This document shows positions 1 to 64,000 of a stretch of DNA of 64,000 bases, piece by piece. Position numbers and translations under genes: made by a program. Source of the stretch: Planctomycetaceae bacterium (GTDB lineage: Bacteria > Planctomycetota > Planctomycetia > Pirellulales > Pirellulaceae); the NCBI GenBank assembly GCA_024642205.1, contig JAHEBQ010000030.1:1-64000 (forward strand), given 5' to 3'. The number at the start of each line of letters is the position of its first letter. Positions within the stretch are counted from its first letter, which is position 1. The notes beneath the pieces were generated by a model. It was given only the letters and a program-made list of their open reading frames with translations. It had not been told where the DNA came from and searched no databases.

Positions 1-2521
1 TCTCGTTGAGATTGAAGGTTGTCGGTGTGATCGCAGTTGGCGCTTCGTTCAGGTCGTTGACGCTGACGGTGATTGCTTCGTCGTAGGTGTTGCCTCCACC
101 ATCGGTCACGCGGACGATGACCGTGTAACTGGACTGGGCTTCGAAATCCAGGATTCCAGCGGTCAGAATCAGTTCGTCGGCGCCTGCTCCGCCAATGCTA
201 AACTTTGACAGATCAATTCCACCTTGAATTGAGTAGGAAAATGTCTCGCCGGAATCGACGTCCGAGGTGGACAGAATACCCAGGCTGATTCCGCTGGAAG
301 TGTTGACATTCTCGTTGATATTAAATGCGGTGGGAGTAATTGCGGTCGGCGCCTGGTTCAGGCTATCGACACTTACAATTATTGCTTCATCGTACGTGTT
401 TCCGCCGCTATCGGTGACCCGAACGATCACGGAATAGCTCGCCTGAGCGGCGAAATTGAGCGTACCGTCGGTAAGGATCAGTTCATCGCTGCCTGCTCCT
501 CCGATGCTGAACTTCGCCTGGTCGGTGCCTCCCAGAATCGAATACGCAAATGTGTCCCCTGAATCTTCGTCGGTTGCCGCGAGGACGCCAACGCTGGTTC
601 CGGCGGAGGTATCCAGGTTATTGTTGACGTTGAAGGCCGTTGGGGTAATCGCGGTTGGGGCCTCGGTCAGGCCATTGACGGTAATAGAAACCGTGGCGAT
701 GTCGGTGCTTCCCAATCCATCATCTGCGGTGTAAGAAAAAGTATCGACAAATGACTCGCCGTCTTTGAGGTAATCGAACAACGTGCCGGGATCGTAGGTG
801 AAACTGCCGTCGGCATTAACGTTGACTGTCGCCCCGTTGACAGTTATTGAGTCAAATGTGGTTACGGACAGTGAACCAGAAGTCTGGGAGACTGCATCGA
901 AGTTCTGTTGAATTTCTGCCTGCGACAACGCAGTCTCATAGAATCGAAAGACTGCGATTTCTCCTTTTAGTGAATTGGCGTGAGGGTCGTTAAGTGACCC
1001 GTAAGTTCCGTCCCGCTTGGCAAGCCCACTAGCTTCGGTGTCACCAGCCCAGTCTGCAAGTCCTGGTTCAATATCCGAACCAACGGAAATTCCGTTGACG
1101 AAAAGTTCCGCTGTGGCTGTTACAACGTCAAACGAGGCCGCGATTTGAATGAATTCGCCTGAGTTCATTTCCGTCGTAATGTTCGCGGTAACGACGGTAT
1201 ACAACGAACCACCTTGAATCAATGCGTATTCGATATACGAATCGCCGCTTGCTTGATAGAGTCGCAAATTGGTTCCATCGAATTGGCTGCCTGTGTCAAA
1301 TAGGAGACCACGATTGTCGGAAGGCGTGTCAGGTCGGAACCAGATTTCGAAAGTTGCAGAACCATCGGTTGGGTCACCCGGAAGATTCTGCAATGACTCC
1401 GTCAAGAATCCGCCATTTGATCCGTCAAAGGTGTATGCCGCGGTAATGCCATTCGGCGCGCCAGTTAGGCTAGTATTACGTGTAACCGAGCCGTCGAGTG
1501 CCCAGTCGTAATTTGCCACGCCAGTGCTATCTTCCCATGTTCCGTTGCCATCAACGTCAAGGGATGCTTCATAATTCAATGTAGCTCCAGCGACGACAAC
1601 TGGTGCTGTTCCACCTCCAGTATCATTCGATAGAACACCCGCAGCCGTTACGTTCAATATTGCGTTCTCATCACTTGAATAGCCATCGCTATTCGCGGTC
1701 ACGACCAAGCTTGCAACCCAAGTATTTTGAGTTAACAAGTTGAGCGGATTGGTTGCGTCGATGGTTCCTATTTCAAACTCAAGAACCCAATCTCCACCAA
1801 GCGACTCGTGTCCGGTCAGATTATCACTTGCTGCCACGTCGGCGTCGGTAAGTACGCTGATCGCTTCAAGGAGTGACTCGCCGCTACTGCTCGCCGCTAG
1901 ATTACAGCCATAGAAAAGCAGATCCGCATTGGGAGCCAAGAAGCTGCCCCAGTTTTGTATTGAATCCGAGAATTGACCAAGTGAATTGAATGACAGTTGC
2001 GAAGTTCCGAATTGAAGTGTGCCCTCGTCCCCGTGAACGATCATGTGAACTGCGTCAAGATCCGAATATCGCTCGAGCAATTCCGAAATCTGCTCGACAC
2101 CGTCCGTAAGATGATCCAGGAATGCAATGTCAAAACTACGATCGCTGGATGAGTTGATACCATTTACGAGCAACTCATAATCGTCCACATTCCGATCAAT
2201 GATTACCAGTTCTTTCGATGCGCGATAATCGGTTTGAGTATATTCGGTTGAGTCTACGAAGGGCGTTGTCGATTCTAATGCCCCGAACCACTCAACCTCC
2301 GATGCGATATTACTATGATTTTCGGTGCCTAAATCAACATCTTGTATCGGTTCCAGAAACGCCCCCAGCGGTGAGGCACTGTAAAGAACGCGATCTTCCA
2401 GCTGCATCAAATTGAGTGGAGTAGCGAACGGATTCAGGAATCCAGTCGGCAGATTGCCTTGGCGCGCGGGATCTGCGCAAAATTGAATTCGAGAGATCGC
2501 ATTTTGAATCATGCGCAGCAT
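1..2521 (-). CDS. Giant DUF4347 / LamG / cadherin-like repeat surface protein (C-terminus outside window)
   Basis: This is the N-terminal 840 codons of a large extracellular adhesin-type protein; it continues past base 1. I chose the ATG at 2521 because the frame is closed by TAG just upstream; a second ATG lies three codons later. Residues about 35-45 read LEDRVLYSASPLG, like the LEPR-type motif near the start of giant planctomycete surface proteins. A DUF4347 domain follows (about 100-270, with VHMIVHGDEG and LLFYGCNLA), then a LamG/concanavalin-like domain (about 330-510, with AAYTFDGSN and FEIWFRPD), a cadherin-like Ig segment containing VDTFSYTADDG, and then tandem 103-residue cadherin-like repeats starting APTAITPT. 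There is no classical signal peptide at the start, which is common in DUF4347 proteins. The role is probably adhesion or cell-surface structure; the ligand is unknown. Confidence 0.85.
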   Translation of the reverse strand, partial: MLRMIQNAISRIQFCADPARQGNLPTGFLNPFATPLNLMQLEDRVLYSASPLGAFLEPIQDVDLGTENHSNIASEVEWFGALESTTPFVDSTEYTQTDYRASKELVIIDRNVDDYELLVNGINSSSDRSFDIAFLDHLTDGVEQISELLERYSDLDAVHMIVHGDEGTLQFGTSQLSFNSLGQFSDSIQNWGSFLAPNADLLFYGCNLAASSSGESLLEAISVLTDADVAASDNLTGHESLGGDWVLEFEIGTIDATNPLNLLTQNTWVASLVVTANSDGYSSDENAILNVTAAGVLSNDTGGGTAPVVVAGATLNYEASLDVDGNGTWEDSTGVANYDWALDGSVTRNTSLTGAPNGITAAYTFDGSNGGFLTESLQNLPGDPTDGSATFEIWFRPDTPSDNRGLLFDTGSQFDGTNLRLYQASGDSYIEYALIQGGSLYTVVTANITTEMNSGEFIQIAASFDVVTATAELFVNGISVGSDIEPGLADWAGDTEASGLAKRDGTYGSLNDPHANSLKGEIAVFRFYETALSQAEIQQNFDAVSQTSGSLSVTTFDSITVNGATVNVNADGSFTYDPGTLFDYLKDGESFVDTFSYTADDGLGSTDIATVSITVNGLTEAPTAITPTAFNVNNNLDTSAGTSVGVLAATDEDSGDTFAYSILGGTDQAKFSIGGAGSDELILTDGTLNFAAQASYSVIVRVTDSGGNTYDEAIIVSVDSLNQAPTAITPTAFNINENVNTSSGISLGILSTSDVDSGETFSYSIQGGIDLSKFSIGGAGADELILTAGILDFEAQSSYTVIVRVTDGGGNTYDEAITVSVNDLNEAPTAITPTTFNLNE
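33..660 (-). repeat. Tandem 309-bp (103-aa) cadherin-like repeats
   Basis: The same coding stretch recurs at about 33, 342 and 651, a period of exactly 309 bp, each encoding (L/S)NxAPTAITPT followed by a block containing FSIGGAGxDELILT and YDEAIxVSV. Copies differ at many third positions, so they are diverged at DNA level. More copies probably lie to the left of the window. Confidence 0.85.
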
Positions 2522-2765
2522 CAAAAGACAGAACTAAAACGTGACGAAACACCATAAACTCAATGGGCTACGAACCCGAGGAATTTTTTCTGGTGGAATG
2601 TCAATGTGAAAAGAATCGAGTTCTTTCGGTATCGACGCGTTAAAGCCTAGCTTGCAAGAGAAACCGGCAATGTTAGTTTGAATTTTCTATTTTGAAATAT
2701 ATTCGTTGCGACCAGAATAATTGTCACCAAGTCGAACCCCAAAAACCCGCAAATTGAAGGTCCAC

Positions 2766-2790
2766 AAAAAAACCCACGCGATCGCGTGGG
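2766..2790 (-). terminator. Rho-independent terminator of the 2824-3513 gene
   Basis: An 18-base perfect palindrome (CCCACGCG, AT, CGCGTGGG) at 2773-2790 is followed on the minus strand by seven T. It lies 34 bases past the stop of the minus-strand gene. Confidence 0.85.
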
Positions 2791-2823
2791 CTTCTTGAGG
2801 TGAATATAAGATGAAGTTTGATT

Positions 2824-3513
2824 TTACTGATCTAGAAGATATTTTAGAAAAACAAGTTGGTTATTAAGTTCTGGCACACTTGTTCCTTGAATAAAATCCT
2901 TGGCATCTGGCGATCCGTCCGATCTTTCGATGGCAGTTCGAGTTATATAGGAAGCGTGTTCATAACATCCTCGCTGGATCAGAAAATCAATGGCTTTGAT
3001 TCGGTTCCTGAAAGCGCGATATCTTTTATTCCCCATTGGGCCAGTACTCTCTATGGTTCCATTGGCGATCGAGGCATCGAAGAAAACCAAGATGTCGCCA
3101 ATCAGATCACCGGGACTCTCGGGGGTTCCGCATGTGGCATCCAATACGATCTTGACGGTCGGGAAGTCATTTACCGGGTCAGTTATGACGATCGACAAAA
3201 TAGCTTTTGCGTCACTTGACTCAGCCAACATCGGATCAAAACGAACAAATCTAACTATCGTAGTACCTGCAAGAACCTGGCCGCTAGGGAAGCCTGATAA
3301 TGTAAAACCCGCGTCACCGGTGATGCTTATTGTGTAGTCAACATCCTCGTCCAATGCTTGTATCGAAAAGCACTCGTCAACGGTATCGGGCACTGCAACA
3401 CAGCCAAAATCCAACGCCGTTTCAGCAACGTTTATCAACTGCCCTTGAGCCTGGTTAACCGCGAAGCACAAAAAAGCAATGACCACTGCCGCATACTTAC
3501 TAAAATTCCTCAT
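2824..3513 (-). CDS. Secreted protein with ASH/HYDIN-type Ig-like domain
   Basis: A 229-residue exported protein. The start at 3513 is set by an AGGAG ribosome-binding site six bases upstream; an in-frame upstream extension to 3573 would bury the signal peptide. Residues 1-24 form a signal peptide ending AQGQ. Residues about 28-125 (starting ALDFGCVAV) look like the ASH/HYDIN or choice-of-anchor-D Ig-like fold, with several cysteines that could form disulfides. The C-terminal part (about 150-205) contains a helical segment with GNKRYRAFRNRIKAIDFL and a CYEHASYI motif, faintly like the FIMAH helical module. It has its own terminator, so it appears monocistronic. Function unknown. Confidence 0.75.
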   Translation of the reverse strand: MRNFSKYAAVVIAFLCFAVNQAQGQLINVAETALDFGCVAVPDTVDECFSIQALDEDVDYTISITGDAGFTLSGFPSGQVLAGTTIVRFVRFDPMLAESSDAKAILSIVITDPVNDFPTVKIVLDATCGTPESPGDLIGDILVFFDASIANGTIESTGPMGNKRYRAFRNRIKAIDFLIQRGCYEHASYITRTAIERSDGSPDAKDFIQGTSVPELNNQLVFLKYLLDQ

Positions 3514-4035
3514 AGGTTCTCCTAAGAAACTGAATGAAAAGATTCGAAATCCGATTTGAAAAAACAAACCCATTCAAGTGTTCGCATTTGATAGGACTTC
3601 AATAACAAGAAAAGTAAGACAAGTCAGGCGATCCGTCACCATGTGGCAATCGCTAAGAAACCACCTAAGCTGTAGTTGCCAAGCTTTTCGATGGCTGTAA
3701 GTTATCGTAAATTAGGAGGTTTACAACGGTCAATCAGGGGGGGGTAATGAATTTTGGCCGCTTGGATTCGGAGAATCGTAGGCGCAAACGAAGCGATAAT
3801 GGCAACGGCGGGTGAGGCGGAACCGTGATTCGAGCCTACTCAATTCAATCAAATTGTAATTCCGCGATACACCACTGTTACTTGGCCTCAATCGACGGGA
3901 ACTACTGGGGTTGGAGACGCTATTTCTGAATAGTCGTTGATAAGGGATTGAGTACCCGAAGGCTGTTTCGCGCGATGATCAAGCACGTTTTCCGGACATT
4001 GTGTCCATATTCTGCCGCATTTCATCGGTTCGAAC
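3514..4035. other. Intergenic, no gene recognised
   Basis: A 522-base gap between two minus-strand genes. It should hold the promoter of the 2824-3513 gene. It contains a run of eight G (3737-3744). I see no RNA gene or credible ORF. Confidence 0.5.
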
Positions 4036-5976
4036 CTAGTTTCCAACGACACCGATTTCCGCGGCCGACGCCCAATCGTTTCCGTTGACTTCCGAATTGA
4101 TTTGTATTCGAACGAAACGCCCGCGAATCGACTGTTCGCAATCCGCCGATTGAGCGACGGCGACTTTCTTGAACGTCGTCTTCAGTTGTGGTTCGGGAAA
4201 TTCATCCGGTGAGTTGCTGATGGAAAATTCGGTTTCTGCGAACGTTCCGTTCCATCCACCGTCCTGACGCGACAGGTAACGAAAACCATGAATCTCGCGT
4301 TCTCGGCCAAGGTCAATCACCAACACATGGGGATGCTTGGTCAAACCGCCCGAGAATTTCGAATGCCAAAGGGTGTTTGGATTGCCATCCATGGAGTAAC
4401 GGGCGAGGCGATCATTCGAACGGTTTTCGCTGCTGAAACGAATGAGCTTCAGATCGTCCGTGGGAATCAGGCCTTTGTCCTGGATCCGGTTCAGTGGTTT
4501 CGCAGGTTTTGAAGCTGGTTTTGGTCGCGACGTACCATATTTGGCCTGACGATCTCTTTCATGTCGTTCTTTGGAAGCAAAGGTACCTTCCCGCACCGGT
4601 TCGTGGGATGCTTCAGCGAACGATGACATGCGGGCCAGTAATTCTGGGTGTTGAAGTGCGACGTCGTTCGCTTCACTGATGTCCTGGGATAGATCGTACA
4701 GCGCCCATGGCTGGTCTTTTTTGGGTTGAATGGCTTTCCAGTTTTTCATGCGCACGGCGATTTGCGGACCAAATTCCCAATAGAGAAAATCATGCTGCTG
4801 TTGCTTGTGACCGACGGCCTGTTCGCCTAATAATTCGGGAAGGATCGACAAGCCGTCAACGTCGTCGGGTGCAGACGTGTTCGTCAATTCGACCAGTGTG
4901 GGAAGAATGTCAACTTGATTGAACAGCAAGTCACTGACTTGTCCCGGTTTGATTTTCCCGGGCCAACGAACGATAAACGGAATTCGGAGCCCTCCCTCGT
5001 ACAGACTGCCTTTGCCACCGCGAAATTCGACACCCGTTTTTGGATCTACGTTAGGGCCAAAGAATCCGCGTGGATGCTGTTTGCTTTTAAATCGGTCCTG
5101 GCCTCCGTTGTCACCGGTGAAGAACACAATCGTGTTATCTTCCAAATTCAATTCCCGCAACAAATCAAGAACCTGTTTGACGTTGTTGTCGACCATCGTG
5201 ACCATCGCGGCGTAGTTCCGGATGTCCTGGGAAAGTTCCGGATCTTTGATCCAGTCATCGTTTTTATAGAGGTCCCATGCCGGGTCGTTGGCGGGAATGT
5301 CATACATTCCGTGAGGTGGGGTGATGGGAAGATAGCAGAAAAATGGCTGGTCTTTATTGTCTCGAATGAACTGGATAGCCGCATCCATGATCGCATAGTG
5401 GGAATAGGTTTTTCCACTGCGACCACCGGTGTTGCCGTCAAGTACAACTTCATCGCTATTGCGGATCAGGTAGGGCGGATAAAACGAGTGTGCGTGGACT
5501 TGATCGTAATAGCCAAAGAAAACATCGAATCCATGTTTCTCGGGGACGCCAGTCGAATCGCGGCCGCCGGCACCCCATTTGCCAAATCCCCCGGTCGCAT
5601 AGTTTTTCTGTTTCAGGATCGACGCGATCGTGGGTTCTTCGGCGCGAAGCGGCGTACCACCTCCGTTGGCGCGAACCGAAGCATGCCCCATGTGTTTGCC
5701 TGTCATCAATGCGCATCGCAGGGGCGCGCAGACGGGCGCGGCGGCCAGTGCCTGGGTAAACCGGATTCCCTCGCGTGCCATTTGATCGATGTGAGGCGTA
5801 CGAATGCACGGGTTGCCCATATGGGAAAGCTCAAAATAGGCCAACTCATCGGACATGATAAAAACGATATTCGGCGGCGCGGAATCCTGTCTGTTCGGCG
5901 GGTTGTCGGCAGCCGCATTGGTTGCCAGAAAAATCAAGCCAAGCAGGCAAATCATGAGTCGAAAAAACGGCAACAT
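4036..5976 (-). CDS. Secreted sulfatase with C-terminal F5/8 type C (discoidin) domain
   Basis: A 646-residue type I sulfatase, hydrolysing sulfate esters probably on a polysaccharide. The start has a GGGAG site ten bases upstream and a signal peptide (1-23). The formylglycine motif is CAPLR followed by CALMTG, with Cys83 the residue expected to be oxidised. Other family landmarks: PNIVFIMSDE (about 35-44), GKWGAGG (about 133), and TGDNGG (about 289). The usual paired metal-binding aspartates (DD) near the N-terminus read DE here. The catalytic part ends near residue 500 (LYDLSQDISEANDVA), then a discoidin domain (about 510-646; DGNPNTLWHS, VLVIDLG, RFVRIQIN) probably binds carbohydrate. Substrate cannot be told from sequence. 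It appears to stand alone. Confidence 0.93.
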   Translation of the reverse strand: MLPFFRLMICLLGLIFLATNAAADNPPNRQDSAPPNIVFIMSDELAYFELSHMGNPCIRTPHIDQMAREGIRFTQALAAAPVCAPLRCALMTGKHMGHASVRANGGGTPLRAEEPTIASILKQKNYATGGFGKWGAGGRDSTGVPEKHGFDVFFGYYDQVHAHSFYPPYLIRNSDEVVLDGNTGGRSGKTYSHYAIMDAAIQFIRDNKDQPFFCYLPITPPHGMYDIPANDPAWDLYKNDDWIKDPELSQDIRNYAAMVTMVDNNVKQVLDLLRELNLEDNTIVFFTGDNGGQDRFKSKQHPRGFFGPNVDPKTGVEFRGGKGSLYEGGLRIPFIVRWPGKIKPGQVSDLLFNQVDILPTLVELTNTSAPDDVDGLSILPELLGEQAVGHKQQQHDFLYWEFGPQIAVRMKNWKAIQPKKDQPWALYDLSQDISEANDVALQHPELLARMSSFAEASHEPVREGTFASKERHERDRQAKYGTSRPKPASKPAKPLNRIQDKGLIPTDDLKLIRFSSENRSNDRLARYSMDGNPNTLWHSKFSGGLTKHPHVLVIDLGREREIHGFRYLSRQDGGWNGTFAETEFSISNSPDEFPEPQLKTTFKKVAVAQSADCEQSIRGRFVRIQINSEVNGNDWASAAEIGVVGN

Positions 5977-6131
5977 CAGCTAACTCCCATCGATGAAACG
6001 GGTCGAATCTGGTCTCGGTCTTAAAACGTCCAATTTAACTCCCCGACTGGACGCAATCGACGTCGAGACGGAGGAAAGCGGTGACAGAATCCAAAAAAAC
6101 GCTGCGGGGACAATTCGTATCCGGCAAGCAA

Positions 6132-7562
6132 CTAGGACCGTTTGGACCGTTTCTTGATTTCGGCAAGCTCCTGGAATTCCGGCAAGTTTTTGTAAAACGT
6201 ATCCAGCGGATAGCAACCGGAAACGATGCCGTTACGAGGTGCAGTGGTGCAATCACTAAAGGTGCGACAGATACGTTTACGAGCCAGGGGTTTTCCCGCG
6301 ATCACGTCGGCTGGAAAATCCGGGTAAGATAAAACCATTCGTCCTATCCCAACGGAATCGACGGCTCCAGATCTAACGGCCGCTTGACCAACATTGGGTA
6401 ACCAGTCTTGAAGATAGGAATATCCGGAACCGATTACGACTAACTCTGGATGTTGCGACTTCAGTTCAGCCGTCGCCTGGATTTGGCGGGCGACACCCAC
6501 CAATGGATCCTCTGGTGGGAGGTAGCCATCGGAGGGCGGAAAGATTGCTGGCCGTTGAATGTGTGGATTGTAGTAGGGGCTTCCGGCGGTCGTGCAAAGC
6601 AGTTGGATTCCCATTTGTTTCAGGAGGTCCAGGAACTGTTGGGGTTCGGACAAGTCGATCCCCAACCCGGTTCCATCCCCGCCAAACGCGAGGGAATACG
6701 ATCGCTCGGCTGAAGCGACGCCGATTCCGTCGGCGCCCGGTTGAAAAGGTGAGAAATCAAATATGCTCAACCGCACCCCCAATTCAAGTCCCGGTACCGT
6801 GGCACGAATTCCCGTAACGATGTCGCGCAAAAATCGTGTTCGGTTTTCGAAGCTACCGCCAAACTCGCCGGGTCGATCGTATCCGGACAGGAACTCGTGT
6901 CCGAGATAGCCGTGACAATGCTTGATATCGACCCATGCGAATCCTGCCGACGCGGCAAGCCTCGCTGCGGCAATAAAGTCATCAATCAGTCGTTTGATTT
7001 CGTCATCTGAGAGAATCGCCAAATCCGCGTCAACGTTGAACCGCTGATCGAGAATTGGGTGTGCATACGCGGTGCGGGGTTCAAGCCGGGTTTTGTCGTT
7101 GGGGCGAGCGAAGCGACCGGAGTGAGTCAATTGAAGGCCCACGTGCAGGTCATCGACGTTGCCAAATGTCTGGAAGTGAGTTGTGAAAAGTTGATCGCGT
7201 AACGACGCTATCCCGCCAAGATTGGCCCGGTTGATCAGCAATTGACGGGGATTGGCTCTCCCATCCTGTGTGACGGCAACCGCCTCTCCGCCCCAGATCA
7301 GTTTCGCGCCGCTTAATCCAAAATTTTTCCAACGCCGGATCGTCAATTCGGTAGGCTGGCCGTCTTTGGTTCCGTCCCAGCCTTCCATCGGCAGGATACA
7401 AAACCGGTTGCCAATGGTTGTTTGTCCCACCGAGACCGGTTGAGCCAGCGGGCCGTCGTTTGATTCCAGGTCCACTTCGAACGGCAGGCGAACGTCCAGG
7501 CTTTTCAAGTGGCTTAAGAAAAGTTCAGCTGTTTTCAGTTTCGCGATTCGGGGGAAGTCCAA
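6132..7562 (-). CDS. Old Yellow Enzyme-like NADH:flavin oxidoreductase
   Basis: A 476-residue FMN-dependent ene-reductase-like TIM barrel. Landmarks: [14 protein letters not shown] (N-terminal FMN-binding strand), [10 protein letters not shown] (the family Q-L-x-H-x-G site), [22 protein letters not shown] (HxxHGYLL-like loop) and [12 protein letters not shown] (phosphate-binding end). The C-terminal part has three cysteines (CRTFSDC, then GCYPLD), loosely recalling the 2,4-dienoyl-CoA-reductase iron-sulfur loop, but not in canonical spacing. It starts at a TTG: the upstream gene ends TAA, then one codon (CCA), then this TTG in the same frame, with GGAGG inside the end of the upstream gene. 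Co-transcribed with the DapA-like aldolase; the pair may act on an unknown keto-acid or sugar-derived substrate. Confidence 0.85.
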
Positions 7563-7565
7563 TGG

Positions 7566-8534
7566 TTACGCCTCCATTTGCAAGCCGAGTTGACGTCCAA
7601 TTTCAAACAGGATTGCGCGGTCCGTGCCTGGACGTTGGTTACTTTCTGGATGAGTCAAATCGGACCCGATCCAGCCTCGTTGGTGCAGAAACATGGCAGC
7701 CGAGTGTTTGTAGGCTGATGTCGGGTTTCGGAACGCAAAAAAGCCCAGGTACTGTAGGACATCGTTAAGCTGATAAAAATCGGCATTTCCTTCTTCCCAC
7801 CAGCGGTCGCGTTGGGCAAACAAATCCGGGCAAAACGTGCTCAGGCCAAGCAGGTAGTCGCTTCCGTACATCACCATATCGATCGCCAGATCGTTGCCCG
7901 TCAGCACCATGAATTCCGGTCGATGCTGATTTCTGGCTTCAATTCTGGCCCATTCCAGATCCCGCTGAAGGGAGGAATGCTTGGCGCCAATGCACTGCGG
8001 CAACTCCATCAATTGTTTGTACACATCGATGGAATAGATGTTTCCAAACGGCGCAAACATTGTCCCGAGTTCGAACCCGATAAATCGCGGACAGTGCCTT
8101 GCAACCTGACGATAGTGATCAACGATCTGTTCGTCCGAGCCATGGGCCAGTCCGTAGGATTGAAAAATAATCGGCGTTCCACCAACCTCCTGAATTGAAT
8201 CGATCTGTTGGCGATAGGCATCGAAATCGAACCGTGACCCGGGGGAATCGCCGACAAATGCCCCCGCGACAAACTCATCGCCGGCCATGACATTTCGGGT
8301 CAAATCAAGTACTTCGCACCGGGTATTTTCGTCCAACAAATTGGCGTAACCCGTATCCATGTTGACGGCTGGAACCAGGCCGGCGTTGCGAGTTCGCTCA
8401 ATGTGGAGCCTGAATCCGTTCCAATCAACCGTATGTCCCGTCAGGAATGGGAGCAGGATTGCGGACATTCCCCTGATTTTTCGTTTCGGTTGAATCAAGT
8501 TCAGCGGAAATGCGATATTTGCGTTGGAATTCAT
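7566..8534 (-). CDS. DapA / N-acetylneuraminate lyase family aldolase
   Basis: About 322 residues from the ATG at 8534. Class I aldolase-like barrel: [12 protein letters not shown] at the N-terminus corresponds to the family first strand, [12 protein letters not shown] replaces the usual GTTGE loop, IIFQSYG supplies the strand-5 region, and GAKHSSL carries the Schiff-base lysine. The longer ORF opens at a TTG at 8648 with another ATG at 8573; none of the starts has a strong Shine-Dalgarno, so the N-terminus is uncertain. The changed GTTGE loop and lack of lysine-pathway neighbours argue against a true dihydrodipicolinate synthase; a sugar-acid or keto-acid lyase is more likely. First gene of a two-gene unit with the OYE-like reductase. 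Confidence 0.75.
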
Positions 8535-9110
8535 GTTCCAAGTATGACCTGATTGATCGGTTTTGGAAAGCATTAGAATACCGGAGGCGAACGCGAGGAT
8601 GCGATCCGTGGTTGTCGACAGAAATCCGATTCGCAAGTAGGCGGACAAGCGGATGCGTCAGCCAACAAGTCGTCGATTCGTTTCCAGAAAAAGTCGCAGG
8701 TATCCTCCGCTGGAAGTTTCCGTGATCAAACTCTGAATCTGCTGCATATTGCTGATTCGTGTTTGGTGAGTTCGAAAATCGGAACAACTCGTGAAAATGA
8801 TTCACCCTCTAACGGTTGCGCCGGTCCCGCCGCAGACCTTGTCAATCAACGAAGGATTTTCTGACAAATAGACTTTTCTCTTCAGGCAAAGCTTGCCGAT
8901 AGCTCAGGTATCAAGATACGACCCAAGCAACAGGTCGTTCGCTTGTAAAAGTTGCCTTGGGGTTATGCTCCGACCTCGACTCAATTTTTTGCCAAGGGAT
9001 GGCATCCACAATGACAACGGAAGGTCGCTGAAAACCTTTCGGCTGGAAGTTTGATCGAGCATGGGCCGGTCAAACTGCCGCCTGAACTCCATTTATCAGG
9101 TGTTTGTCAA
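8535..9110. other. Intergenic between divergent genes, no gene recognised
   Basis: A 576-base region between divergent transcription units. The true upstream boundary depends on which starts are used on each side (8573/8648 on the minus strand, TTG 9051 on the plus). No RNA gene, repeat or convincing ORF was seen. Confidence 0.45.
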
Positions 9111-9845
9111 ATGAAAACGACCGCTCCCCACTATTTGTTGTTTACTGAAGCCAAGACTGTATCCGAACCTTCGGTTGGTGGCCGATGGCGATTTGTTCTG
9201 GAACAGATTGGTACCGCAACCCGGTTTGAAGAGGCAGACTTCGAGCCCGGGGTCCGGGGGGAGCGGTTACAGTTGCTCGCCGTTGTACGTGGACTTGAAG
9301 CTCTTGAGCAGGCATCGCGTGTCACGCTTATTACGTCCAGCAAATATGTTGGCCGCGGAATTCGACGTGGACTGACCCAATGGCGACGAAACGACTGGCA
9401 ATGGGAGCGGTTTGGAGTTCTTACTTTGATCAAGAACCATGACCTCTGGCAACGTATCGATCTCGCGATGCAGATTCATCAGATTAACTGTCGCATCTGG
9501 CAATTCGATCCTCCTAAGGTTCGAACCCAGGTCGCCCATGAATCGGACCAGGCGGAACTGACCGGAATCCGGGTGTTTTCTAACCCAGCGATCACCGATG
9601 ATGCACGGGGAGGAGCGACGAGTCGGCAACCGAAGTCCGAGGCGTTGCCCGACGCGGTGGCAGATATCAGCAATCAAGTGGTTGCTGCCCGACTCGGCCG
9701 GGGAAATCACATCACGCTCAACCTTCAACGCCGACGCCAGTCCGTCGAAAAAAGGCTGGAGCAAGTCAACCGGGTATCGGATTTTCTCGCGGACAAAATT
9801 AAGCCGATTGGAAAGGGACGAGCATTCGGATACGCGGTCAGCTGA
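9111..9845 (+). CDS. RNase H-like fold protein with degenerate active site
   Basis: A 244-residue protein whose first 132 residues resemble RNase HI: HYLLFTEA (strand 1), GERLQLLAVVRGLEAL (helix with the conserved Glu51), LITSSKYV (equivalent of TDSxY) and LIKNHDLWQRID (equivalent of VKNxDLW). The aspartates expected in strand 1 and in TDS are missing (FTEA and TSS), so only one of the usual DEDD carboxylates is plainly kept. The C-terminal 110 residues are unrecognised and basic. Start taken at ATG 9111, which fits the fold; the frame also opens at TTG 9051. Probably a nucleic-acid-binding or structural relative rather than an active nuclease. Upstream of glgB by 130 bases. Confidence 0.65.
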   Translation: MKTTAPHYLLFTEAKTVSEPSVGGRWRFVLEQIGTATRFEEADFEPGVRGERLQLLAVVRGLEALEQASRVTLITSSKYVGRGIRRGLTQWRRNDWQWERFGVLTLIKNHDLWQRIDLAMQIHQINCRIWQFDPPKVRTQVAHESDQAELTGIRVFSNPAITDDARGGATSRQPKSEALPDAVADISNQVVAARLGRGNHITLNLQRRRQSVEKRLEQVNRVSDFLADKIKPIGKGRAFGYAVS

Positions 9846-9975
9846 TGAGGATTGACTCACCTGACAAGTTGAAAACTACGGAATTCATTCGGTCGCCGGA
9901 CCTGTCATCAACAACAATTTATCATGGATCGGTGGACGGCGCCGTCGATTCGATTTAACCTTAGAGCAGAAAACA

Positions 9976-12219
9976 ATGAATGCATGGAAGTCACTTACGA
10001 CAATCCCGGATGTCGAAGCGTTTGACCAACTGGTTTTGGGTTACGAATGCCAGCCACATGATTTTCTCGGTCCGCATTTGGCGGGTAATTCGAACGAGTC
10101 CGAATCTGTGCTGGTGCGGGCATTTTTGCCGACAGCAAATGAAGCGTGGATCGAGAACCGGTCGGAAGAGGTCGTCGTTGTTCAACCCATGACGCGTGTT
10201 CACGATGCCGGCGTGTTCGAGACCCTTTGTGATCCACATGTGTTTGAAACGGCTCTCGGCAAATACAAATTTAGATACGTCCAAGGTGACATAACCATGA
10301 CGGAACATGATCCGTACGCTTTCCCGCCCTACCTGAGCGACGACGATCTTTACCTGTTCAATGAAGGCAATCAATTCGAAATTTACGAAAAGCTGGGGGC
10401 CCACGTTCGTGAGATCGATGGTATCTCCGGTGTCAATTTTGCTGTCTGGGCACCGAACGCCCGGTCAATCAGCCTGGTTGGCGACTTCAATGAATGGGAT
10501 GGCCGTCGTCATCCGATGCGAAAGCGAATTCCCAGCGGGATTTGGGAACTTTTTCTCCCGGGGCTGGAGCCAGGGGAAATCTACAAATTTCGGGTCACGA
10601 ATTGTTTCGGTCAACAGACCGAGAAATCGGATCCTTTCGGGTTTTACAGCGAGCTACCTCCGCGAACGGCATCGGTCGTTTCGACGTTGGACAATTACCA
10701 GTGGCAAGATGATGCCTGGATGAAAAAGCGTGAATCGGAGGTTGCCCTCGAACAGCCAATCTCGGTCTACGAACTTCATCTCGGGAGCTGGCGAACCGAC
10801 GCCGACAAGCCGAACGGCTGGATGAACTATCGGGACATTGCGCACGAACTTGTTGAATACTGTCGCGAGATGAACTTTACTCACGTCGAGTTGATGCCGG
10901 TATCGGAGCACCCCTACACAGGAAGCTGGGGCTATCAGACGGTGGGCTATTTTGCCTGCACCAGCCGCTATGGTACGCCCGAGGATTTCATGTATTTCGT
11001 CGATTACTGCCACCAGAACAACCTCGGCGTAATTATCGACTGGGTGCCCGCTCACTTCCCCAAAGACGGTCACGGCCTCGCAAAATTTGATGGCACAGCA
11101 CTTTACGAGCACTCGGACCCGCGTCAGGGTGAACATCCTGACTGGGATACGCTGATTTTCAATTATGAACGAAACGAAGTCCGGAATTTCCTGGTTTCCA
11201 ATGCGATGTTCTGGTTGAAGAAATACCATATCGATGGATTGCGCGTGGACGCGGTCGCTTCGATGTTGTATCTCGACTACAGCCGGAACGAAGGACAGTG
11301 GATTCCCAACAAGTATGGAGGCCGTGAAAACCTGGGCGCCATTGACTTTCTGCGACAGATGAACGAACGAGTCCACGATGCATTCCCGGGCGTGCTGACG
11401 ATTGCCGAAGAATCAACTGCCTGGGGAGGTGTCTCGAGACCGACCTATGCGGGAGGTCTGGGCTTCAGTATCAAGTGGAATATGGGCTGGATGAACGATA
11501 CACTTCGTTACTTCCAAAAGGATCCGGTCCATCGCAAATACCACCATGATGAACTGACTTTCAGTTTGATCTATGCGTTCACCGAAAATTTCATGCTGCC
11601 GTTCTCGCATGATGAAGTTGTTCACGGCAAAGGGTCGCTGATTGATCAGATGCCGGGTGATTTGTGGCAGAAGTTTGCCAACCTGCGATTGCTGTACAGT
11701 TACATGTGGACCCACCCAGGCAAAAAGCTGCTTTACATGGGCTGCGAATTCGGACAATGGAACGAGTGGGACTGCAATTCTTCGCTGCAATGGGACCTAT
11801 TGGAGTGGGAGTCGCATCAAGGGCTGAAGAAACTGGTCAGCGACCTGAACGGTGTCTACCGGAGCGAGCCGGCGCTTCACCAGGTCGATTTCGAAAGCGG
11901 TGGTTTCGAATGGATCGACTGCATGAGTCGGGAAGCCAGCATTCTTGGCTATATTCGACGGGCCAAGGATCCCGATGACTTTGTGGTTGTATGCTGCAAC
12001 TTCACGCCGACGGTCCATAACGACTACCGCCTGGGCGTTCCCGAACCGGGGAGCTACCGTGAAATTTTCAATAGTGATTCGGTTTACTACGGCGGATCCA
12101 ATGTTGGCAATGGCATGGGACTGATCGCTGAACCCATCGAATCACAGGGTCGACCATACTCAATTCGACTTTCCATCCCGCCCATGGGCGTTACGATGTT
12201 GAAAAGGGACTCTCGTTAA
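9976..12219 (+). CDS. glgB: 1,4-alpha-glucan branching enzyme
   Basis: A 747-residue GH13 enzyme that creates alpha-1,6 branches in glycogen, close to the usual length of about 730. Order: N-terminal beta domain (1-110), CBM48-like domain (about 125-225; VNFAVWAPNARSISLVGDFN), catalytic barrel and C-terminal beta domain. Visible motifs: YELHLGSW, MPVSEHPYTGSWGYQ, DWVPAHFPKD, DGLRVDAV with nucleophile Asp425, IAEES with acid/base Glu478, and LPFSHDEVVHGK. No other glycogen gene lies next to it; the nearest sugar gene is the glucokinase at 39.6 kb. Confidence 0.97.
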   Translation: MNAWKSLTTIPDVEAFDQLVLGYECQPHDFLGPHLAGNSNESESVLVRAFLPTANEAWIENRSEEVVVVQPMTRVHDAGVFETLCDPHVFETALGKYKFRYVQGDITMTEHDPYAFPPYLSDDDLYLFNEGNQFEIYEKLGAHVREIDGISGVNFAVWAPNARSISLVGDFNEWDGRRHPMRKRIPSGIWELFLPGLEPGEIYKFRVTNCFGQQTEKSDPFGFYSELPPRTASVVSTLDNYQWQDDAWMKKRESEVALEQPISVYELHLGSWRTDADKPNGWMNYRDIAHELVEYCREMNFTHVELMPVSEHPYTGSWGYQTVGYFACTSRYGTPEDFMYFVDYCHQNNLGVIIDWVPAHFPKDGHGLAKFDGTALYEHSDPRQGEHPDWDTLIFNYERNEVRNFLVSNAMFWLKKYHIDGLRVDAVASMLYLDYSRNEGQWIPNKYGGRENLGAIDFLRQMNERVHDAFPGVLTIAEESTAWGGVSRPTYAGGLGFSIKWNMGWMNDTLRYFQKDPVHRKYHHDELTFSLIYAFTENFMLPFSHDEVVHGKGSLIDQMPGDLWQKFANLRLLYSYMWTHPGKKLLYMGCEFGQWNEWDCNSSLQWDLLEWESHQGLKKLVSDLNGVYRSEPALHQVDFESGGFEWIDCMSREASILGYIRRAKDPDDFVVVCCNFTPTVHNDYRLGVPEPGSYREIFNSDSVYYGGSNVGNGMGLIAEPIESQGRPYSIRLSIPPMGVTMLKRDSR

Positions 12220-12382
12220 CCGAATCAAAACCCGGTGCAGGACCCGGCCCGGCAACCACCGTTTGGCGGGCCGTAAGCCTTCACCGCGTCGGCATCGGCG
12301 CCGTCCAAGCCATGTTTCGTTTGATGTTTGAATTGTCTCTGACAGTTGATGTTGATGGACAAAACACTCTTTGGCGTGATCG

Positions 12383-13564
12383 ATGTCTCATTCACTTGCG
12401 TTTCGACATCAAAACTACTGGAATGTACCTGACAACGATTCGTACGAGCTGATCGTTCCTCCGCGGCCAATCGCGCCCGGTTCGAGCGAGTTCTTGGCTG
12501 CAACGACCGCCGCGCGAACTGCCTTTGATTCGTTTCGCGTGGGAAAAATTGTTCTCGTGCATGGTACACTGGCCGGCACCGATGCGCTGGGATGGTACGG
12601 GCATTGGCAACGCGTAATCCCCGGAATGTCGAAAAAGCTCAAGCAAGTTTATAAATCGGTCGTTGATAAACTCGCGCGCGATCGCGGAAATTACAGTGCG
12701 ACCTACGCCGAGTTGCTGGAAAAAAGTCTGAATCCCGGACCAGCGCCACCCGTGATCAAAGTTGAGCTGTTTGACTGGACCAGCGAAAACCATCACCTGG
12801 GTCGCGCCGATGCGGCGGTTCGATTGGCAGATCAACTCTTGGATGCGAGAGCCAATGGCGAACGCGTTTTGCTTTGGGGACACAGTCATGCGGGCAATGT
12901 TTTTGCCCTGGTAACCCATCTTTTGGGGAATCAGGATTGTTCCGAGCCGGAAATGATCGAGCGTTTCTTTAGCGCCATGCGACCGTTCAACCCGTTCACT
13001 CGGCGAATTGACTATCCGGCCTGGAAGCGACTCCAATCTCGCCTTCAAAATCGGCTGCCAATCCAAGGACAGCAGACAAAACCGAGTCGCCGACTGGACA
13101 TAGTGACGTTCGGAACACCGGTTCGCTATGGATGGGACGAATCCGGCTGCGACAACCTGCTGCATTTTGTCAACCATCACCCGCTGGATCACGTCGCGCC
13201 GTACAGAAGTGTCTGGCCCAAAACTGCGAGCGAACTGATTGCGGCAATCAGAGGCGACTACGGCGACTTCATCCAACAGACGTTCGTCGCTCAATCGGAT
13301 TTGTCCCCTGCTTTCTGGAGTTGGACGGCCTGGAAAAGCAACCGGATCCTACGGAATCTGCTGGAGGCCAGCGAACAGTATAACAATCGGCTGCAGCGTC
13401 TACGGCAGGCGGTGCGAGTTGCCGACAGTGGCTTTACCTGTCTGGTTGATTATGCTGCTGTTGATCCGTCGGCCCGAGAAGTTTTCGGTCACGCCGTGTA
13501 CACAGATTTGGACTGGATGGCGTTCCATTTGAAGGAAATCTGCGCGAGGCTCTACGTATCGTGA
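12383..13564 (+). CDS. Alpha/beta hydrolase-fold protein of unknown substrate
   Basis: A 393-residue protein. VLVHGTLAGTD (about 57-67) matches the oxyanion-hole HG strand of lipase-like alpha/beta hydrolases, and GHSHAG (166-171) is a GxSxG nucleophile elbow centred on Ser168. VTFGTPVRYGWD (about 237-248) resembles the TFGxP strand of class 3 lipases, and HFVNHHPLDHV may supply the catalytic His. No signal peptide or membrane segment is seen, so it is probably cytoplasmic. Possible lipase or esterase. Lies 163 bases after glgB, so co-transcription is uncertain. Confidence 0.7.
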   Translation: MSHSLAFRHQNYWNVPDNDSYELIVPPRPIAPGSSEFLAATTAARTAFDSFRVGKIVLVHGTLAGTDALGWYGHWQRVIPGMSKKLKQVYKSVVDKLARDRGNYSATYAELLEKSLNPGPAPPVIKVELFDWTSENHHLGRADAAVRLADQLLDARANGERVLLWGHSHAGNVFALVTHLLGNQDCSEPEMIERFFSAMRPFNPFTRRIDYPAWKRLQSRLQNRLPIQGQQTKPSRRLDIVTFGTPVRYGWDESGCDNLLHFVNHHPLDHVAPYRSVWPKTASELIAAIRGDYGDFIQQTFVAQSDLSPAFWSWTAWKSNRILRNLLEASEQYNNRLQRLRQAVRVADSGFTCLVDYAAVDPSAREVFGHAVYTDLDWMAFHLKEICARLYVS

Positions 13565-13843
13565 GTTCGCTGCCAATTTGGGTGTTGTTGAAAACCCAAT
13601 GGGGAACCGACGTATCCAGCATCGAACAGCGACATCGCTGAAAGAGAACCCGTCAACGGCTGCCACGATGGAATCGTCGAACTGTTTGGAATTCCGTGCC
13701 GTCTGTACCGTGTCGGGAGAACTCCGGCTTCGATACTCGCGGGCTGGCATGGTCTGAACGACAACAATGATCACAATCAGCGTCGTGGCCAATTCATCAT
13801 TCTCACCCTCTTGAATGAACGATAGCGATGCGGTCACCGGCGA

Positions 13844-14620
13844 TTAGAAGAAGTACTGGACCGCGTTTTCGAATACGGCAAATCCGTCCCCTCTTTCTGC
13901 CAATCCTTCACGTGTCCAGCGAGGATGATGCGTCGGGTCAATGTGCCGTTCGGGGTGTGGCATCAAACCAAATATTCGACCCGTCTCGTCGCAAATACCC
14001 GCGACGTGGGCCGTCGAGCCATTGGGGTTGTGGGGGAAAGGGACGAAACCGTTGAGTCCGCCCGGGCGACAATATTTGAGGGCGAGCTGGTGGTTAGCAG
14101 ACAACTGGTTCAGGATCGCCTCGTTTCGTGGCACAAATTTTCCTTCGGCGTGTGCGATCGGAAGATACATTTGCTCAACACCGTTGAGGAACACGCATTT
14201 GTCATTGTCGGTTTTCAGGTTGACCCAACAATCAATAAAGCGACCGTTCTCATTCCAGGTCAACGTTGCGGGCAGGCCCTGTTCGTCCGGCGGTAACAGA
14301 AAACCGGATTTGATCAGGATTTGAAAGCCGTTGCAGATACCCAAAATCAATTTTCCGTCGGCGTGAAATTCGGCGAGAACGTCGGCAAGTCGCGATTGCA
14401 TCTGGCTGGCAAGGACGCGACCGGCTGCGATGTCGTCACCATAGCTGAACCCGCCAGGCAGGCACAGAATTTGGTAGTCCTTGATCAGCTTCGGTTTTTC
14501 AATCAGTTGGTTGATATGCGCAAAACCGGCTGTTCCGCCCGCCAATTCAAACGCGTAACCAGTTTCCTGATCGCAGTTGGTTCCAGGGGCCCGAAGGATT
14601 AAAACGTTTGGTTGGGACAT
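13844..14620 (-). CDS. purQ: Phosphoribosylformylglycinamidine synthase, glutaminase subunit
   Basis: A 258-residue class I glutamine amidotransferase that delivers ammonia to PurL in purine synthesis. The ATG at 14620 gives the standard N-terminus (NVLILRAPGTNCDQET); the ORF extends upstream with no family similarity. CLPGGFSYGDD and the nucleophile elbow LGICNGFQIL (Cys96) are present, as is the C-terminal GLMPHPERH, supplying His and Glu of the triad. Lies 99 bases downstream of purL on the same strand, forming a purL-purQ unit. No clear Shine-Dalgarno. Confidence 0.95.
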   Translation of the reverse strand: MSQPNVLILRAPGTNCDQETGYAFELAGGTAGFAHINQLIEKPKLIKDYQILCLPGGFSYGDDIAAGRVLASQMQSRLADVLAEFHADGKLILGICNGFQILIKSGFLLPPDEQGLPATLTWNENGRFIDCWVNLKTDNDKCVFLNGVEQMYLPIAHAEGKFVPRNEAILNQLSANHQLALKYCRPGGLNGFVPFPHNPNGSTAHVAGICDETGRIFGLMPHPERHIDPTHHPRWTREGLAERGDGFAVFENAVQYFF

Positions 14621-14719
14621 GGAAATGCAGTAAATGGGTTGAGTTGATAAGGTGAATAAAAAACGGAGGTCGGTCGTAGCCAAATTTAGAACTTACAATC
14701 TTGAAACCGACAGCAAAAC

Positions 14720-17700
14720 CTAATTCCAATCAAGCGTTCCCAGCCAGGCCTGTTTCAACGCCGTCAAGTCACTTTCAATGACGAGATTGTGAGCCATCTC
14801 GATCGTGAGTTTTGGTTCGGTGACAACCGAGCCGATTCGTTGTACGTCTACATCTCCCATTATTGACTCGAACGCGTGGACGTCTTGGGGTTCGACTTCG
14901 ACCAAGAACCGTGTGTTGGACTCGGAGAACAGAATCGCTGCCAACGCGTAACTGACGTCGATCTCAGCTTCCGCCTCGACTTCCGGCATTTCAATTCCAA
15001 TTTCGTCAGTCGAAATATCTGCTCCCAAACCGCCGGCGAACGCCATTTCAGCCACCGCGACTGCCAGTCCGCCTTCACTCATGTCATGGCAGCTTCGAAT
15101 CAACCCGGATTTGATCGCCTGATGCAAATGGGCAAACGTCGATTTGGCCCGTTCGGCGTCGACCGTTGGTACCTGGCCACCTGTCATCCCGTTGACCATG
15201 GCCCAGTGCGAACCTCCAAAGTGATTGCCAGTCACTCCGATCTGGAAAATAACATTGCCGGCTTTTTTCAGATCCATCGTCACACAATTCGCAATATCGG
15301 GGACCTGCCCCATCGCACTGATAAGCAGAGTTGCGGGAATGGAGATGGTTTTCCGGTTGCCATCACCATCGGTATAGCTGAATTCGTTGTGTAAACTGTC
15401 CTTTCCGCTGATGAAAGGAGTTTGCAGTACGACCGAAAGGTCCTGGCAGCCGATCGCAGCCCGAACCAGTGAGCCCAGCGTCTCGGGTCGGTCGGTATGC
15501 CCCCAGCAGAAGTTATCCAGTATGGCAATTTGTGATGGATCAGCCCCAACGGCCACACAGTTACGAATCGCTTCGTCAATTGCACTGGTCGCCATGTGAT
15601 ATGTGTCCAGGTCTCCGTACCGCGGATTGGTGCCGCACGATATAGCCAAACCACGGCGTGATTGCAGGACAGGCCGAACCACTGCTGCGTCGCCAGGACC
15701 GTCGTTTTCGGCTCCCACCAGTGGCTTGATCACACTGCCACCCTGGACCTCGTGATCGTATTGGCGAATGATCCAGTGTTTACTTGCAACATTCGGCGAA
15801 GCCAGGATTTTGCAAAGGTCGTGAGTCCAGTCTTCGGTTGATTTCTCTTCAATTTTTGAAAGCGGCGTTGGTGGGGCAGGTTGATACGTGGCCTCACGCA
15901 CAACGGGCGGACGCCCCCCGTGTAGCATGCTCATGGAAATATCCCCGACGACCTGGTCCTCGAATTTGAGCACCAATTGGCCAGTTGGTTTGAACTGTCC
16001 GATCACTGTGGCTTCCACAGATTCAGAAGCACACAGCGCTTGGAATTCCTGCCAATCGGATTCAGGGACCGAAAACACCATCCGTTCCTGAGCTTCAGAA
16101 ATCCAGATTTCGGTATAAGAAAGTCCTTCGTATTTCAGTGGGACCTTGTCGAGCCAGACCTCAGCCCCGAGTTCTTCGCCCATTTCCCCGACAGCGCTGG
16201 AATATCCGCCAGCGCCACAATCGGTCACAGCAGAGTAGAGCCCGCGATCGCGAGCCGCCAGCATCACGTCCATCAGCATTTTCTCGGTGATGGCATTTCC
16301 GATCTGAACCGCGCCTCCCGAGGTCACATCGCTGGACTCCGTCAATTCGGCCGAACTGAATGTCGCACCGTGAATTCCATCGCGCCCCGTCTTACCGCCA
16401 ATGGAGACGATCAAATCATTCGGTTGGGCTTCCTTGAACGATTTGTCTTTCGGAATCAAACCGACGTTTCCACAAAATACGAGGGGGTTTCCCACGTAGC
16501 GCTCATCAAAATAAACGGCCCCGTTGACGGTCGGTATACCCATCCGGTTTCCATAGTCCCGAACGCCCGAAACAACACCTTTCATGATTCGACGCGGATG
16601 CATCACGCCCGGCGGAAGTTCTCCATACGGCGTACCGGGCGAAGCAAAACAGAAAACATCGGTGTTGCAAATCGGTTTCGCGCCCATGCCGGTGCCGAGG
16701 GTATCTCGAATCACCCCGCCGATGCCCGTGTTGGCCCCGCCGTACGGTTCAAGGGCCGACGGTCGATTATGAGTTTCAACTTTGAATGCCACGTTATAGT
16801 TCTCATCGAACCGAACGATGCCCGCGTTGTCTTTGAAAACGCTGACACACCAGTCGTTTTCGCCGAGGTCAGCACGGATCTGCATGGTCGCGGAAAAGAT
16901 CGTTTCCTTGAGCATGTTGGAGAATGTCCGCGGTCCATTTTCGTCGCGATAGGAAATCCGACCTGCCAACGTCTTGTGACTGCAATGCTCGCTCCATGTT
17001 TGGGCGATGGATTCGAGTTCGATATCGCTGGGTGCTCGTCCCAGCGTTTCAAAGTGGTCGCGGATCGTATGCATCTCGATCAATGACAGGCTGAGCGTCC
17101 AATCCTGACTGATTTGCATCAACGCGTCATCCGACAAACCTGCCAATGCGATATCGCGCTTTACGAATTCGTATTTCTGGCCGAGGTGCAGCTCCGAGAG
17201 TTGCAAAGGGCCAACGACGATCATCTCGATAGAGTCGTTGCAAAGGATCTTGCTGTTCAACAGTTGCTGATCAGCCGTCGACAGATCGGAAACCCAGAAC
17301 TTCTTGAACGTCCGTACAACTTCGACGGGATAACCCAGCTGCTTCATCGCCATCAATGCGCTTTCGGCTTGTGGATCGGTGACCCCAGGCAGCGGGAGGA
17401 CGTGGACCAGGTTGGAAAGATCGGCTGGAGCCTGGGAAAGTGAGTCAGATCCGACCAAGGCAAATTCGCAACGTTCGACGACCGGTTCAACCAGCAGATT
17501 CCCAGTAAGTTCTTCGACCTGTTCCCTTGTCAGCGTGCCCTGAATCAGGAAGCCGCGGGCAGCGGAAATCGCCATGGAGTGATTGATTTGCAGGTCTTTG
17601 GCATTATCGAGGACTTCGGACGCAAGCCGATTGGGTTGGCCTTCAACCGGGAAAATGTCGATTTGCCAGAGGGTCGTTTGGGAATTCACGGCGGCAGACT

Positions 17701-17782
17701 CGGCCTGTTTCGATGAAATGATGGTGTTTGTCACGCGATCAACCAACTTGAGAAAAAGGGGGATTCCAGCCGGAAAAAGCAC
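14720..17782 (-). CDS. purL: Phosphoribosylformylglycinamidine synthase II with fused PurS-like N-terminus
   Basis: A 1020-residue FGAM synthase, converting FGAR to FGAM with ATP and ammonia from PurQ. The catalytic part (about 215-1020) has the PurL landmarks [23 protein letters not shown] and [16 protein letters not shown]. The first 200 residues hold two PurS-like modules, about 38-112 and about 130-200, the second with [20 protein letters not shown]. Small PurL is usually about 740 residues with separate PurS; the large single-chain form is about 1300 with an amidotransferase domain. This is an intermediate architecture, with PurQ left separate downstream. The start is a GTG at 17782; a second GTG at 17734 is possible, and neither has a clear ribosome-binding site. 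Confidence 0.93.
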
Positions 17783-17950
17783 CGACGATCGGTCTCAATT
17801 CACCAATTCTATCGGAGACAGAATTTGCCGACAGGGGTAATTGAAGCCCGCGCCGATTCGCGGCAATCGGAATGGTTACTCACGGAATTTCGACCTCGGA
17901 AAATCTCGCAGATTCTTTTCTGGTAACAGCCAAATACCCGTAACCTGCTT

Positions 17951-20900
17951 TTAATTCGCTGGTCGGGCGCAAAATGTACAACCACCCATCAATCTGTCGT
18001 TTTCGTCTTCAACCAGCAGTGTCTGATTGCCAGCCGATGGCTGGCGGTCAAGTAACGCGATGACAATCTTGTCAGGTAAGTCAGCGGCTTTCAATGACAG
18101 CCGTGAAGTAGCCGAATCTCCCCTGTTCGTGAAACCGCTTCGCAAATCGAGTTTGCCGACGAGTTTTGGATGGTGGTCGACCAGTCGTTGAAGCTCTTCC
18201 TTATCCTCACTGTCAAGTGGGACGCGTTTCAACGAGCTGCCTGCGTTCTTCACGATGGACTTTGGCAAGACGAATCCCCGCAACAATTTGCCATTCCCGG
18301 TCACACGAAGGGACAACGGTTTGCGGGTCCGTGTTGGTACGCGAATCGCAACGACCGAACGTGTTGGACCTGAAGGTGCGGGTGGGTTTACCAGCAATAC
18401 GCTTCTCAACGCACACTTTTGTTCATTGGGAACCAACTGGACAATCTTGCGTTCGGTGGCCTCCATCGAATCGTTGGCGGCGCTGGAAATGGCGAACAAC
18501 GTGACGTTGTTCGCCAACGTCGATGGTAACTGCCATTCAAAGCCAATGACCCGGGATCCTCCCGGCGGGATTGCCGGGATGGTCTTGTGCGGTCCGATCG
18601 GTTGCCAGGGTGAACCTGCTGAAACCCTGTTTTCGGGAAAGTTATCCCAAAAGCTGTCTGGAAGATCAGGAAAGGTCGCGGAAGCTGGAGTAACAAATAC
18701 CCGAACGTCCACCTGGTGCGCCGATTGAAGTCCTCGATTGTGAACCTGAACGTAGACCCGTGATAACTGTCCCCGTTGTACAACGTCGCTGTAGAGCCCC
18801 CGCGAAAACTCGATCCCGTCGTCTGGCATGCTTTGATCATCTTCGAATAATTCAAAATCAACATCGTCGAGATCGGGTGTGAGAAACGTCGGCGAATCGA
18901 CCTTGATGTCGGGAGATTCCCACCAGAAGACCTGCTGACCCACGTCAAACGGATCGTCGACGCCGGAAGGACTTGGAGTCAGACGGCCGCTGTCAACCGA
19001 GCTGTCTCGAATGTGAATTGCAACTGCCGGTTGCGTCGCGTCGTCAATCTGGATTTCCCAAACACCGCGGCTCTGGGTTGCGGCACGCAAGAGCCTTGAT
19101 TCCGCGTGAAACAAAAGATCGTGGACAAGTGCATTTGGGAGGCTTCGATTAAAGACTCGCCAGGTTGATCCGGCATCATCGGAGCGGTAGACGCCTACGT
19201 CCGCCGCCACAAAGATGGTATCGGGCATGGCCGGATCCAATTCCACGCAGTTGACTGGAATCACGGGAAGCCCAGCGCTGACATCGTTCCAGCTGGTTCC
19301 GCCATCGTCGGACCGAAATACGTGTCCCCCAGACAGGTTCGAATACGTAACCCAGATTCGACTGGGATCCGTTGGATCAACCAACAGGTCACTCACATAG
19401 CCAGTGCGCGGTTTCGCAATGGCTATTGCCTTTGACCAGTTCCCTCCGGCAAAGACAATTCTGAAAACGTCTCCCAGGTTGGTTCCAACCATGATCAAAT
19501 TCGGGTTGGGAATCGCCAGGGCGGTTCCAACCACAACGCCTGGGATCTCGATTCTTTTCCAGCTGCCGGGGTTGCCCGAACTTCGTGAAACATAGACTTT
19601 GGTCCCGGCTTTGGCGACGGTATTTCCACGGGCTTCGACGGGAGGATAAAAAAGCCCTTCCATGTCCGAGGCTGGCAATTCGGTACTCGTCCAGCTTCCC
19701 CACGCGCCGCCCTGTTTTGAACGCTCGAGATACATGCCGTAGAAACTGTGAAAACAGATATGCGGCGACGATTGATTAACTGCACAATCGCCACCGTCTC
19801 CATCCTGAACCAGGTACCAGGCCTGCTGGTTCTGATACCTGAGCGTGCCATTATCCTGCGTTCCCGCCAGGAGCCAGGTTTCATGTTTGGGGTTTTGCGC
19901 CAGGTATTCAAATTCTGTGATATTCAATCCCTTGTTTAGCGAATCCCAGGTACTACCCCCGTCAGGAGAACGATAGATACCTCCATCATTTCCGACAATC
20001 AGGTCATTGCTGTCTTCCGGATTGAAGGCAATGGCATGCTGGTCCGGATGAATCGAATCGCCGGATGTTTTTGCAGAAATGTTTTGCCATGCCCACGAGC
20101 CGGTTGCCGATCGTATGCCCTTGTGAACGTTAATTGCACCAAGGTAGATCACGTCCGGGTTGTTCGGTGCAACGGCGGCAAACCAGTCGTACCAGGCTTG
20201 GCCAACATCGAGGTCCGAAGGTAACTCCACTGGCAGGAACCGTCCCTTCACCGTGCCGCGCCGCCACAAATATCCCTTCGAGCTGCTGCCGTCGGCCAAT
20301 TCGTTGGCTCCGAAAGCAAACGCAACGCCGCTTTCAGATGGGGAATGAACCACTTCCAAACGACTGAACCTGGATGGGATGTCCGGCAATGTTACCGAGG
20401 TCCATCTCGTGCCGGTGGTGGAACGGAACACGCCGTCAGCGCACCCCGCCAGAAACTCCCGGGAACCGTCCGGCGCGACACGAACAGAAAGATGGTACGT
20501 CATGGTCGACCGTCTCGATTTCCAGGTGGTCCCCTGGTCCGTGGAGCGAAAAAGTCCATCGGTCGTCGCTGCCAATAGATGTCTGGCGTCGGTCGGATCA
20601 ATCAGCAGATCAAAAAACGCGCTGCCTTCAAAGGGTTGGGTCGCAAGCAATGTCCAATGAGTTCCACCATTGGTTGAACGAAGAAGCCCAACACCGAGTG
20701 GAGACCTGGAATCTCCTTCACCGGTTCCGGCGTAGGCAATGCGTGGGTCATGCGGGTCAAAAACGACCGCCCCGATCGAAAGCGAGGGCTGATGATCGGT
20801 CCTGGGCCACCATGTATGCGCGGCGTCGAATGTCTCCCACACTCCTCCTCCGCCGGTACCGATCAGAATATGCTCAACTCTGCTGGGGTCGATGGCAATT

Positions 20901-21376
20901 GCGGTCACGCGTCCAGAGGCCGGCGGGCGACTACTGGGTCCTTCGCCGTACGTTTGACCGTGAGGAATGCTAAAAGGCCCGAGTGGGCGCCAGGCAGCGC
21001 CAACCGTCGTCACATCTGCCACAGGCTGGAGAGGTCGCGAAGCCTCCATCTTGTTCATCTCTTCAAATGCCGCCAGGTAAGGTGACACCAACCGTTGCTG
21101 CTGTGCTGCTTGTTGCGATTCCGGACGAGCCAGGGAACAATGCCCGATTCCAATGAGTTTCGACGCCGCGATGGGTCGTTTACGGGAACGCGTGTTAACA
21201 GTCGAACCCAATTCTCGTTGAATCCGAAACAAGCGTACTCGGGCGAGTGCTTTTCCGCCGGTTATCTTAGCCAGCTTCGGCCGAGAGATACCGGTTTCGG
21301 CCGTTCGATCGCCCAATGCTAACAAGCGGTTTGAAGGGTTTGCGGTTCGGCTCAGATCGTGAAACGGTTCTCTCAT
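17951..21376 (-). CDS. Large BNR/Asp-box (VPS10/sialidase-like) beta-propeller protein
   Basis: A 1141-residue protein. The ATG at 21376 has AAAGGA eight bases upstream; the ORF opens further up without support. Residues about 130-800 form a beta-propeller carrying at least five Asp-box repeats (STNGGTHW, STDQGTTW, SPDGGSTW, SDDGGTSW, SDDAGSTW), as in VPS10, photosystem-II-assembly-factor-like and sialidase propellers. Residues about 820-1010 look like beta-sandwich domains (VYVQVHNRGLQSAHQVDVRVFVT, a CARDB-like segment). The C-terminal about 110 residues are unrecognised and end CTFCARPAN. No signal peptide is evident, which is odd for this family; export by another route is possible. There are no catalytic residues I can assign. 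Confidence 0.75.
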   Translation of the reverse strand: MREPFHDLSRTANPSNRLLALGDRTAETGISRPKLAKITGGKALARVRLFRIQRELGSTVNTRSRKRPIAASKLIGIGHCSLARPESQQAAQQQRLVSPYLAAFEEMNKMEASRPLQPVADVTTVGAAWRPLGPFSIPHGQTYGEGPSSRPPASGRVTAIAIDPSRVEHILIGTGGGGVWETFDAAHTWWPRTDHQPSLSIGAVVFDPHDPRIAYAGTGEGDSRSPLGVGLLRSTNGGTHWTLLATQPFEGSAFFDLLIDPTDARHLLAATTDGLFRSTDQGTTWKSRRSTMTYHLSVRVAPDGSREFLAGCADGVFRSTTGTRWTSVTLPDIPSRFSRLEVVHSPSESGVAFAFGANELADGSSSKGYLWRRGTVKGRFLPVELPSDLDVGQAWYDWFAAVAPNNPDVIYLGAINVHKGIRSATGSWAWQNISAKTSGDSIHPDQHAIAFNPEDSNDLIVGNDGGIYRSPDGGSTWDSLNKGLNITEFEYLAQNPKHETWLLAGTQDNGTLRYQNQQAWYLVQDGDGGDCAVNQSSPHICFHSFYGMYLERSKQGGAWGSWTSTELPASDMEGLFYPPVEARGNTVAKAGTKVYVSRSSGNPGSWKRIEIPGVVVGTALAIPNPNLIMVGTNLGDVFRIVFAGGNWSKAIAIAKPRTGYVSDLLVDPTDPSRIWVTYSNLSGGHVFRSDDGGTSWNDVSAGLPVIPVNCVELDPAMPDTIFVAADVGVYRSDDAGSTWRVFNRSLPNALVHDLLFHAESRLLRAATQSRGVWEIQIDDATQPAVAIHIRDSSVDSGRLTPSPSGVDDPFDVGQQVFWWESPDIKVDSPTFLTPDLDDVDFELFEDDQSMPDDGIEFSRGLYSDVVQRGQLSRVYVQVHNRGLQSAHQVDVRVFVTPASATFPDLPDSFWDNFPENRVSAGSPWQPIGPHKTIPAIPPGGSRVIGFEWQLPSTLANNVTLFAISSAANDSMEATERKIVQLVPNEQKCALRSVLLVNPPAPSGPTRSVVAIRVPTRTRKPLSLRVTGNGKLLRGFVLPKSIVKNAGSSLKRVPLDSEDKEELQRLVDHHPKLVGKLDLRSGFTNRGDSATSRLSLKAADLPDKIVIALLDRQPSAGNQTLLVEDENDRLMGGCTFCARPAN

Positions 21377-21457
21377 CCCAAATCCTTTCAAGAGAAAGCG
21401 AAACTCACGGAAGCGCAGTTGCACCCCGGTGGCGCGTTACGGATTGACATTGATTGA

Positions 21458-21805
21458 TCACTGCTCGTCCTGTTTGGCTTGTTTCTTTTTGCGCTTGGCG
21501 GCTTTTCCTGTGGCGTCGTTCTTTTTGCCGGGGTGGGTTGTTTCCTCAACGTCTTCTCTGGCGAATTTTGCCTCCAATATTCTCAATCTTGATTTTCCCC
21601 CTGGCGTCTTACCAGGCGATCCCTTTTTTTTCTTCAAATCCTGGGAAACCTTTTTTGGCAACTTCATTTTCAGCGACTCCCGACAATAACTCCATGGATC
21701 ATCTGTTATACGAGTGGCCAACGACTCGATCCAGTAAAGAAGGTCGCTGATCGAAAAAAAACGGAACCCGTGAAATTCCAATTGATGTGGTTTTGAGATC
21801 GCCAT
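21458..21805 (-). CDS. Small hypothetical protein with lysine-rich tail
   Basis: A 115-residue ORF starting at an ATG. The first 45 residues are mixed (SISDLLYWIESLATRI), the remainder is very rich in Lys/Gly/Glu and ends AKRKKKQAKQDEQ, as expected for a nucleic-acid-binding tail. It sits 81 bases upstream of the Asp-box protein on the same strand. An overlapping plus-strand ORF (21429-21689) is judged a shadow. No family recognised and no good ribosome-binding site. Confidence 0.45.
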   Translation of the reverse strand: MAISKPHQLEFHGFRFFSISDLLYWIESLATRITDDPWSYCRESLKMKLPKKVSQDLKKKKGSPGKTPGGKSRLRILEAKFAREDVEETTHPGKKNDATGKAAKRKKKQAKQDEQ

Positions 21806-22301
21806 GGACAGCGGTTTCAGCCTATTGATTCGTCATCGGGGTTCGTCGCGGTCAAGTCCCGACAAGACAATCGTCGTTGGAAAATCCGCGGATACTCGAG
21901 AATCCGGCGTAAGCAGGTGCTTTGTCAATGGAATGAGTAATGACATCTTTGATACATTTGTGATTCCAGGTTGCAGGGGGTAAGGCAAGTTGGGTATTTG
22001 GGCTCAACCAGATTGTCGTCCCAATCAGATCGGGCCCAACCAGTTCATTCCGGAAAAACGGCAGCGTGCGAGAAAGGTTCGAGAAAGACGGACGATTCGG
22101 GTGTTCAGCGGAGAATGGATGAACGTGAATCCAGCCGATTTGAAAGAAATTTCTGTTGGGTTCACCAACCAGGGATGGCCCAGCTGAATTTCATTGCGAT
22201 GAAGGAGCAGTTTGGTCGTTTCAGTCAATGGAGAAACGACTTTGATTGGCTACAATTAAGATTACGACCGTGTAATACTCTCTTGAAATTGAGTCGTACG
22301 T
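21806..22301. other. Intergenic upstream of kinase gene, no gene recognised
   Basis: A 496-base divergent intergenic region. Several short ORFs on both strands lack family signatures. The promoter of the kinase operon should be here; I see no clear consensus. Confidence 0.4.
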
Positions 22302-23909
22302 ATGAAAGCCGAGTTGACGCCTGAGGCCGACTTGAGTTCAGTAACCGAACTGCAACCAACCATCGAATTTGTTCCCGGGTCACGGGGGCGTAATTCGGCG
22401 TTGGTGAACACGGTATTTTTTTCCAATGGCGATCGTCAGGGGGCATCGAGGCCGAGAGTCCGGATCGATTCGGTGGGTTCGAGTTCAAGTCTGACGGACC
22501 GGTTTGATGAATCGACACGACAGCTACTACGCCATCGACTGATGATTGCGGCGATTACGCTGATTTGTTTCATCCTGTTCGTGAAAATTCTTGTTTTGAT
22601 CACGGGTCAAACAACCACGCGGGTATTCTTGATGCGTGCCACGACGATGGCGTTGCTGGGCGGCATCCTGGTCGTTCTTTATCGCTCGCCTCGGATATCG
22701 TTGCGTTGGCTTCGCGTAATTGAAGTACTGGTGATTGCCGTACCGATGACCGAAGCATTGCTGGTTCAGTATTTCGAAACGGCGAGGCTGTTTGAATCCG
22801 GTGAGTTCGAGCGAATTTTGACGATGCGCGCGACCATTGGAGGTGTGGTATCCCTGTTCATTGCAATTTACGGTATTTTTATCCCTTCTGATTGGCGACG
22901 AACAGCGACGATCCTGATGATCGCAGCCTTGTTGCCAACCGTGTTGACCATGTTTCAGTGGAACGCTGTTCCTGAGGAAGTTAGGTCCGGCCTGCCGTTG
23001 TTCGTCACCCCGGCGTTAATGTTCATGATGGCGGTCGTGGGGACGTTGGGTGCCCACGTCGTACATTCGATTCGACGTGATGCTGAAACTGCCCTGCAGT
23101 ATGGACAATACCGTTTGACCGAAGAGATTGGACGCGGAGGGATGGGTATCGTCTATCGGGCGGAGCATCGAATGCTCAAGCGTCCGGCGGCGATCAAGTT
23201 AATTCGCCTGGAAGCAGCCTCGAAGGATGGTGCAGTCGAGCGATTCGAACGCGAGGTGCAATTAATGGCGACGTTGTCGCACTGGAATACCGTTCAGATT
23301 TATGACTACGGGCATACCGCCGCCGGTGATTTCTATTACGTCATGGAATACCTCACCGGTCAGACGTTGGCTGAATCGTTGGTTGAAAACGGCGTTAAGA
23401 ATGTGGAATCGACGGTGTCAATCATCATTCAAATCTGCAACGGATTGGAAGAAGCCCATGATAACACGATGGTTCATCGCGATTTGAAACCGGCCAACAT
23501 TTTCCTTGCCAATTGCGGCGGCCAACGCGATGTCGTGAAAATTCTGGATTTCGGCCTGGCTGTCAGTCGCCTGCACGTGACGCAGGATGACTCGGTCAGT
23601 GGTTCACCCTCGTACATGTCACCCGAGCAGATTCTTGGTGAATCGGTTGACGGGCGCAGCGACATATATTCGATCGGCTGCGTTTTTTACGAATGCCTTG
23701 TTGGTAGACTATTGTTCGACGGTCGATCGATAACGGATGTTTTCAATCAGCATCTCGGCGAGACTCGAGATCTGGAACAGCTCCCGCAGGTTGCGAGTGG
23801 TTTCGCACCGATCATTGAGAAATGTGTTAGTCGTAACCGAGCCGACCGCTTTGATAACGTCGCTCAATTGCGAGCTGCGATTAAAGAAATCAAGCCGGTT
23901 GGCGCATAA
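22302..23909 (+). CDS. Membrane-anchored Ser/Thr protein kinase (Hanks type)
   Basis: A 535-residue kinase with an unusual order: a membrane region first, kinase domain last. Residues about 75-250 contain several hydrophobic helices (ITLICFILFVKILVLIT; ALMFMMAVVGTLGA). The kinase domain spans about 268-530: glycine loop IGRGGMGIVYRAE, Lys299 in AAIKLI, HRDLKPANIF with Asp394, DFGLAVS with Asp416, and GSPSYMSPEQ before subdomain VIII. All catalytic residues are kept, so it should be active, with the kinase domain in the cytoplasm. The next gene starts 25 bases on, suggesting co-transcription. The target is unknown. Confidence 0.92.
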   Translation: MKAELTPEADLSSVTELQPTIEFVPGSRGRNSALVNTVFFSNGDRQGASRPRVRIDSVGSSSSLTDRFDESTRQLLRHRLMIAAITLICFILFVKILVLITGQTTTRVFLMRATTMALLGGILVVLYRSPRISLRWLRVIEVLVIAVPMTEALLVQYFETARLFESGEFERILTMRATIGGVVSLFIAIYGIFIPSDWRRTATILMIAALLPTVLTMFQWNAVPEEVRSGLPLFVTPALMFMMAVVGTLGAHVVHSIRRDAETALQYGQYRLTEEIGRGGMGIVYRAEHRMLKRPAAIKLIRLEAASKDGAVERFEREVQLMATLSHWNTVQIYDYGHTAAGDFYYVMEYLTGQTLAESLVENGVKNVESTVSIIIQICNGLEEAHDNTMVHRDLKPANIFLANCGGQRDVVKILDFGLAVSRLHVTQDDSVSGSPSYMSPEQILGESVDGRSDIYSIGCVFYECLVGRLLFDGRSITDVFNQHLGETRDLEQLPQVASGFAPIIEKCVSRNRADRFDNVAQLRAAIKEIKPVGA

Positions 23910-23934
23910 CGTGGAATCCGGCAGGTAACATCCC

Positions 23935-25383
23935 ATGAGCGTCTTGGACCTGAAAACTTGTCGCCCGGAACTGGCCTTTCCATTCCTCGCCGTCATGATC
24001 TGGTTCGCATGCCTGGATGTTTGCAATTCGACCCTGGGTCAAGTAACGCGTCCACAACAATCGAACAAGTCAGATAAAGTACTGCGCGAAGCAATTCAAC
24101 GAGCCATAGCACCGATCGAACGCGCGATGGTTGGCTATCGGGAAAATCGACGTTGCTTCTCCTGCCATCATCATGCCCACGCAGTGATTGGATTGTCTAC
24201 GATGGTACGAAGAGGTTTGGACGTTGATCGAGAATTACTCCAGATTCAATATCTTCGATCGATCAGCCGAACCCGGATGGTTGAAAACCGTTATCTTGAG
24301 AATCAGGGTATTGGTGGCGGAGTTGATACGGCGGGTCATGCTTTACTCGTCATGCGAATCGGCAACCATCGGCCAGACAAAACGACGGACGCGATGATTG
24401 CCTGGCTGTTGAAGCAAAATCAGAATCAGGGCTTCTGGACGGGGACGAAGAACCGGGCCCCGACCCAGACAAGTGATGTCACGCGAACCTGGTTGTGCCT
24501 GGATGCCTTGAAGCACTTTGGGCCGCTTTCGTTAACCGACGAAATTGAGGAACAAGAAACGAGGTCACGGAAATGGCTGTTGGACGTCGACGTGGCATCG
24601 ACCGAAGACAAGGTTTCTCGAATTCGAGCGTTGTCGGTTATCGGGGATGCAAGTGACCTGGTCAACAAATTTGCCGCGGCACTTGTCAAGGAACAAAGGG
24701 ACGACGGAGGGTGGGCTCAAACCGATGAAATGGATAGCGACGCATACGCAACCGGCAGCGTGTTGATGACATTGCACCAAAACGCAGGGCTCTCGACAGA
24801 CCACGCATGTTACCAGAGAGGCATTGCATTCCTTGAATCCACACAACTCGATGACGGTACGTGGCACGTCGCGACTCGCGCGACGCGGGTGCAGAAATAT
24901 TTTGAAAGCGGATTTCCGCATGGACGGGATCAATTCATTTCTTTTACCGCGACGTGCTGGGCAGCGACCGCCATGGCATTGTCGCTACCCGAGTCAAATT
25001 GGCAAAATCAACACCCTGCGGCTTTGGTTGATCTTTCGTCGCCCTCGGTGGAACTTGATGCCGAGGTACATCACGAATTTCAGGAGAGGTTTGACAGGGA
25101 AATCTGGCCCATCATTTCGGATAATGGAAAATCGAGTTGTATCCGGTGTCACGACCAGAACCATCAATCAGGTTTCAGGCTGACGGGCGAGGCGTCTGCC
25201 GATTTTACGGCCATGCTGGGTGACGGATGGTTTCACCCTCACGATCCGGGAGGCATCCTGTTTTGCATTACTTCGAAGAATCCGGAATTCATGATGCCTC
25301 CAGGCAAGTTGCCTCGATTGGAAGAGGCGCAGGTTGAGGTCTTAACTGAGTTTGCCAGGGATTTGTATCAATTCCCGGATTAA
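23935..25383 (+). CDS. Secreted terpene-cyclase-like toroid protein with two CxxCH haem motifs
   Basis: A 482-residue protein with a hydrophobic export signal (about 14-36). CFSCH lies at 74-78 and CIRCH at 402-406; both are c-type haem-binding motifs. Between them, residues about 80-360 resemble the alpha-alpha toroid of squalene cyclases/prenyltransferases (ALLVMRIGNH, WLLKQNQNQGFW, EQRDDGGWAQ, YATGSVLMTL, STQLDDGTWHV, SFTATCWAATAMAL). The catalytic DxDD of squalene-hopene cyclase is not seen. The C-terminal part (EFMMPPGKLPRLE) fits a planctomycete-type cytochrome c module, as in the PSCyt proteins. Probable periplasmic electron-transfer or binding protein; possibly in an operon with the kinase. 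Confidence 0.8.
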   Translation: MSVLDLKTCRPELAFPFLAVMIWFACLDVCNSTLGQVTRPQQSNKSDKVLREAIQRAIAPIERAMVGYRENRRCFSCHHHAHAVIGLSTMVRRGLDVDRELLQIQYLRSISRTRMVENRYLENQGIGGGVDTAGHALLVMRIGNHRPDKTTDAMIAWLLKQNQNQGFWTGTKNRAPTQTSDVTRTWLCLDALKHFGPLSLTDEIEEQETRSRKWLLDVDVASTEDKVSRIRALSVIGDASDLVNKFAAALVKEQRDDGGWAQTDEMDSDAYATGSVLMTLHQNAGLSTDHACYQRGIAFLESTQLDDGTWHVATRATRVQKYFESGFPHGRDQFISFTATCWAATAMALSLPESNWQNQHPAALVDLSSPSVELDAEVHHEFQERFDREIWPIISDNGKSSCIRCHDQNHQSGFRLTGEASADFTAMLGDGWFHPHDPGGILFCITSKNPEFMMPPGKLPRLEEAQVEVLTEFARDLYQFPD

Positions 25384-25489
25384 GATGATGGTTGGGAAGA
25401 AAATCCGGATCGCTTGCTTCCTTTCAACCTGTGAAACTCCGACTGAGCTCGCCGGGACCAGCGCAGGGATCCGATTGGAGGATTGGTGC

Positions 25490-25520
25490 AAAAAAAACGC
25501 CCATCGAATACGATGGGCGT
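25490..25520 (-). terminator. Rho-independent terminator of rpsA
   Basis: Stem ACGCCCATCG / CGATGGGCGT (25497-25506 and 25511-25520) with loop of four, followed on the minus strand by eight T. It lies 93 bases past the rpsA stop. Confidence 0.88.
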
Positions 25521-25612
25521 CGCGTCAAGATTTCAGGTCGATGGATTCGGATTTGAATCTCTGGATTTGAAATTTGAGTTCTCTTGAGCCTTCCAATTGG
25601 CTGACCTGCTGG

Positions 25613-27508
25613 CTACTCAGCGGGTTTCTCTTCCGCCGGAGCCTCTTCTGCTGCGGACGATTCTGCAGCGGAGGATTCTGCTTCGGACGTCGGCGATTCG
25701 ATCAACAGACCGCCACCACCAAGTCCGCCTTTGAGGTCAGATTCGGCGATATTAGGTCCACCGGCAATTCCTGACGTTTCGGCCGCTTCTTTTTTCGCTT
25801 CGGCCGCTTCTTCTTCGGCGGTCCAGTCGACACGACGTCGAGAAAGTCCGATCTTCCGTTCATCGGTGTCGACGCGAAGTACTTTGACTTCAAGCTCGTC
25901 ACCGACTTTGACGACATCTTCAGGGTTCTCGACTTTGTGCTCCGCCAATTCGGAGATGTGGAGCAGACCTTCAAGACCATTTTCAAGGCCGACAAAGACG
26001 CCAAAATTCGTAATCTTGGTTACCTTGCCAGTGATCTTTTGCCCCGGCGTATAACGCTGAGGAATATCGCTGGTCCATGGGTCTTCGTTCATTTGTTTCA
26101 GACCAAGCGCGATTCGGCGGCGGTCAGTGTCGACGGCCAGAATTCGGCACGTCAGCTCCTGGCCTTTTTCCAGAACTTCGTTCGGATGACTGATCTTGCG
26201 CGTCCAGGACATATCGGAGACGTGCAGCAGGCCGTCGATACCTTCTTCCAATTCGATGAACGCACCGTAATTGGTCAGGTTCCGGACTTTGCCAGAAATC
26301 TCTTTGCCGATCGGGTATTTGCCTTCGACTTTATCCCAAGGATTGTCCTGGGTCTGTTTCATACCGAGCGACATTTGCTCGCCGGATTTGTCGATTCCCA
26401 GTACGGAGACCTGGATTTCATCGCCGATGTTTACCAGCTCACTCGGATGGTTGACTCGTTTGACCCACGACATTTCTGAAATGTGGACCAGGCCTTCGAT
26501 ACCCGGCTCGAGTTTTACAAACGCACCGTAGTTCATCACGTTGACCACTTCGCCAGTTTGAACCGAACCGATCGGGTACTTGGCTTCAACCTGATCCCAC
26601 GGGTTAGGCAGCAGCTGCTTGAGTCCCAGAGCAATCTTGACTTTCTCGCGGTCAACATTGAGCACCATGACATCAAGTTCCTGATCCATTGCCACCATTT
26701 GCGAGGGATGTGAAATTCGCGTGTGCGACATGTCCGTGATGTGCAATAGACCGTCGATTCCGCCAAGGTCGACGAAGGCACCAAAGTCCGCGATGTTCTT
26801 GACGACGCCTTTTCGAACCTGTCCTACCTCCAGGTCCGCCATCAGTTTTTGTTGAGCGTAGGTTCGTTCTTTCTCGATCAATGAACGACGTGAGACGACG
26901 ATATTGCGCCGCAATTCGTCGATTTTCAGAACTTCGCATTGAACGACGCGACCGATGTAGTCGCCGATATCGCCGGGGCGACGAATATCGACCTGGCTGG
27001 CAGGCAGGAATACCGGCACGCCGATGTCGACCAAAAGTCCACCCTTGATTTTTCGGGTACAGGTACCAGTTACGATGTCACCTTCAGCGACTTTCGAGAT
27101 CACGTCGATCCAGTGGATGATGTGATCGGCCTTGCGTTTGCTGACGGCAATCAACCCTGATGGATCGTCGGCACGCCCCTGTTCGTCTTCGAGATCCTCG
27201 ATCAGAACCCGGACGATCTGTCCAACCTCAGGCTGTTCATCCTGTTCGTCCCATTCGTTGCGCGGAATCGTACCTTCACTCTTGAAGCCAACGTCGATAA
27301 CAACGTGGTCTGCGTCGACACGTACAATCGTGCCCTGAATGATCTCGTTCAGTTCGTATTTTTGCTCTTCGCCGACACCGTCAGGATAATAAAGCTCTGT
27401 CAGATTCAGTTCTTCAAGATCTTCCTGGGCAGTTGTCGAAAACAACTCTCCCATTTCCAGTTCGATTGCGTCGTCTTCGAGTGAGTGAATTAAGTTGCGA
27501 TTTACCAT
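25613..27508 (-). CDS. rpsA: 30S ribosomal protein S1
   Basis: A 631-residue S1 with about six S1/OB-fold repeats, each carrying the GxVxxxxxxGxFVxL pattern (e.g. IADFGAFVDLGGIDGLLHI, MNYGAFVKLEPGIEGLVHI, LTNYGAFIELEEGIDGLLHV). S1 brings mRNA to the 30S subunit. The acidic N-terminus (1-50) and an Ala/Glu-rich, probably disordered tail (about 590-631; EEAPAEEKPAE) extend beyond the folded repeats, making it longer than the E. coli form (557). Terminator present downstream. No Shine-Dalgarno upstream. Confidence 0.97.
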   Translation of the reverse strand: MVNRNLIHSLEDDAIELEMGELFSTTAQEDLEELNLTELYYPDGVGEEQKYELNEIIQGTIVRVDADHVVIDVGFKSEGTIPRNEWDEQDEQPEVGQIVRVLIEDLEDEQGRADDPSGLIAVSKRKADHIIHWIDVISKVAEGDIVTGTCTRKIKGGLLVDIGVPVFLPASQVDIRRPGDIGDYIGRVVQCEVLKIDELRRNIVVSRRSLIEKERTYAQQKLMADLEVGQVRKGVVKNIADFGAFVDLGGIDGLLHITDMSHTRISHPSQMVAMDQELDVMVLNVDREKVKIALGLKQLLPNPWDQVEAKYPIGSVQTGEVVNVMNYGAFVKLEPGIEGLVHISEMSWVKRVNHPSELVNIGDEIQVSVLGIDKSGEQMSLGMKQTQDNPWDKVEGKYPIGKEISGKVRNLTNYGAFIELEEGIDGLLHVSDMSWTRKISHPNEVLEKGQELTCRILAVDTDRRRIALGLKQMNEDPWTSDIPQRYTPGQKITGKVTKITNFGVFVGLENGLEGLLHISELAEHKVENPEDVVKVGDELEVKVLRVDTDERKIGLSRRRVDWTAEEEAAEAKKEAAETSGIAGGPNIAESDLKGGLGGGGLLIESPTSEAESSAAESSAAEEAPAEEKPAE

Positions 27509-28089
27509 GAATGGAGCTTTGGGTCAGTGCGCCAGAAAGTCAAGCCTGAGCAGATGGAGTCTCGAAGGAGTCGAAACTAACAACAAGCGTCGGCAAACTG
27601 GATCCGATGGCACTGCCTGGGGTTGCATGTCGATTCGTGTCGACACGTCAGTAGTACGGACAAACAAGCGAAACGACCACCGTGTGAGAGGTTGTCCAAA
27701 ACCAATTGAATCCAGGGGATTCCGTTCAGTTAAAGAGAAAACACAGTCAAGCAAGATGCGGTTCGATTCACCACGAGCGGAATAAGTTAACAAAACGATG
27801 AATTGACTGCAACGTGCAAATCGCCCCAAATAGGGTGGTTTCGGCGAATACCACCGGATTGCCGACATCCAAAATTGCGTTTGCGCGGTTTCAACGGTGG
27901 ATTTCCAGTTGAATTCGTCGAGTTCGGACTCCCGGCTGCAAAGGATGGAACCTGATTGGTTTCACCGCGTTGTCGTGAGTTCCGACTGGACCGGCGGTTT
28001 TCACGCGAACCTTGGAATTCGCGGCCTGTCCTGACTTGGGTAATTGTCGTTTTTCCCTGTTTTATGTGGCTGGCTGATCGAATATCAGC

Positions 28090-28118
28090 TTGCAACGTAA
28101 CTACGCAATAGGGATAAT
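28090..28118 (+). promoter_or_regulatory. Sigma70-type promoter of orphan RNA unit
   Basis: TTGCAA (28090-28095) and GATAAT (28113-28118) are separated by exactly 17 bases. Transcription would begin near 28125 and run to the terminator ending at 28388, an RNA of about 260 nucleotides. Confidence 0.6.
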
Positions 28119-28227
28119 TGGAATAACGGATCGCACAAACGCAGTGCGATGGTCAGAAGTCCGGATTGAAACCGTTCTTTACGGCTCAGGTTTCAGCTGG
28201 GTACTTTGTTTGAAAGGAGGTGTTTTT

Positions 28228-28269
28228 GTGAATTTTTTCTGTACTAGCCGACGAGGTGGCACCGCTTAA
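28228..28269 (+). CDS. Putative 13-residue peptide ORF in orphan RNA unit
   Basis: GTG-initiated ORF encoding MNFFCTSRRGGTA, preceded at eight bases by AAAGGAGG, the strongest Shine-Dalgarno I noticed in this window. The stop codon falls in a predicted hairpin loop. It could be a small peptide, a leader peptide controlling the structure downstream, or a ribosome-binding element within a regulatory RNA. No protein gene follows before the terminator, so classic attenuation of a downstream gene would need readthrough. Confidence 0.4.
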   Translation: MNFFCTSRRGGTA

Positions 28270-28344
28270 ACGGTCGCCGGCGGGTTGCCGTGGCAGCCAC
28301 CCTTCGTCTGGGTCGTTTTCACAACGTACCTCAGAGCGATAAAG

Positions 28345-28388
28345 GCCCGCTGTTGAATCCAATCGGGGTTCAACAGCGGGCTATTTTT
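28345..28388 (+). terminator. Strong rho-independent terminator
   Basis: A 13-bp perfect stem GCCCGCTGTTGAA (28345-28357) / TTCAACAGCGGGC (28369-28381) with an 11-base loop, followed by TATTTTT. Confidence 0.9.
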
Positions 28389-28747
28389 ATGCGCAAAACG
28401 CGGTTCACCGACTCCCGACCGGTTCGTTACCCAACGGACCGTGCGAAACAATTGGGTGAATTCCCGGGCCTTTGTGAGGGGAACCGATGACTCAACTGGC
28501 TCAGGGCGATCTTGCAAGCAAGGGTCAGAATATTCCTGCCGGCTCAAATGAAGACCGGTTCGGAGTTTGTCGCTAGCTAGGTTTTGCTGGCAATGTCAAG
28601 GTTTGTCGAATATTTCATCTGTAAGGATTAAACTCTTGCGACGGTTGTTGACGATTGTAAAACCAAGCCGGAGAACAGTTTGGCTTTGGCTCATATTTTC
28701 GAAGGACCGATTGAGTGTCAAATCAACCGAAACAAAAGGGAAGTATC

Positions 28748-28966
28748 ATGCGTCGGCTTCTGACTGCGGCGTTATTGGCAGTAGCATTAACCAGTAACGT
28801 TGGGTGCTTTCTTCCAGCTTATGATGCTGACCCGGCGGTACGTGCCAAACAATTGATCTACACGTCTGAGAATCTCCGTGCCCTTCGCACCGAGTGGGAG
28901 CGATTCTGGTTCCTGGACATGCCTGATCACCAGGCACCGGTTCGGACGCACGGTGGCATCCTCTAA
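28748..28966 (+). CDS. Small lipoprotein
   Basis: A 72-residue protein from the ATG at 28748 (AAGGGAAG upstream). Residues 1-19 form a lipoprotein signal; the lipobox is SNVGC with the lipidated cysteine near residue 20. The mature part is about 50 residues: an alpha-helical stretch (AKQLIYTSENLRALRTEW) and a tail FWFLDMPDHQAPVRTHGG. It is bracketed by a terminator upstream and one downstream, so it is monocistronic. Function unknown; too small for an enzyme. Confidence 0.75.
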   Translation: MRRLLTAALLAVALTSNVGCFLPAYDADPAVRAKQLIYTSENLRALRTEWERFWFLDMPDHQAPVRTHGGIL

Positions 28967-29027
28967 CGATTGCTTTCGGCAAGTTCGCCCCGAGCTTGAC
29001 TTAACCGCAAAACAGACGAAACAAACG

Positions 29028-29065
29028 ATACGCCGGACCCGCGTGACGCAGGGCCGGCGTATTTT
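29028..29065 (+). terminator. Rho-independent terminator of the small lipoprotein gene
   Basis: Stem ATACGCCGG (29028-29036) / CCGGCGTAT (29054-29062), extended inside by CCC/GGG across a bulged A, followed by TTTT. It lies about 60 bases past the stop. Confidence 0.85.
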
Positions 29066-29124
29066 CGTGGGTTGTTCGGGCAAAGCTCAAATTCCGACGT
29101 ACATCTTGGCTCTGTGCCATCCAA

Positions 29125-29550
29125 TCAGTGGCCGTTTCCATGCGGGTCCAGCTCAATGTCGGTCAAGAATTCGATTCCGACCAGAAACAGCGGGTAGGTT
29201 TCTCCGATGGACGTATTGTGGCAAACGCGACTGATTACAGTGACGTGTTCGTTAAGAAGTCCTGTCCTCGCATATTCGAAACCAAATGGTTCTTGGCAAA
29301 TCAGGCCCATTCCTTTGGGGCTGATATCGCGGGAAACGACCCAGAACAGGCTTCCAAACGGACGAAAATCCGCGTCCAGAGGTTGAATGGAAACCGAAAT
29401 GCTCCGTGTCATCCGGTCGTGCTTCCTCCTCGTCCGGTATTCCGGAGGCTCGCAACCGACCATGTTCCGCAACTGTTGTGCGACCAGAAAAAAGTTATGT
29501 TTTTCGATGTTTTGTGACTGCCGTTTCGGCGATGAGTCGTAGCCACGCAT
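29125..29550 (-). CDS. PilZ-domain protein
   Basis: A 141-residue protein from the ATG at 29550, which has AGGGG seven bases upstream; the frame continues to 29799 without support. Residues about 44-135 resemble a PilZ domain, the c-di-GMP receptor fold: RTRRKHDR (arginine-rich entry motif, like RxxxR), then SRDISPKGMGLIC (matching the D/NxSxxG motif) and LVGIEFL at the end. All key c-di-GMP residues appear present. Preceded by a helical segment (NFFLVAQQLRNMVG). Target unknown; divergent from the DUF1003 gene. Confidence 0.72.
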   Translation of the reverse strand: MRGYDSSPKRQSQNIEKHNFFLVAQQLRNMVGCEPPEYRTRRKHDRMTRSISVSIQPLDADFRPFGSLFWVVSRDISPKGMGLICQEPFGFEYARTGLLNEHVTVISRVCHNTSIGETYPLFLVGIEFLTDIELDPHGNGH

Positions 29551-29899
29551 TCGGTTTCCCCTGTACGGAAGAGTTTCCAGTTTTGAAGAGAATCGCGATT
29601 TTCGAACGGGAAAATGGCGAACGGGTGGGGAGCTGGGTTGAAAGGCGAACTGACGATCGAAATCGAAAGAGACACTCCTGACTTCCCAACAGAAACCATA
29701 GCTTATGATTTTGAGCCGGGTGAGAGTGAAATGGAAAAAACGCGGCGTTCGACCGGCGAACCCGGAATGAAAATGGACGGATCGCCCGGGAATGATCAAA
29801 CAAGTTCAGGCCCGCCAACCACCCGACAGGACGATTTGCTAAAACTAGAGCTGAGGTCTGCTGGACATTGGCAAAACGAGAAATGAATCGGGGATTCGT
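29551..29899. other. Intergenic between divergent PilZ and DUF1003 genes
   Basis: A 349-base region. A plus-strand ORF at 29614-29886 (90 codons, acidic, no family) ends 13 bases before the next gene; I judge it unproven. Nothing else seen. Confidence 0.4.
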
Positions 29900-30607
29900 G
29901 TGAGTTCAACAAAAAAGCGAGATGCCGAATGTCAGATTTGCGGGCGGCGGTTTCGGGCTGGCGAATTATTCCCGGCGACCATGATCCGGGCAACCGTGCT
30001 TCAAATCATTCGCGACGAGAAACCCGATTGGTCGGACGACGGTTTCATCTGCCATTTCGACTTGAACCGCTTTCGAACGAAATACGTCGAGACCATTCTC
30101 GCGACCGAAAAAGGAGAGCTAACTTCACTGGAGATCGATGTCCTGGAAAGTCTCCGGCAACATGAAACTCTGTCAGCCAATACGAACATTCAATTGGACG
30201 AATCGACCACGTTTGGTCAGAGGTTGTCGGACAAACTGGCCGCATTTGGTGGGAGCTGGATCTTCCTGATATCTTTTGGTTGTCTCATGGGCGTCTGGAT
30301 TCTCTTCAATTCATTGTTGTTTCTTTGGAGACCTTTTGATCCGTTTCCATATATTTTGCTGAACCTTGTGCTGTCGTGCCTGGCGGCTATCCAGGCGCCA
30401 GTCATCATGATGAGCCAAAACCGCCAGGAATCCAAGGACCGAATGCGCGCAGAAAACGACTACCGTGTGAATCTTAAAGCCGAATTGGAAATCCGGCATT
30501 TGCATTCCAAGCTCGATCTTTTACTGACCCATCAATGGCAAAGACTGCTGGAGATTCAGGAGATTCAATTGGACGTCATGGAGCAGATAAGTGAAAAAAG
30601 ACAGTAG
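29900..30607 (+). CDS. DUF1003 membrane protein
   Basis: A 235-residue protein starting at GTG. The N-terminus has a CxxC (CQICGRRF), possibly a metal knuckle. Two transmembrane helices are visible at about 115-137 and 150-168, with the DUF1003 core FGGSWIFLISF, NSLLFLWRPFDPFPYILLN and AIQAPVIMMSQNRQ, followed by the conserved cytoplasmic part with ENDYRVNLKAELEI and a C-terminal helix. Role of DUF1003 is not established; some members are linked to ion or stress contexts. It ends 18 bases from the convergent ndh gene. Confidence 0.88.
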   Translation: MSSTKKRDAECQICGRRFRAGELFPATMIRATVLQIIRDEKPDWSDDGFICHFDLNRFRTKYVETILATEKGELTSLEIDVLESLRQHETLSANTNIQLDESTTFGQRLSDKLAAFGGSWIFLISFGCLMGVWILFNSLLFLWRPFDPFPYILLNLVLSCLAAIQAPVIMMSQNRQESKDRMRAENDYRVNLKAELEIRHLHSKLDLLLTHQWQRLLEIQEIQLDVMEQISEKRQ

Positions 30608-30625
30608 GCCTGGCGGAAGTTCATT

Positions 30626-31990
30626 TCAGGTTGGGGGCTCATTTGATTGTTTTGGATTCGTCTTTTTCCCCGGTTCGCTCGCTTCATACGATTCCGTGAT
30701 GAGTCTGGCTGAGCGATTGAACGTCACATAGCTCCAGGCCCATTGAAATAAAACCAGCATGCGATTCTGGAACTGGGCGATCGACATGATGTGAATCAAC
30801 AGCCAAAGTAACCAGGCGAATAGGCCGCTAAACTTGAGTCTTCCCAGATCGGCGACCGCAGCGCTGCGACCAATTGTGGCCAGACTTCCTTCATCCCGAA
30901 AAAGAAATGCTCCGATTGGTGGTTTGCCAGCAAGCAGCCTGGAAATCAATCGACCAACGTACTTTCCCTGCTGGATGGCAACCGGCGCAACGCCAGGCAT
31001 GGGGCTGCCAGAGGGGGTTAGACAACGGGCCAAGTCTCCAATCACAAAGATACCAGGGAATCCTTTGATGGAAAGGTCGCTTTGCACGGGGACTCGGCCG
31101 CCTCGATCCACATCGACACCTGTTGCGTCGGCGAGGGTTCGACCCAATGGAACGGCCGCAACTCCGGCCGCCCACAAGACGGTACGCGTCATGATCCTGG
31201 CACTTTCATCGCCCGTCAGCAGCTCAACACAATTTTCATGAATCGCGGTGACTTTCGTATTTGTGCGGAGTTCGATGCCAAGTCGAGTCAACGAGGCTTC
31301 GGCCCTCTGAGAAAGATGTGGCGTAAAGCTGGCAAGCATCCGTTCTTGCCCGTCCACGATTACAATCCTGGCATCGGGAGGGTTGATATTCCGAAAATCA
31401 TGCTTGAGCGTCTGTCGGGCCAGTTCGGCAATGGCTCCGGCAAGCTCCACTCCCGTCGGTCCGCCGCCAACGATCACAAATGTCATCAGCTCTTTTCGGC
31501 GCTCCAAATCCTGCTCTTGCTCGGCAGCCTCAAACGCCGCAAAAACCCGCCCACGAATTCTTGTCGCGTCTTCGATCGTTTTCAGGCCCGGCGCCAGCCG
31601 TTCCCAGTCGTCGTGACCGAAATAACTGTGTGTGGCACCTGCAGCAACGATCAACCAGTCGAATGGACGGAATTCGGTTTGGGGCTCATTCTCACCAGGC
31701 TCGTTGCTGTGTATCTCGATTGTGTTGGTAACCGGATTCACCGCCACCACATCACCGAGAACGACGCTGATATTTTTTTGTCGCCGCAAGATTCCTCGAA
31801 TCGGCGAAGCAATGTTGGCGGGGGATAAACCGCCCGTCGCGACCTGGTAAAGAAGTGGTTGAAACAGGTGAAAGTTGCGTTTGTCAACCAAAGTAATATC
31901 GACGTCAGCACGACGCAACGAACGAGCTGCATTGAGTCCGCCAAAACCGCCGCCGACGATGACCACCTTTTTTCGTCGTTGTTCGTTCAA
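30626..31990 (-). CDS. ndh: Type II NADH dehydrogenase (NADH:quinone oxidoreductase)
   Basis: A 454-residue single-subunit, non-proton-pumping NADH dehydrogenase. First Rossmann fold VVIVGGGFGGLNAARSL binds FAD; second, FVIVGGGPTGVELAGAIAEL, binds NADH. FQPLLYQVATGGLSP is the family quinone-side motif, and VIGDLA with GVAPVAIQQGKYV completes the FAD site. The C-terminus has hydrophobic membrane-binding helices (LFAWLLWLLIHIMSIAQF). Starts at a TTG with GGGAAG four bases upstream. It is 124 bases downstream of the protease gene on the same strand. Confidence 0.93.
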   Translation of the reverse strand: MNEQRRKKVVIVGGGFGGLNAARSLRRADVDITLVDKRNFHLFQPLLYQVATGGLSPANIASPIRGILRRQKNISVVLGDVVAVNPVTNTIEIHSNEPGENEPQTEFRPFDWLIVAAGATHSYFGHDDWERLAPGLKTIEDATRIRGRVFAAFEAAEQEQDLERRKELMTFVIVGGGPTGVELAGAIAELARQTLKHDFRNINPPDARIVIVDGQERMLASFTPHLSQRAEASLTRLGIELRTNTKVTAIHENCVELLTGDESARIMTRTVLWAAGVAAVPLGRTLADATGVDVDRGGRVPVQSDLSIKGFPGIFVIGDLARCLTPSGSPMPGVAPVAIQQGKYVGRLISRLLAGKPPIGAFLFRDEGSLATIGRSAAVADLGRLKFSGLFAWLLWLLIHIMSIAQFQNRMLVLFQWAWSYVTFNRSARLITESYEASEPGKKTNPKQSNEPPT

Positions 31991-32113
31991 GTGTCTTCCC
32001 GGTATTGCCAGTCCCAGTTCCCAATCCCTCGTTGTAACAGGATTGAATTCGACGAGTACTGGGGGTTCCGGAAAACCAATGGCCTGTTCTGAACGTTTGG
32101 CAACGACGAAAGA

Positions 32114-33061
32114 TCAGGGCGCGACAAGTTGTCCTACCGGCAGACGTCCCAAACCCCGGTAGATCGCCGCAATCAGTTGCGTCTTTGTGATTTCACCAAT
32201 GATTCTCCCGGAATCGACAACCGTACAATGGTCTCGGCGCTGACTTGAAAGCCAGGCCGCAACTGAGCTTACCGAGAGACTCGCCGGGACCGCCTCATCA
32301 TCGCGAAACCAGACCCCTTCGGCTTGGCTGAGAGTTTTTGGACTTTCATCAACGACCGAATCCGATTGCGGCACAAACTGAATCCCCGAGGATTGACCGC
32401 TGACAAACATGTTTTCCGCCCGTGCAGCCAGAAAGACGAACCCTGCGACCAGGATCAGCATCACGTTTCCAGAAAACAACCCCAACAATGCCAACCCAAC
32501 CGCGCAGACCTGCCCAACGGTCGCAGCAATATTCGTCGCCTGAACGTAGTCCATAAACATGGCCAGGAAACTTCGGAGCACTCGGCCACCGTCCATTGGA
32601 AAAGCCGGTATCATGTTAAACAGCACCAGTACCACATTGACCAAGCCCAACTGGCCAAGAAAATGACCAGCTGCGGGCAAAACACTGATCGGACTGAAGG
32701 ATAATCCCAGGAAAATGACCGTTGCGATCGCAACGTTTACCAGTGGTCCGGCGACGGCAATCCAAAGTTCCTGGAGTGGTTTACGGGGGATCCGCTCCAA
32801 CGAAGCAACACCACCAATCGGCAGCAGCGTGATATCGCGTGTTGCGATTCCGAACTGACGCGCTGCCATGGCATGTCCGAGTTCATGCAACAATACACAC
32901 CCAAAGATTGCAAGCACAAACAGCACCGAGGTGGCTGCCGCTGCAATTCCACTTCCGGCCATGATGGTAGAAAAATAGATCCAGATTGGTAGCAGCAAGA
33001 ATGTCCAGTGAACACGCAGCTTGATACCGCTAACCGAACCAAGTTCCCAGGAATTGTTCAT
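32114..33061 (-). CDS. Site-2-type (M50) intramembrane metalloprotease
   Basis: A 315-residue membrane protease. HELGH (His59, Glu60, His63) in transmembrane helix 2 and FPMDGGR (Asp157) form the zinc site. About six hydrophobic helices lie before residue 225. The C-terminal 80 residues resemble a single CBS half (HCTVVDSGRIIGEITKTQLIA), as in the SpoIVFB/Rv2625-like group with C-terminal CBS domains, here apparently only one copy. Substrate unknown; such proteases release anti-sigma or transcription factors. Between ndh and the ABC exporter genes on the same strand. Confidence 0.88.
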   Translation of the reverse strand: MNNSWELGSVSGIKLRVHWTFLLLPIWIYFSTIMAGSGIAAAATSVLFVLAIFGCVLLHELGHAMAARQFGIATRDITLLPIGGVASLERIPRKPLQELWIAVAGPLVNVAIATVIFLGLSFSPISVLPAAGHFLGQLGLVNVVLVLFNMIPAFPMDGGRVLRSFLAMFMDYVQATNIAATVGQVCAVGLALLGLFSGNVMLILVAGFVFLAARAENMFVSGQSSGIQFVPQSDSVVDESPKTLSQAEGVWFRDDEAVPASLSVSSVAAWLSSQRRDHCTVVDSGRIIGEITKTQLIAAIYRGLGRLPVGQLVAP

Positions 33062-33304
33062 TTCGTCGCAGACCCAAAAAGGATGTTTTCAATGCGGCTG
33101 AACCGAAAATGTCAGCTGCAAGTTTGTCGTTTAACGATAGATAGCATTTTCTATGCCATGCCATCGAATCCGGGATTTACAAGGGGTTGGGAATAAGCGG
33201 CTCTTGTTTTTGAGGCAGAATGCCCCGCGAGGCGCGAGTGCCCCACGTCTCGATGTTGCGTTATTTCTCACGTTTCGCTGGATTGCCGCTCGCCTGACCA
33301 TTCC

Positions 33305-35164
33305 CTATTCCGGGATATTCGCAACGACATCCAGAATCTTGGATTCGCGCTTCCAGAGCCAGTTTTCCTGTTGATTGATAATTTTCCTGTAAGCTCCCCA
33401 AACGACGGCCAGTTGGACACTCGACAATAGCAGAAATAACCAACCCATGGATCGGTCGGTTGCTGCCCCAACGATCGAAGGAATGCCGCATGCGATCATG
33501 CTGGGTATCATCAGAATGGCGGGCGCCACCATGATTCCGACGATCATGATCAGCATGGAAACCAACCTTGGATTTGCCGGCTGCATCGAACCTCGCTTGA
33601 TGCCCATGGGAAAGAAAATTGAAATCAAGTTTCCCAAAATGCAATACAACAGGTAAACCGCCGGGACCTGAAGTCCCGTTGCGAGCAAGGACAGGAATTC
33701 CTGCGGCACGAAAATCTGAACGACGAAAATCATGACCAGGCAAATTCCGATCGCCAGGGGAGCAATTGCCAGGTTCTTTCCCATCAAAATGTCTCGGCGG
33801 TTTATCGGAGACAGGACGAACGCCCGGAATCCATCGCGGTCGATGCCAAATTGGTTGAACAGTATTTGGGCGATGCCAAACATCGTCATCGCGATGACGC
33901 CCAGTGGAATCCAGGATCGCAATACCAATGGCACATCAATTTTGCCTTTCCCGATCAGGAATGAGCCCCCCAACATTCCCACGATCAGCGGAAAAATCAA
34001 AACCATCTTCGATTCTGGCGCTCGCATCAAACTGCGAAAACTGAAAATCGCAACCGCTGAAACCTGTTCGGACGCCAAAGGGAGCCTCGTATAAGAAAAT
34101 AAATCCAGTTTCGATTTGAAAGGTGAGGTTTTGACGGACCGCCGTCTCCGACGCTCCATTCCCATGTATTTCCGCAGGCTGGAGTGATAAGAGATGTTGA
34201 GGCTGACCAGTCCAATGGCAAACATCGCCGCTGAACCGAGCAAACCTGGTATCCAATTGCCCTGGTCGGCACGGACCACACCCAGAGGGAGCCAGCCCGG
34301 CGGCAAGTAGGCGTCGACGGTTTCAACGACGCCTGCTGCGTAGGCAACCCGTTCGTCTTTTTCCCTGCGAGCTTGTTCCGCCAGTTGTTCGGTCGCGCGC
34401 GATTCAATTTCGCTGATCCAATAACCATTCTCTTCGGGCTGAATTTCGCCAGCCAGGATTCGGGCATCAACTTCCATGCGCCCCAACTCTTTGATTTCTT
34501 CCAATTGGATTTCGCGAGATCGTTCGCGTTCTCTTCGAGATCCTTGGTATCTCAGGTTAATCAGATTCGGAATCTGCGTCAGCATGATAAACACGATCGT
34601 GATGATTGCGATGGCGGACCCGCGCGTTCGCTTGTTTTCCATGATTCGTGCCAGCCACCCGCGCAACTGGTAAGTCAATGTCGTGACCAGAAATAGAAAA
34701 CCGGTCACGAGGGGAATCGATAAGACCAGCGCCCAGCCCCGGGCGAGAGTCATTCCCAGTGAGAGTCCGATCATCATCGGAGTGAAGAGAATTATCGTTG
34801 TGTTGACGAACGAGCTGCTGTAGTTGAGAAAAAAAGCCCCACGCAACGAAATTGGCAAGTGCAATAGCTTGTCGATTGACATCAACTCCGTTTGTTGGAG
34901 TTCGACAAGCAAACCAACGGTCCACATTGCCAGGAAAGCGGCAACAATCACGTTCCAGGTAATCAGGATTGTGGTCGTGGAGACGTCCTGAAACCAGACC
35001 GCACCCCCCAAAATGCCAATAAAAAAAGCCGAGACACTGCAAATCAGCCCGCAGATAATAGCAAGGATCGAAATTACGATATTCAGCTTACCCGCTTTTT
35101 TGACCTGGTTGCAGGTCAGGTGATAGCGGAGTTGGATCAATGCCACAAAATGCGTCAAGTTCAT
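33305..35164 (-). CDS. ABC-2-type exporter permease
   Basis: A 619-residue integral membrane protein with two groups of hydrophobic helices (about 28-215 and 320-600) separated by a charged, non-membrane segment (about 215-285; rich in Glu/Arg). The layout matches large ABC-2-type permeases. Its start overlaps the stop of the ATPase gene by four bases (ATGA), so the two are translationally coupled. Substrate unknown. Confidence 0.85.
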   Translation of the reverse strand: MNLTHFVALIQLRYHLTCNQVKKAGKLNIVISILAIICGLICSVSAFFIGILGGAVWFQDVSTTTILITWNVIVAAFLAMWTVGLLVELQQTELMSIDKLLHLPISLRGAFFLNYSSSFVNTTIILFTPMMIGLSLGMTLARGWALVLSIPLVTGFLFLVTTLTYQLRGWLARIMENKRTRGSAIAIITIVFIMLTQIPNLINLRYQGSRRERERSREIQLEEIKELGRMEVDARILAGEIQPEENGYWISEIESRATEQLAEQARREKDERVAYAAGVVETVDAYLPPGWLPLGVVRADQGNWIPGLLGSAAMFAIGLVSLNISYHSSLRKYMGMERRRRRSVKTSPFKSKLDLFSYTRLPLASEQVSAVAIFSFRSLMRAPESKMVLIFPLIVGMLGGSFLIGKGKIDVPLVLRSWIPLGVIAMTMFGIAQILFNQFGIDRDGFRAFVLSPINRRDILMGKNLAIAPLAIGICLVMIFVVQIFVPQEFLSLLATGLQVPAVYLLYCILGNLISIFFPMGIKRGSMQPANPRLVSMLIMIVGIMVAPAILMIPSMIACGIPSIVGAATDRSMGWLFLLLSSVQLAVVWGAYRKIINQQENWLWKRESKILDVVANIPE

Positions 35165-36078
35165 TCGGTCGACTCCGCACTGCCGGAAGCCGGAATCGAA
35201 TTTTTGGTGTCGCCCGGCGGTTCCAGCGGACGATGGGCGTCCGAACGCGGCAGCTCATTTTCGCCAGACAATTCCGCAGTATTCTCAAATACTCCGGCAG
35301 CTTCTCGCAGGCTTCGCCCTCCATCGAGCCAGGTCAGGTTCGGGGTCGGTTCATCAACCGTACCAACCAGTTGCAGAAACCGCTGTTCCAGCGAGTTTCC
35401 CTTTCGCAACTCTTCCAGGGAAGACTGTTCAACCAGAATTCCATTGGCGATAATTCCCACGTGGGTACAAATTCGTTCAACAATCTCCAGCACGTGCGAG
35501 GTGACAAACACAGTCGAGCCACGCGCGACGTAGTTGGTCAACAGGTCACGTATCACCCTGGCCGTGACCGCATCGACGCCTTCAAACGGTTCGTCAAGAA
35601 ACAGCAGGTCCGGATTGGGAAGCAACGCCGCGGCCAACGCCAGTTTCTTTTTCATGCCATGAGAGTATTCGACGGCGAGTTTCTTTTCGACGCCTTCGAG
35701 TTTCAAAAGTTGGAGCAATTCTTCGCTCCGCTGGATAATGGTAGTCTTGTCAAGCAAGTGCATCCGGCCGACAAAGGTCAGGTATTCGCGGGCGGTAAGA
35801 TTGTCAAACAGCGCCAGGTCCTCCGGCACGACCCCCGTTTGCTTTTTGATCTTGATGCCTTCGACTGGATCCCAGGGATTGCCACCCAGCAAGTCAATAT
35901 CGCCTGACGATGGAGCGAGAATACCGGTCAGCATCTTGATCGTCGTCGATTTTCCAGCGCCATTGGGACCGAGAAATCCAAACAGGCTGCCCCGTTCGAC
36001 GGTCAGGTTGACCTGGTTGACGGCACGAAAACCTTCGAAGTCTTTTGTCAAGTTGTTTGTTCGAATCGCTGGGTTCAT
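35161..36078 (-). CDS. ABC transporter ATP-binding protein
   Basis: A 305-residue ATPase of the ABC-2 exporter type. Walker A GPNGAGKST, Q-loop region GVVPED, signature-like YSHGMKKKLALAAA, Walker B LLFLDEPFEGVD and switch His in VFVTSH are all present. The last about 70 residues form a C-terminal extension (LRKGNSLEQRFLQL, then an acidic Pro/Ser-rich tail). Forms a complex with the permease encoded next. Confidence 0.93.
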   Translation of the reverse strand: MNPAIRTNNLTKDFEGFRAVNQVNLTVERGSLFGFLGPNGAGKSTTIKMLTGILAPSSGDIDLLGGNPWDPVEGIKIKKQTGVVPEDLALFDNLTAREYLTFVGRMHLLDKTTIIQRSEELLQLLKLEGVEKKLAVEYSHGMKKKLALAAALLPNPDLLFLDEPFEGVDAVTARVIRDLLTNYVARGSTVFVTSHVLEIVERICTHVGIIANGILVEQSSLEELRKGNSLEQRFLQLVGTVDEPTPNLTWLDGGRSLREAAGVFENTAELSGENELPRSDAHRPLEPPGDTKNSIPASGSAESTE

Positions 36079-36505
36079 GCCAACTTCTACCTATGAAATG
36101 CTGTTCGTTTTCCGAAGGTTCCCACATTTCACAGTAGACGTCTATGGACAGCCGAACTCTGGCAACAGGAAATTGGCGGGTCTGCGAAGAAAGCCAACCA
36201 CGCGAACGGGGCAAACGTCTGCTGTTTCAAGACCGCGTCAAGTTTCAGTGTTCATGTCGGATATTCACTTTTCTCAACAGCCCTGGCGAAAAGTTGATTC
36301 AAAGGGAGCCGAACCACGGGTTACGAAAGAAACGCAGGACGACCCGTGAACCGGGATAAAGCTGTCTCCGGACTTCAACCTGTTGCCGGTCGCCTGCAGG
36401 TCCTGGGTTGAACGGGGACGTTCTGTTACTGACGCGTCTCTGGTAGACTCATCCATACGTCGATTTTGCATCAATATTGTCCCATGATCAGGCCGTTTTC
36501 TACAG
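36079..36505. other. Divergent intergenic region upstream of trpS
   Basis: A 427-base gap between the ABC operon and trpS. No RNA gene, leader peptide or T-box-like structure recognised; promoters for both sides should lie here. Confidence 0.4.
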
Positions 36506-37465
36506 ATGAAAGTTCTTTCTGGAATCCAACCCACGGGGCGCCCGCATTGGGGAAACTATTTTGGGGCAATTCGGCAATACATCGCGCTTCAAAAAGAAGA
36601 GCAGTCGTTTTACTTCATCGCGAACCTTCACGCCCTGACGACCATTCGGGACGGCGAACAGCTGCGAAAAAACTCGATCGACACCGCCTTGGATTTGTTG
36701 GCGCTGGGACTGGACCCAAGTCACGCGACGTTGTTTGTCCAGTCCGATATCCCGGAGATTCCGGAGCTCTGCTGGCTACTGATGTCTGGAACGCCGATGG
36801 GATTACTGGAACGGTGTGTATCCTACAAAGACAAAATTGCCAAAGGACTGCCGATTGTAACAGGATTGTTTACCTATCCGGTGCTGCAGGCCGCGGACAT
36901 ACTGGCTTACGATTCCGAAGTCGTTCCGGTTGGAGCGGACCAGGTGCAGCATGTCGAAGTCTGCCGTGATATTGCTCAGGCGTTCAACCACAATTATGGC
37001 GAGGTGTTTGTTCTGCCGAAACCGAAAGTGCTGGACAACAGCGCAAAAGTTCCCGGTACCGATGGCGAAAAAATGTCCAAGAGCTACGGAAACTACATCG
37101 AGATTTTCGAAGACGTCAAGTCGATGAAAAAGAAGATCATGCGGATCGCGACTGATTCACGACCGATGGAAGAACCGAAAGAGCCGGATTCCGATCACCT
37201 GTTTCAGTTGTTTTCGCTGTTTGCTGACGACAACTCGAAATCCGAAATGGCGGCGCTTTATCGCGCCGGCGGATTTGGTTACGGAGAAGTCAAGAAAGCA
37301 CTGGCTGAAGCGGCCGATTCCTATTTTGCGGCTGCGAGAGAGCGTCGAGCTGAATTGGAATCCAATCTGGATCAGGTGAAACAGATTCTTGGTGATGGCG
37401 CGGCCACGGCGAGAAAAAAAGCGGCGGAAGTCTTGGCACGCGCCAAAGCTGCCTGTGGCGTTTAG
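36506..37465 (+). CDS. trpS: Tryptophanyl-tRNA synthetase
   Basis: A 319-residue class I synthetase that charges tRNA-Trp. [18 protein letters not shown] includes the HIGH-equivalent motif (HWGN), and [10 protein letters not shown] is the KMSKS loop. Also visible: [13 protein letters not shown] and [12 protein letters not shown], binding tryptophan. Length is typical (about 330). The next gene, acpS, starts 95 bases downstream on the same strand. Confidence 0.97.
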
Positions 37466-37560
37466 GTGAGTTCGTATTTGTTGCCTGGCTCGCCGTGAAC
37501 ACGCGCTCTTCGCCGAGCAAACGGACACAAGTGGATTTTGATTTGAAATTGGATCTTGTG

Positions 37561-37956
37561 ATGAACGTAGTCGGAATTGGAACGGACATCGTCGAATGTT
37601 TGCGGGTCGCAAACATGATTGAAAAACACGAAGACCTGTTCATCCAGCGAGTGTATACACCGGGTGAGATCGAGTACTGCGGGTCTCGCAAGTCGGCTAC
37701 CCAGCATTACGCCGGTCGTTGGGCGGCGAAGGAAGCTATCTTGAAGGCGATGGGGACGGGTTGGTCCAATGGAATTCAATGGACCGATATCGAAGTTGTT
37801 AACCAAATGGGTGGCAAGCCGTTTGTGAGGCTGGGCGGACAGGCAAAAGTGATTTGCGAATCCAGGGGGATTGCTGAGATCCTGATCAGTATTTCCCATT
37901 GCCGGAATTTTGCGACAGCGTTCGCAACCGCAATTGGCCTATCCGATGACTGCTAG
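37561..37956 (+). CDS. acpS: Holo-[acyl-carrier-protein] synthase
   Basis: A 131-residue 4'-phosphopantetheinyl transferase that activates acyl carrier protein. The ATG at 37561 gives the standard start VVGIGTDIVE (Mg-binding Asp9); the upstream in-frame extension is not conserved-looking. RWAAKEAILKAMG carries the second conserved Glu-Lys motif, and LISISHCRNFATAFA ends the fold. Confidence 0.95.
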   Translation: MNVVGIGTDIVECLRVANMIEKHEDLFIQRVYTPGEIEYCGSRKSATQHYAGRWAAKEAILKAMGTGWSNGIQWTDIEVVNQMGGKPFVRLGGQAKVICESRGIAEILISISHCRNFATAFATAIGLSDDC

Positions 37957-38149
37957 TCAGACGGCGGATGCCGATTTGTGAGCCTGTTTCAACCTCAATG
38001 TGGTTGATCTTGATTCGATCGGAATCCAGAAAATACCCACATTTTCGAACCGCTTGTGTTAAATTGGTATCCATGCGGATTCCATCGTGATTTGGGTCGA
38101 TCAGCTCTCGATGGCATCCCTGGACCAATCAATTTTTGGCGGACGGAAC

Positions 38150-39433
38150 ATGAACAACTTTCAATCAATCAAGTCAATCGGCGTGCTGTCTACGGCCATT
38201 GTTTGCGGCTTTTCAATATTGCCATCCTTGAGCAATGCGCAATGCGCCAATTGCCAGACGCTCCCGGTTCCGATGTCCGGACGTTATGGAGTGAACCCAT
38301 ATCAGCCACAAGTCAGATTTTCGGTTCAGTTCACACCGCTGCAGCAAGCCCTTTACCGCTCACCTCAACCGGTGTCACGCGCTTGCGACATGCCGGCAAT
38401 GACGGTTGGCGAAATCTACATTGGTCAAGTTCCTGCTCCCGAAGCCCCGGTTCATGCGATCAGTGAATCAGGATCCTCGGGCTTGATCGTCACCCCGAAA
38501 GAACCTGCTCCGGTAGCCGAGACTGAGATTGACAGCCTTCCAAGCACCGGCCACGACAGCCAACCTGAAGAGGAATTGAAAGTTGGCTCGATTCCGTCAC
38601 CGAGCGACATCCAGGTTGCTCCTCAAAAGCCCGACGAACCGACGCCCGCTGATCCGTCGACTCATGTTTCCTCAAGTGACTTGCGTGACGCTCAGACTGA
38701 GATCGAACGACTGAAAGTCAGGCTGGAAGAAGCGAAAGAAAAGGCTCGCGTGGCGGTAGATCGAGCCTACGCGGCAGAAAGGGCTGCGATGGCTGCCGCC
38801 GAAACTACACAGCTGAAACTCGAAGAACTCCAGAAACTGTCGCGGGAACAGCAACAGGCCGAGAAGGACTCACTGCTCACGTTCCAGACCAAGGAGCGGG
38901 AAATGGCGGCCCTGGTCCAACGGTTGGAGTCCGAAAAGGCAATATTGGTGAGTCGAGAGCAGGCGTTGAAACAAGAGTTGGAGCAGGCTCGATTGATAAA
39001 GCCTCAACCCGGTCTGGAAAATCCAGATTCTGCTCCATCGCGAAATGAACATGGTGACGGCGCCGCACGGAAACTGCTGGAACAACTTCTGTTGGATGCG
39101 AAAGCTCGGGTGGATGAACCGACGACGGAAGAAGGCACTCCGAAACAGGCCAGCGATGGGAATCGTGCTGGTTCCAGCGTGGAAGAGCAAGTCAACAAGT
39201 GGAACCAATCGATGGAACGCCAAATCAAGAAGTCCAGTGAGCAGATTTCCCGTGTCAAGCTGGCCGAAATAGACGAGTTGCTGGGCAGTGGCAAAAAGGA
39301 AACGGATCCGGAAGTCATGGAAGCAAGACAGAATCTCAAAACGGAATTGGAGGAAAATGAAGCCAAAATTCGGAAGCGAATTGAAAAGCGGATCCAGCGC
39401 GTCCGAAATGAGGCCGATTCGGGCAAGAACTGA
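38150..39433 (+). CDS. Secreted coiled-coil protein of unknown function
   Basis: A 427-residue protein. The ATG at 38150 follows GGCGGAC, and residues 1-30 are a signal peptide ending SNAQ. The next part includes CANCQ and a Pro-rich, probably extended region (about 70-185). Residues about 185-300 are a long Glu/Lys/Gln-rich coiled coil (LRDAQTEIERLKVRLEEAKE...). A second charged helical stretch lies at about 340-427, ending in KRIEKRIQRV. No enzyme family is recognised; it is probably an envelope structural or scaffolding protein. Confidence 0.65.
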   Translation: MNNFQSIKSIGVLSTAIVCGFSILPSLSNAQCANCQTLPVPMSGRYGVNPYQPQVRFSVQFTPLQQALYRSPQPVSRACDMPAMTVGEIYIGQVPAPEAPVHAISESGSSGLIVTPKEPAPVAETEIDSLPSTGHDSQPEEELKVGSIPSPSDIQVAPQKPDEPTPADPSTHVSSSDLRDAQTEIERLKVRLEEAKEKARVAVDRAYAAERAAMAAAETTQLKLEELQKLSREQQQAEKDSLLTFQTKEREMAALVQRLESEKAILVSREQALKQELEQARLIKPQPGLENPDSAPSRNEHGDGAARKLLEQLLLDAKARVDEPTTEEGTPKQASDGNRAGSSVEEQVNKWNQSMERQIKKSSEQISRVKLAEIDELLGSGKKETDPEVMEARQNLKTELEENEAKIRKRIEKRIQRVRNEADSGKN

Positions 39434-39631
39434 ATGCATTGACAGGGTCGAGTTCGTCGACGCGTATTGCCACCTTGGTAACCTGTAGGCTCCCGGATTC
39501 GAGGTTGTTTGAGGCTCTCGCGGACGGATGGGTCGTCAAAACTCCATTCGTCCTGCATTTCGGATTGTAGAAAATGGGGCCCATTTTTATACTTTTCCTT
39601 TTGAATCCAGTTCTGTCTTGTCATTTTTCTC

Positions 39632-40660
39632 ATGTCGCCCGACTCCCAATTTGCCCGACCGTTGTTTGCCGGTGTCGATGTCGGTGGAACCAACGTAAAA
39701 ATCGGGATTGTTGACAGTGAAGGCCGAATCGTCGCGGATACCAAATTTCCGACACTTCCGAATGAGTCACCCGACATTGCGCTGATCCAGGCACGCGAAG
39801 AATTCGACCAATTGGTGCAACCGACCGGAATGGTTTGGGGCGATGTTGCCGCTATCGGTTTAGGGACGCCCGGACCGATGGACCTTCACAACGGCATTAT
39901 TCTGACACCGACGAATTTGCCCGGGTGGCACGGTTTCCCGATTCGTTCCAGGTTGGCGGAGATTCTGGAGCGGCCTGTCACTTACGCCAATGATGCAGGG
40001 GCAGCCGCGTTTGGTGAATTTTGGGTCGGGGGCGGGAGAGCCTACCAAAGCATGGTCCTGTTTACGTTGGGAACCGGTGTTGGCGGAGGGATCATCATCA
40101 ACGACATTTCGATTGACGGGGCCAATAGCCATGGAGCAGAGCTTGGGCACATCGTTATTGATACTGGACCGAACGCCAGGATTTGCGGTTGTGGTCAACG
40201 GGGGCACCTTGAGGCGTATTCCAGCGCGAGTGCTCTGGTTGACCGTACAAGAGAAGCAATGGGGGATCCCAAAGTAGGCTCGCAAACCACTCTGCGAAAG
40301 CAGATTGGCGAGGCTTCGCCACTTTCGGCGCTAATGATTTCCGATGCGGCAGCCGCAGGCGATCGGCTTGCCCTTCAAATGGTTTCCGAAACGGCTGTCT
40401 ACCTTGGTCGGGGAATTGCTCAACTGGCCCACATTATCGATCCAGCTATCTTTGTACTCGGTGGGGCGATGAATTTTGGCGGAACCGAGTCTGAGCTAGG
40501 TCGTCGGTTCCTCAGCGACATCGCGACCGAGGTCCGGAAGTTGGTGTTTCCCGTCCTGGGCGACCGATTGGTCGTCAAATTTGCCAAGTTGGGCTCGGAA
40601 GCGGGCTTTGTTGGCGCAGCCGGTTTGGCAAAGGCGGAATACAATAGGAGTCTCGCGTAA
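39632..40660 (+). CDS. ROK-family glucokinase
   Basis: A 342-residue sugar kinase. GVDVGGTNVKIGIVD is the phosphate-1 motif; IGLGTPGPMD, NDAGAAAFGEFWVGG (with the catalytic Asp) and LGTGVGGGIIIND follow. The ROK zinc motif GHx...CGCGxxGCxE is present as ELGHIVID and CGCGQRGHLE: the last cysteine is replaced by His. Length and motifs fit bacterial ROK glucokinases such as GlcK. It may feed glucose phosphate towards glycogen (glgB lies 30 kb away). It has its own gap of 198 bases upstream. Confidence 0.85.
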   Translation: MSPDSQFARPLFAGVDVGGTNVKIGIVDSEGRIVADTKFPTLPNESPDIALIQAREEFDQLVQPTGMVWGDVAAIGLGTPGPMDLHNGIILTPTNLPGWHGFPIRSRLAEILERPVTYANDAGAAAFGEFWVGGGRAYQSMVLFTLGTGVGGGIIINDISIDGANSHGAELGHIVIDTGPNARICGCGQRGHLEAYSSASALVDRTREAMGDPKVGSQTTLRKQIGEASPLSALMISDAAAAGDRLALQMVSETAVYLGRGIAQLAHIIDPAIFVLGGAMNFGGTESELGRRFLSDIATEVRKLVFPVLGDRLVVKFAKLGSEAGFVGAAGLAKAEYNRSLA

Positions 40661-40830
40661 GACACCGGATGCTGCTTGTTTTCCCGGATTCACTCGACCT
40701 GCACCGGATGACGACGATACGGGAACGGAAACATTGCGTGAATCGACAACAAGGCTTGCGCCCGGTCTGTGCCCAGAAAAAATTACCTTCACGAACATCT
40801 ATCAAACGACTTTTTACAGTTTCGAGTTGA

Positions 40831-42645
40831 ATGGCCAAAATCAAAACGGAAAACATTCGCAACTTTTGCATCATCGCTCATATTGATCATGGCAAAAGCA
40901 CGTTGGCCGACCGGCTACTTGAACACACCGGAACGGTGCAAAAACGTGAAATGCAAGAGCAAGTGCTCGACGACATGGAATTGGAACGACAGCGGGGGAT
41001 CACAATCAAGGCCCGTGCCGTGGCCATGCGCATCGTGCACAAGGGGGAAGAGTACGAGCTGAACCTGATTGACACGCCAGGACACGTGGATTTTCAATAC
41101 GAAGTTTCGCGGTCTCTGAATTGTTGCGAGGGCGCCTTGCTGCTGGCGGATGCGTTTCAGGGAGTGGAGGCGCAAACTGTGGCTACCGGATATGCGGCGA
41201 TCGAACATGACCTCGATATCATTCCGGTGATCAACAAAATTGACTTGCAATACCAACGTGCCGACGAAGTCGCCGAGGAAATGGAACATGCGTTGGGAAT
41301 CGACATCAAGACGGTCGTCCGCGTCAGTGCCAAATCCGGAATCAACATCGATGGACTGATTGATAGTATTATCAACAATATCAGGCCGCCCGAAGGTGAC
41401 CAGAACGCCCTGCTTCAGGCGATGGTTTTTGATTCCCATTACGATGAATTTCGTGGAGCCATCACTTATGTTCGCGTGATGAATGGGACGGTCAAACGGG
41501 GCGATAAAGTCAGATTTATCCGCGCTGGCAAAGAGTACGAAGTCGTGGAGCTGGGCCAGTTCACGCCCAAGCAAACGCAGCGTGAGTCATTGACAGTCGG
41601 GCAGGTCGGGTATCTTGTTTGCAATATCAAATCTCTGGAGGAAGTTGGAATCGGCGACACGGTTACGGTCGCCGGGAAGAAACACGCTGAAGCGCTTCCC
41701 GGCTACCAGGAACCCAAACGGATGGTGTATTGCGGACTGTATCCATCTGACGGTCAGGATTTTTCCGAATTGCGAGACGCACTTAACAAGCTCGCGATCA
41801 ACGATCCGAGTTTCGAATTCATGCCGGAGTCGAGCGAAGCCCTCGGGTTTGGTTTTCGATGCGGGTTCCTGGGCATGTTGCACATGGAGGTGGTGCAACA
41901 GCGGTTGGAACAGGAATCGGATGTCGACCTTGTTCAAACAGCACCCAATGTGACCTATCAGGTTTTAACCCGGCGAGGCGAGGTTCTGGATATTCACCGG
42001 CCTCAGGAAGTTCCCGATCCGGGCGAAATCGAAGAATTTCGGCAACCGATCGTTCGCGTGAACCTGATTCAACCACAGGAATACGTTGGTCCGGTGATGA
42101 AGTTGTGCCAGGAGCGACGCGGGATTCAACAGGGCACAGAGTACCTGTCCGCCACCCGGATGATGCTGACCTACGACCTCCCGTTGGCGGAGGTCATTTA
42201 TGACATGCACGACAAACTGAAAAGTATCACCCGCGGCTACGGAACGATGGACTATGATTTGATCGGATATTTTCCGGCGGACCTGGTCCGTATGGATATC
42301 ATGGTTAACGGCAAAGTAGTGGACGCTCTCAGCGTGATCTGTCATCGCGCCGATGCGGATCGACGTGGACGGGCGGTGTGCAAAAAACTTAAAGAAGAAA
42401 TCAGCCGGCACATGTTTGAAGTTGCAGTTCAAGCCGCCATCGGATCGCGCATCATCGCGCGGGAAACGGTCAAGGCACTTCGCAAAAACGTAACTGCGAA
42501 ATGCTACGGGGGTGACATCTCTCGAAAACGAAAACTTTGGGCCAAGCAAAAAGAAGGCAAGAAGCGGATGAAGTCGATCGGCAGCGTCGACATCCCGCAA
42601 AAGGCATTCATGGCGATTCTCAATACCGGTGAAGAAAAGAAATAG
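40831..42645 (+). CDS. lepA: Elongation factor 4 (LepA), copy 1
   Basis: A 604-residue translational GTPase that acts on ribosomes, probably in back-translocation or assembly. GTPase motifs: AHIDHGKST (G1), RGITIK (G2), DTPGHVDF (G3), NKIDL (G4). Full EF4 length, with the LepA-specific C-terminal domain (ending IPQKAFMAILNTGEEKK). In the same window there is a second, clearly different LepA (43926-45722). One gene, DUF1080, separates them. Confidence 0.96.
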   Translation: MAKIKTENIRNFCIIAHIDHGKSTLADRLLEHTGTVQKREMQEQVLDDMELERQRGITIKARAVAMRIVHKGEEYELNLIDTPGHVDFQYEVSRSLNCCEGALLLADAFQGVEAQTVATGYAAIEHDLDIIPVINKIDLQYQRADEVAEEMEHALGIDIKTVVRVSAKSGINIDGLIDSIINNIRPPEGDQNALLQAMVFDSHYDEFRGAITYVRVMNGTVKRGDKVRFIRAGKEYEVVELGQFTPKQTQRESLTVGQVGYLVCNIKSLEEVGIGDTVTVAGKKHAEALPGYQEPKRMVYCGLYPSDGQDFSELRDALNKLAINDPSFEFMPESSEALGFGFRCGFLGMLHMEVVQQRLEQESDVDLVQTAPNVTYQVLTRRGEVLDIHRPQEVPDPGEIEEFRQPIVRVNLIQPQEYVGPVMKLCQERRGIQQGTEYLSATRMMLTYDLPLAEVIYDMHDKLKSITRGYGTMDYDLIGYFPADLVRMDIMVNGKVVDALSVICHRADADRRGRAVCKKLKEEISRHMFEVAVQAAIGSRIIARETVKALRKNVTAKCYGGDISRKRKLWAKQKEGKKRMKSIGSVDIPQKAFMAILNTGEEKK

Positions 42646-42820
42646 CGTCTTGCGTTCGTCGTTCTTGAAATTCCATTGCCTCAATCGAAGCCGCCTTGTT
42701 TCTGATCCTGGTTTGGGTTGAAAATACAAAGCGTTTGGCAATATATGTCCGATCGTCGGTCAAATTTACAACAAGTCACGTAGTTCGGTTTGATACTCTT
42801 TCAGTAAACAGGAAATAGAT

Positions 42821-43813
42821 GTGTTGAAAATAAATCATTGTGAATTGTATTGCCTCTTCGTTGCCGTGCTGTTTTCATCGCCATTGGTGGGCCAGGAAAA
42901 GGACTCGGATTACAAAATCCAGGGAGAGTACTCGGGTACGATCGAACTTCAAGATGGTGAAATGAAATACGGGATTCAGGTCGTTGCGCTCGGCGACGAG
43001 AAATTCTCGGGTGTCGGCTATCCTGGCGGGCTTCCGGGCGATGGCTGGGACAAGAGTGAGCCGGTCCGAGTTGCCGAAGCCAGGCTGGCCGGTGGTATTC
43101 TGATTCTCGAGGGCGAAGGCGCGAAAGCACTGATCGCCGACGGCGTTGCCTCGATTACTACGGCCGACGGCGAACTTATCGGTCGACTGAATCGCGTCGT
43201 GCGCAAGAGCCCAACGCTGGGGCAGAAACCACCCCAAGGGGCGATCGTACTGTTCGATGGGACAACGGTCGATAACTGGGAATTCAAAGGCAAGCCGGCA
43301 AAGATGACTGAGGATGGCTTGTTGATGCAGGGGGCCCAGAGCAAGCAGAAATTCCAGGACCACAAGATCCACATTGAATTTCTGTTACCCTACCTGCCCC
43401 AGGCTCGCGGGCAGGGGAGGGGAAACAGTGGGATCTATTTGCAAGGCCGGTACGAAGTCCAGATGCTCGATTCGTTCGGACTGACCGGAGAGAACAACGA
43501 GTGCGGCGGCGTGTATACCATTCGCAAACCGGATGAGAACATGTGCTTCCCACCACTTCAGTGGCAAACCTACGACATCGAATTTCATGCTGCGAAATTT
43601 GATGGCGACAAGAAAACCCAGGATGCCTGGATGAATGTCAAACACAATGGCGTCACGATCCATGAAAAGGTGGAGCTCCCCAAGAAAACGACGGCGGCGC
43701 CAAATGATGAAGGGGCTGAGCCAGGGTTCGTGTACCTGCAGGACCACGGTAACCCCGTTCGCTACCGCAACATCTGGGTTGAAGAATTGGGTCAGGACGC
43801 CGGGGGCCAATGA
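42821..43813 (+). CDS. Secreted DUF1080 (3-keto-disaccharide hydrolase) protein
   Basis: A 330-residue exported protein, start at GTG 42821 (AGGAAA upstream) or TTG 42824; signal region 1-25 ends VGQ. Residues about 140-326 are the DUF1080 / concanavalin-like fold: IVLFDGTTVDNWEFKG, LLMQGAQSKQKFQDHKIHIEF, GNSGIYLQGRYEVQMLDSFG and RYRNIWVEEL. DUF1080 domains are widespread in planctomycetes and have been assigned to cleavage of 3-keto-glycosides. An additional about 110-residue N-terminal beta region precedes it (SGVGYPGGLPGDGWD). Confidence 0.88.
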   Translation: MLKINHCELYCLFVAVLFSSPLVGQEKDSDYKIQGEYSGTIELQDGEMKYGIQVVALGDEKFSGVGYPGGLPGDGWDKSEPVRVAEARLAGGILILEGEGAKALIADGVASITTADGELIGRLNRVVRKSPTLGQKPPQGAIVLFDGTTVDNWEFKGKPAKMTEDGLLMQGAQSKQKFQDHKIHIEFLLPYLPQARGQGRGNSGIYLQGRYEVQMLDSFGLTGENNECGGVYTIRKPDENMCFPPLQWQTYDIEFHAAKFDGDKKTQDAWMNVKHNGVTIHEKVELPKKTTAAPNDEGAEPGFVYLQDHGNPVRYRNIWVEELGQDAGGQ

Positions 43814-43925
43814 TCTGATTCTCAGCAGAATCTCATTCGCCGGCAGGCGGTCTGGTTGCAGGGAGTTGCGAATCCGATTTGAGGTGCGTTACGCTTTCTG
43901 CCGATCGCCAGCCGGAATTGGGCCG

Positions 43926-45722
43926 TTAGTCGCCGTCAGCGCGGAGCACGGCAACAAAGGCTTTTTGGGGGATATTGACACTCCCGAATTGCTTCATCTT
44001 GGCCTTCCCCTTCTTCTGTTTCTCCAGCAACTTTTTCTTGCGTGTCACGTCGCCGCCGTAGAGCTTTTCCGTGACATCCTTGCGGAAAGGCGCGATCGTG
44101 GAGCGGGCAATCACGGTGCCGCCGATGACTCCCTGGATCGGAATCTTGAATTGATGACGGGGGATTTCCTTTGCGAGTCGTTCGCAGTAATGTAGCGCCC
44201 GTGTCCGCGACTTGTCACGATGAACCAGATAGGAAAGCGTGTCGACCGGCTCTTTGTTGACCAGGATATCGACTTTTACCACATCGGTTTTGCGATATTC
44301 GATCGGCTCGTAGTCAAATGATCCATATCCGCGGGTAATCATTTTCAGTTTGCCGTAGAAATCGAAAAGCACCTCGCCCAGAGGCATCTCACTGATGACT
44401 TCGATCCGACCCACCGAGAGGTAATTCATCGTCTGGCTTTCTGACCGATGTTCACGACAAAGCTCCATCACGGGACCAACATACTGTTCGGGCGTCAGAA
44501 TCGACGCTTTGATGTAGGGCTCGGTGGCAGATTCGATGTTCATGGGGTCCGGCCAATAGCTGGGATTGTCAACCTCGATTTCCCTGCCATCTTTCAACGT
44601 CAGTTTGTATTTCACCGAGGGTGCCGAGATAACCAGGCCGATATCAAATTCGCGCTGCAGGCGTTCTTGAATCACGTCCAGGTGCAGCAGGCCAAGAAAA
44701 CCGCAACGAAAACCAAAACCCAAAGCTGCCGAAGAGTCCTTTTCGTACGTCAGCGATGCGTCGTTGATCGCCAGTTTGTCAAGCGCCTTGGTGAGGTCCA
44801 CGTATTGATCCGTGCTCATCGGATAGATTGAGGAAAACACGACTTGCCTGGCCGCTTGATACCCTGGAATCGGTTCGGCCGCCGGGCGATCAAGCAGCGT
44901 GATCGTGTCGCCGATTTCGATGTCCTGTACGCTTTTCACACCCGCGACGATGTAGCCGACCTCGCCGGCGCTGAGTTGTTTTCTCGGGCACAGTTTCATT
45001 TGGTTATAGCCAACTTCATCGACTACAAAATCGCGACCGCCATGCATGAAGTGGATCGTGTCCTTGGACGTTAAACTGCCTTCCATGATGCGACATTGCA
45101 GAATAACGCCCCGATAGGTATCAAAATGGGCATCGAAGACCAGGGCTTTCAACGGAGCGTTGGGATCCCCAGTCGGGTGTGGCAGTTTCTCCACGATCCC
45201 GGCCAACACCTTTTCAATTCCGACGCCGGTTTTTGCCGAAACGGGAATTGCCTCAAATGGATCCAGTCCCAATTCGGCGTCGATGGCCTCGCGTGCGCGA
45301 TCAATGTCGGCGGCCGGGAGATCGATTTTGTTGATCACGGGCAACAGTTCCAGTTCATGTTCCATGGCCAGGAAAAGGTTGGCAACGGTCTGCGCTTCGA
45401 CGCCCTGGGAGGCATCGACAATGATCAATGCACCATCGCACGCCATCAGGGAACGACGCACTTCATGGGAAAAATCCACGTGTCCAGGTGTGTCGATCAG
45501 GTTCAATAAATAGTCCTGACCATCCGGGGTTCGGTAGTTCAGCGTGATCGTATTGCTCTTGATCGTAATCCCCCGTTCGCGCTCGATGTCCATCGAGTCG
45601 AGCATTTGGTCGTGGAATTCTCTCTGCGTAACACCGCCGCAGGCCTGGATCAATCGATCCGCCAACGTCGATTTGCCATGATCGATATGGGCGATAATGC
45701 AAAAATTCCGAATGTGATTCAT
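43926..45722 (-). CDS. lepA: Elongation factor 4 (LepA), copy 2
   Basis: A 598-residue translational GTPase of the EF4 family. GTPase motifs AHIDHGKST, RGITIK, DTPGHVDF, NKIDL and SAKTG are intact, and the C-terminal domain ends IPQKAFVAVL. By eye it differs from copy 1 at many positions (e.g. QACGGVTQREFHDQMLDSMDIE against EHTGTVQKREMQEQVLDDMELE), so it is an old paralogue, not a recent duplication. Convergent with copy 1 and DUF1080. Confidence 0.96.
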   Translation of the reverse strand: MNHIRNFCIIAHIDHGKSTLADRLIQACGGVTQREFHDQMLDSMDIERERGITIKSNTITLNYRTPDGQDYLLNLIDTPGHVDFSHEVRRSLMACDGALIIVDASQGVEAQTVANLFLAMEHELELLPVINKIDLPAADIDRAREAIDAELGLDPFEAIPVSAKTGVGIEKVLAGIVEKLPHPTGDPNAPLKALVFDAHFDTYRGVILQCRIMEGSLTSKDTIHFMHGGRDFVVDEVGYNQMKLCPRKQLSAGEVGYIVAGVKSVQDIEIGDTITLLDRPAAEPIPGYQAARQVVFSSIYPMSTDQYVDLTKALDKLAINDASLTYEKDSSAALGFGFRCGFLGLLHLDVIQERLQREFDIGLVISAPSVKYKLTLKDGREIEVDNPSYWPDPMNIESATEPYIKASILTPEQYVGPVMELCREHRSESQTMNYLSVGRIEVISEMPLGEVLFDFYGKLKMITRGYGSFDYEPIEYRKTDVVKVDILVNKEPVDTLSYLVHRDKSRTRALHYCERLAKEIPRHQFKIPIQGVIGGTVIARSTIAPFRKDVTEKLYGGDVTRKKKLLEKQKKGKAKMKQFGSVNIPQKAFVAVLRADGD

Positions 45723-45876
45723 GCGTAAGGTTCTTCAAATGGGCATGCCGGTGTGTTTCGCACCAACGTAATTCTAGGGCAGCATGTTTGAAACAGGTAG
45801 GGAATCGAAGGCCACCAACCCGGGGCCTGCAAAGGACCACCAGAGACCAAATGTTCAACCAGGAAAACCGGAGGTG

Positions 45877-47550
45877 TCATCGCCTTTCCGCATGATCAAG
45901 ATAACTTTCAGCGAGGACTTCTCCCAGCTCGACAATTCCGGCAGACGTAATGACCAACTTCTGCTCCTGGCCAGGAAGATCGAAGACTTTGATGTGAACA
46001 AGGTGGTTGTCAGTCGCGGCCACGTTTTCCACGTCCGCAGTCACATCGATGGAATTGACCTGTTCGTCGTTGGTGGGAAGTTGCTGACTGACGTACCAGT
46101 TTAATGCCGGGTCCGCCAGGTCAACCCGGCTTTGTGTGACCAGGGCCTGGAGATGCCCTGCTGCCGCTTTCCGAAAGGGTCCGAACGACATGTCGTTCTC
46201 ACCCAAGTGGTAGAAGATGCCTGCCAGTTCGACGGTTTGGCCTTTGTTCTCAAGTTCCTGGATGGCTTGCTCGATAAAGGCGATAAAATCAGCGTAGATA
46301 TTTCGCGATTTTGCCACGCTGCCCGCGGGAGTCCAGTCAACGATCTGCGTTCCGCTGTGCGTAAATTTGGCGATTGCGATATTGCCGGAAAGGTTGCCCT
46401 GAAGTCTCTTTCCAAAACTGAGTTCAGGACCAAATGTATTGTAGCAACCAGCTGGGCCTAATGGCTCCCAATCGTCGGATGTCTGATAGCCGCCGCCAAC
46501 GCTGTACTTGAATGCGATTTTCTGATTGTCGTCAAGCAGCGATTTTCCTTCTTTCAGTGAACCAAGATCCTGTACGAAAGCCCGCTCGCCTTCCATGTTC
46601 CGGTGACCCGCAAGAACGAAGAGTCTGATCTTCTGGCCCGGTTGGTAGGGCCATTCTTTCAACGGCCGGATGCGGTGCGTGTTTATCCCGATCGTATTCA
46701 AATAGGCGTCGGCGTAATTTTCGCCGTGCTCAAGTTGGCCCAGCGTTCCATAATGATAATGCAGTCCCACACCACCACCAATCTCAACTCCGACGTGAGA
46801 GGTCGGGACATAGGCCGCGAGGGGGTCGGCATCGGTAACGGACTTTTGGCCCAGGCTGATGGCATACATGCGAGGGCGAAGGTCCATTCCCCATATCGTT
46901 TTGGTGCAAAGTTCACCAATGTAGAACTTCAATTCAGGAATCCCGAGGTCACGTCGCATTTTGGCCAGGAAGTTTTTCAGGTTGATTCCGTAATTGACCA
47001 TATATTCTTCGTTGAACATGTCGTTTTCGCCCTGATGCCACATGAATCCTTCGATGCGATAAGCGATGTTTTGCCTATCCAATTCGGCCAACGACGACTT
47101 GATCAAACCCAAAGTCAGGGGATACATCTCAAAGCCATCCGGCTCGTCGGGATTCCAATCCCCTCCCAAGTGGGTGCCGCCGGCCGCGCATTTGATGATC
47201 GCGATCGGTGCCTTGATGTTCTGTGTTACTTTCCTCGCGAAACTCAGTTCGGGACCAACGACGTTGTTGACTGCCTGGAGGTTCACCCAGCCATCGGATT
47301 TCAGCATGGTTTCGCGACCGATGCAGTACGAGAATTTCACGTTATCTTGAGGTTGTTCCAACCCGACATACGGTGGAAAACGAGCGATGTCGCTAACCTT
47401 GGAATCGGAGCCCACCATGTTGGACTGGCCGGCAAAAATGAAAATGCGCAGCGTCTGGTCGTCATCGTTTTGCCGGGCGACCAGCGGAACGGGAATAAGT
47501 AGAAAAAACAACAAGGCAAACAAAGATCGGGCGACGTCGTTCAGATGCAT
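45877..47550 (-). CDS. Secreted tandem SASA-domain protein (carbohydrate acetylesterase-like)
   Basis: A 557-residue exported protein; ATG at 47550 begins a signal peptide (1-25). It has two copies of the SASA/DUF303 SGNH-esterase fold. Copy 1 (about 35-300): FIFAGQSNMVG with Ser43, GFMWHQGENDM (171-178). Copy 2 (about 308-540): FVLAGHRNMEG, where the catalytic Ser is replaced by Arg317, and FYHLGENDMSFG. Copy 1 is therefore the likely active acetylesterase on acetylated sugars; copy 2 looks non-catalytic and may bind or support. It is 155 bases downstream of the second lepA start region, on the same strand, and probably independent. Confidence 0.85.
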   Translation of the reverse strand: MHLNDVARSLFALLFFLLIPVPLVARQNDDDQTLRIFIFAGQSNMVGSDSKVSDIARFPPYVGLEQPQDNVKFSYCIGRETMLKSDGWVNLQAVNNVVGPELSFARKVTQNIKAPIAIIKCAAGGTHLGGDWNPDEPDGFEMYPLTLGLIKSSLAELDRQNIAYRIEGFMWHQGENDMFNEEYMVNYGINLKNFLAKMRRDLGIPELKFYIGELCTKTIWGMDLRPRMYAISLGQKSVTDADPLAAYVPTSHVGVEIGGGVGLHYHYGTLGQLEHGENYADAYLNTIGINTHRIRPLKEWPYQPGQKIRLFVLAGHRNMEGERAFVQDLGSLKEGKSLLDDNQKIAFKYSVGGGYQTSDDWEPLGPAGCYNTFGPELSFGKRLQGNLSGNIAIAKFTHSGTQIVDWTPAGSVAKSRNIYADFIAFIEQAIQELENKGQTVELAGIFYHLGENDMSFGPFRKAAAGHLQALVTQSRVDLADPALNWYVSQQLPTNDEQVNSIDVTADVENVAATDNHLVHIKVFDLPGQEQKLVITSAGIVELGEVLAESYLDHAERR

Positions 47551-47921
47551 GGTGATTTTTCTGTATTCGAGGATCGAATTGAAATTTGGAGCTTGATCCC
47601 GGCCAGGCACATTCTAACGGCTCCCAGCAAACGCACTTGATCCAAATCCCATCGCGGATGTTCTTGATGAGAATTGACGCCGGATAAACCCGCCTGCTGG
47701 CAATTCCGGCGCAACGACCTGTGCTTGCCGCAAGCGCGGGACGTTTTTCGTTGACGTCGGCGGGGAGCGTCGGCCGGATTTGGATCACGCATGGAATTTC
47801 ACCAACAAGCTCAAACCAGCGCAAATCCCCTTAAGACTGTCCTTTGGTTCCTTTGGTACGCTCAATATCCCGATCCGGAACAGTTCCGGTTGGATTCAAC
47901 CCGTGCAAGTGAATCCGTCGG
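47551..47921. other. Intergenic, no gene recognised
   Basis: A 371-base gap between two minus-strand genes. It should contain the promoter of the SASA protein. No RNA or ORF with support seen. Confidence 0.4.
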
Positions 47922-48485
47922 CTAATCAAACGCCTGGGTCAGCTCGTCAAGGACTTTGCGTTCCGAATCGGAAACCCGGTGCCCGAGTCCTAGGAAACCT
48001 CCGGAAGCCTTCGCGACATGTTCGGCTCGGCCGATTATCGATGTTTTCAGCTGGGTCAACGCGACTTCATCGAGTGTCGATTTGAGCGAACCGATATACG
48101 ATTTCCAGGCGTCAAGCAAATCGTGCCCGGGTTTGCGTGAAAGCCAAGCCTCGATGGTATGGTAACTGGCCGATCCGGTGGTGATTCCGGCCACATCGGC
48201 TGCCTGGAGAATTGCTGTAACTTCGGCGTCTTCCATCTTGTTGTCGGACCAGGCAACGGCAACCAAAGGGATTAACGCGACGGAAGTCAGCGTTTCCGGC
48301 TTGATTCCGCTTTCGATCAAAGCATCCAAGACGGCTGCGTCACTGATTCCCGAAGCTGATTGAAGGGCATCACGGGATTCTTTTGCTCCGATTTCCTCGC
48401 GGATTTTTTCCAGGAGCTCCTGATCTTTCTCCGCGAAAAACAGATCCTCCATTGCTTTGCCACGGTCGTGAAGCGAATCTGACAT
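47922..48485 (-). CDS. TerB-like helical protein
   Basis: A 187-residue cytoplasmic protein with a good GGAG ribosome-binding site at nine bases. The central part (about 65-120; LIPLVAVAWSDNKMEDAEVTAILQAA) resembles the TerB / tellurite-resistance-type helical fold with its D/E-rich metal-binding pattern. An N-terminal part (1-60; LHDRGKAMEDLFF, EKDQELLEKIREEIGA) looks like another helical module, and the last part, KTSIIGRAEHVAKASGGFLGLG, is well conserved-looking. No other ter gene nearby, so no inference of tellurite resistance. Confidence 0.6.
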   Translation of the reverse strand: MSDSLHDRGKAMEDLFFAEKDQELLEKIREEIGAKESRDALQSASGISDAAVLDALIESGIKPETLTSVALIPLVAVAWSDNKMEDAEVTAILQAADVAGITTGSASYHTIEAWLSRKPGHDLLDAWKSYIGSLKSTLDEVALTQLKTSIIGRAEHVAKASGGFLGLGHRVSDSERKVLDELTQAFD

Positions 48486-48819
48486 TGAGTTCTCCAGTGT
48501 TGTGCGGGATCACCGCAATCGCATAGGGGTTTAATTTGGTTTGCCAGCCCGACGAAGCGAATGAACGCATGTTCGAAGCTATGCCTTTAGCTTATGCAAC
48601 TCGATATTTCGCGGAAAGGGGAGTCAAAACCTGAGAATCTTGGCACAAAGCTGGATAAAACGTCCGCTTGGCTAGAAACTTGGCCTCCGATTGATAACAA
48701 TCCTAATCTGCCCACCTCACCTGTTTTGAAAATTTGTTGTCTCCGATCAACACGCGACAAAGGAACCGGTTGAAACTGATTTTGGCTAACGAACAATTTA
48801 ATCTTGATGGGAATCATTG
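48486..48819. other. Divergent intergenic region, no gene recognised
   Basis: A 334-base gap upstream of two divergent genes. No RNA gene or ORF with support. Confidence 0.4.
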
Positions 48820-51480
48820 ATGAGTCACGGAAGTTATCTCAACGTTAAAAAACTTGTTTGCCTGCGAGCGTTGCTTTTGTGTGGAATTATCGTCCTCGCA
48901 ATCGCCAACCAGACGGATGCTCGAACCAAGCCCATTGCCACTTCTGCCGAACCGTCATCCTATTCGACCCAGCGATTGCAAAATGCGGTTCATCGCCTCA
49001 ATGCCTGGCTCAAGGGAAGCGGGCAAAGCCAGCGATGGCGACAAACGTTGATGCTCAATATCCTTGAAACCCAATCGGCCCAGGGTGAACAGGCCGACGT
49101 TGGCACGTTGTCCCAGGTCCACGCCAGATTTTGCAGCGGTGCCATGGAATTGGAACAGCCCGCCTTTAAGGATGTACGAATTGCTCTGGAACAACAAATA
49201 CAACAACTGAGTGCAAGCCGCGTGGGGGATCTTTTTGCGGCGGTCACAATGGCCCGGGGCCAGTACCAGCAGATTTCAATAGAAGAGCTGGCCAATCAGC
49301 GCGATCTGGCCAGGCGGTCATTAGAAGCCTTGAAGGGATACTGGCGCGAGACAATCCCCAGTCGGGATCGGGCCAAACTGAGTTTTGACCTGCAACTTGA
49401 TGAAATGATTGCCTTCCTGGACAAGATCAAGTTTGAATTGGCTCCAGAGAATTCGGTCGGAAAAATGTCGTCCTTGATTCGCGACGTTGAAGCCCAGAAG
49501 TTGGAGATCGTGCGGGCGATTGATGCGTTGCCATTTGAATCGGAATCGGACGATAAAGTGGATGCAATGCCGGAAAAGGACAAAGATCGGCAAGAAAAGC
49601 CGGAACCGGAAAGCGCCGGTCAGCAGACATCCCAGGAAAAAGAGGGTCCCACTCGTGACGAGTTGGAAAAACAGCGAAAAGAACTTGAGATCCGGATCAA
49701 CGAATTGAAACGGCAGCGGAGCGATCTCGATAAACTCGACAAACTCAGGCAGATCGATCGACGAGACACATTCAATCAGCTTCGGAAATTTGAAGATAAC
49801 TTCGTCAAGCTCGGTGAAAGTCAGGGCGATCCCTATTTTTTCTCGGCAGCATTGAATTTCGAACGATTTGTTCGGACGTATTTCTACGGCACGTCCGACA
49901 ATCTTCAGCAGGAATTTCTTTCGAAAATTGAAGCCCTCGAAGCGGACTTGCTTGTAATCGACGGTCCGGAATCGAGGGAAGTAGCCGGGAGGGTGGGAGA
50001 TCATCTCCGCTGGATGGAGAATGCCAATCAGGTTCCGCACCTCGTGACGGCGATTCGTGCCCGATACTCCCTGCCTAACATGTTTGTCTCGGTTTCTGGT
50101 GGTTTTCTAAATCAACTTGGATCCCAGACAGTCAATGAAGTCCAATGTGTTCGCGAGACCATCGACGGTCGTTTGGTTCGAGGGACGCTAAATACGAATG
50201 CCAGTGTTGCCATTGAACTTCAAGACGATCGTAATCAGGTACATGCGAGTATCCACTTGACGGGAAATATGAGTTCGTCAACCTACATCGATCAAGGCAA
50301 AATTCGCGCGTTTGCGACAACTTCCGGTCTCCTGGAAGGGCGACGTAGCATTTACGCCAACGTGGGCGGATTGTATGCCGGGACACCCAAGGTAGCGGCG
50401 AATATCCAGGCTTTTTTCAACGGTACGAATTCACCGCTGCGGTTGGTTGATAAAATTGCGACCAACAAATTTAATGAGGTGAAACAGAGAACGGAGGGCA
50501 TGACGGCACGGAGGGCCGAAGACGAGCTCCTGAAAAAGTTTGGCGAGCAGACCGACCAGGCGCTCGACAAGGGTTCGACCGCCCTGCTTGACGCCCAGGA
50601 CAAAATTATCCCCAAGACCAATTTGCTGCCTGAAGTTTATGTTCGTTCTTTTCCAAGCGAAATTATGGCGATCGGGAAAAAATCGTCCATCTCCAGTTTA
50701 GGTGCACAAAAAATGCCAGCCGGGCACGCGATGCCGGCGGACGTGCTGGTGCGAGTTCATGACTCGATGCCAAGCAATTTCCTCGACAAGATATTCAGCG
50801 GCAAGACGTTCACGAACGAGGAATTGGCGCAGGAACTTGGCTCGATCGTTGGCGAAGCTCCTGAAACGTTGACCGATAAGCCAGGTGCTGGAAAAGACGA
50901 GTCGTTCAGTATCACGTTTGCCCAGGTCCGGCCGATTCAGGTCGAATTTGAAGACAGTCGTTTTCGTGTCGTGGTTTCCGGTCGTCGTTTTTCTCAGGGC
51001 GACAAACAGATCACGGAAGGGTTGAAGATCATCCTTCGCTTCAAGATTGCCCGAATTGATGGACAGCTCAAATTTGTCCGTGACGGGGAAGCGGAAATTG
51101 ACTATTTGGAACCCGAAAAAAAGAGACCGCAAACGGTTGCTTTTCGGTCATTCCTGATCGGCAAACTGAATCCGAAAGAAGGTGGCGAAGAATTGGCCGC
51201 TGATTTGCCGGAGAATTTATTGCCGATTGACGAAGTGGAAATCCTTCAAAACAGTGAAATTGCCAAAGAGCTTCTTTTGACGCAGTGCCGGATTGAACAT
51301 GGCTGGCTCTACCTTGGCTGGAATCGTCACCAGGGACTTGATTACTCGGGCTTGCTGTTTGATATTCCGGCGATCTCGAATGAAAGCGCCATGACCCAGC
51401 CGCCCGCGGAGGCCAGCGATCCTCCCGTCGCGATCGAAAATCCGGACGACTCTCCGGTCGCGGTTGCTCAACCCGATTAG
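48820..51480 (+). CDS. Large secreted protein of unknown function
   Basis: An 886-residue protein starting at ATG 48820 (a TTG lies one codon earlier). Signal peptide at about 8-34. Residues about 35-245 are helical; about 230-310 is a charged coiled-coil stretch (TRDELEKQRKELEIRINELKR). From about 400 a beta-rich domain begins (YSLPNMFVSVSGGFLNQL), with VRGTLNTNASVAIEL and GNMSSSTYIDQGKI, and a second part with NNLLPEVYVRSFPS-like and FRVVVSGRRFSQG segments to about 820. The Pro-rich tail (EASDPPVAIENPDDSPV) ends it. I do not recognise the family; possibly an envelope protein in a planctomycete-specific family. Confidence 0.75.
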   Translation: MSHGSYLNVKKLVCLRALLLCGIIVLAIANQTDARTKPIATSAEPSSYSTQRLQNAVHRLNAWLKGSGQSQRWRQTLMLNILETQSAQGEQADVGTLSQVHARFCSGAMELEQPAFKDVRIALEQQIQQLSASRVGDLFAAVTMARGQYQQISIEELANQRDLARRSLEALKGYWRETIPSRDRAKLSFDLQLDEMIAFLDKIKFELAPENSVGKMSSLIRDVEAQKLEIVRAIDALPFESESDDKVDAMPEKDKDRQEKPEPESAGQQTSQEKEGPTRDELEKQRKELEIRINELKRQRSDLDKLDKLRQIDRRDTFNQLRKFEDNFVKLGESQGDPYFFSAALNFERFVRTYFYGTSDNLQQEFLSKIEALEADLLVIDGPESREVAGRVGDHLRWMENANQVPHLVTAIRARYSLPNMFVSVSGGFLNQLGSQTVNEVQCVRETIDGRLVRGTLNTNASVAIELQDDRNQVHASIHLTGNMSSSTYIDQGKIRAFATTSGLLEGRRSIYANVGGLYAGTPKVAANIQAFFNGTNSPLRLVDKIATNKFNEVKQRTEGMTARRAEDELLKKFGEQTDQALDKGSTALLDAQDKIIPKTNLLPEVYVRSFPSEIMAIGKKSSISSLGAQKMPAGHAMPADVLVRVHDSMPSNFLDKIFSGKTFTNEELAQELGSIVGEAPETLTDKPGAGKDESFSITFAQVRPIQVEFEDSRFRVVVSGRRFSQGDKQITEGLKIILRFKIARIDGQLKFVRDGEAEIDYLEPEKKRPQTVAFRSFLIGKLNPKEGGEELAADLPENLLPIDEVEILQNSEIAKELLLTQCRIEHGWLYLGWNRHQGLDYSGLLFDIPAISNESAMTQPPAEASDPPVAIENPDDSPVAVAQPD

Positions 51481-51726
51481 TTCATTGGTTCGAATCAATA
51501 CCCGTGATCCAATGCAACCTCTGGTTCGGCTTCAGCGATATTGCGGTGCATTTGTTTGCACCGGGCAACCTTTCACGGGGCGACCTTGCCGTTGATACGG
51601 GCCCAGTAGAATGGCAGGTTTTCCTGCAGCGGTGGTGCCTGAGGCCAGCGGACCTCCCATTGTCAAGATCGGAGGTTGATCCGTTGGCGGGTTGCGCGGC
51701 GCAGCCGTTGGAAACGCCAAGCAAAC

Positions 51727-52515
51727 TTACCCGTTTGCATCGGAATAGTCCGGCGCGACCTGGTAAAAACCGTTGTGGACCACAACTTTGACCGGAACGT
51801 CAAATAGCCCACTCAGGTTTTGGTCAGTCAGGGCATTTTCTTTGCTGTCTTGCAGCATCACCTTTCCGTTTTTGATCAAGATCACGCGGCCAATCTCGGG
51901 CGGAATTTCATGGATGTGGTGCGTTACCAAAATCAGCGTTTTACCTGAATTCATCAATTCGCGAATCGTATGAAGGTATTGAAACTGGCCGGTCAGATCC
52001 AATCCAGTGGTCGGTTCATCAAGCACGAGAGTACTGGGATCGTGAACCAACGCCCGGCCAAGCAGATGCCGTCGCTGCTCTCCTGTCGACATCTGCGAGA
52101 ACGAAGTTCCAGATAAATGCTCAATTCCCAGGTCCCGCGCCAACCGAGCCGCCGTCCTGTTTTGGTCATCGGTGAAGGTTTGATGTCCGAACGTGTCGAT
52201 ACTCGCGTAGAAGCCAGATTTCACGACGTCAATTCCACGGGCATGCGGAGCATAATTTTGCTGGAGATCCGCCGAGACGATCCCCAGCTGTTTTCGCAAT
52301 TCCCAGACGTTCCAGCGGTCCTGGCCGTAGATCCTGACGGACCCCCGCGACGGATAGATTTCACGGGCTAAAACTTTCAGCATCGTGGTTTTTCCAGCGC
52401 CATTTGGGCCGACAATGGCCGTGTGTTCGCCTGCGCCAATCCTGAGGCTCAGATCATCGAACACTTTGTTGCGTCCCCGATAGACGATGGCATTTTGAAT
52501 TTCGAGAATCTGCAT
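51727..52515 (-). CDS. ABC-type ATPase
   Basis: A 262-residue ATP-binding cassette protein from the ATG at 52515; the frame opens further upstream (52554, 52686) but the extra residues are not typical. Walker A GPNGAGKTT, signature MSTGEQRRHLL, Walker B TLVLDEPTTGLD and switch VTHHIHE are intact. The layout matches the YlmA/ModF-like group of cassettes with no membrane partner beside them. No permease gene lies near it. Confidence 0.85.
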   Translation of the reverse strand: MQILEIQNAIVYRGRNKVFDDLSLRIGAGEHTAIVGPNGAGKTTMLKVLAREIYPSRGSVRIYGQDRWNVWELRKQLGIVSADLQQNYAPHARGIDVVKSGFYASIDTFGHQTFTDDQNRTAARLARDLGIEHLSGTSFSQMSTGEQRRHLLGRALVHDPSTLVLDEPTTGLDLTGQFQYLHTIRELMNSGKTLILVTHHIHEIPPEIGRVILIKNGKVMLQDSKENALTDQNLSGLFDVPVKVVVHNGFYQVAPDYSDANG

Positions 52516-53224
52516 GTTGATCAAACGGCATAAGTTGTGTGCGTCGTGATTCATTTGACGGAAGGTACGATCCTGGTTCGTGCAAGCCAAACTGGCTGGC
52601 ACGTTTAGCAAAACCGGCAAACATGCGATCCACCGGATAAAGTGTAATCTGCCAAACTCGGTTCGGCAGGTCGCATCAACCGTCAATCTCGTGAAATCAT
52701 ATTCGATTTGTTTCGAAACAATAACCAGTCGAAAGCCGGCCGCGACCGTGGCCAGAAGAATTTCCTTTCAACGGATCTTGTACAGCCGCTCAGATTTAGG
52801 CGGCGGATACATGCTGCGGAGATTAACAGCGCGCCCGGAGTCCAAACAAAATTGAGTGATGGTTCCACCTTCGACGACGACCCGGATTCGCCTTGCTATC
52901 TGCGAATCGACGATTCAGCTCAAATGGCTAATGGCCTGCCGATTCGACGTGGTTTCGAATCGCAAGGCAAAGGACCAACTACCCGACCGATGGAAATCAG
53001 CGCGTCGACTGTTCGACGGTTAACCCAAGGATTTTTTTCTCGAGTGGATCCCGATGGTGGCCGGGAAGCATGGCATCTGGCATTTGATTCGCTGGAAATC
53101 GTGATATAGTGCGGCTTGAACTCTCGATTCGAATCTCGCCAATTTGAACAGGCTGAAGATTCGTCCAAGCCCTCCCTGGTTCCGTCCGTTGGAACATTCG
53201 AACGATCTCAAATATTGGCCCGCC
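52516..53224. other. 709-base gap, no confident gene
   Basis: Between the ABC ATPase and the lipoprotein gene. A plus-strand ORF (52708-53109, 133 codons) ends EAWHLAFDSLEIVI and has no family I recognise; it is possible but unproven. No RNA gene was seen. Confidence 0.35.
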
Positions 53225-54211
53225 ATGAAGAATCTTCCGCAGTGCTCAGTACTTTTTGTGTTATTGCTGGTCTCCGGTTGTGGTTCGAATCAAGCATCGC
53301 CTGGTGTTCGGCAGATAGCCTCAGATTCGGAACGTGGCTTATCGGACAGGAAGCAATTGACCAAGCCAGTTGGCGGGGAAACTGAGGTCGACGTCAATTC
53401 GATCGTTGGCGAGCCGGGGCTGGTCGTTGTTGATGCCGTTCCATCTGCCTCGCACCGGGCTGAATACAGCATGTTATCCTGGAATGTTGAATCTGAAGGC
53501 GCCGATGCCTCGGTGATTGCGGACCAGTTGACGCAATTGAATTTGAACGACCATTACGACGTGTTTGCACTTTCCGAAGTCATGCCTGGAGATTTCGGAA
53601 AATTCCGCGACGCGTTGGGTGAGCACTATAAGTACGCGTACTCGAGGTCCGGAAATAATGATCGACTTCAAATTCTTTTCAACGAGGACAGATTCGAGCT
53701 CGTTCGCCAGTTCAGTCTGGATGAAATCAATATTCTCAACCGTTATCGTGCTCCGTTGGTGGTTCACTTGAAAGATCGCATCAACGGGACCGAATTCCTG
53801 GTCATGGTCAATCACTTGGCCAGGGGAAAGGCAGAGATTCGCCAGGAGCAAGCAACCAGGTTGGTTGAATGGGCGCGTACTCAAACGCTACCCGTTTTTG
53901 CACTTGGTGACTATAACTTTGACTTTGTGTTTGAAACGAGAAAAGGCAATCTGGCATTTGCCAACATGTTGCGGGACAATATCTGGCGATGGGTTGAGCC
54001 GTCGGAGTTGATTGACACCAACTGGTACGACAATCCGCAAGAACCGGATGGGAAGGATGATTACCCCGGGAGCATCCTGGATTTTGTCTTTGTCGCCGGT
54101 CCTGCCAAGGATTGGAATTCGGTCTGCAACGTGATCGTGCGCGAAGGCGATTTTCCGGACGATGAAAAGACCAGTGACCATCGTCCGATTGAATTGATCG
54201 TTTCAAAATGA
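53225..54211 (+). CDS. Lipoprotein, endonuclease/exonuclease/phosphatase family
   Basis: A 328-residue protein from ATG 53225. Signal with lipobox LVSGC (lipidated Cys near 18). The metal-dependent EEP fold (about 75-325) shows SWNVES, ALSEVMPGD (metal-binding Glu), VNHLARGKAE (catalytic His), LGDYNFDF (metal-binding Asp/Asn) and SDHRPIEL (terminal catalytic His). So the catalytic set appears complete. Members cleave DNA, phosphoinositides or sphingomyelin; the substrate cannot be told. Probably outer-membrane or periplasmic. Confidence 0.85.
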   Translation: MKNLPQCSVLFVLLLVSGCGSNQASPGVRQIASDSERGLSDRKQLTKPVGGETEVDVNSIVGEPGLVVVDAVPSASHRAEYSMLSWNVESEGADASVIADQLTQLNLNDHYDVFALSEVMPGDFGKFRDALGEHYKYAYSRSGNNDRLQILFNEDRFELVRQFSLDEINILNRYRAPLVVHLKDRINGTEFLVMVNHLARGKAEIRQEQATRLVEWARTQTLPVFALGDYNFDFVFETRKGNLAFANMLRDNIWRWVEPSELIDTNWYDNPQEPDGKDDYPGSILDFVFVAGPAKDWNSVCNVIVREGDFPDDEKTSDHRPIELIVSK

Positions 54212-54319
54212 GGATTCACTCTTGATGACGATTGTGATTCAAGTTGGGACAGCCAACAAATTGATGGCGAATTCAGGCTGACGCGAGTCTGCGAAAAAAC
54301 GTGAGCCGATCGCCGTTTG

Positions 54320-56245
54320 TCATCGTTGTCTGGGATTTGTTTCTTTGCTCCGATTTCTTTGGGTAAAGGCCCTCATGCGTTCGCGGATTTCGACCTCTGG
54401 CAACCCATCCAAGTAGCCAATCCGCCGCAAGAGCTGGTCATCGATCGCGTCGATTGATTCAGTGTCGATCGTCGTGTCATAATCAAAAGGGCCGTCCTTG
54501 AAATGTACGAGCGTCTGCAAGGCGATCAGGTTAATAACGGGTGACTCGGAGGATTGTACAATCTCACGAATGACCGGGACTGGATCCTGTACTTTCGTAA
54601 TTCCCAGGAACTCTGCGGCGCGTAACCTTGCCAGTAAATCCTCGTCCCTTTCAGCCGATAGTTTGGCGTCCGCAAAAAGCGAATTTGCCTGGTCACCGAA
54701 GATCGAACAAACCGTGTAGGCCCAATAACGTTCGACTGGGTCCTTCGATTTGATCGCCGTTTCGAGCCGATGCTGGGCTTCCTTGAAAGGCAATAGAGCC
54801 AGGTCGGCGACATCCACGTACTTGGCAATCGATGTCCGGTGCGCTTTGCCAAACTCAATCGGATTCTGGAACCCATTTTTTACGAGTTCACTTTCCGGGA
54901 AAAAACTCAAATCGGGGAGCGATTTGACTCGCGCGTTCAAAGCATTTCGCATTTCCAGCAGTTGCTCGTGATGTGCCGAGTCACCAGCCAGGTTATTGAT
55001 TTCGTGGGGATCGGCGTTCAGGTCAAACAGTTGTTCGGCTGGCTTGGGATTGAAAAAGGCAGCTTGAGTCGAATTCAGTTTTCCGGCCTTGTTTAGTTGC
55101 CGCCATTCCCGCCAGGCCAGGTTGATGTAGCGATAGTTGTTTTGAAGCCCGTCCGGATAAATTGCCTGGTAGTTTCGAATATACTTCCAGTTTCCCCGCC
55201 GAAGCGATCGACACATATCGTATTTCTCGTCCATCCGGTCAGCGTAGCCAAAGGTTTCCGTTCGCGAGTTGACGTCATGGGCAGTGACGCCTTGACCTAG
55301 AAATGGTTTGCCATCGACGTATTCGGGAACCTGGACATTGGCCAGCTGCAAAACGGTCGGTCCAAAATCTACGAATTCGACAAACCCTGTGGTCCGCGTC
55401 CCGTTCGGAAACGGGGAGCGGTTTTTCCATTTGTCGGGAACCCTGACGACAAGGGGAATATGGAGACCACTCTCATAAATGTAGCCTTTTCCGCGTGGAA
55501 GTACGCCTCCATGATCACCAAAATAGAACACGAAAGTGTCATCCAACAAACCGTCATCCGCAAGCTGCTGCAGCAGCTTACCAACCTTCTCATCGATAAC
55601 CTGGATTCGATCGTGGTAACGGGCATAAGTCAATCGAAACAGTGGCGTGTCGGGATGGTACGGAGCCAGTTGTACGGAGGCCGGATCGGTCTTGTTGTCG
55701 GGGTTGTCAGCCCAAGCCTGGTCGAAATGCAGTGAACTCTCATGTGAATCCGTATAGGTCTGTACGTGAAAAAAGGGTGTGCCTTCCGGTCGGTTTTGCC
55801 AATGGGCGTTGGAGGACGATTCGTCCCATGCGCCTGGTGATTCGATCGCGTTGTAGTCCTTTTTGGAATTGTTGGTTGTGTAGTATCCGGCCTTTCTGAG
55901 GAGCGTCGGGAACATTTTCCAGTCCTCTGGCATCGTGGCGGGTTTGATTCGGCGGTGAAACTGTGTTCCCAGTCGAGGCGCATAGACCATCGTGATCAAT
56001 GTTGTTCGGGCAACGCTGCAAACCGGAGCGTTGGAGAAAGCCCGATCAAATGTGACACCATGCGCCGCCATCTGCTCGATGTTTGGAGTGGTAGCCCCGG
56101 AATCGTCAAACATCTTCAAGTAATGCTTGGAATTGTCTTCCGACATGATCCACAGGAAGTTCGGCTGCTGCTGGCCAAACGTCTCAATCGACTGGGCGGA
56201 GATCAGCAAAAAAAGCAGGCAGGCGGCGAATGTTGATCGGTGCAT
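54320..56245 (-). CDS. Secreted sulfatase with C-terminal helical repeats
   Basis: A 641-residue type I sulfatase with signal peptide (1-24). The formylglycine motif is C-S-V-A-R (Cys76-Arg80) followed by TTLITM: the usual Pro/Ala at the third position is Val, a variant that also occurs in planctomycete N-sulfoglucosamine-sulfohydrolase-like sulfatases. Metal site residues appear as MSEDNS and FGDHGG. The catalytic part ends near 470 (LFDLNADPHEINNLAG). The last about 160 residues are helical and resemble HEAT-like repeats (VERYWAYTVCSIFGDQA, LARLRAAEFLGI, VINLIALQTLVHF). Substrate unknown. Confidence 0.92.
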   Translation of the reverse strand: MHRSTFAACLLFLLISAQSIETFGQQQPNFLWIMSEDNSKHYLKMFDDSGATTPNIEQMAAHGVTFDRAFSNAPVCSVARTTLITMVYAPRLGTQFHRRIKPATMPEDWKMFPTLLRKAGYYTTNNSKKDYNAIESPGAWDESSSNAHWQNRPEGTPFFHVQTYTDSHESSLHFDQAWADNPDNKTDPASVQLAPYHPDTPLFRLTYARYHDRIQVIDEKVGKLLQQLADDGLLDDTFVFYFGDHGGVLPRGKGYIYESGLHIPLVVRVPDKWKNRSPFPNGTRTTGFVEFVDFGPTVLQLANVQVPEYVDGKPFLGQGVTAHDVNSRTETFGYADRMDEKYDMCRSLRRGNWKYIRNYQAIYPDGLQNNYRYINLAWREWRQLNKAGKLNSTQAAFFNPKPAEQLFDLNADPHEINNLAGDSAHHEQLLEMRNALNARVKSLPDLSFFPESELVKNGFQNPIEFGKAHRTSIAKYVDVADLALLPFKEAQHRLETAIKSKDPVERYWAYTVCSIFGDQANSLFADAKLSAERDEDLLARLRAAEFLGITKVQDPVPVIREIVQSSESPVINLIALQTLVHFKDGPFDYDTTIDTESIDAIDDQLLRRIGYLDGLPEVEIRERMRAFTQRNRSKETNPRQR

Positions 56246-56323
56246 GGTCTGGTCCGCGAAGTGTACTGGTGGTGAATGCCGGCAGTGTGCTCAGAAAACT
56301 GAGTTGGGTTGGCCAGTTGCCAT

Positions 56324-56348
56324 AAAAAAAGGCGACCCGAAGATCGCC
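56324..56348 (-). terminator. Rho-independent terminator of rpmE2 (UUCG-type loop)
   Basis: On the minus strand: GGCGATC (56348-56342), loop TTCG, GGTCGCC (56337-56331), then seven T. A stable UUCG tetraloop terminator 28 bases past the stop. Confidence 0.88.
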
Positions 56349-56375
56349 GTGTATATGCTGATTTCCAACCAGGAA

Positions 56376-56654
56376 CTATTTCTTGGTCGTTTTCTTTTCC
56401 AACGATTTGTAGTTGCCGGCAAACTTCTTCTTGAATTTTTCGACTCGACCCAGCGTGTCAACGAATTGCTGTTTGCCCGTATAAAACGGATGAGACGCGC
56501 TGGAAATGTCGACGAAATAAACGGGATACTCGTTCCCGTCTTCCCACTTGATCGTATCCTTGGTGGAAATCGTCGATTGGGTCAAAATTGCAAAATCTGC
56601 GGTCTTGTCCTTGAAAACAACGGGTCGATAATTTGGGTGAATTTCCGATTTCAT
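56376..56654 (-). CDS. rpmE2: 50S ribosomal protein L31 type B
   Basis: A 92-residue L31. [16 protein letters not shown] is the usual start of the family; [19 protein letters not shown] is its conserved core. It lacks the CxxC zinc knuckle of type A L31, which marks it as the zinc-independent type B. Followed by a lysine-rich tail ([10 protein letters not shown]) and its own terminator. Confidence 0.96.
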
Positions 56655-56865
56655 TGGTTTGCTCGATTTCGTGATTTAACGTAAGCCTGACAGTTTATCG
56701 AAAATGGGAAATGGGTCAAACCGTAAAAGGCTCACGATTCCCTCTTTTCCAGCTTTTTTTCGGACGAAATGGAATGTTGTCTGGATTAAGATCGGCTTGT
56801 TGGGTCAATTCGATTCGCGAATCCCGGATTTTCGGTTCCGTTTAAACAGGTTACAGGGAAATAGC

Positions 56866-57414
56866 ATGGAAAGCCTCGCTGGAAAACTATTGATCGCGAT
56901 CCCGGAACTTCACGATGCAAACTTCTTTCAGTCCGTCGTTCTCCTGTTCCAGCACGACGACGAGGGCGCATCGGGAGTCATTCTGAATCGTCCTGCCAAT
57001 GTCACAATTGCCGAAGTTTGGGACGAAGTCGCGAGGGAACCGAGTGACTGCCCGGATTTCGTTCATATTGGCGGACCGGTAGAAGGTCCGTTGATCGCGC
57101 TCCATACCAGTTTGGCACTGGCGGAAACACCCGTCGTGGCCGGCTTGTATCTGTCGATGGGACGTGAAAAATTGAATCAACTCGTCAATCAATCGGATCA
57201 ACCGTTCAAGATCTACAGCGGATACTCGGGTTGGGGTCCCGGACAACTGGAGTCGGAAATCGAGCAAGGTGGTTGGTTGACATTGCCGGCCAGCGCGAAC
57301 GAAGTCTTCGATTCGCAGGAAGGGCTATGGAAACAGGTTTGCAGCCAGGTTGGCAACGATATTCTCAAGCCGCATTTCGGCAAGTTCATGTCAACGGATC
57401 CGACACTGAATTAA
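56866..57414 (+). CDS. yqgE: UPF0301 (YqgE/AlgH) family protein
   Basis: A 182-residue protein from ATG 56866, with AGGGA at eight bases; the longer frame to 56704 is not supported. Family landmarks: SLAGKLLIAIPELHDANFFQSVV, GASGVILNRP, HIGGPV and YSGYSGWGPGQLESEI. Function is not established (YqgE/AlgH). Convergent with the PQQ-propeller gene. Confidence 0.93.
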   Translation: MESLAGKLLIAIPELHDANFFQSVVLLFQHDDEGASGVILNRPANVTIAEVWDEVAREPSDCPDFVHIGGPVEGPLIALHTSLALAETPVVAGLYLSMGREKLNQLVNQSDQPFKIYSGYSGWGPGQLESEIEQGGWLTLPASANEVFDSQEGLWKQVCSQVGNDILKPHFGKFMSTDPTLN

Positions 57415-57424
57415 ACGGCGACGG

Positions 57425-57455
57425 CCAAGCCAATTGTGACTGGGTCGAGGCTTGG
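57425..57455. terminator. Possible hairpin between convergent genes
   Basis: CCAAGCC (57425-57431) and GGCTTGG (57449-57455) form a 7-bp stem with a 17-base loop, and a short T-rich stretch follows some bases later on the plus strand. It may end yqgE and the propeller gene. Weak because the T-tract is not adjacent. Confidence 0.35.
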
Positions 57456-57485
57456 TACCGCGGCTTCCTTTTCGACGCAGCCTGG

Positions 57486-58790
57486 CTACTGGTCACCCCA
57501 TTGAAACATTACGACTTCGTTGAGATTTCTTACGAATATCTGCTGGCCGCTGACTGCGACGTGCGCCCAACTGTCATCTCCCACCTTGCGGCGATCCATC
57601 AGCTCGAATTTTTCGGGATTGGCCCGAATCAGCAATAATTCGCCCTTTTGGTCCAGGGCAAGGATCTTGTCGCCCGAAGCGATCAGGCTGGCGTATTTTC
57701 CAAATGGTTTGCTTCTCCAGCGTTCGGTCCCCGTGGACAAATCGAAGCATGCAAATCGTTGATTTCTCAAATGGAGGTAGGAATGGCCGTTAACGATGAC
57801 AGGCGATGACATGTATCCCTCGACCGGCGCCGACCACTTTTGAACCGTACTGAATGAGCCTTTGTTTGAGGGTGCCTCTATGGAGGAACTTACATTGATC
57901 AACTGTGTCGATCCGCCATAGGTACTGGTAAATACGTTGTCGTTCCAAATCGTCGGGGTCAAGATGTTCATTCCGCGAAATGTCTTTACCGGTTGCAACC
58001 AAAGGGTGTTTCCGGATTCCAGTTCAACGCCACAAATGTCGGTTCGTGTCTGAACAATGACCTGTCGTTTGCCGGCAAGTGTCGCGATCACGGGCGAGGA
58101 AAAAGCGCTGCCGTTCATTCCACCGCCATCCTGGAGTGCCTGCCATATGATCTTGCCGGTGTTTTTGTCCACTTTGCTCAACGCTCCCCCCGCCTGTACG
58201 TACAGGTCATTGCCGTCGATCAGGGGTGAGCAGACAAAACCAAAGCTTGGATCCGGCGATCCGGTTTGTTTGGGAAAGTCGACTTTCCAGATTTCTTTTC
58301 CATCGGCGGCATTCAAGCAAACCAGGACGTCGCGCATTCCGGCAACGTACAATCGGCCGTCATCATAAGCAGGTGTCGCTCGAATCCAACTGCCGTTGGA
58401 GGCCGCAAAAAAGGGCACTTTTAACGAACCCTCCCATTGCGTGGACCAGACTTGCCGTCCCGTTTTTCGATCCAGAGCCTTTACGACTTCAAATCGCTTG
58501 TCCTTCGTTTCGGTCACATAAACCCGCTCGCCGACGACCAAGGGCCCGCTGTAGCTGGGGCCCATCGGGAATGACCAGACTTTCTTCAGTTTGTCATCGG
58601 CAAGTGAATCGGGAAGCTGGCTGCCCGGCAATATCCCATCGCGATTAGGACCACGCCATTGGGCCCAGTCTCCGTTGGCCTGGGGTGGTTGCGTTTGGAC
58701 CTGAACTGGCGGCGAATCCTGCGCAACGGAAGATTCGCCGGCAAGCAACAGGATGGAAAAAAACAACAATAAAGTAACCTTGGATAACAT
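57486..58790 (-). CDS. Secreted PQQ-type beta-propeller protein (BamB-like)
   Basis: A 434-residue protein from ATG 58790; an upstream 91-codon in-frame stretch is not protein-like. Signal peptide 1-23 ends SVAQ. The propeller has several blades ending in the tryptophan-docking pattern, e.g. DWAQWRGPNRDGI, GRQVWSTQWEG, GKEIWKVDFP and GTERWRSKPFG. These are typical of secreted planctomycete PQQ-like proteins; some members of this family act as outer-membrane assembly scaffolds or as dehydrogenases, but no catalytic residues are seen here, so no enzymatic role is claimed. Confidence 0.85.
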   Translation of the reverse strand: MLSKVTLLLFFSILLLAGESSVAQDSPPVQVQTQPPQANGDWAQWRGPNRDGILPGSQLPDSLADDKLKKVWSFPMGPSYSGPLVVGERVYVTETKDKRFEVVKALDRKTGRQVWSTQWEGSLKVPFFAASNGSWIRATPAYDDGRLYVAGMRDVLVCLNAADGKEIWKVDFPKQTGSPDPSFGFVCSPLIDGNDLYVQAGGALSKVDKNTGKIIWQALQDGGGMNGSAFSSPVIATLAGKRQVIVQTRTDICGVELESGNTLWLQPVKTFRGMNILTPTIWNDNVFTSTYGGSTQLINVSSSIEAPSNKGSFSTVQKWSAPVEGYMSSPVIVNGHSYLHLRNQRFACFDLSTGTERWRSKPFGKYASLIASGDKILALDQKGELLLIRANPEKFELMDRRKVGDDSWAHVAVSGQQIFVRNLNEVVMFQWGDQ

Positions 58791-58872
58791 GTTCTCGTTC
58801 CGTTGCGTTGGGTGAGTTGACGTGTCTGAAATGGATCTTGTTACTGGCCGATCAAGAGAGCGAAGGGAGTAC

Positions 58873-59856
58873 CTAGGCGTCGACCGGCTTGGGATTGGTC
58901 GATGAAGCCGTTTGCCCAGTCTCCTTCGGTGGGTAAAGTTTGAGAACCAATGCCTCGAGCTGAGATAGGTTGTCGCAGAAAATCGCTTGTTTGATCTGGC
59001 TGCGAAATTCGGAGTCAATTGCGTGGCCGCCAATAACAAGTGTCGTTTCAACGGGCAGTCCACTGGCGAATTCGTTCAGTGCGAAAACCGCGCGTACTGG
59101 ATCTTCCAAATGCGAAACACTCAACCAAAACAGGGTTGGCCGATGCACATGAGCGGATTTTAGCAAGGACTCCAGAGGAAGGTTGCTACCCAGTGAAGTC
59201 GCTCGCCAGCCAAGTGACACCAGGGTTGCTTCAACGGCTTTCGTTGGCACGTCGTAGTAATCATCTTCAATCGAACCGCCGAGGGCCGTTGGCGCTGACG
59301 CGCGGGGGGATGGCAGCAGTGAACTCAACTGGTGAATCGCTGACAGGCAAGCCTGGCATGCCTGGCGTTCCTGGTAAACTTCAACCTGCCCTTCATGCCA
59401 TTGATCGCCGATTCGCGTCATTGCCGGACTGACGAGTTGATCAAATATTTCGGCGACGTTCCAGCCAGACATAAAAACATAAAACAGCAGTTTTGAACAT
59501 TTCGTCGCGTCCGGCACCAGCAACGCATCATGATACTGGTTCAAAGCATCGGCTGGGTTTTCAATAACAACATCTTCCAGAACGGGGAGTCCAAGAGTTT
59601 CCGGGGCAAATAACTTGAGATTCCTCCGCTTTACGAATGAAATCACTTCGGGCCGGGAAATTCGTCGGTGACCACCTGCCGTCTTGGTCGCGTTGAGGAT
59701 CCCCGCATCGCACCATCGTTTAAGCGAAGATTCGCTTACGCCGATTGATCTGGCGACCTTTCGCGGCGAGTACAGCTCGATTGAATCATCGGAAAAGTGG
59801 ACGTTTTGAACGATTTGTTCTTTTCGAATATCTTGGTAGCTGTCCATTAAATTCAT
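58873..59856 (-). CDS. MerR-type regulator with CarH/LitR-like B12-binding architecture
   Basis: A 327-residue regulator from ATG 59856 (TTG at 59865 and ATG at 59847 are alternatives). Residues about 28-76 are a MerR/excisionase HTH (SPRKVARSIG, SLKRWCDAG, GGHRRISRPE). Residues about 95-180 match the helical B12-binding cap, and about 188-305 match the Rossmann B12-binding fold (VSLGWRATSLGSNLP, VIGGHAID). The W-x9-E signature is kept (Trp143, Glu153), but the following His is Arg154. The lower-axial His of CarH aligns, by hand, to Tyr191. It may therefore not bind cobalamin or not respond as CarH does. Divergent from the lipid operon, whose promoter has an inverted repeat; it is the likely repressor. 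Such proteins are light- or ligand-responsive repressors. Confidence 0.82.
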   Translation of the reverse strand: MNLMDSYQDIRKEQIVQNVHFSDDSIELYSPRKVARSIGVSESSLKRWCDAGILNATKTAGGHRRISRPEVISFVKRRNLKLFAPETLGLPVLEDVVIENPADALNQYHDALLVPDATKCSKLLFYVFMSGWNVAEIFDQLVSPAMTRIGDQWHEGQVEVYQERQACQACLSAIHQLSSLLPSPRASAPTALGGSIEDDYYDVPTKAVEATLVSLGWRATSLGSNLPLESLLKSAHVHRPTLFWLSVSHLEDPVRAVFALNEFASGLPVETTLVIGGHAIDSEFRSQIKQAIFCDNLSQLEALVLKLYPPKETGQTASSTNPKPVDA

Positions 59857-59880
59857 TTCATTCAATAAAAATTTAGACTA

Positions 59881-59925
59881 TTGTGCGTCGTGCTGTTAAA
59901 CCGTTATAACATGTCCGGGTTTAAC
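59881..59925 (+). promoter_or_regulatory. Promoter overlapped by 8-bp inverted repeat, candidate operator
   Basis: TTGTGC (59881-59886), 17-base spacer, TTATAA (59904-59909) form a sigma70-like promoter for the DCC operon, with a leader of about 45 bases. A perfect inverted repeat GTTAAACC (59895-59902) / GGTTTAAC (59918-59925), centre to centre 23 bases, has one arm between the -35 and -10 and the other at the expected start. That placing suits a repressor. The divergent gene is the CarH-like regulator. Confidence 0.6.
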
Positions 59926-59960
59926 AATGAACGAATTGAACGTTTTCAATCATCATCATA

Positions 59961-60422
59961 ATGCATCTTAGCCTCCCGCAACAACCCGTAAAGTCCGCTC
60001 CGGGAACTCGTTTCGAGGTCTTTTTCGACGGCGATTGTCCAATCTGCCGTCGCGAAATCGAAATGATTCGCAGAAAGGACAGGCAAAACCGACTGGTTCT
60101 GACCGATATTTCGGCGGCCGAATTCAATCCATCGGACCGACCATTGGAGGAATTGATGAAGGAAATCCACGGCCGGTTTCCAGACGGATCCTACCTGGTC
60201 GGCGTTCAGGTCTTCCGGGAAATCTACCGGAGGCTGGGATATGGGAAAATCGTCCGGTTCACGGAATTTCCGTTGGTAGGCAAGCTGCTTGAACTGGCTT
60301 ATTTTGCGTTTGCCCGCATCCGGTTTCGTCGGGCGATGGTTCGGTTGCGGAAACGCAAATCTCGACAGGCTCAAAACGGATGCGATAGCACCCATTCAAG
60401 TTGTCATCAAATTTCCGTTTGA
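59961..60422 (+). CDS. DCC-family (DUF393) thiol-disulfide oxidoreductase
   Basis: A 153-residue small redox protein. VFFDGDCPICRRE (about 20-32) is the DCC motif DGxCxxC (Cys26, Cys29). The remainder fits DUF393 (FPDGSYLVGVQVFREIYRRL). The C-terminal 30 residues are basic (RKRKSRQAQ). First gene of a four-gene operon: the next start lies 24 bases later, the following genes overlap. Members are linked to thiol-disulfide exchange; partners unknown. No Shine-Dalgarno before ATG 59961. Confidence 0.88.
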   Translation: MHLSLPQQPVKSAPGTRFEVFFDGDCPICRREIEMIRRKDRQNRLVLTDISAAEFNPSDRPLEELMKEIHGRFPDGSYLVGVQVFREIYRRLGYGKIVRFTEFPLVGKLLELAYFAFARIRFRRAMVRLRKRKSRQAQNGCDSTHSSCHQISV

Positions 60423-60446
60423 GTTATTGAAAGTTCCAGGGAAATC

Positions 60447-61709
60447 ATGCGAATCGCAATTATTGGCGGGGGAATCTCAGGTTTGGTCACCGGATACCGT
60501 CTATACCGAGATCACGAACTTACCCTGTTCGAAGCCAATGATTACGTTGGTGGGCACACGAACACAGTTGATGTGGAAACGGAAGAAGGTCACTTTGCCG
60601 TGGATACGGGATTCATTGTCTTCAACGACCGAACTTACCCAAATTTTATTGAGCTCCTGGAAGAGCTCGAGGTGGCATCGCAACCAACCTCCATGAACTT
60701 CAGCGTCAGTTGCGCTCGCACCGGATTGGAATATCGGGGTGCTGATCTGGGTGGTTTGTTTGCACAGCGGTCAAACTTGGTCAACCCGAAGTTTCTTCGA
60801 CTGCTGTGGGATTTGCTCAGATTCAACCGACTCGGTCAGACGGTTTTGGAAACCGATCAGGAAAACGAGACGGTGGGGGAGTTTTTTGAGCGACATCAAT
60901 TTTCGACACCCTTCATCAATCAGTATTTCCTTCCCATGGGGGCGGCAATCTGGTCCGCGTCGTTTGAAAAATTTCGAGAGTTTCCGATTCGTTTCATCAC
61001 GGAATTTTATCAAAACCACGGATTGTTGGGGATTACCAACCGGCCCCAATGGCGGGTCATCCAAGGTGGATCACGCGAGTACATCGAGCCGTTGACCCGG
61101 GACTGGTCGCAGCGAATTCGACTTGGTTCACCCATCGAATCCGTCAAACGCGAGGCAGGGTCGGTCTCGGTCAAGCCAGCTGGCGAGCCGAGTGAGTGTT
61201 TCGACCATGTCGTGTTCGCCTGCCACAGTGATCAAGCGTTGGCAATGCTGGGAGAAGACGCAACGGAAATTGAACGGGAAGTACTCGGCGCCTTTCCCTA
61301 TCAATCGAATCTGGCGGTTTTGCATACCCAGGATTCGGTGCTGCCGAAAAATCGACGCGCTTGGGCCTGCTGGAACTATTTCAATCCGGAAACGGAAACA
61401 GACCGGGCAACGGTCACTTACAACATGAATCTGTTGCAGTCACTCAATTCAAAGATCACTTTCTGTGTAACACTCAACGACACCGACCGGATTAAGCCAG
61501 AAAATATTATCAAAACATTCACCTACTCTCACCCAACGTTTGATGTTCGGCGTAAAATCATGCAGTCGCGACATCAAGAGTTGATTAACCGGAATGCCAC
61601 CTCGTTTTGCGGAGCCTACTGGGGAAATGGCTTCCACGAAGACGGAGTAAACAGTGCGATCGCAGTAACTCAGGCCCTGGCGAATAAGGATGTGGAGGTT
61701 GCATGTTAA
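60447..61709 (+). CDS. FAD-dependent amine-oxidase-like oxidoreductase
   Basis: A 420-residue flavoprotein. IAIIGGGISGLVTGYRLYRDHELTLFEAN is the FAD-binding Rossmann motif; GGHTNTV and GFIVFNDRTYPNFIELLEEL follow. This is the FAD oxidoreductase that commonly sits next to DUF1365 and CFA-type methyltransferases; in furan fatty acid synthesis the homologous protein (UfaD) is a desaturase. It starts with AGGGAAA at six bases and overlaps DUF1365 by seven bases, so it is co-translated. Function here probably modifies unsaturated acyl chains; the substrate is inferred. Confidence 0.88.
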   Translation: MRIAIIGGGISGLVTGYRLYRDHELTLFEANDYVGGHTNTVDVETEEGHFAVDTGFIVFNDRTYPNFIELLEELEVASQPTSMNFSVSCARTGLEYRGADLGGLFAQRSNLVNPKFLRLLWDLLRFNRLGQTVLETDQENETVGEFFERHQFSTPFINQYFLPMGAAIWSASFEKFREFPIRFITEFYQNHGLLGITNRPQWRVIQGGSREYIEPLTRDWSQRIRLGSPIESVKREAGSVSVKPAGEPSECFDHVVFACHSDQALAMLGEDATEIEREVLGAFPYQSNLAVLHTQDSVLPKNRRAWACWNYFNPETETDRATVTYNMNLLQSLNSKITFCVTLNDTDRIKPENIIKTFTYSHPTFDVRRKIMQSRHQELINRNATSFCGAYWGNGFHEDGVNSAIAVTQALANKDVEVAC

Positions 61710-62611
61710 ACAGCTGTATCTACGAAGGCTTGATTCGTCACCGACGAAATGCACCGCACGTCCACCAGTTCGACTTTCGATCGTTTCTGTTCATGCTGGA
61801 TCTGGATGAACTCGATTCGGTGTTTGCCGGTCGTTGGCTCTGGTCGACGTCCCGCCTGGCATTTGCACGGTTCAAGGAGTCGGCCCACCTGGTCGGATTC
61901 AAGGGCGCCGGAAGTCTCAGGGCACGTGTTCGTGAGGTGCTTGTGCACCACGGAATTCCAGCTCCGGATGGCCCGATTCGCCTTTTGACGCAGCTTCGAT
62001 ATCTGGGTTTTGCCATGAACCCGGTCAGCTTTTACTATTGTTTTGATCCGTCCGGGATCAAAATCACAGCGATTGTTGCCGAAGTCAACAACACACCCTG
62101 GGGTGAACAGCATGTTTACGTCATTCCCGCGACGGATCGGAGCCTTCATTCGTCCGCGCGAGTGACCAGTGTTTCCAGCAAGCGGATTGAGAAGACATTT
62201 CATGTCTCGCCGTTCATGTCGATGGATCTCACTTACCGAATGGCATTTTCCTTTCCCGACGAAATTCTCGGCGTGAAAATCGAAAACCACCTGGACGAAC
62301 CCGTTGGCGGAATCAGGAAAATTCTTGATGTGTCGATGCAGATGAAACGCAAGCCGTTGACGGCGAGAAATCTGAATCTGATGCTGTTAAAGTATCCTTT
62401 ACTGAGTTTCAGGGTTGTTGCCGGAATCTACTGGCAGGCGTTTCGATTGTATTTAAAAAAGACCCCTTTTTACTCGCATCCGGCTGGTCCTGTCACGGAA
62501 CCAATGGTTGAGCCTGAGGAAGTTGAGGCGATCCAATCAGAACCGTTTGACAGTCCAGATCTGCCGAAAAAATCTGAATCTGAATCTGAATCTTTTTTGG
62601 TGAGTCGATGA
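61703..62611 (+). CDS. DUF1365 protein
   Basis: A 302-residue protein with TGGAGG just upstream. DUF1365 landmarks: SCIYEGLIRHRRNAP-like start, HxFDFRSFLFMLDLDEL, RLLTQLRYLGFAMNPVSFYYCFD, VAEVNNTPWGEQHVYV and KTFHVSPFMSMD. The C-terminus (about 265-302) is Glu/Ser-rich and ends with a short tandem SESESE. DUF1365 has no established activity; it is nearly always next to the FAD oxidoreductase and CFA-type methyltransferase. Its stop overlaps the next start by four bases (ATGA). Confidence 0.9.
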   Translation: MLNSCIYEGLIRHRRNAPHVHQFDFRSFLFMLDLDELDSVFAGRWLWSTSRLAFARFKESAHLVGFKGAGSLRARVREVLVHHGIPAPDGPIRLLTQLRYLGFAMNPVSFYYCFDPSGIKITAIVAEVNNTPWGEQHVYVIPATDRSLHSSARVTSVSSKRIEKTFHVSPFMSMDLTYRMAFSFPDEILGVKIENHLDEPVGGIRKILDVSMQMKRKPLTARNLNLMLLKYPLLSFRVVAGIYWQAFRLYLKKTPFYSHPAGPVTEPMVEPEEVEAIQSEPFDSPDLPKKSESESESFLVSR

Positions 62612-64000
62612 ATTGTTTTCTAAAATCTGGAGCGCAGACCCGGTTGCCGGGTCGTTTTGAGACCGAGACGTGTGAGGGCATTGTTCGGTCCGAGCTGCCA
62701 TTGTCAGAGGACTTCAAAAACGGGAGCGGAAATCCTGTCTCAAGGATGTCTGCGTTTGCTCGGCAACGAATTCTCAGCCGGTTTCAAAGCCTGGATGGAG
62801 GACGGTTGCGTGTCATCGATTCCGCCGGAGTAACTCACTCGACCACTCAACCTGACGACGACGAATTGAGCGCAACGGTTTTGGTAGGCAGCGACGCATT
62901 TTATCAGCGGGTTCTGCTGGGAGGCACAATTGGATCGGCCGAATCCTATGCCGACGGACAATGGGTAACCGATGACTTAACGGCGTTGATTCGGATCATG
63001 ATTCGCAATCTTGACCGCTTTTCTTCGTTGGAAAAATCATGGGCCTGGGTCAAGAACAGCTGGTATTTTTTTCAGCACCGGATGCGAAAAAACACGATCA
63101 CTGGAAGCAGGAAAAATATCCATGAGCATTACGACTTGGGGAACGATTTCTATCAGCTTTTTCTTGATCCAACGATGAACTATTCTTCGGGCATTTTCCA
63201 GTCTGCCGAACCGGACGCGGATGATTCAACGAAAATGATCGACGCTTCGATGCGAAAAATGGACCAGGTTTGCCGCAAGCTTCAGCTCAATTCACTGGAC
63301 CATGTACTGGAAATCGGGACCGGGTGGGGTGGACTTGCCATTCATATGGCCAAACATTTCGGTTGTCGCGTTACGACGACGACAATCTCGGAAGAGCAAT
63401 ATCGGTTTGCGACTGATCGAGTCGAGCGCGAGGGCTTGGCCGGCCGGGTTACGGTTTTGTTACAGGACTATCGCAAGCTGCAAGGTCGATTCGATAAAAT
63501 TGTCTCAATTGAAATGATCGAGGCCGTTGGAAGCCAGTTTTACGACGAGTATTTTTCCCGCTGTTCCAAACTGCTTCGCGATGATGGCGTCATGTTGCTC
63601 CAGTCAATCACCATTGGAGAGCAGAACTTTGATTACCACGTTCGGCATGTTGACTTCATTCGAAAGTACATTTTTCCTGGCGGTTGCCTGCCCTCGGTCA
63701 CGGCATTGGCATCTTCTGTTGGGCGCGTAACCACAATGCGAATGCTCTATCATGAAGACATCACGCCACACTACGTAAAAACGCTGGCCTATTGGCGGTC
63801 CCGATTCATGAGCGAATTGGATCGGGTTCGGTCGCTTGGCTACGACGAACGGTTTATCCGTTTCTGGCATTTCTACCTTTGCTATTGTGAAGCGGCATTT
63901 GCGGAGCGTCGCGTGCACAACATTCATTTGATGTTCGCAAAGCCAAAATGCAAAATTGACCCGGCCGTCGATTTTTCCGATGCGGAAACCGGCATTCGCA
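62608..64000 (+). CDS. Cyclopropane-fatty-acid-synthase-type methyltransferase (right end cut by window)
   Basis: At least 464 residues, running past base 64000. SAM-binding motif I is VLEIGTGWGGLAIHMA (233-248), preceded by IHEHYDLGNDFYQLFLDPTMNYSSG and followed by SIEMIEAVG and FIRKYIFPGGCLPS. These are the CFA family residues that bind SAM and the lipid. The start is the ATG overlapping the DUF1365 stop. N-terminal about 100 residues are extra or divergent relative to shorter CFA proteins. It transfers a methyl (methylene) group from SAM to unsaturated acyl chains of membrane lipids; it could equally be a UfaM-type methyltransferase. Fourth gene of the operon; more may follow beyond the edge. 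Confidence 0.9.
   Translation, partial: MNCFLKSGAQTRLPGRFETETCEGIVRSELPLSEDFKNGSGNPVSRMSAFARQRILSRFQSLDGGRLRVIDSAGVTHSTTQPDDDELSATVLVGSDAFYQRVLLGGTIGSAESYADGQWVTDDLTALIRIMIRNLDRFSSLEKSWAWVKNSWYFFQHRMRKNTITGSRKNIHEHYDLGNDFYQLFLDPTMNYSSGIFQSAEPDADDSTKMIDASMRKMDQVCRKLQLNSLDHVLEIGTGWGGLAIHMAKHFGCRVTTTTISEEQYRFATDRVEREGLAGRVTVLLQDYRKLQGRFDKIVSIEMIEAVGSQFYDEYFSRCSKLLRDDGVMLLQSITIGEQNFDYHVRHVDFIRKYIFPGGCLPSVTALASSVGRVTTMRMLYHEDITPHYVKTLAYWRSRFMSELDRVRSLGYDERFIRFWHFYLCYCEAAFAERRVHNIHLMFAKPKCKIDPAVDFSDAETGIR

Follow-up and report, generated by a model that had tools for sequence, protein, structure and literature searches.

A planctomycete regulator with a CarH-like fold and substituted cobalamin-ligand residues is divergent from a candidate furan-fatty-acid operon

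CtMerR of Chloracidobacterium thermophilum (8JBS/8JBT) is described as a green-light photoreceptor that uses adenosylcobalamin (AdoCbl) and carries H167 and H204, whereas HaAI-2E, which has Arg at the ligand position, bound hydroxocobalamin but, in the excerpt of the same account, neither AdoCbl nor MeCbl (PMC11796333). Relatives that act without B12 have also been described. The class II LitR proteins PplR and PmlR2 of Pseudomonas are B12-independent and associated with light-induced expression of genes including ufaM; their locus also holds a light-induced FAD oxidoreductase gene and ufaM, and the proteins have a four-helix domain only, an operator of the form TGTACA-N12-TGTACA and a LOV partner, as far as the available part of PMC9758184 describes them. 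CarA of Myxococcus is a B12-independent CarH paralogue, as we propose for the regulator analyzed here, but with the reverse pattern: its B12 motif and EH are kept, and the Trp of Wx9EH is absent according to the excerpt of PMC9304148. In the open-licence literature we found no paper on CarH and cobalamin in Planctomycetes, none joining furan fatty acids with CarH and light, and none on a CGTTCA direct repeat in Planctomycetes.

The window is a 64,000-nucleotide stretch of a Planctomycetaceae bacterium (contig JAHEBQ010000030.1), and the locus lies at its end (Table 1). An earlier note had described a regulator gene divergent from a run of overlapping or nearly overlapping DCC, FAD oxidoreductase, DUF1365 and CFA-type methyltransferase genes, and our genes and coordinates agree with it: 24 bp separate the DCC and FAD genes, the FAD and DUF1365 genes overlap by 7 bp, and the DUF1365 and CFA-type genes overlap by 4 bp. 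The furan-fatty-acid role named there for the last three is consistent with their match, at the level of family, to the UfaD/UfaO/UfaM trio (amine-oxidase-like FAD protein, DUF1365 and CMAS). The same three protein types that form the Rhodobacter sphaeroides pathway would thus lie here within one operon, but with a different regulator and an added DCC gene. A ChrR–RpoE link, by contrast, was not borne out, as no such pair was present among the seven window proteins scanned around the regulator. A sigma-70 promoter scan of positions 59700–60050 returned one site on the minus strand, against 0.4 expected, and was set aside. In many relatives a sigma-70 gene adjoins the regulator, and a DUF1295 gene joins the furan-type set. 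The CFA-type protein retains E239 and Y317 of the E. coli enzyme, which are described as bicarbonate ligands together with H266 (PMC11387697), but H266 is replaced by Gln in all 37 homologues compared (the window protein included; entry required more than 330 bits and more than 380 aa), so that the E. coli set of ligands is incomplete.

Table 1. Genes and predicted operator-like sites at the end of the window
Feature	Position	Strand	Remarks
Regulator gene	58873-59865	-	TTG-start 330-aa frame
DCC1-like thiol-disulfide oxidoreductase	59961-60422	+	PF04134
FAD/NAD(P)-binding amine-oxidase-like protein, candidate UfaD (desaturase)	60447-61709	+	family match; pathway as described in PMC7380195 (excerpt)
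DUF1365 protein, candidate UfaO (oxygenase)	61703-62611	+	PF07103, 257.8 bits
CFA-type SAM methyltransferase, candidate UfaM	62608-64050	+	last 50 bases beyond the window, read in locus L004
Operator-like site O1	59929-59946	-	predicted; 9-bp direct repeats AAAACGTTC (59938-59946) and AATTCGTTC (59929-59937)
Operator-like site O2	59799-59816	-	predicted; repeats AAATCGTTC (59808-59816) and AAAACGTCC (59799-59807)

The regulator comprises a BldC-type winged helix-turn-helix (HTH; residues ~31–81), a four-helix B12-binding_2-like domain (108–180) and a Rossmann B12-binding-like domain (~193–310), and the only ATG, GTG or TTG starts ahead of the HTH are at residues 1, 4 and 7. In Pfam, B12-binding_2 scored 35.4 bits and HTH_17 31.3 bits, whereas MerR_1 (18.4 bits, cut-off 21.6) and PF02310 B12-binding (15.6 bits, cut-off 32.1) stayed below their cut-offs, indicating a CarH-like domain order with a DNA-binding domain closer to BldC than to classical MerR. 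Thus, of the earlier description as a MerR-type regulator with the CarH/LitR domain order, the order stands, but the HTH is of the BldC type by both Pfam and alignment. The NCBIfam CarH equivalog gave 48.1 bits against a cut-off of 400; because 0 of 294 planctomycete genomes reach that cut-off, it discriminates little here. The closest solved structure to the predicted one (pLDDT 90.5) was that of CtMerR (8JBT; Z 26.8, rmsd 2.1, 219 residues), with which it shares the sensor fold and has a similar HTH. The model also matched the SCHIC domain of AppA (4heh; Z 20.2, rmsd 2.7, 204 residues), which we take to be a heme-binding relative. Structural comparison of the model also recovered the helix-bundle and Rossmann sensor fold of the Thermus class I protein (5C8D, chain 5c8d_G; Z 20.0, rmsd 2.8, 200 residues), in addition to the shared domain order. 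The confidently predicted Rossmann domain sets the regulator apart from the four-helix-only class II LitR proteins.

In alignment with CtMerR (W156, E166, H167 and the cobalt ligand H204), the regulator shows W156, E166, R167 and Y204; W156, E166 and G226 carry the same residue numbers in both proteins by coincidence. These are the Trp143, Glu153, Arg154 and Tyr191 of the earlier note in the numbering of the 330-aa frame, and its claim that both His are lost held in this alignment. Wx9E of the Wx9EH motif is therefore retained with Arg for His, and Tyr takes the place of the lower axial His of class I CarH/LitR (D/ExHx2G/P). W247 is a further difference from CtMerR. Among 121 family rows (123 family frames minus two of 420 aa or more), position 204 was Y in 107, F in 8, S in 2 and D, T, H or G in one each, and position 167 was R in 98, H in 20 and S in 3, whereas both positions were H in 31/31 CarH-type rows (30 loci from a CarH-model search and one from the genome of the window), which lean canonical because they were fetched with that model. 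Position 247 was W in 118 of the 121 family rows and in 0/31 CarH-type rows, where A or G prevails. Neither Wx9EH nor the lower His is lost in any of the 31 CarH-type rows, whose HTH differs from that of the regulator. Non-redundant rows (98 family, 30 CarH-type) gave the same residue picture.

The regulator clade, retrieved by a genome search within Planctomycetota (294 genomes), was monophyletic (0.984) with CtMerR as its sister (0.991) in a tree built without L155. L155, one of four weak records returned by a plasmid search for relatives, is a Rhizobium plasmid locus that encodes an EH/His protein of similar architecture adjoining a fasciclin gene, and its best operator-like score was 7.5, which is not significant. 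Since the ligand substitution is nearly fixed across one clade, it is beyond chance, and at the level of sequence the loss of the B12 ligands is a trait of the whole planctomycete clade. The pocket signature (G153, W156, E166, G226, P230 and GG) is nearly invariant across the clade, as if some ligand occupies the pocket, and the spacing D-x-Y-x2-P-x41-S-x-S-x27-GG is classic, with S249 and GG279-280 retained (motif from the excerpt of PMC9304148). W247 stands two residues ahead of the conserved Ser and, judging from the motif register, would sit in the nucleotide-tail tunnel.

This preserved fold and pocket, together with the photo-protective-looking genes that recur beside relatives (UvdE, SOUL, fasciclin and DUF2867), would also suit a protein that is still a cobalamin photoreceptor, base-on or with water or Tyr as the lower ligand, and that releases DNA in light. 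HaAI-2E binds hydroxocobalamin without the His, so that the regulator, too, may bind cobalamin. We nevertheless consider such a photoreceptor unlikely: the lower His is gone in 120/121 rows, the nearest orthologues (L075–L080; same operon, R156 and F204) have a Phe that is unable to ligate, W247 fills a position that is mostly A or G in CarH-type rows, and AdoCbl and MeCbl were left unbound by HaAI-2E in the excerpted description.

It is also improbable, in our estimate, that the regulator is a DNA-binding subunit for which a partner senses, either a LOV protein or a separate, intact B12-domain protein. A precedent is PmlR2: a LOV protein, once activated by blue light, inhibits its binding to DNA (excerpt of PMC9758184). 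The genome of the window encodes a PAS/LOV-type kinase (GKNCRFLQ) and, on contig C85, an intact B12-domain protein adjoining a photolyase-related gene. However, among the window genes neighbouring the regulator we saw none for a photoreceptor, the exact NCRFLQ-coding pattern, which misses variants, occurs in 23 of the 59 genomes that represent the class, and four genomes (G216, G227, G238 and G257) carry the regulator without an NCRFLQ match. At the threshold applied, the intact B12-domain protein was present in 43/294 genomes and, of the 17 genomes of the class that bear the regulator, in only 4, being missing from G048, G069 and G181, for example; a split system with the C85 protein as obligate partner was rejected on these counts.

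Equally, there is a low probability that the pocket holds some other hydrophobic ligand, for instance a tetrapyrrole without a tail such as heme, protoporphyrin or a bilin, for porphyrin, redox or lipid sensing. Tyr is a known heme ligand, the fold matches the SCHIC domain, and genes for SOUL-like heme-binding proteins lie within 5.5 kb in 12/120 loci, but in the sister clade, whose operon is the same, Phe replaces Tyr. Tyr204 as a generally conserved metal ligand was rejected because of that Phe. A degenerate, signal-free protein retained only as a structural DNA-binding repressor is very unlikely: the sisters within the lineage of the window protein do show erosion (R156, F204 and S167), but the pocket positions are nearly invariant across the clade.

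BldC (6AMA and 6AMK, which we take to be BldC entries) has 68 residues and lacks a sensor domain. It is described as recognizing 9-bp repeats of the form AATTXXXX(C), with DNA-binding roles for R30, W31, G44, H46, R47, R48 and Lys26 (excerpt of PMC5859096). All but the last align with R50, W51, G64, H66, R67 and R68 of the regulator, of which R50, W51, H66 and R67 were found in 123/123 rows and R68 in 117/123, and G64 was invariant in alignments of 35 and 61 rows. Against BldC-like contacts, the base-contacting Lys26 is not conserved and corresponds to Ser46. The predicted operator consists of BldC-like 9-bp direct repeats, AAWWCGTTC, and the pair AATTCGTTC/AAAACGTTC at O1 has the BldC-type arrangement; both systems combine a wHTH with repeats that have an AT-rich part and C-G, but the repeat of the regulator ends in CGTTC. 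O1 lies immediately upstream of DCC; O2, at a distance of 130 bp, falls within the regulator frame at its 5′ end. They scored 32.0 and 28.8 bits, the next best site in the 64 kb scoring 13.5. The exact repeat core occurs once in the 6.8 Mb searched, at O1.

Across the family, 47 of 95 upstreams carried the motif at 20 bits or more in 5-fold held-out scoring (95 of the 98 non-redundant rows; the full locus sets share genomes, e.g. L043 and L147), as compared with 0 of 1900 shuffles, the repeat-motif analyses having drawn on 118 or 119 upstreams with a motif search seeded with the motif itself. No site of at least 20 bits was found near CarH-type genes (0/30 loci). Against the operator reading, 52 of 120 regulator loci had none near the start. 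In the genome of the window, 116 places matched the motif with at most two mismatches, as compared with 34 in a reversed control, and none of the 30 matches listed, other than the two window sites, exceeded 14.2 bits, so that we claim no further targets. Furan-lipid (UFA) operon regions, which were hand-chosen in batches that differ in phylogeny, carried the site in 6 of 20 cases in regulator-bearing genomes and in 0 of 20 in comparison genomes, one of which (G085) has a weak regulator match (5.9e-12) without the HTH, at its B12-domain protein. The split depends on a threshold (Mann-Whitney p 0.10), although the lowest of the six scored 26.8 bits and the next region 16.0, with 19.9 for the top shuffle and 11.5 for the top comparison region. 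In four of the six, the contig differs from that of the regulator, and the regulator gene lies inside three of the 20 regions (L242 and L251 with the site, L252 without). The 14 regions without a site count against this control. The proposed control of the divergent operon is supported by the two predicted sites near the divergent starts and by the occurrence of such a site at some other UFA operons of regulator-bearing genomes.

The FAD, DUF1365 and CFA-type genes occur together within 5.5 kb in 39/120 regulator loci, which vary in length and in some cases reach contig ends, with neighbours labelled by similarity to one Pfam-scanned representative each. DUF1365 was present in 38 of 53 regulator genomes and 44 of 241 others (OR 11.3, p 1e-13, uncorrected for phylogeny), and in 19 of 38 CarH-type genomes and 63 of 256 others (OR 3.1, p 0.002), the 53 'strict' regulator and 38 CarH genomes being hand-picked by E-value and coverage. 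As CarH-type genomes also show the co-occurrence, the association is not peculiar to the regulator family. The two regulator types did not significantly exclude each other (4/53 versus 34/241, OR 0.5, p 0.26).

Taken together, the residues, the predicted fold, the repeat motif and the gene neighbourhood lead us to consider it probable that the protein is a local regulator of methyl/furan lipid synthesis that works through 9-bp repeats under photo-oxidative or related stress, without AdoCbl photochemistry. The regulator would bind head-to-tail on the two BldC-like repeats at O1 and O2 and would control, via its CarH-type sensor domain, both the gene that encodes it and the DCC-FAD-DUF1365-CFA operon divergent from that gene. 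This operon may make methylated or furan membrane fatty acids upon such stress. Control of the operon through the conserved repeat is very probable, and the regulator probably acts as a repressor. The sensor has the predicted fold of CarH, and of the cobalamin signature most elements remain (GxxW, E, D-x-[H to Y]-x2-P, S, GG). With the cobalt-ligating His changed to Tyr or Phe, in sisters, the His of EH changed to Arg and a Trp two residues ahead of the conserved Ser, AdoCbl photolysis is not expected; judged from its residues, the regulator would be B12-independent and may be switched by another ligand or a partner.

B12-free LitR relatives linked to ufaM were already known; the new element here is the likely operator, built from 9-bp direct repeats like those of BldC. 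More tentatively, a clade of the CarH fold that is spread through Planctomycetota may have been repurposed from cobalamin to another ligand or partner that is still under selection, with His changed to Tyr or Phe at the cobalt site, a Trp in the adjacent strand and EH changed to ER. Via BldC-style repeats it may rule a lipid regulon for photo-oxidative conditions that takes in furan fatty acids, fasciclin and a sigma factor. The family offers a clean natural series from a B12 photoreceptor to a relative without B12. Since the operator is predicted, the regulon is small and the lipid output can be measured, the replacement of cobalamin in the CarH fold becomes directly testable.

The window's regulator gene lies divergent from a lipid operon, as the earlier note had proposed: the DCC, FAD, DUF1365 and CFA-type genes follow one another with overlapping or nearly overlapping junctions, and downstream of them lies a convergent gene on the opposite strand. 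The top matches among the named genomes listed in the GTDB contig collection came from Mariniblastus and other planctomycete MAGs.

Genes of the regulator–lipid operon locus and putative operators
Feature	Position	Strand	Remark
Regulator	58873-59865	-	divergent from DCC
DCC gene	59961-60422	+	
FAD amine-oxidase-like protein	60447-61709	+	
DUF1365 protein	61703-62611	+	7-bp overlap with FAD gene
CFA-type methyltransferase	62608-64050	+	4-bp overlap with DUF1365; ends 50 bases beyond the window
Putative operator O1	59929-59946		32.0 bits
Putative operator O2	59799-59816		28.8 bits

Pfam detected HTH_17 and B12-binding_2 in the regulator, while its Rossmann B12-binding domain stayed below the cut-off (15.6 vs 32.1 bits). 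By sequence, the closest solved proteins were CtMerR, the AdoCbl photoreceptor of Chloracidobacterium thermophilum (8jbs, E 1.8e-25), followed by Thermus CarH (5c8d, 3.8e-7). With the HTH alone, the only solved structures matching at E ≤0.01 were 8jbs and 6ama/6amk, the latter of which we take to be BldC entries. VIA-align with the AlphaFold model (61 sequences, mean pLDDT 90.5) placed 8jbt first (Z 26.8, rmsd 2.1, 219 residues) and photocobilins second (8j2x; Z 24.7, rmsd 2.2, 207 residues), ahead of 4heh, the SCHIC domain of AppA (Z 20.2, rmsd 2.7, 204 residues), and 5c8d, which is CarH (Z 20.0, rmsd 2.8, 200 residues).

The 330-aa regulator frame and CtMerR share residue numbers by coincidence. 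Where CtMerR has Gly153, Trp156, Glu166, His167, Gly201, His204 and Gly226 (PMC11796333), the regulator has Gly153, Trp156, Glu166, Arg167, Asp201, Tyr204 and Gly226, and also Pro230. Gly153, Trp156, Glu166 and Gly226 are common to both, whereas the two His residues are replaced, confirming the earlier reading of a kept Trp-x9-Glu, Arg for His and Tyr for the lower axial His. The classic B12 spacing, D/E-x-H-x2-G/P-x41-S-x-T/V-x22-27-GG (PMC9304148), is retained as D202-x-Y204-x2-P207-x41-S249-x-S251-x27-G279-G280; from this motif register alone, Trp247 would lie in the nucleotide-tail tunnel. Judged by the defining ligands, the regulator falls outside CarH class I. It possibly binds cobalamin weakly: HaAI-2E, whose ligand site is occupied by Arg, could still bind hydroxocobalamin (PMC11796333); possibly, too, its signal is a substitute ligand or comes via a partner.

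To follow the ligand positions through the family, the planctomycete clade of the regulator, relatives were sought in 294 genomes of the phylum (68 match at 1e-10), and the best 80 of 379 relatives were taken from the GTDB contig collection. The comparison comprised 31 CarH-type domains, 30 from loci of a CarH-model search and one from the same genome as the window. Across 121 family rows, position 204 was Y in 107, F in 8, S in 2 and D, T, H or G in 1 each; position 167 was R in 98, H in 20 and S in 3; position 156 was W in 113, R in 6, I in 1 and F in 1; and position 247 was W in 118, F in 2 and Y in 1. The CarH-type domains had W156, E166, H167 and H204 in 31/31, with position 247 variable (A 13, G 9, L 3, Y 2, S, F, V and C 1 each). 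Non-redundant sets (98 family and 30 CarH-type rows) agreed. In a tree of the phylum rows and two references, the family was recovered as monophyletic, and its sister was CtMerR; a subclade of 101 rows (0.893) was marked by R or S at 167, the 20 rows with His lying outside it, and six sisters in the window's own lineage carried Phe204 and Arg156. We therefore infer that the cobalt ligand was lost early, and that the pocket did not simply drift but was remodelled; in the lineage of the window, erosion or a further change of the pocket would now be under way.

Loci L051 and L068 have the regulator in tandem or divergent pairs, and in the second L051 copy most of the pocket residues are gone (positions 153, 156, 166 and 167 are R, I, D and R, and 204 is D). 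A 787-aa open frame containing the regulator domains (L056:5463-7826) is a possible fusion or a long spurious frame. A gene on a Rhizobium plasmid (L155, NZ_CP062234.1), absent from the record's gene table, has a similar architecture with EH and His intact and adjoins a fasciclin gene; it is apparently a B12-type relative sharing a neighbour with the family.

Upstream of family genes we found one strong motif, a direct repeat of 9-bp period with the consensus ttAAAAtCGTTCAAAtCGTTCA. In a held-out test, 47 of 95 non-redundant upstreams scored at least 20 bits vs 0/1900 shuffles, and at CarH-type loci 0/30 had a site at 20 bits. BldC binds head-to-tail on 9-bp direct repeats AATTXXXX(C) (PMC5859096), a form that the family repeat AATTCGTTC shares; most of the contact residues named for BldC are conserved in the family, Lys26 being the exception. 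After O1 and O2, the best-scoring place in the 64 kb reached 13.5 bits, and the exact core CGTTCAAWWCGTTCA occurred once in the 6.8 Mb searched, at O1. Among 119 upstreams, 40 had two sites of at least 16 bits and 35 had one; the two sites were commonly spaced 57-60 bp apart, at 10 loci, or 129-132 bp apart, at 7 loci including the window, and it is conceivable that one oligomer contacts both sites.

In 39 of 120 loci, the FAD, DUF1365 and CFA genes were all present no more than 5.5 kb from the regulator; sigma-70 (31), fasciclin (19), DUF2867-SDR (14), SOUL (12) and UvdE (4) genes also occurred nearby, these family names resting on single representatives. Sites of at least 20 bits lay at or near sigma-70 starts (L041, L089, L150) and fasciclin starts (L065, L113, L139, L141), partly just within the longest frame. 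We compared 40 DUF1365 regions, 20 from regulator-bearing genomes and 20 from genomes without a proper family member: sites of at least 26.8 bits were present in 6/20 vs 0/20, the other 14 regions of regulator-bearing genomes having no such site. In four of the six, operon and regulator were on different contigs, with the site 4 bp ahead of the FAD gene (L247), 26 bp ahead of a cluster-heading DUF1295 gene (L253, where both contigs are short and operon and regulator could be neighbours), at the 5′ end of a fasciclin frame preceding the FAD gene (L238), or 1.1 kb ahead of the FAD gene with other sequence between (L245); the remaining two (L242, L251) adjoin a regulator gene.

At L035-L037, L042, L043, L084, L112, L125 and other loci, a gene for a ~320-aa sigma-70 protein (regions 2 and 4, read from the one copy scanned, L042) either separates the regulator from the lipid operon or is divergently oriented to the regulator, an arrangement reminiscent of the LitR-LitS pair of Streptomyces. 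At neither the window's regulator nor its nearest orthologues (L075-L080) was a sigma-70 gene seen.

The genome of the window carries a second light-response island (L281, G000:C85:8000-27000), where operator scores did not exceed 11.3 bits. It encodes an HTH-less protein whose CarH-type B12 domain is intact, with every His retained, and whose gene adjoins a photolyase-related (DPRP) gene. Also encoded there are a hybrid kinase of the CheB/CheR-PAS kind that contains a LOV-type GKNCRFLQ motif and a protein that appears to be of the NAD(P)-binding/DUF2867 type.

In R. sphaeroides, UfaM, UfaD and UfaO are reportedly enough to make furan fatty acids (PMC7380195); matched by family, they are the same three protein types as the window's CFA, FAD and DUF1365 proteins. 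The window CFA keeps Glu239 and Tyr317 of the E. coli enzyme and has Gln for His266, one of the bicarbonate ligands there (PMC11387697), a replacement fixed in 37/37 CFA homologues. This Gln may suit a UfaM-type methylase more than it would a cyclopropane synthase. The class II LitR proteins of Pseudomonas have already been described as independent of B12 and as taking part when light induces genes such as ufaM; their partner is a LOV protein and their operator TGTACA-N12-TGTACA (PMC9758184). The regulator would work like LitR/CarH-family control of a photo-oxidative lipid operon.
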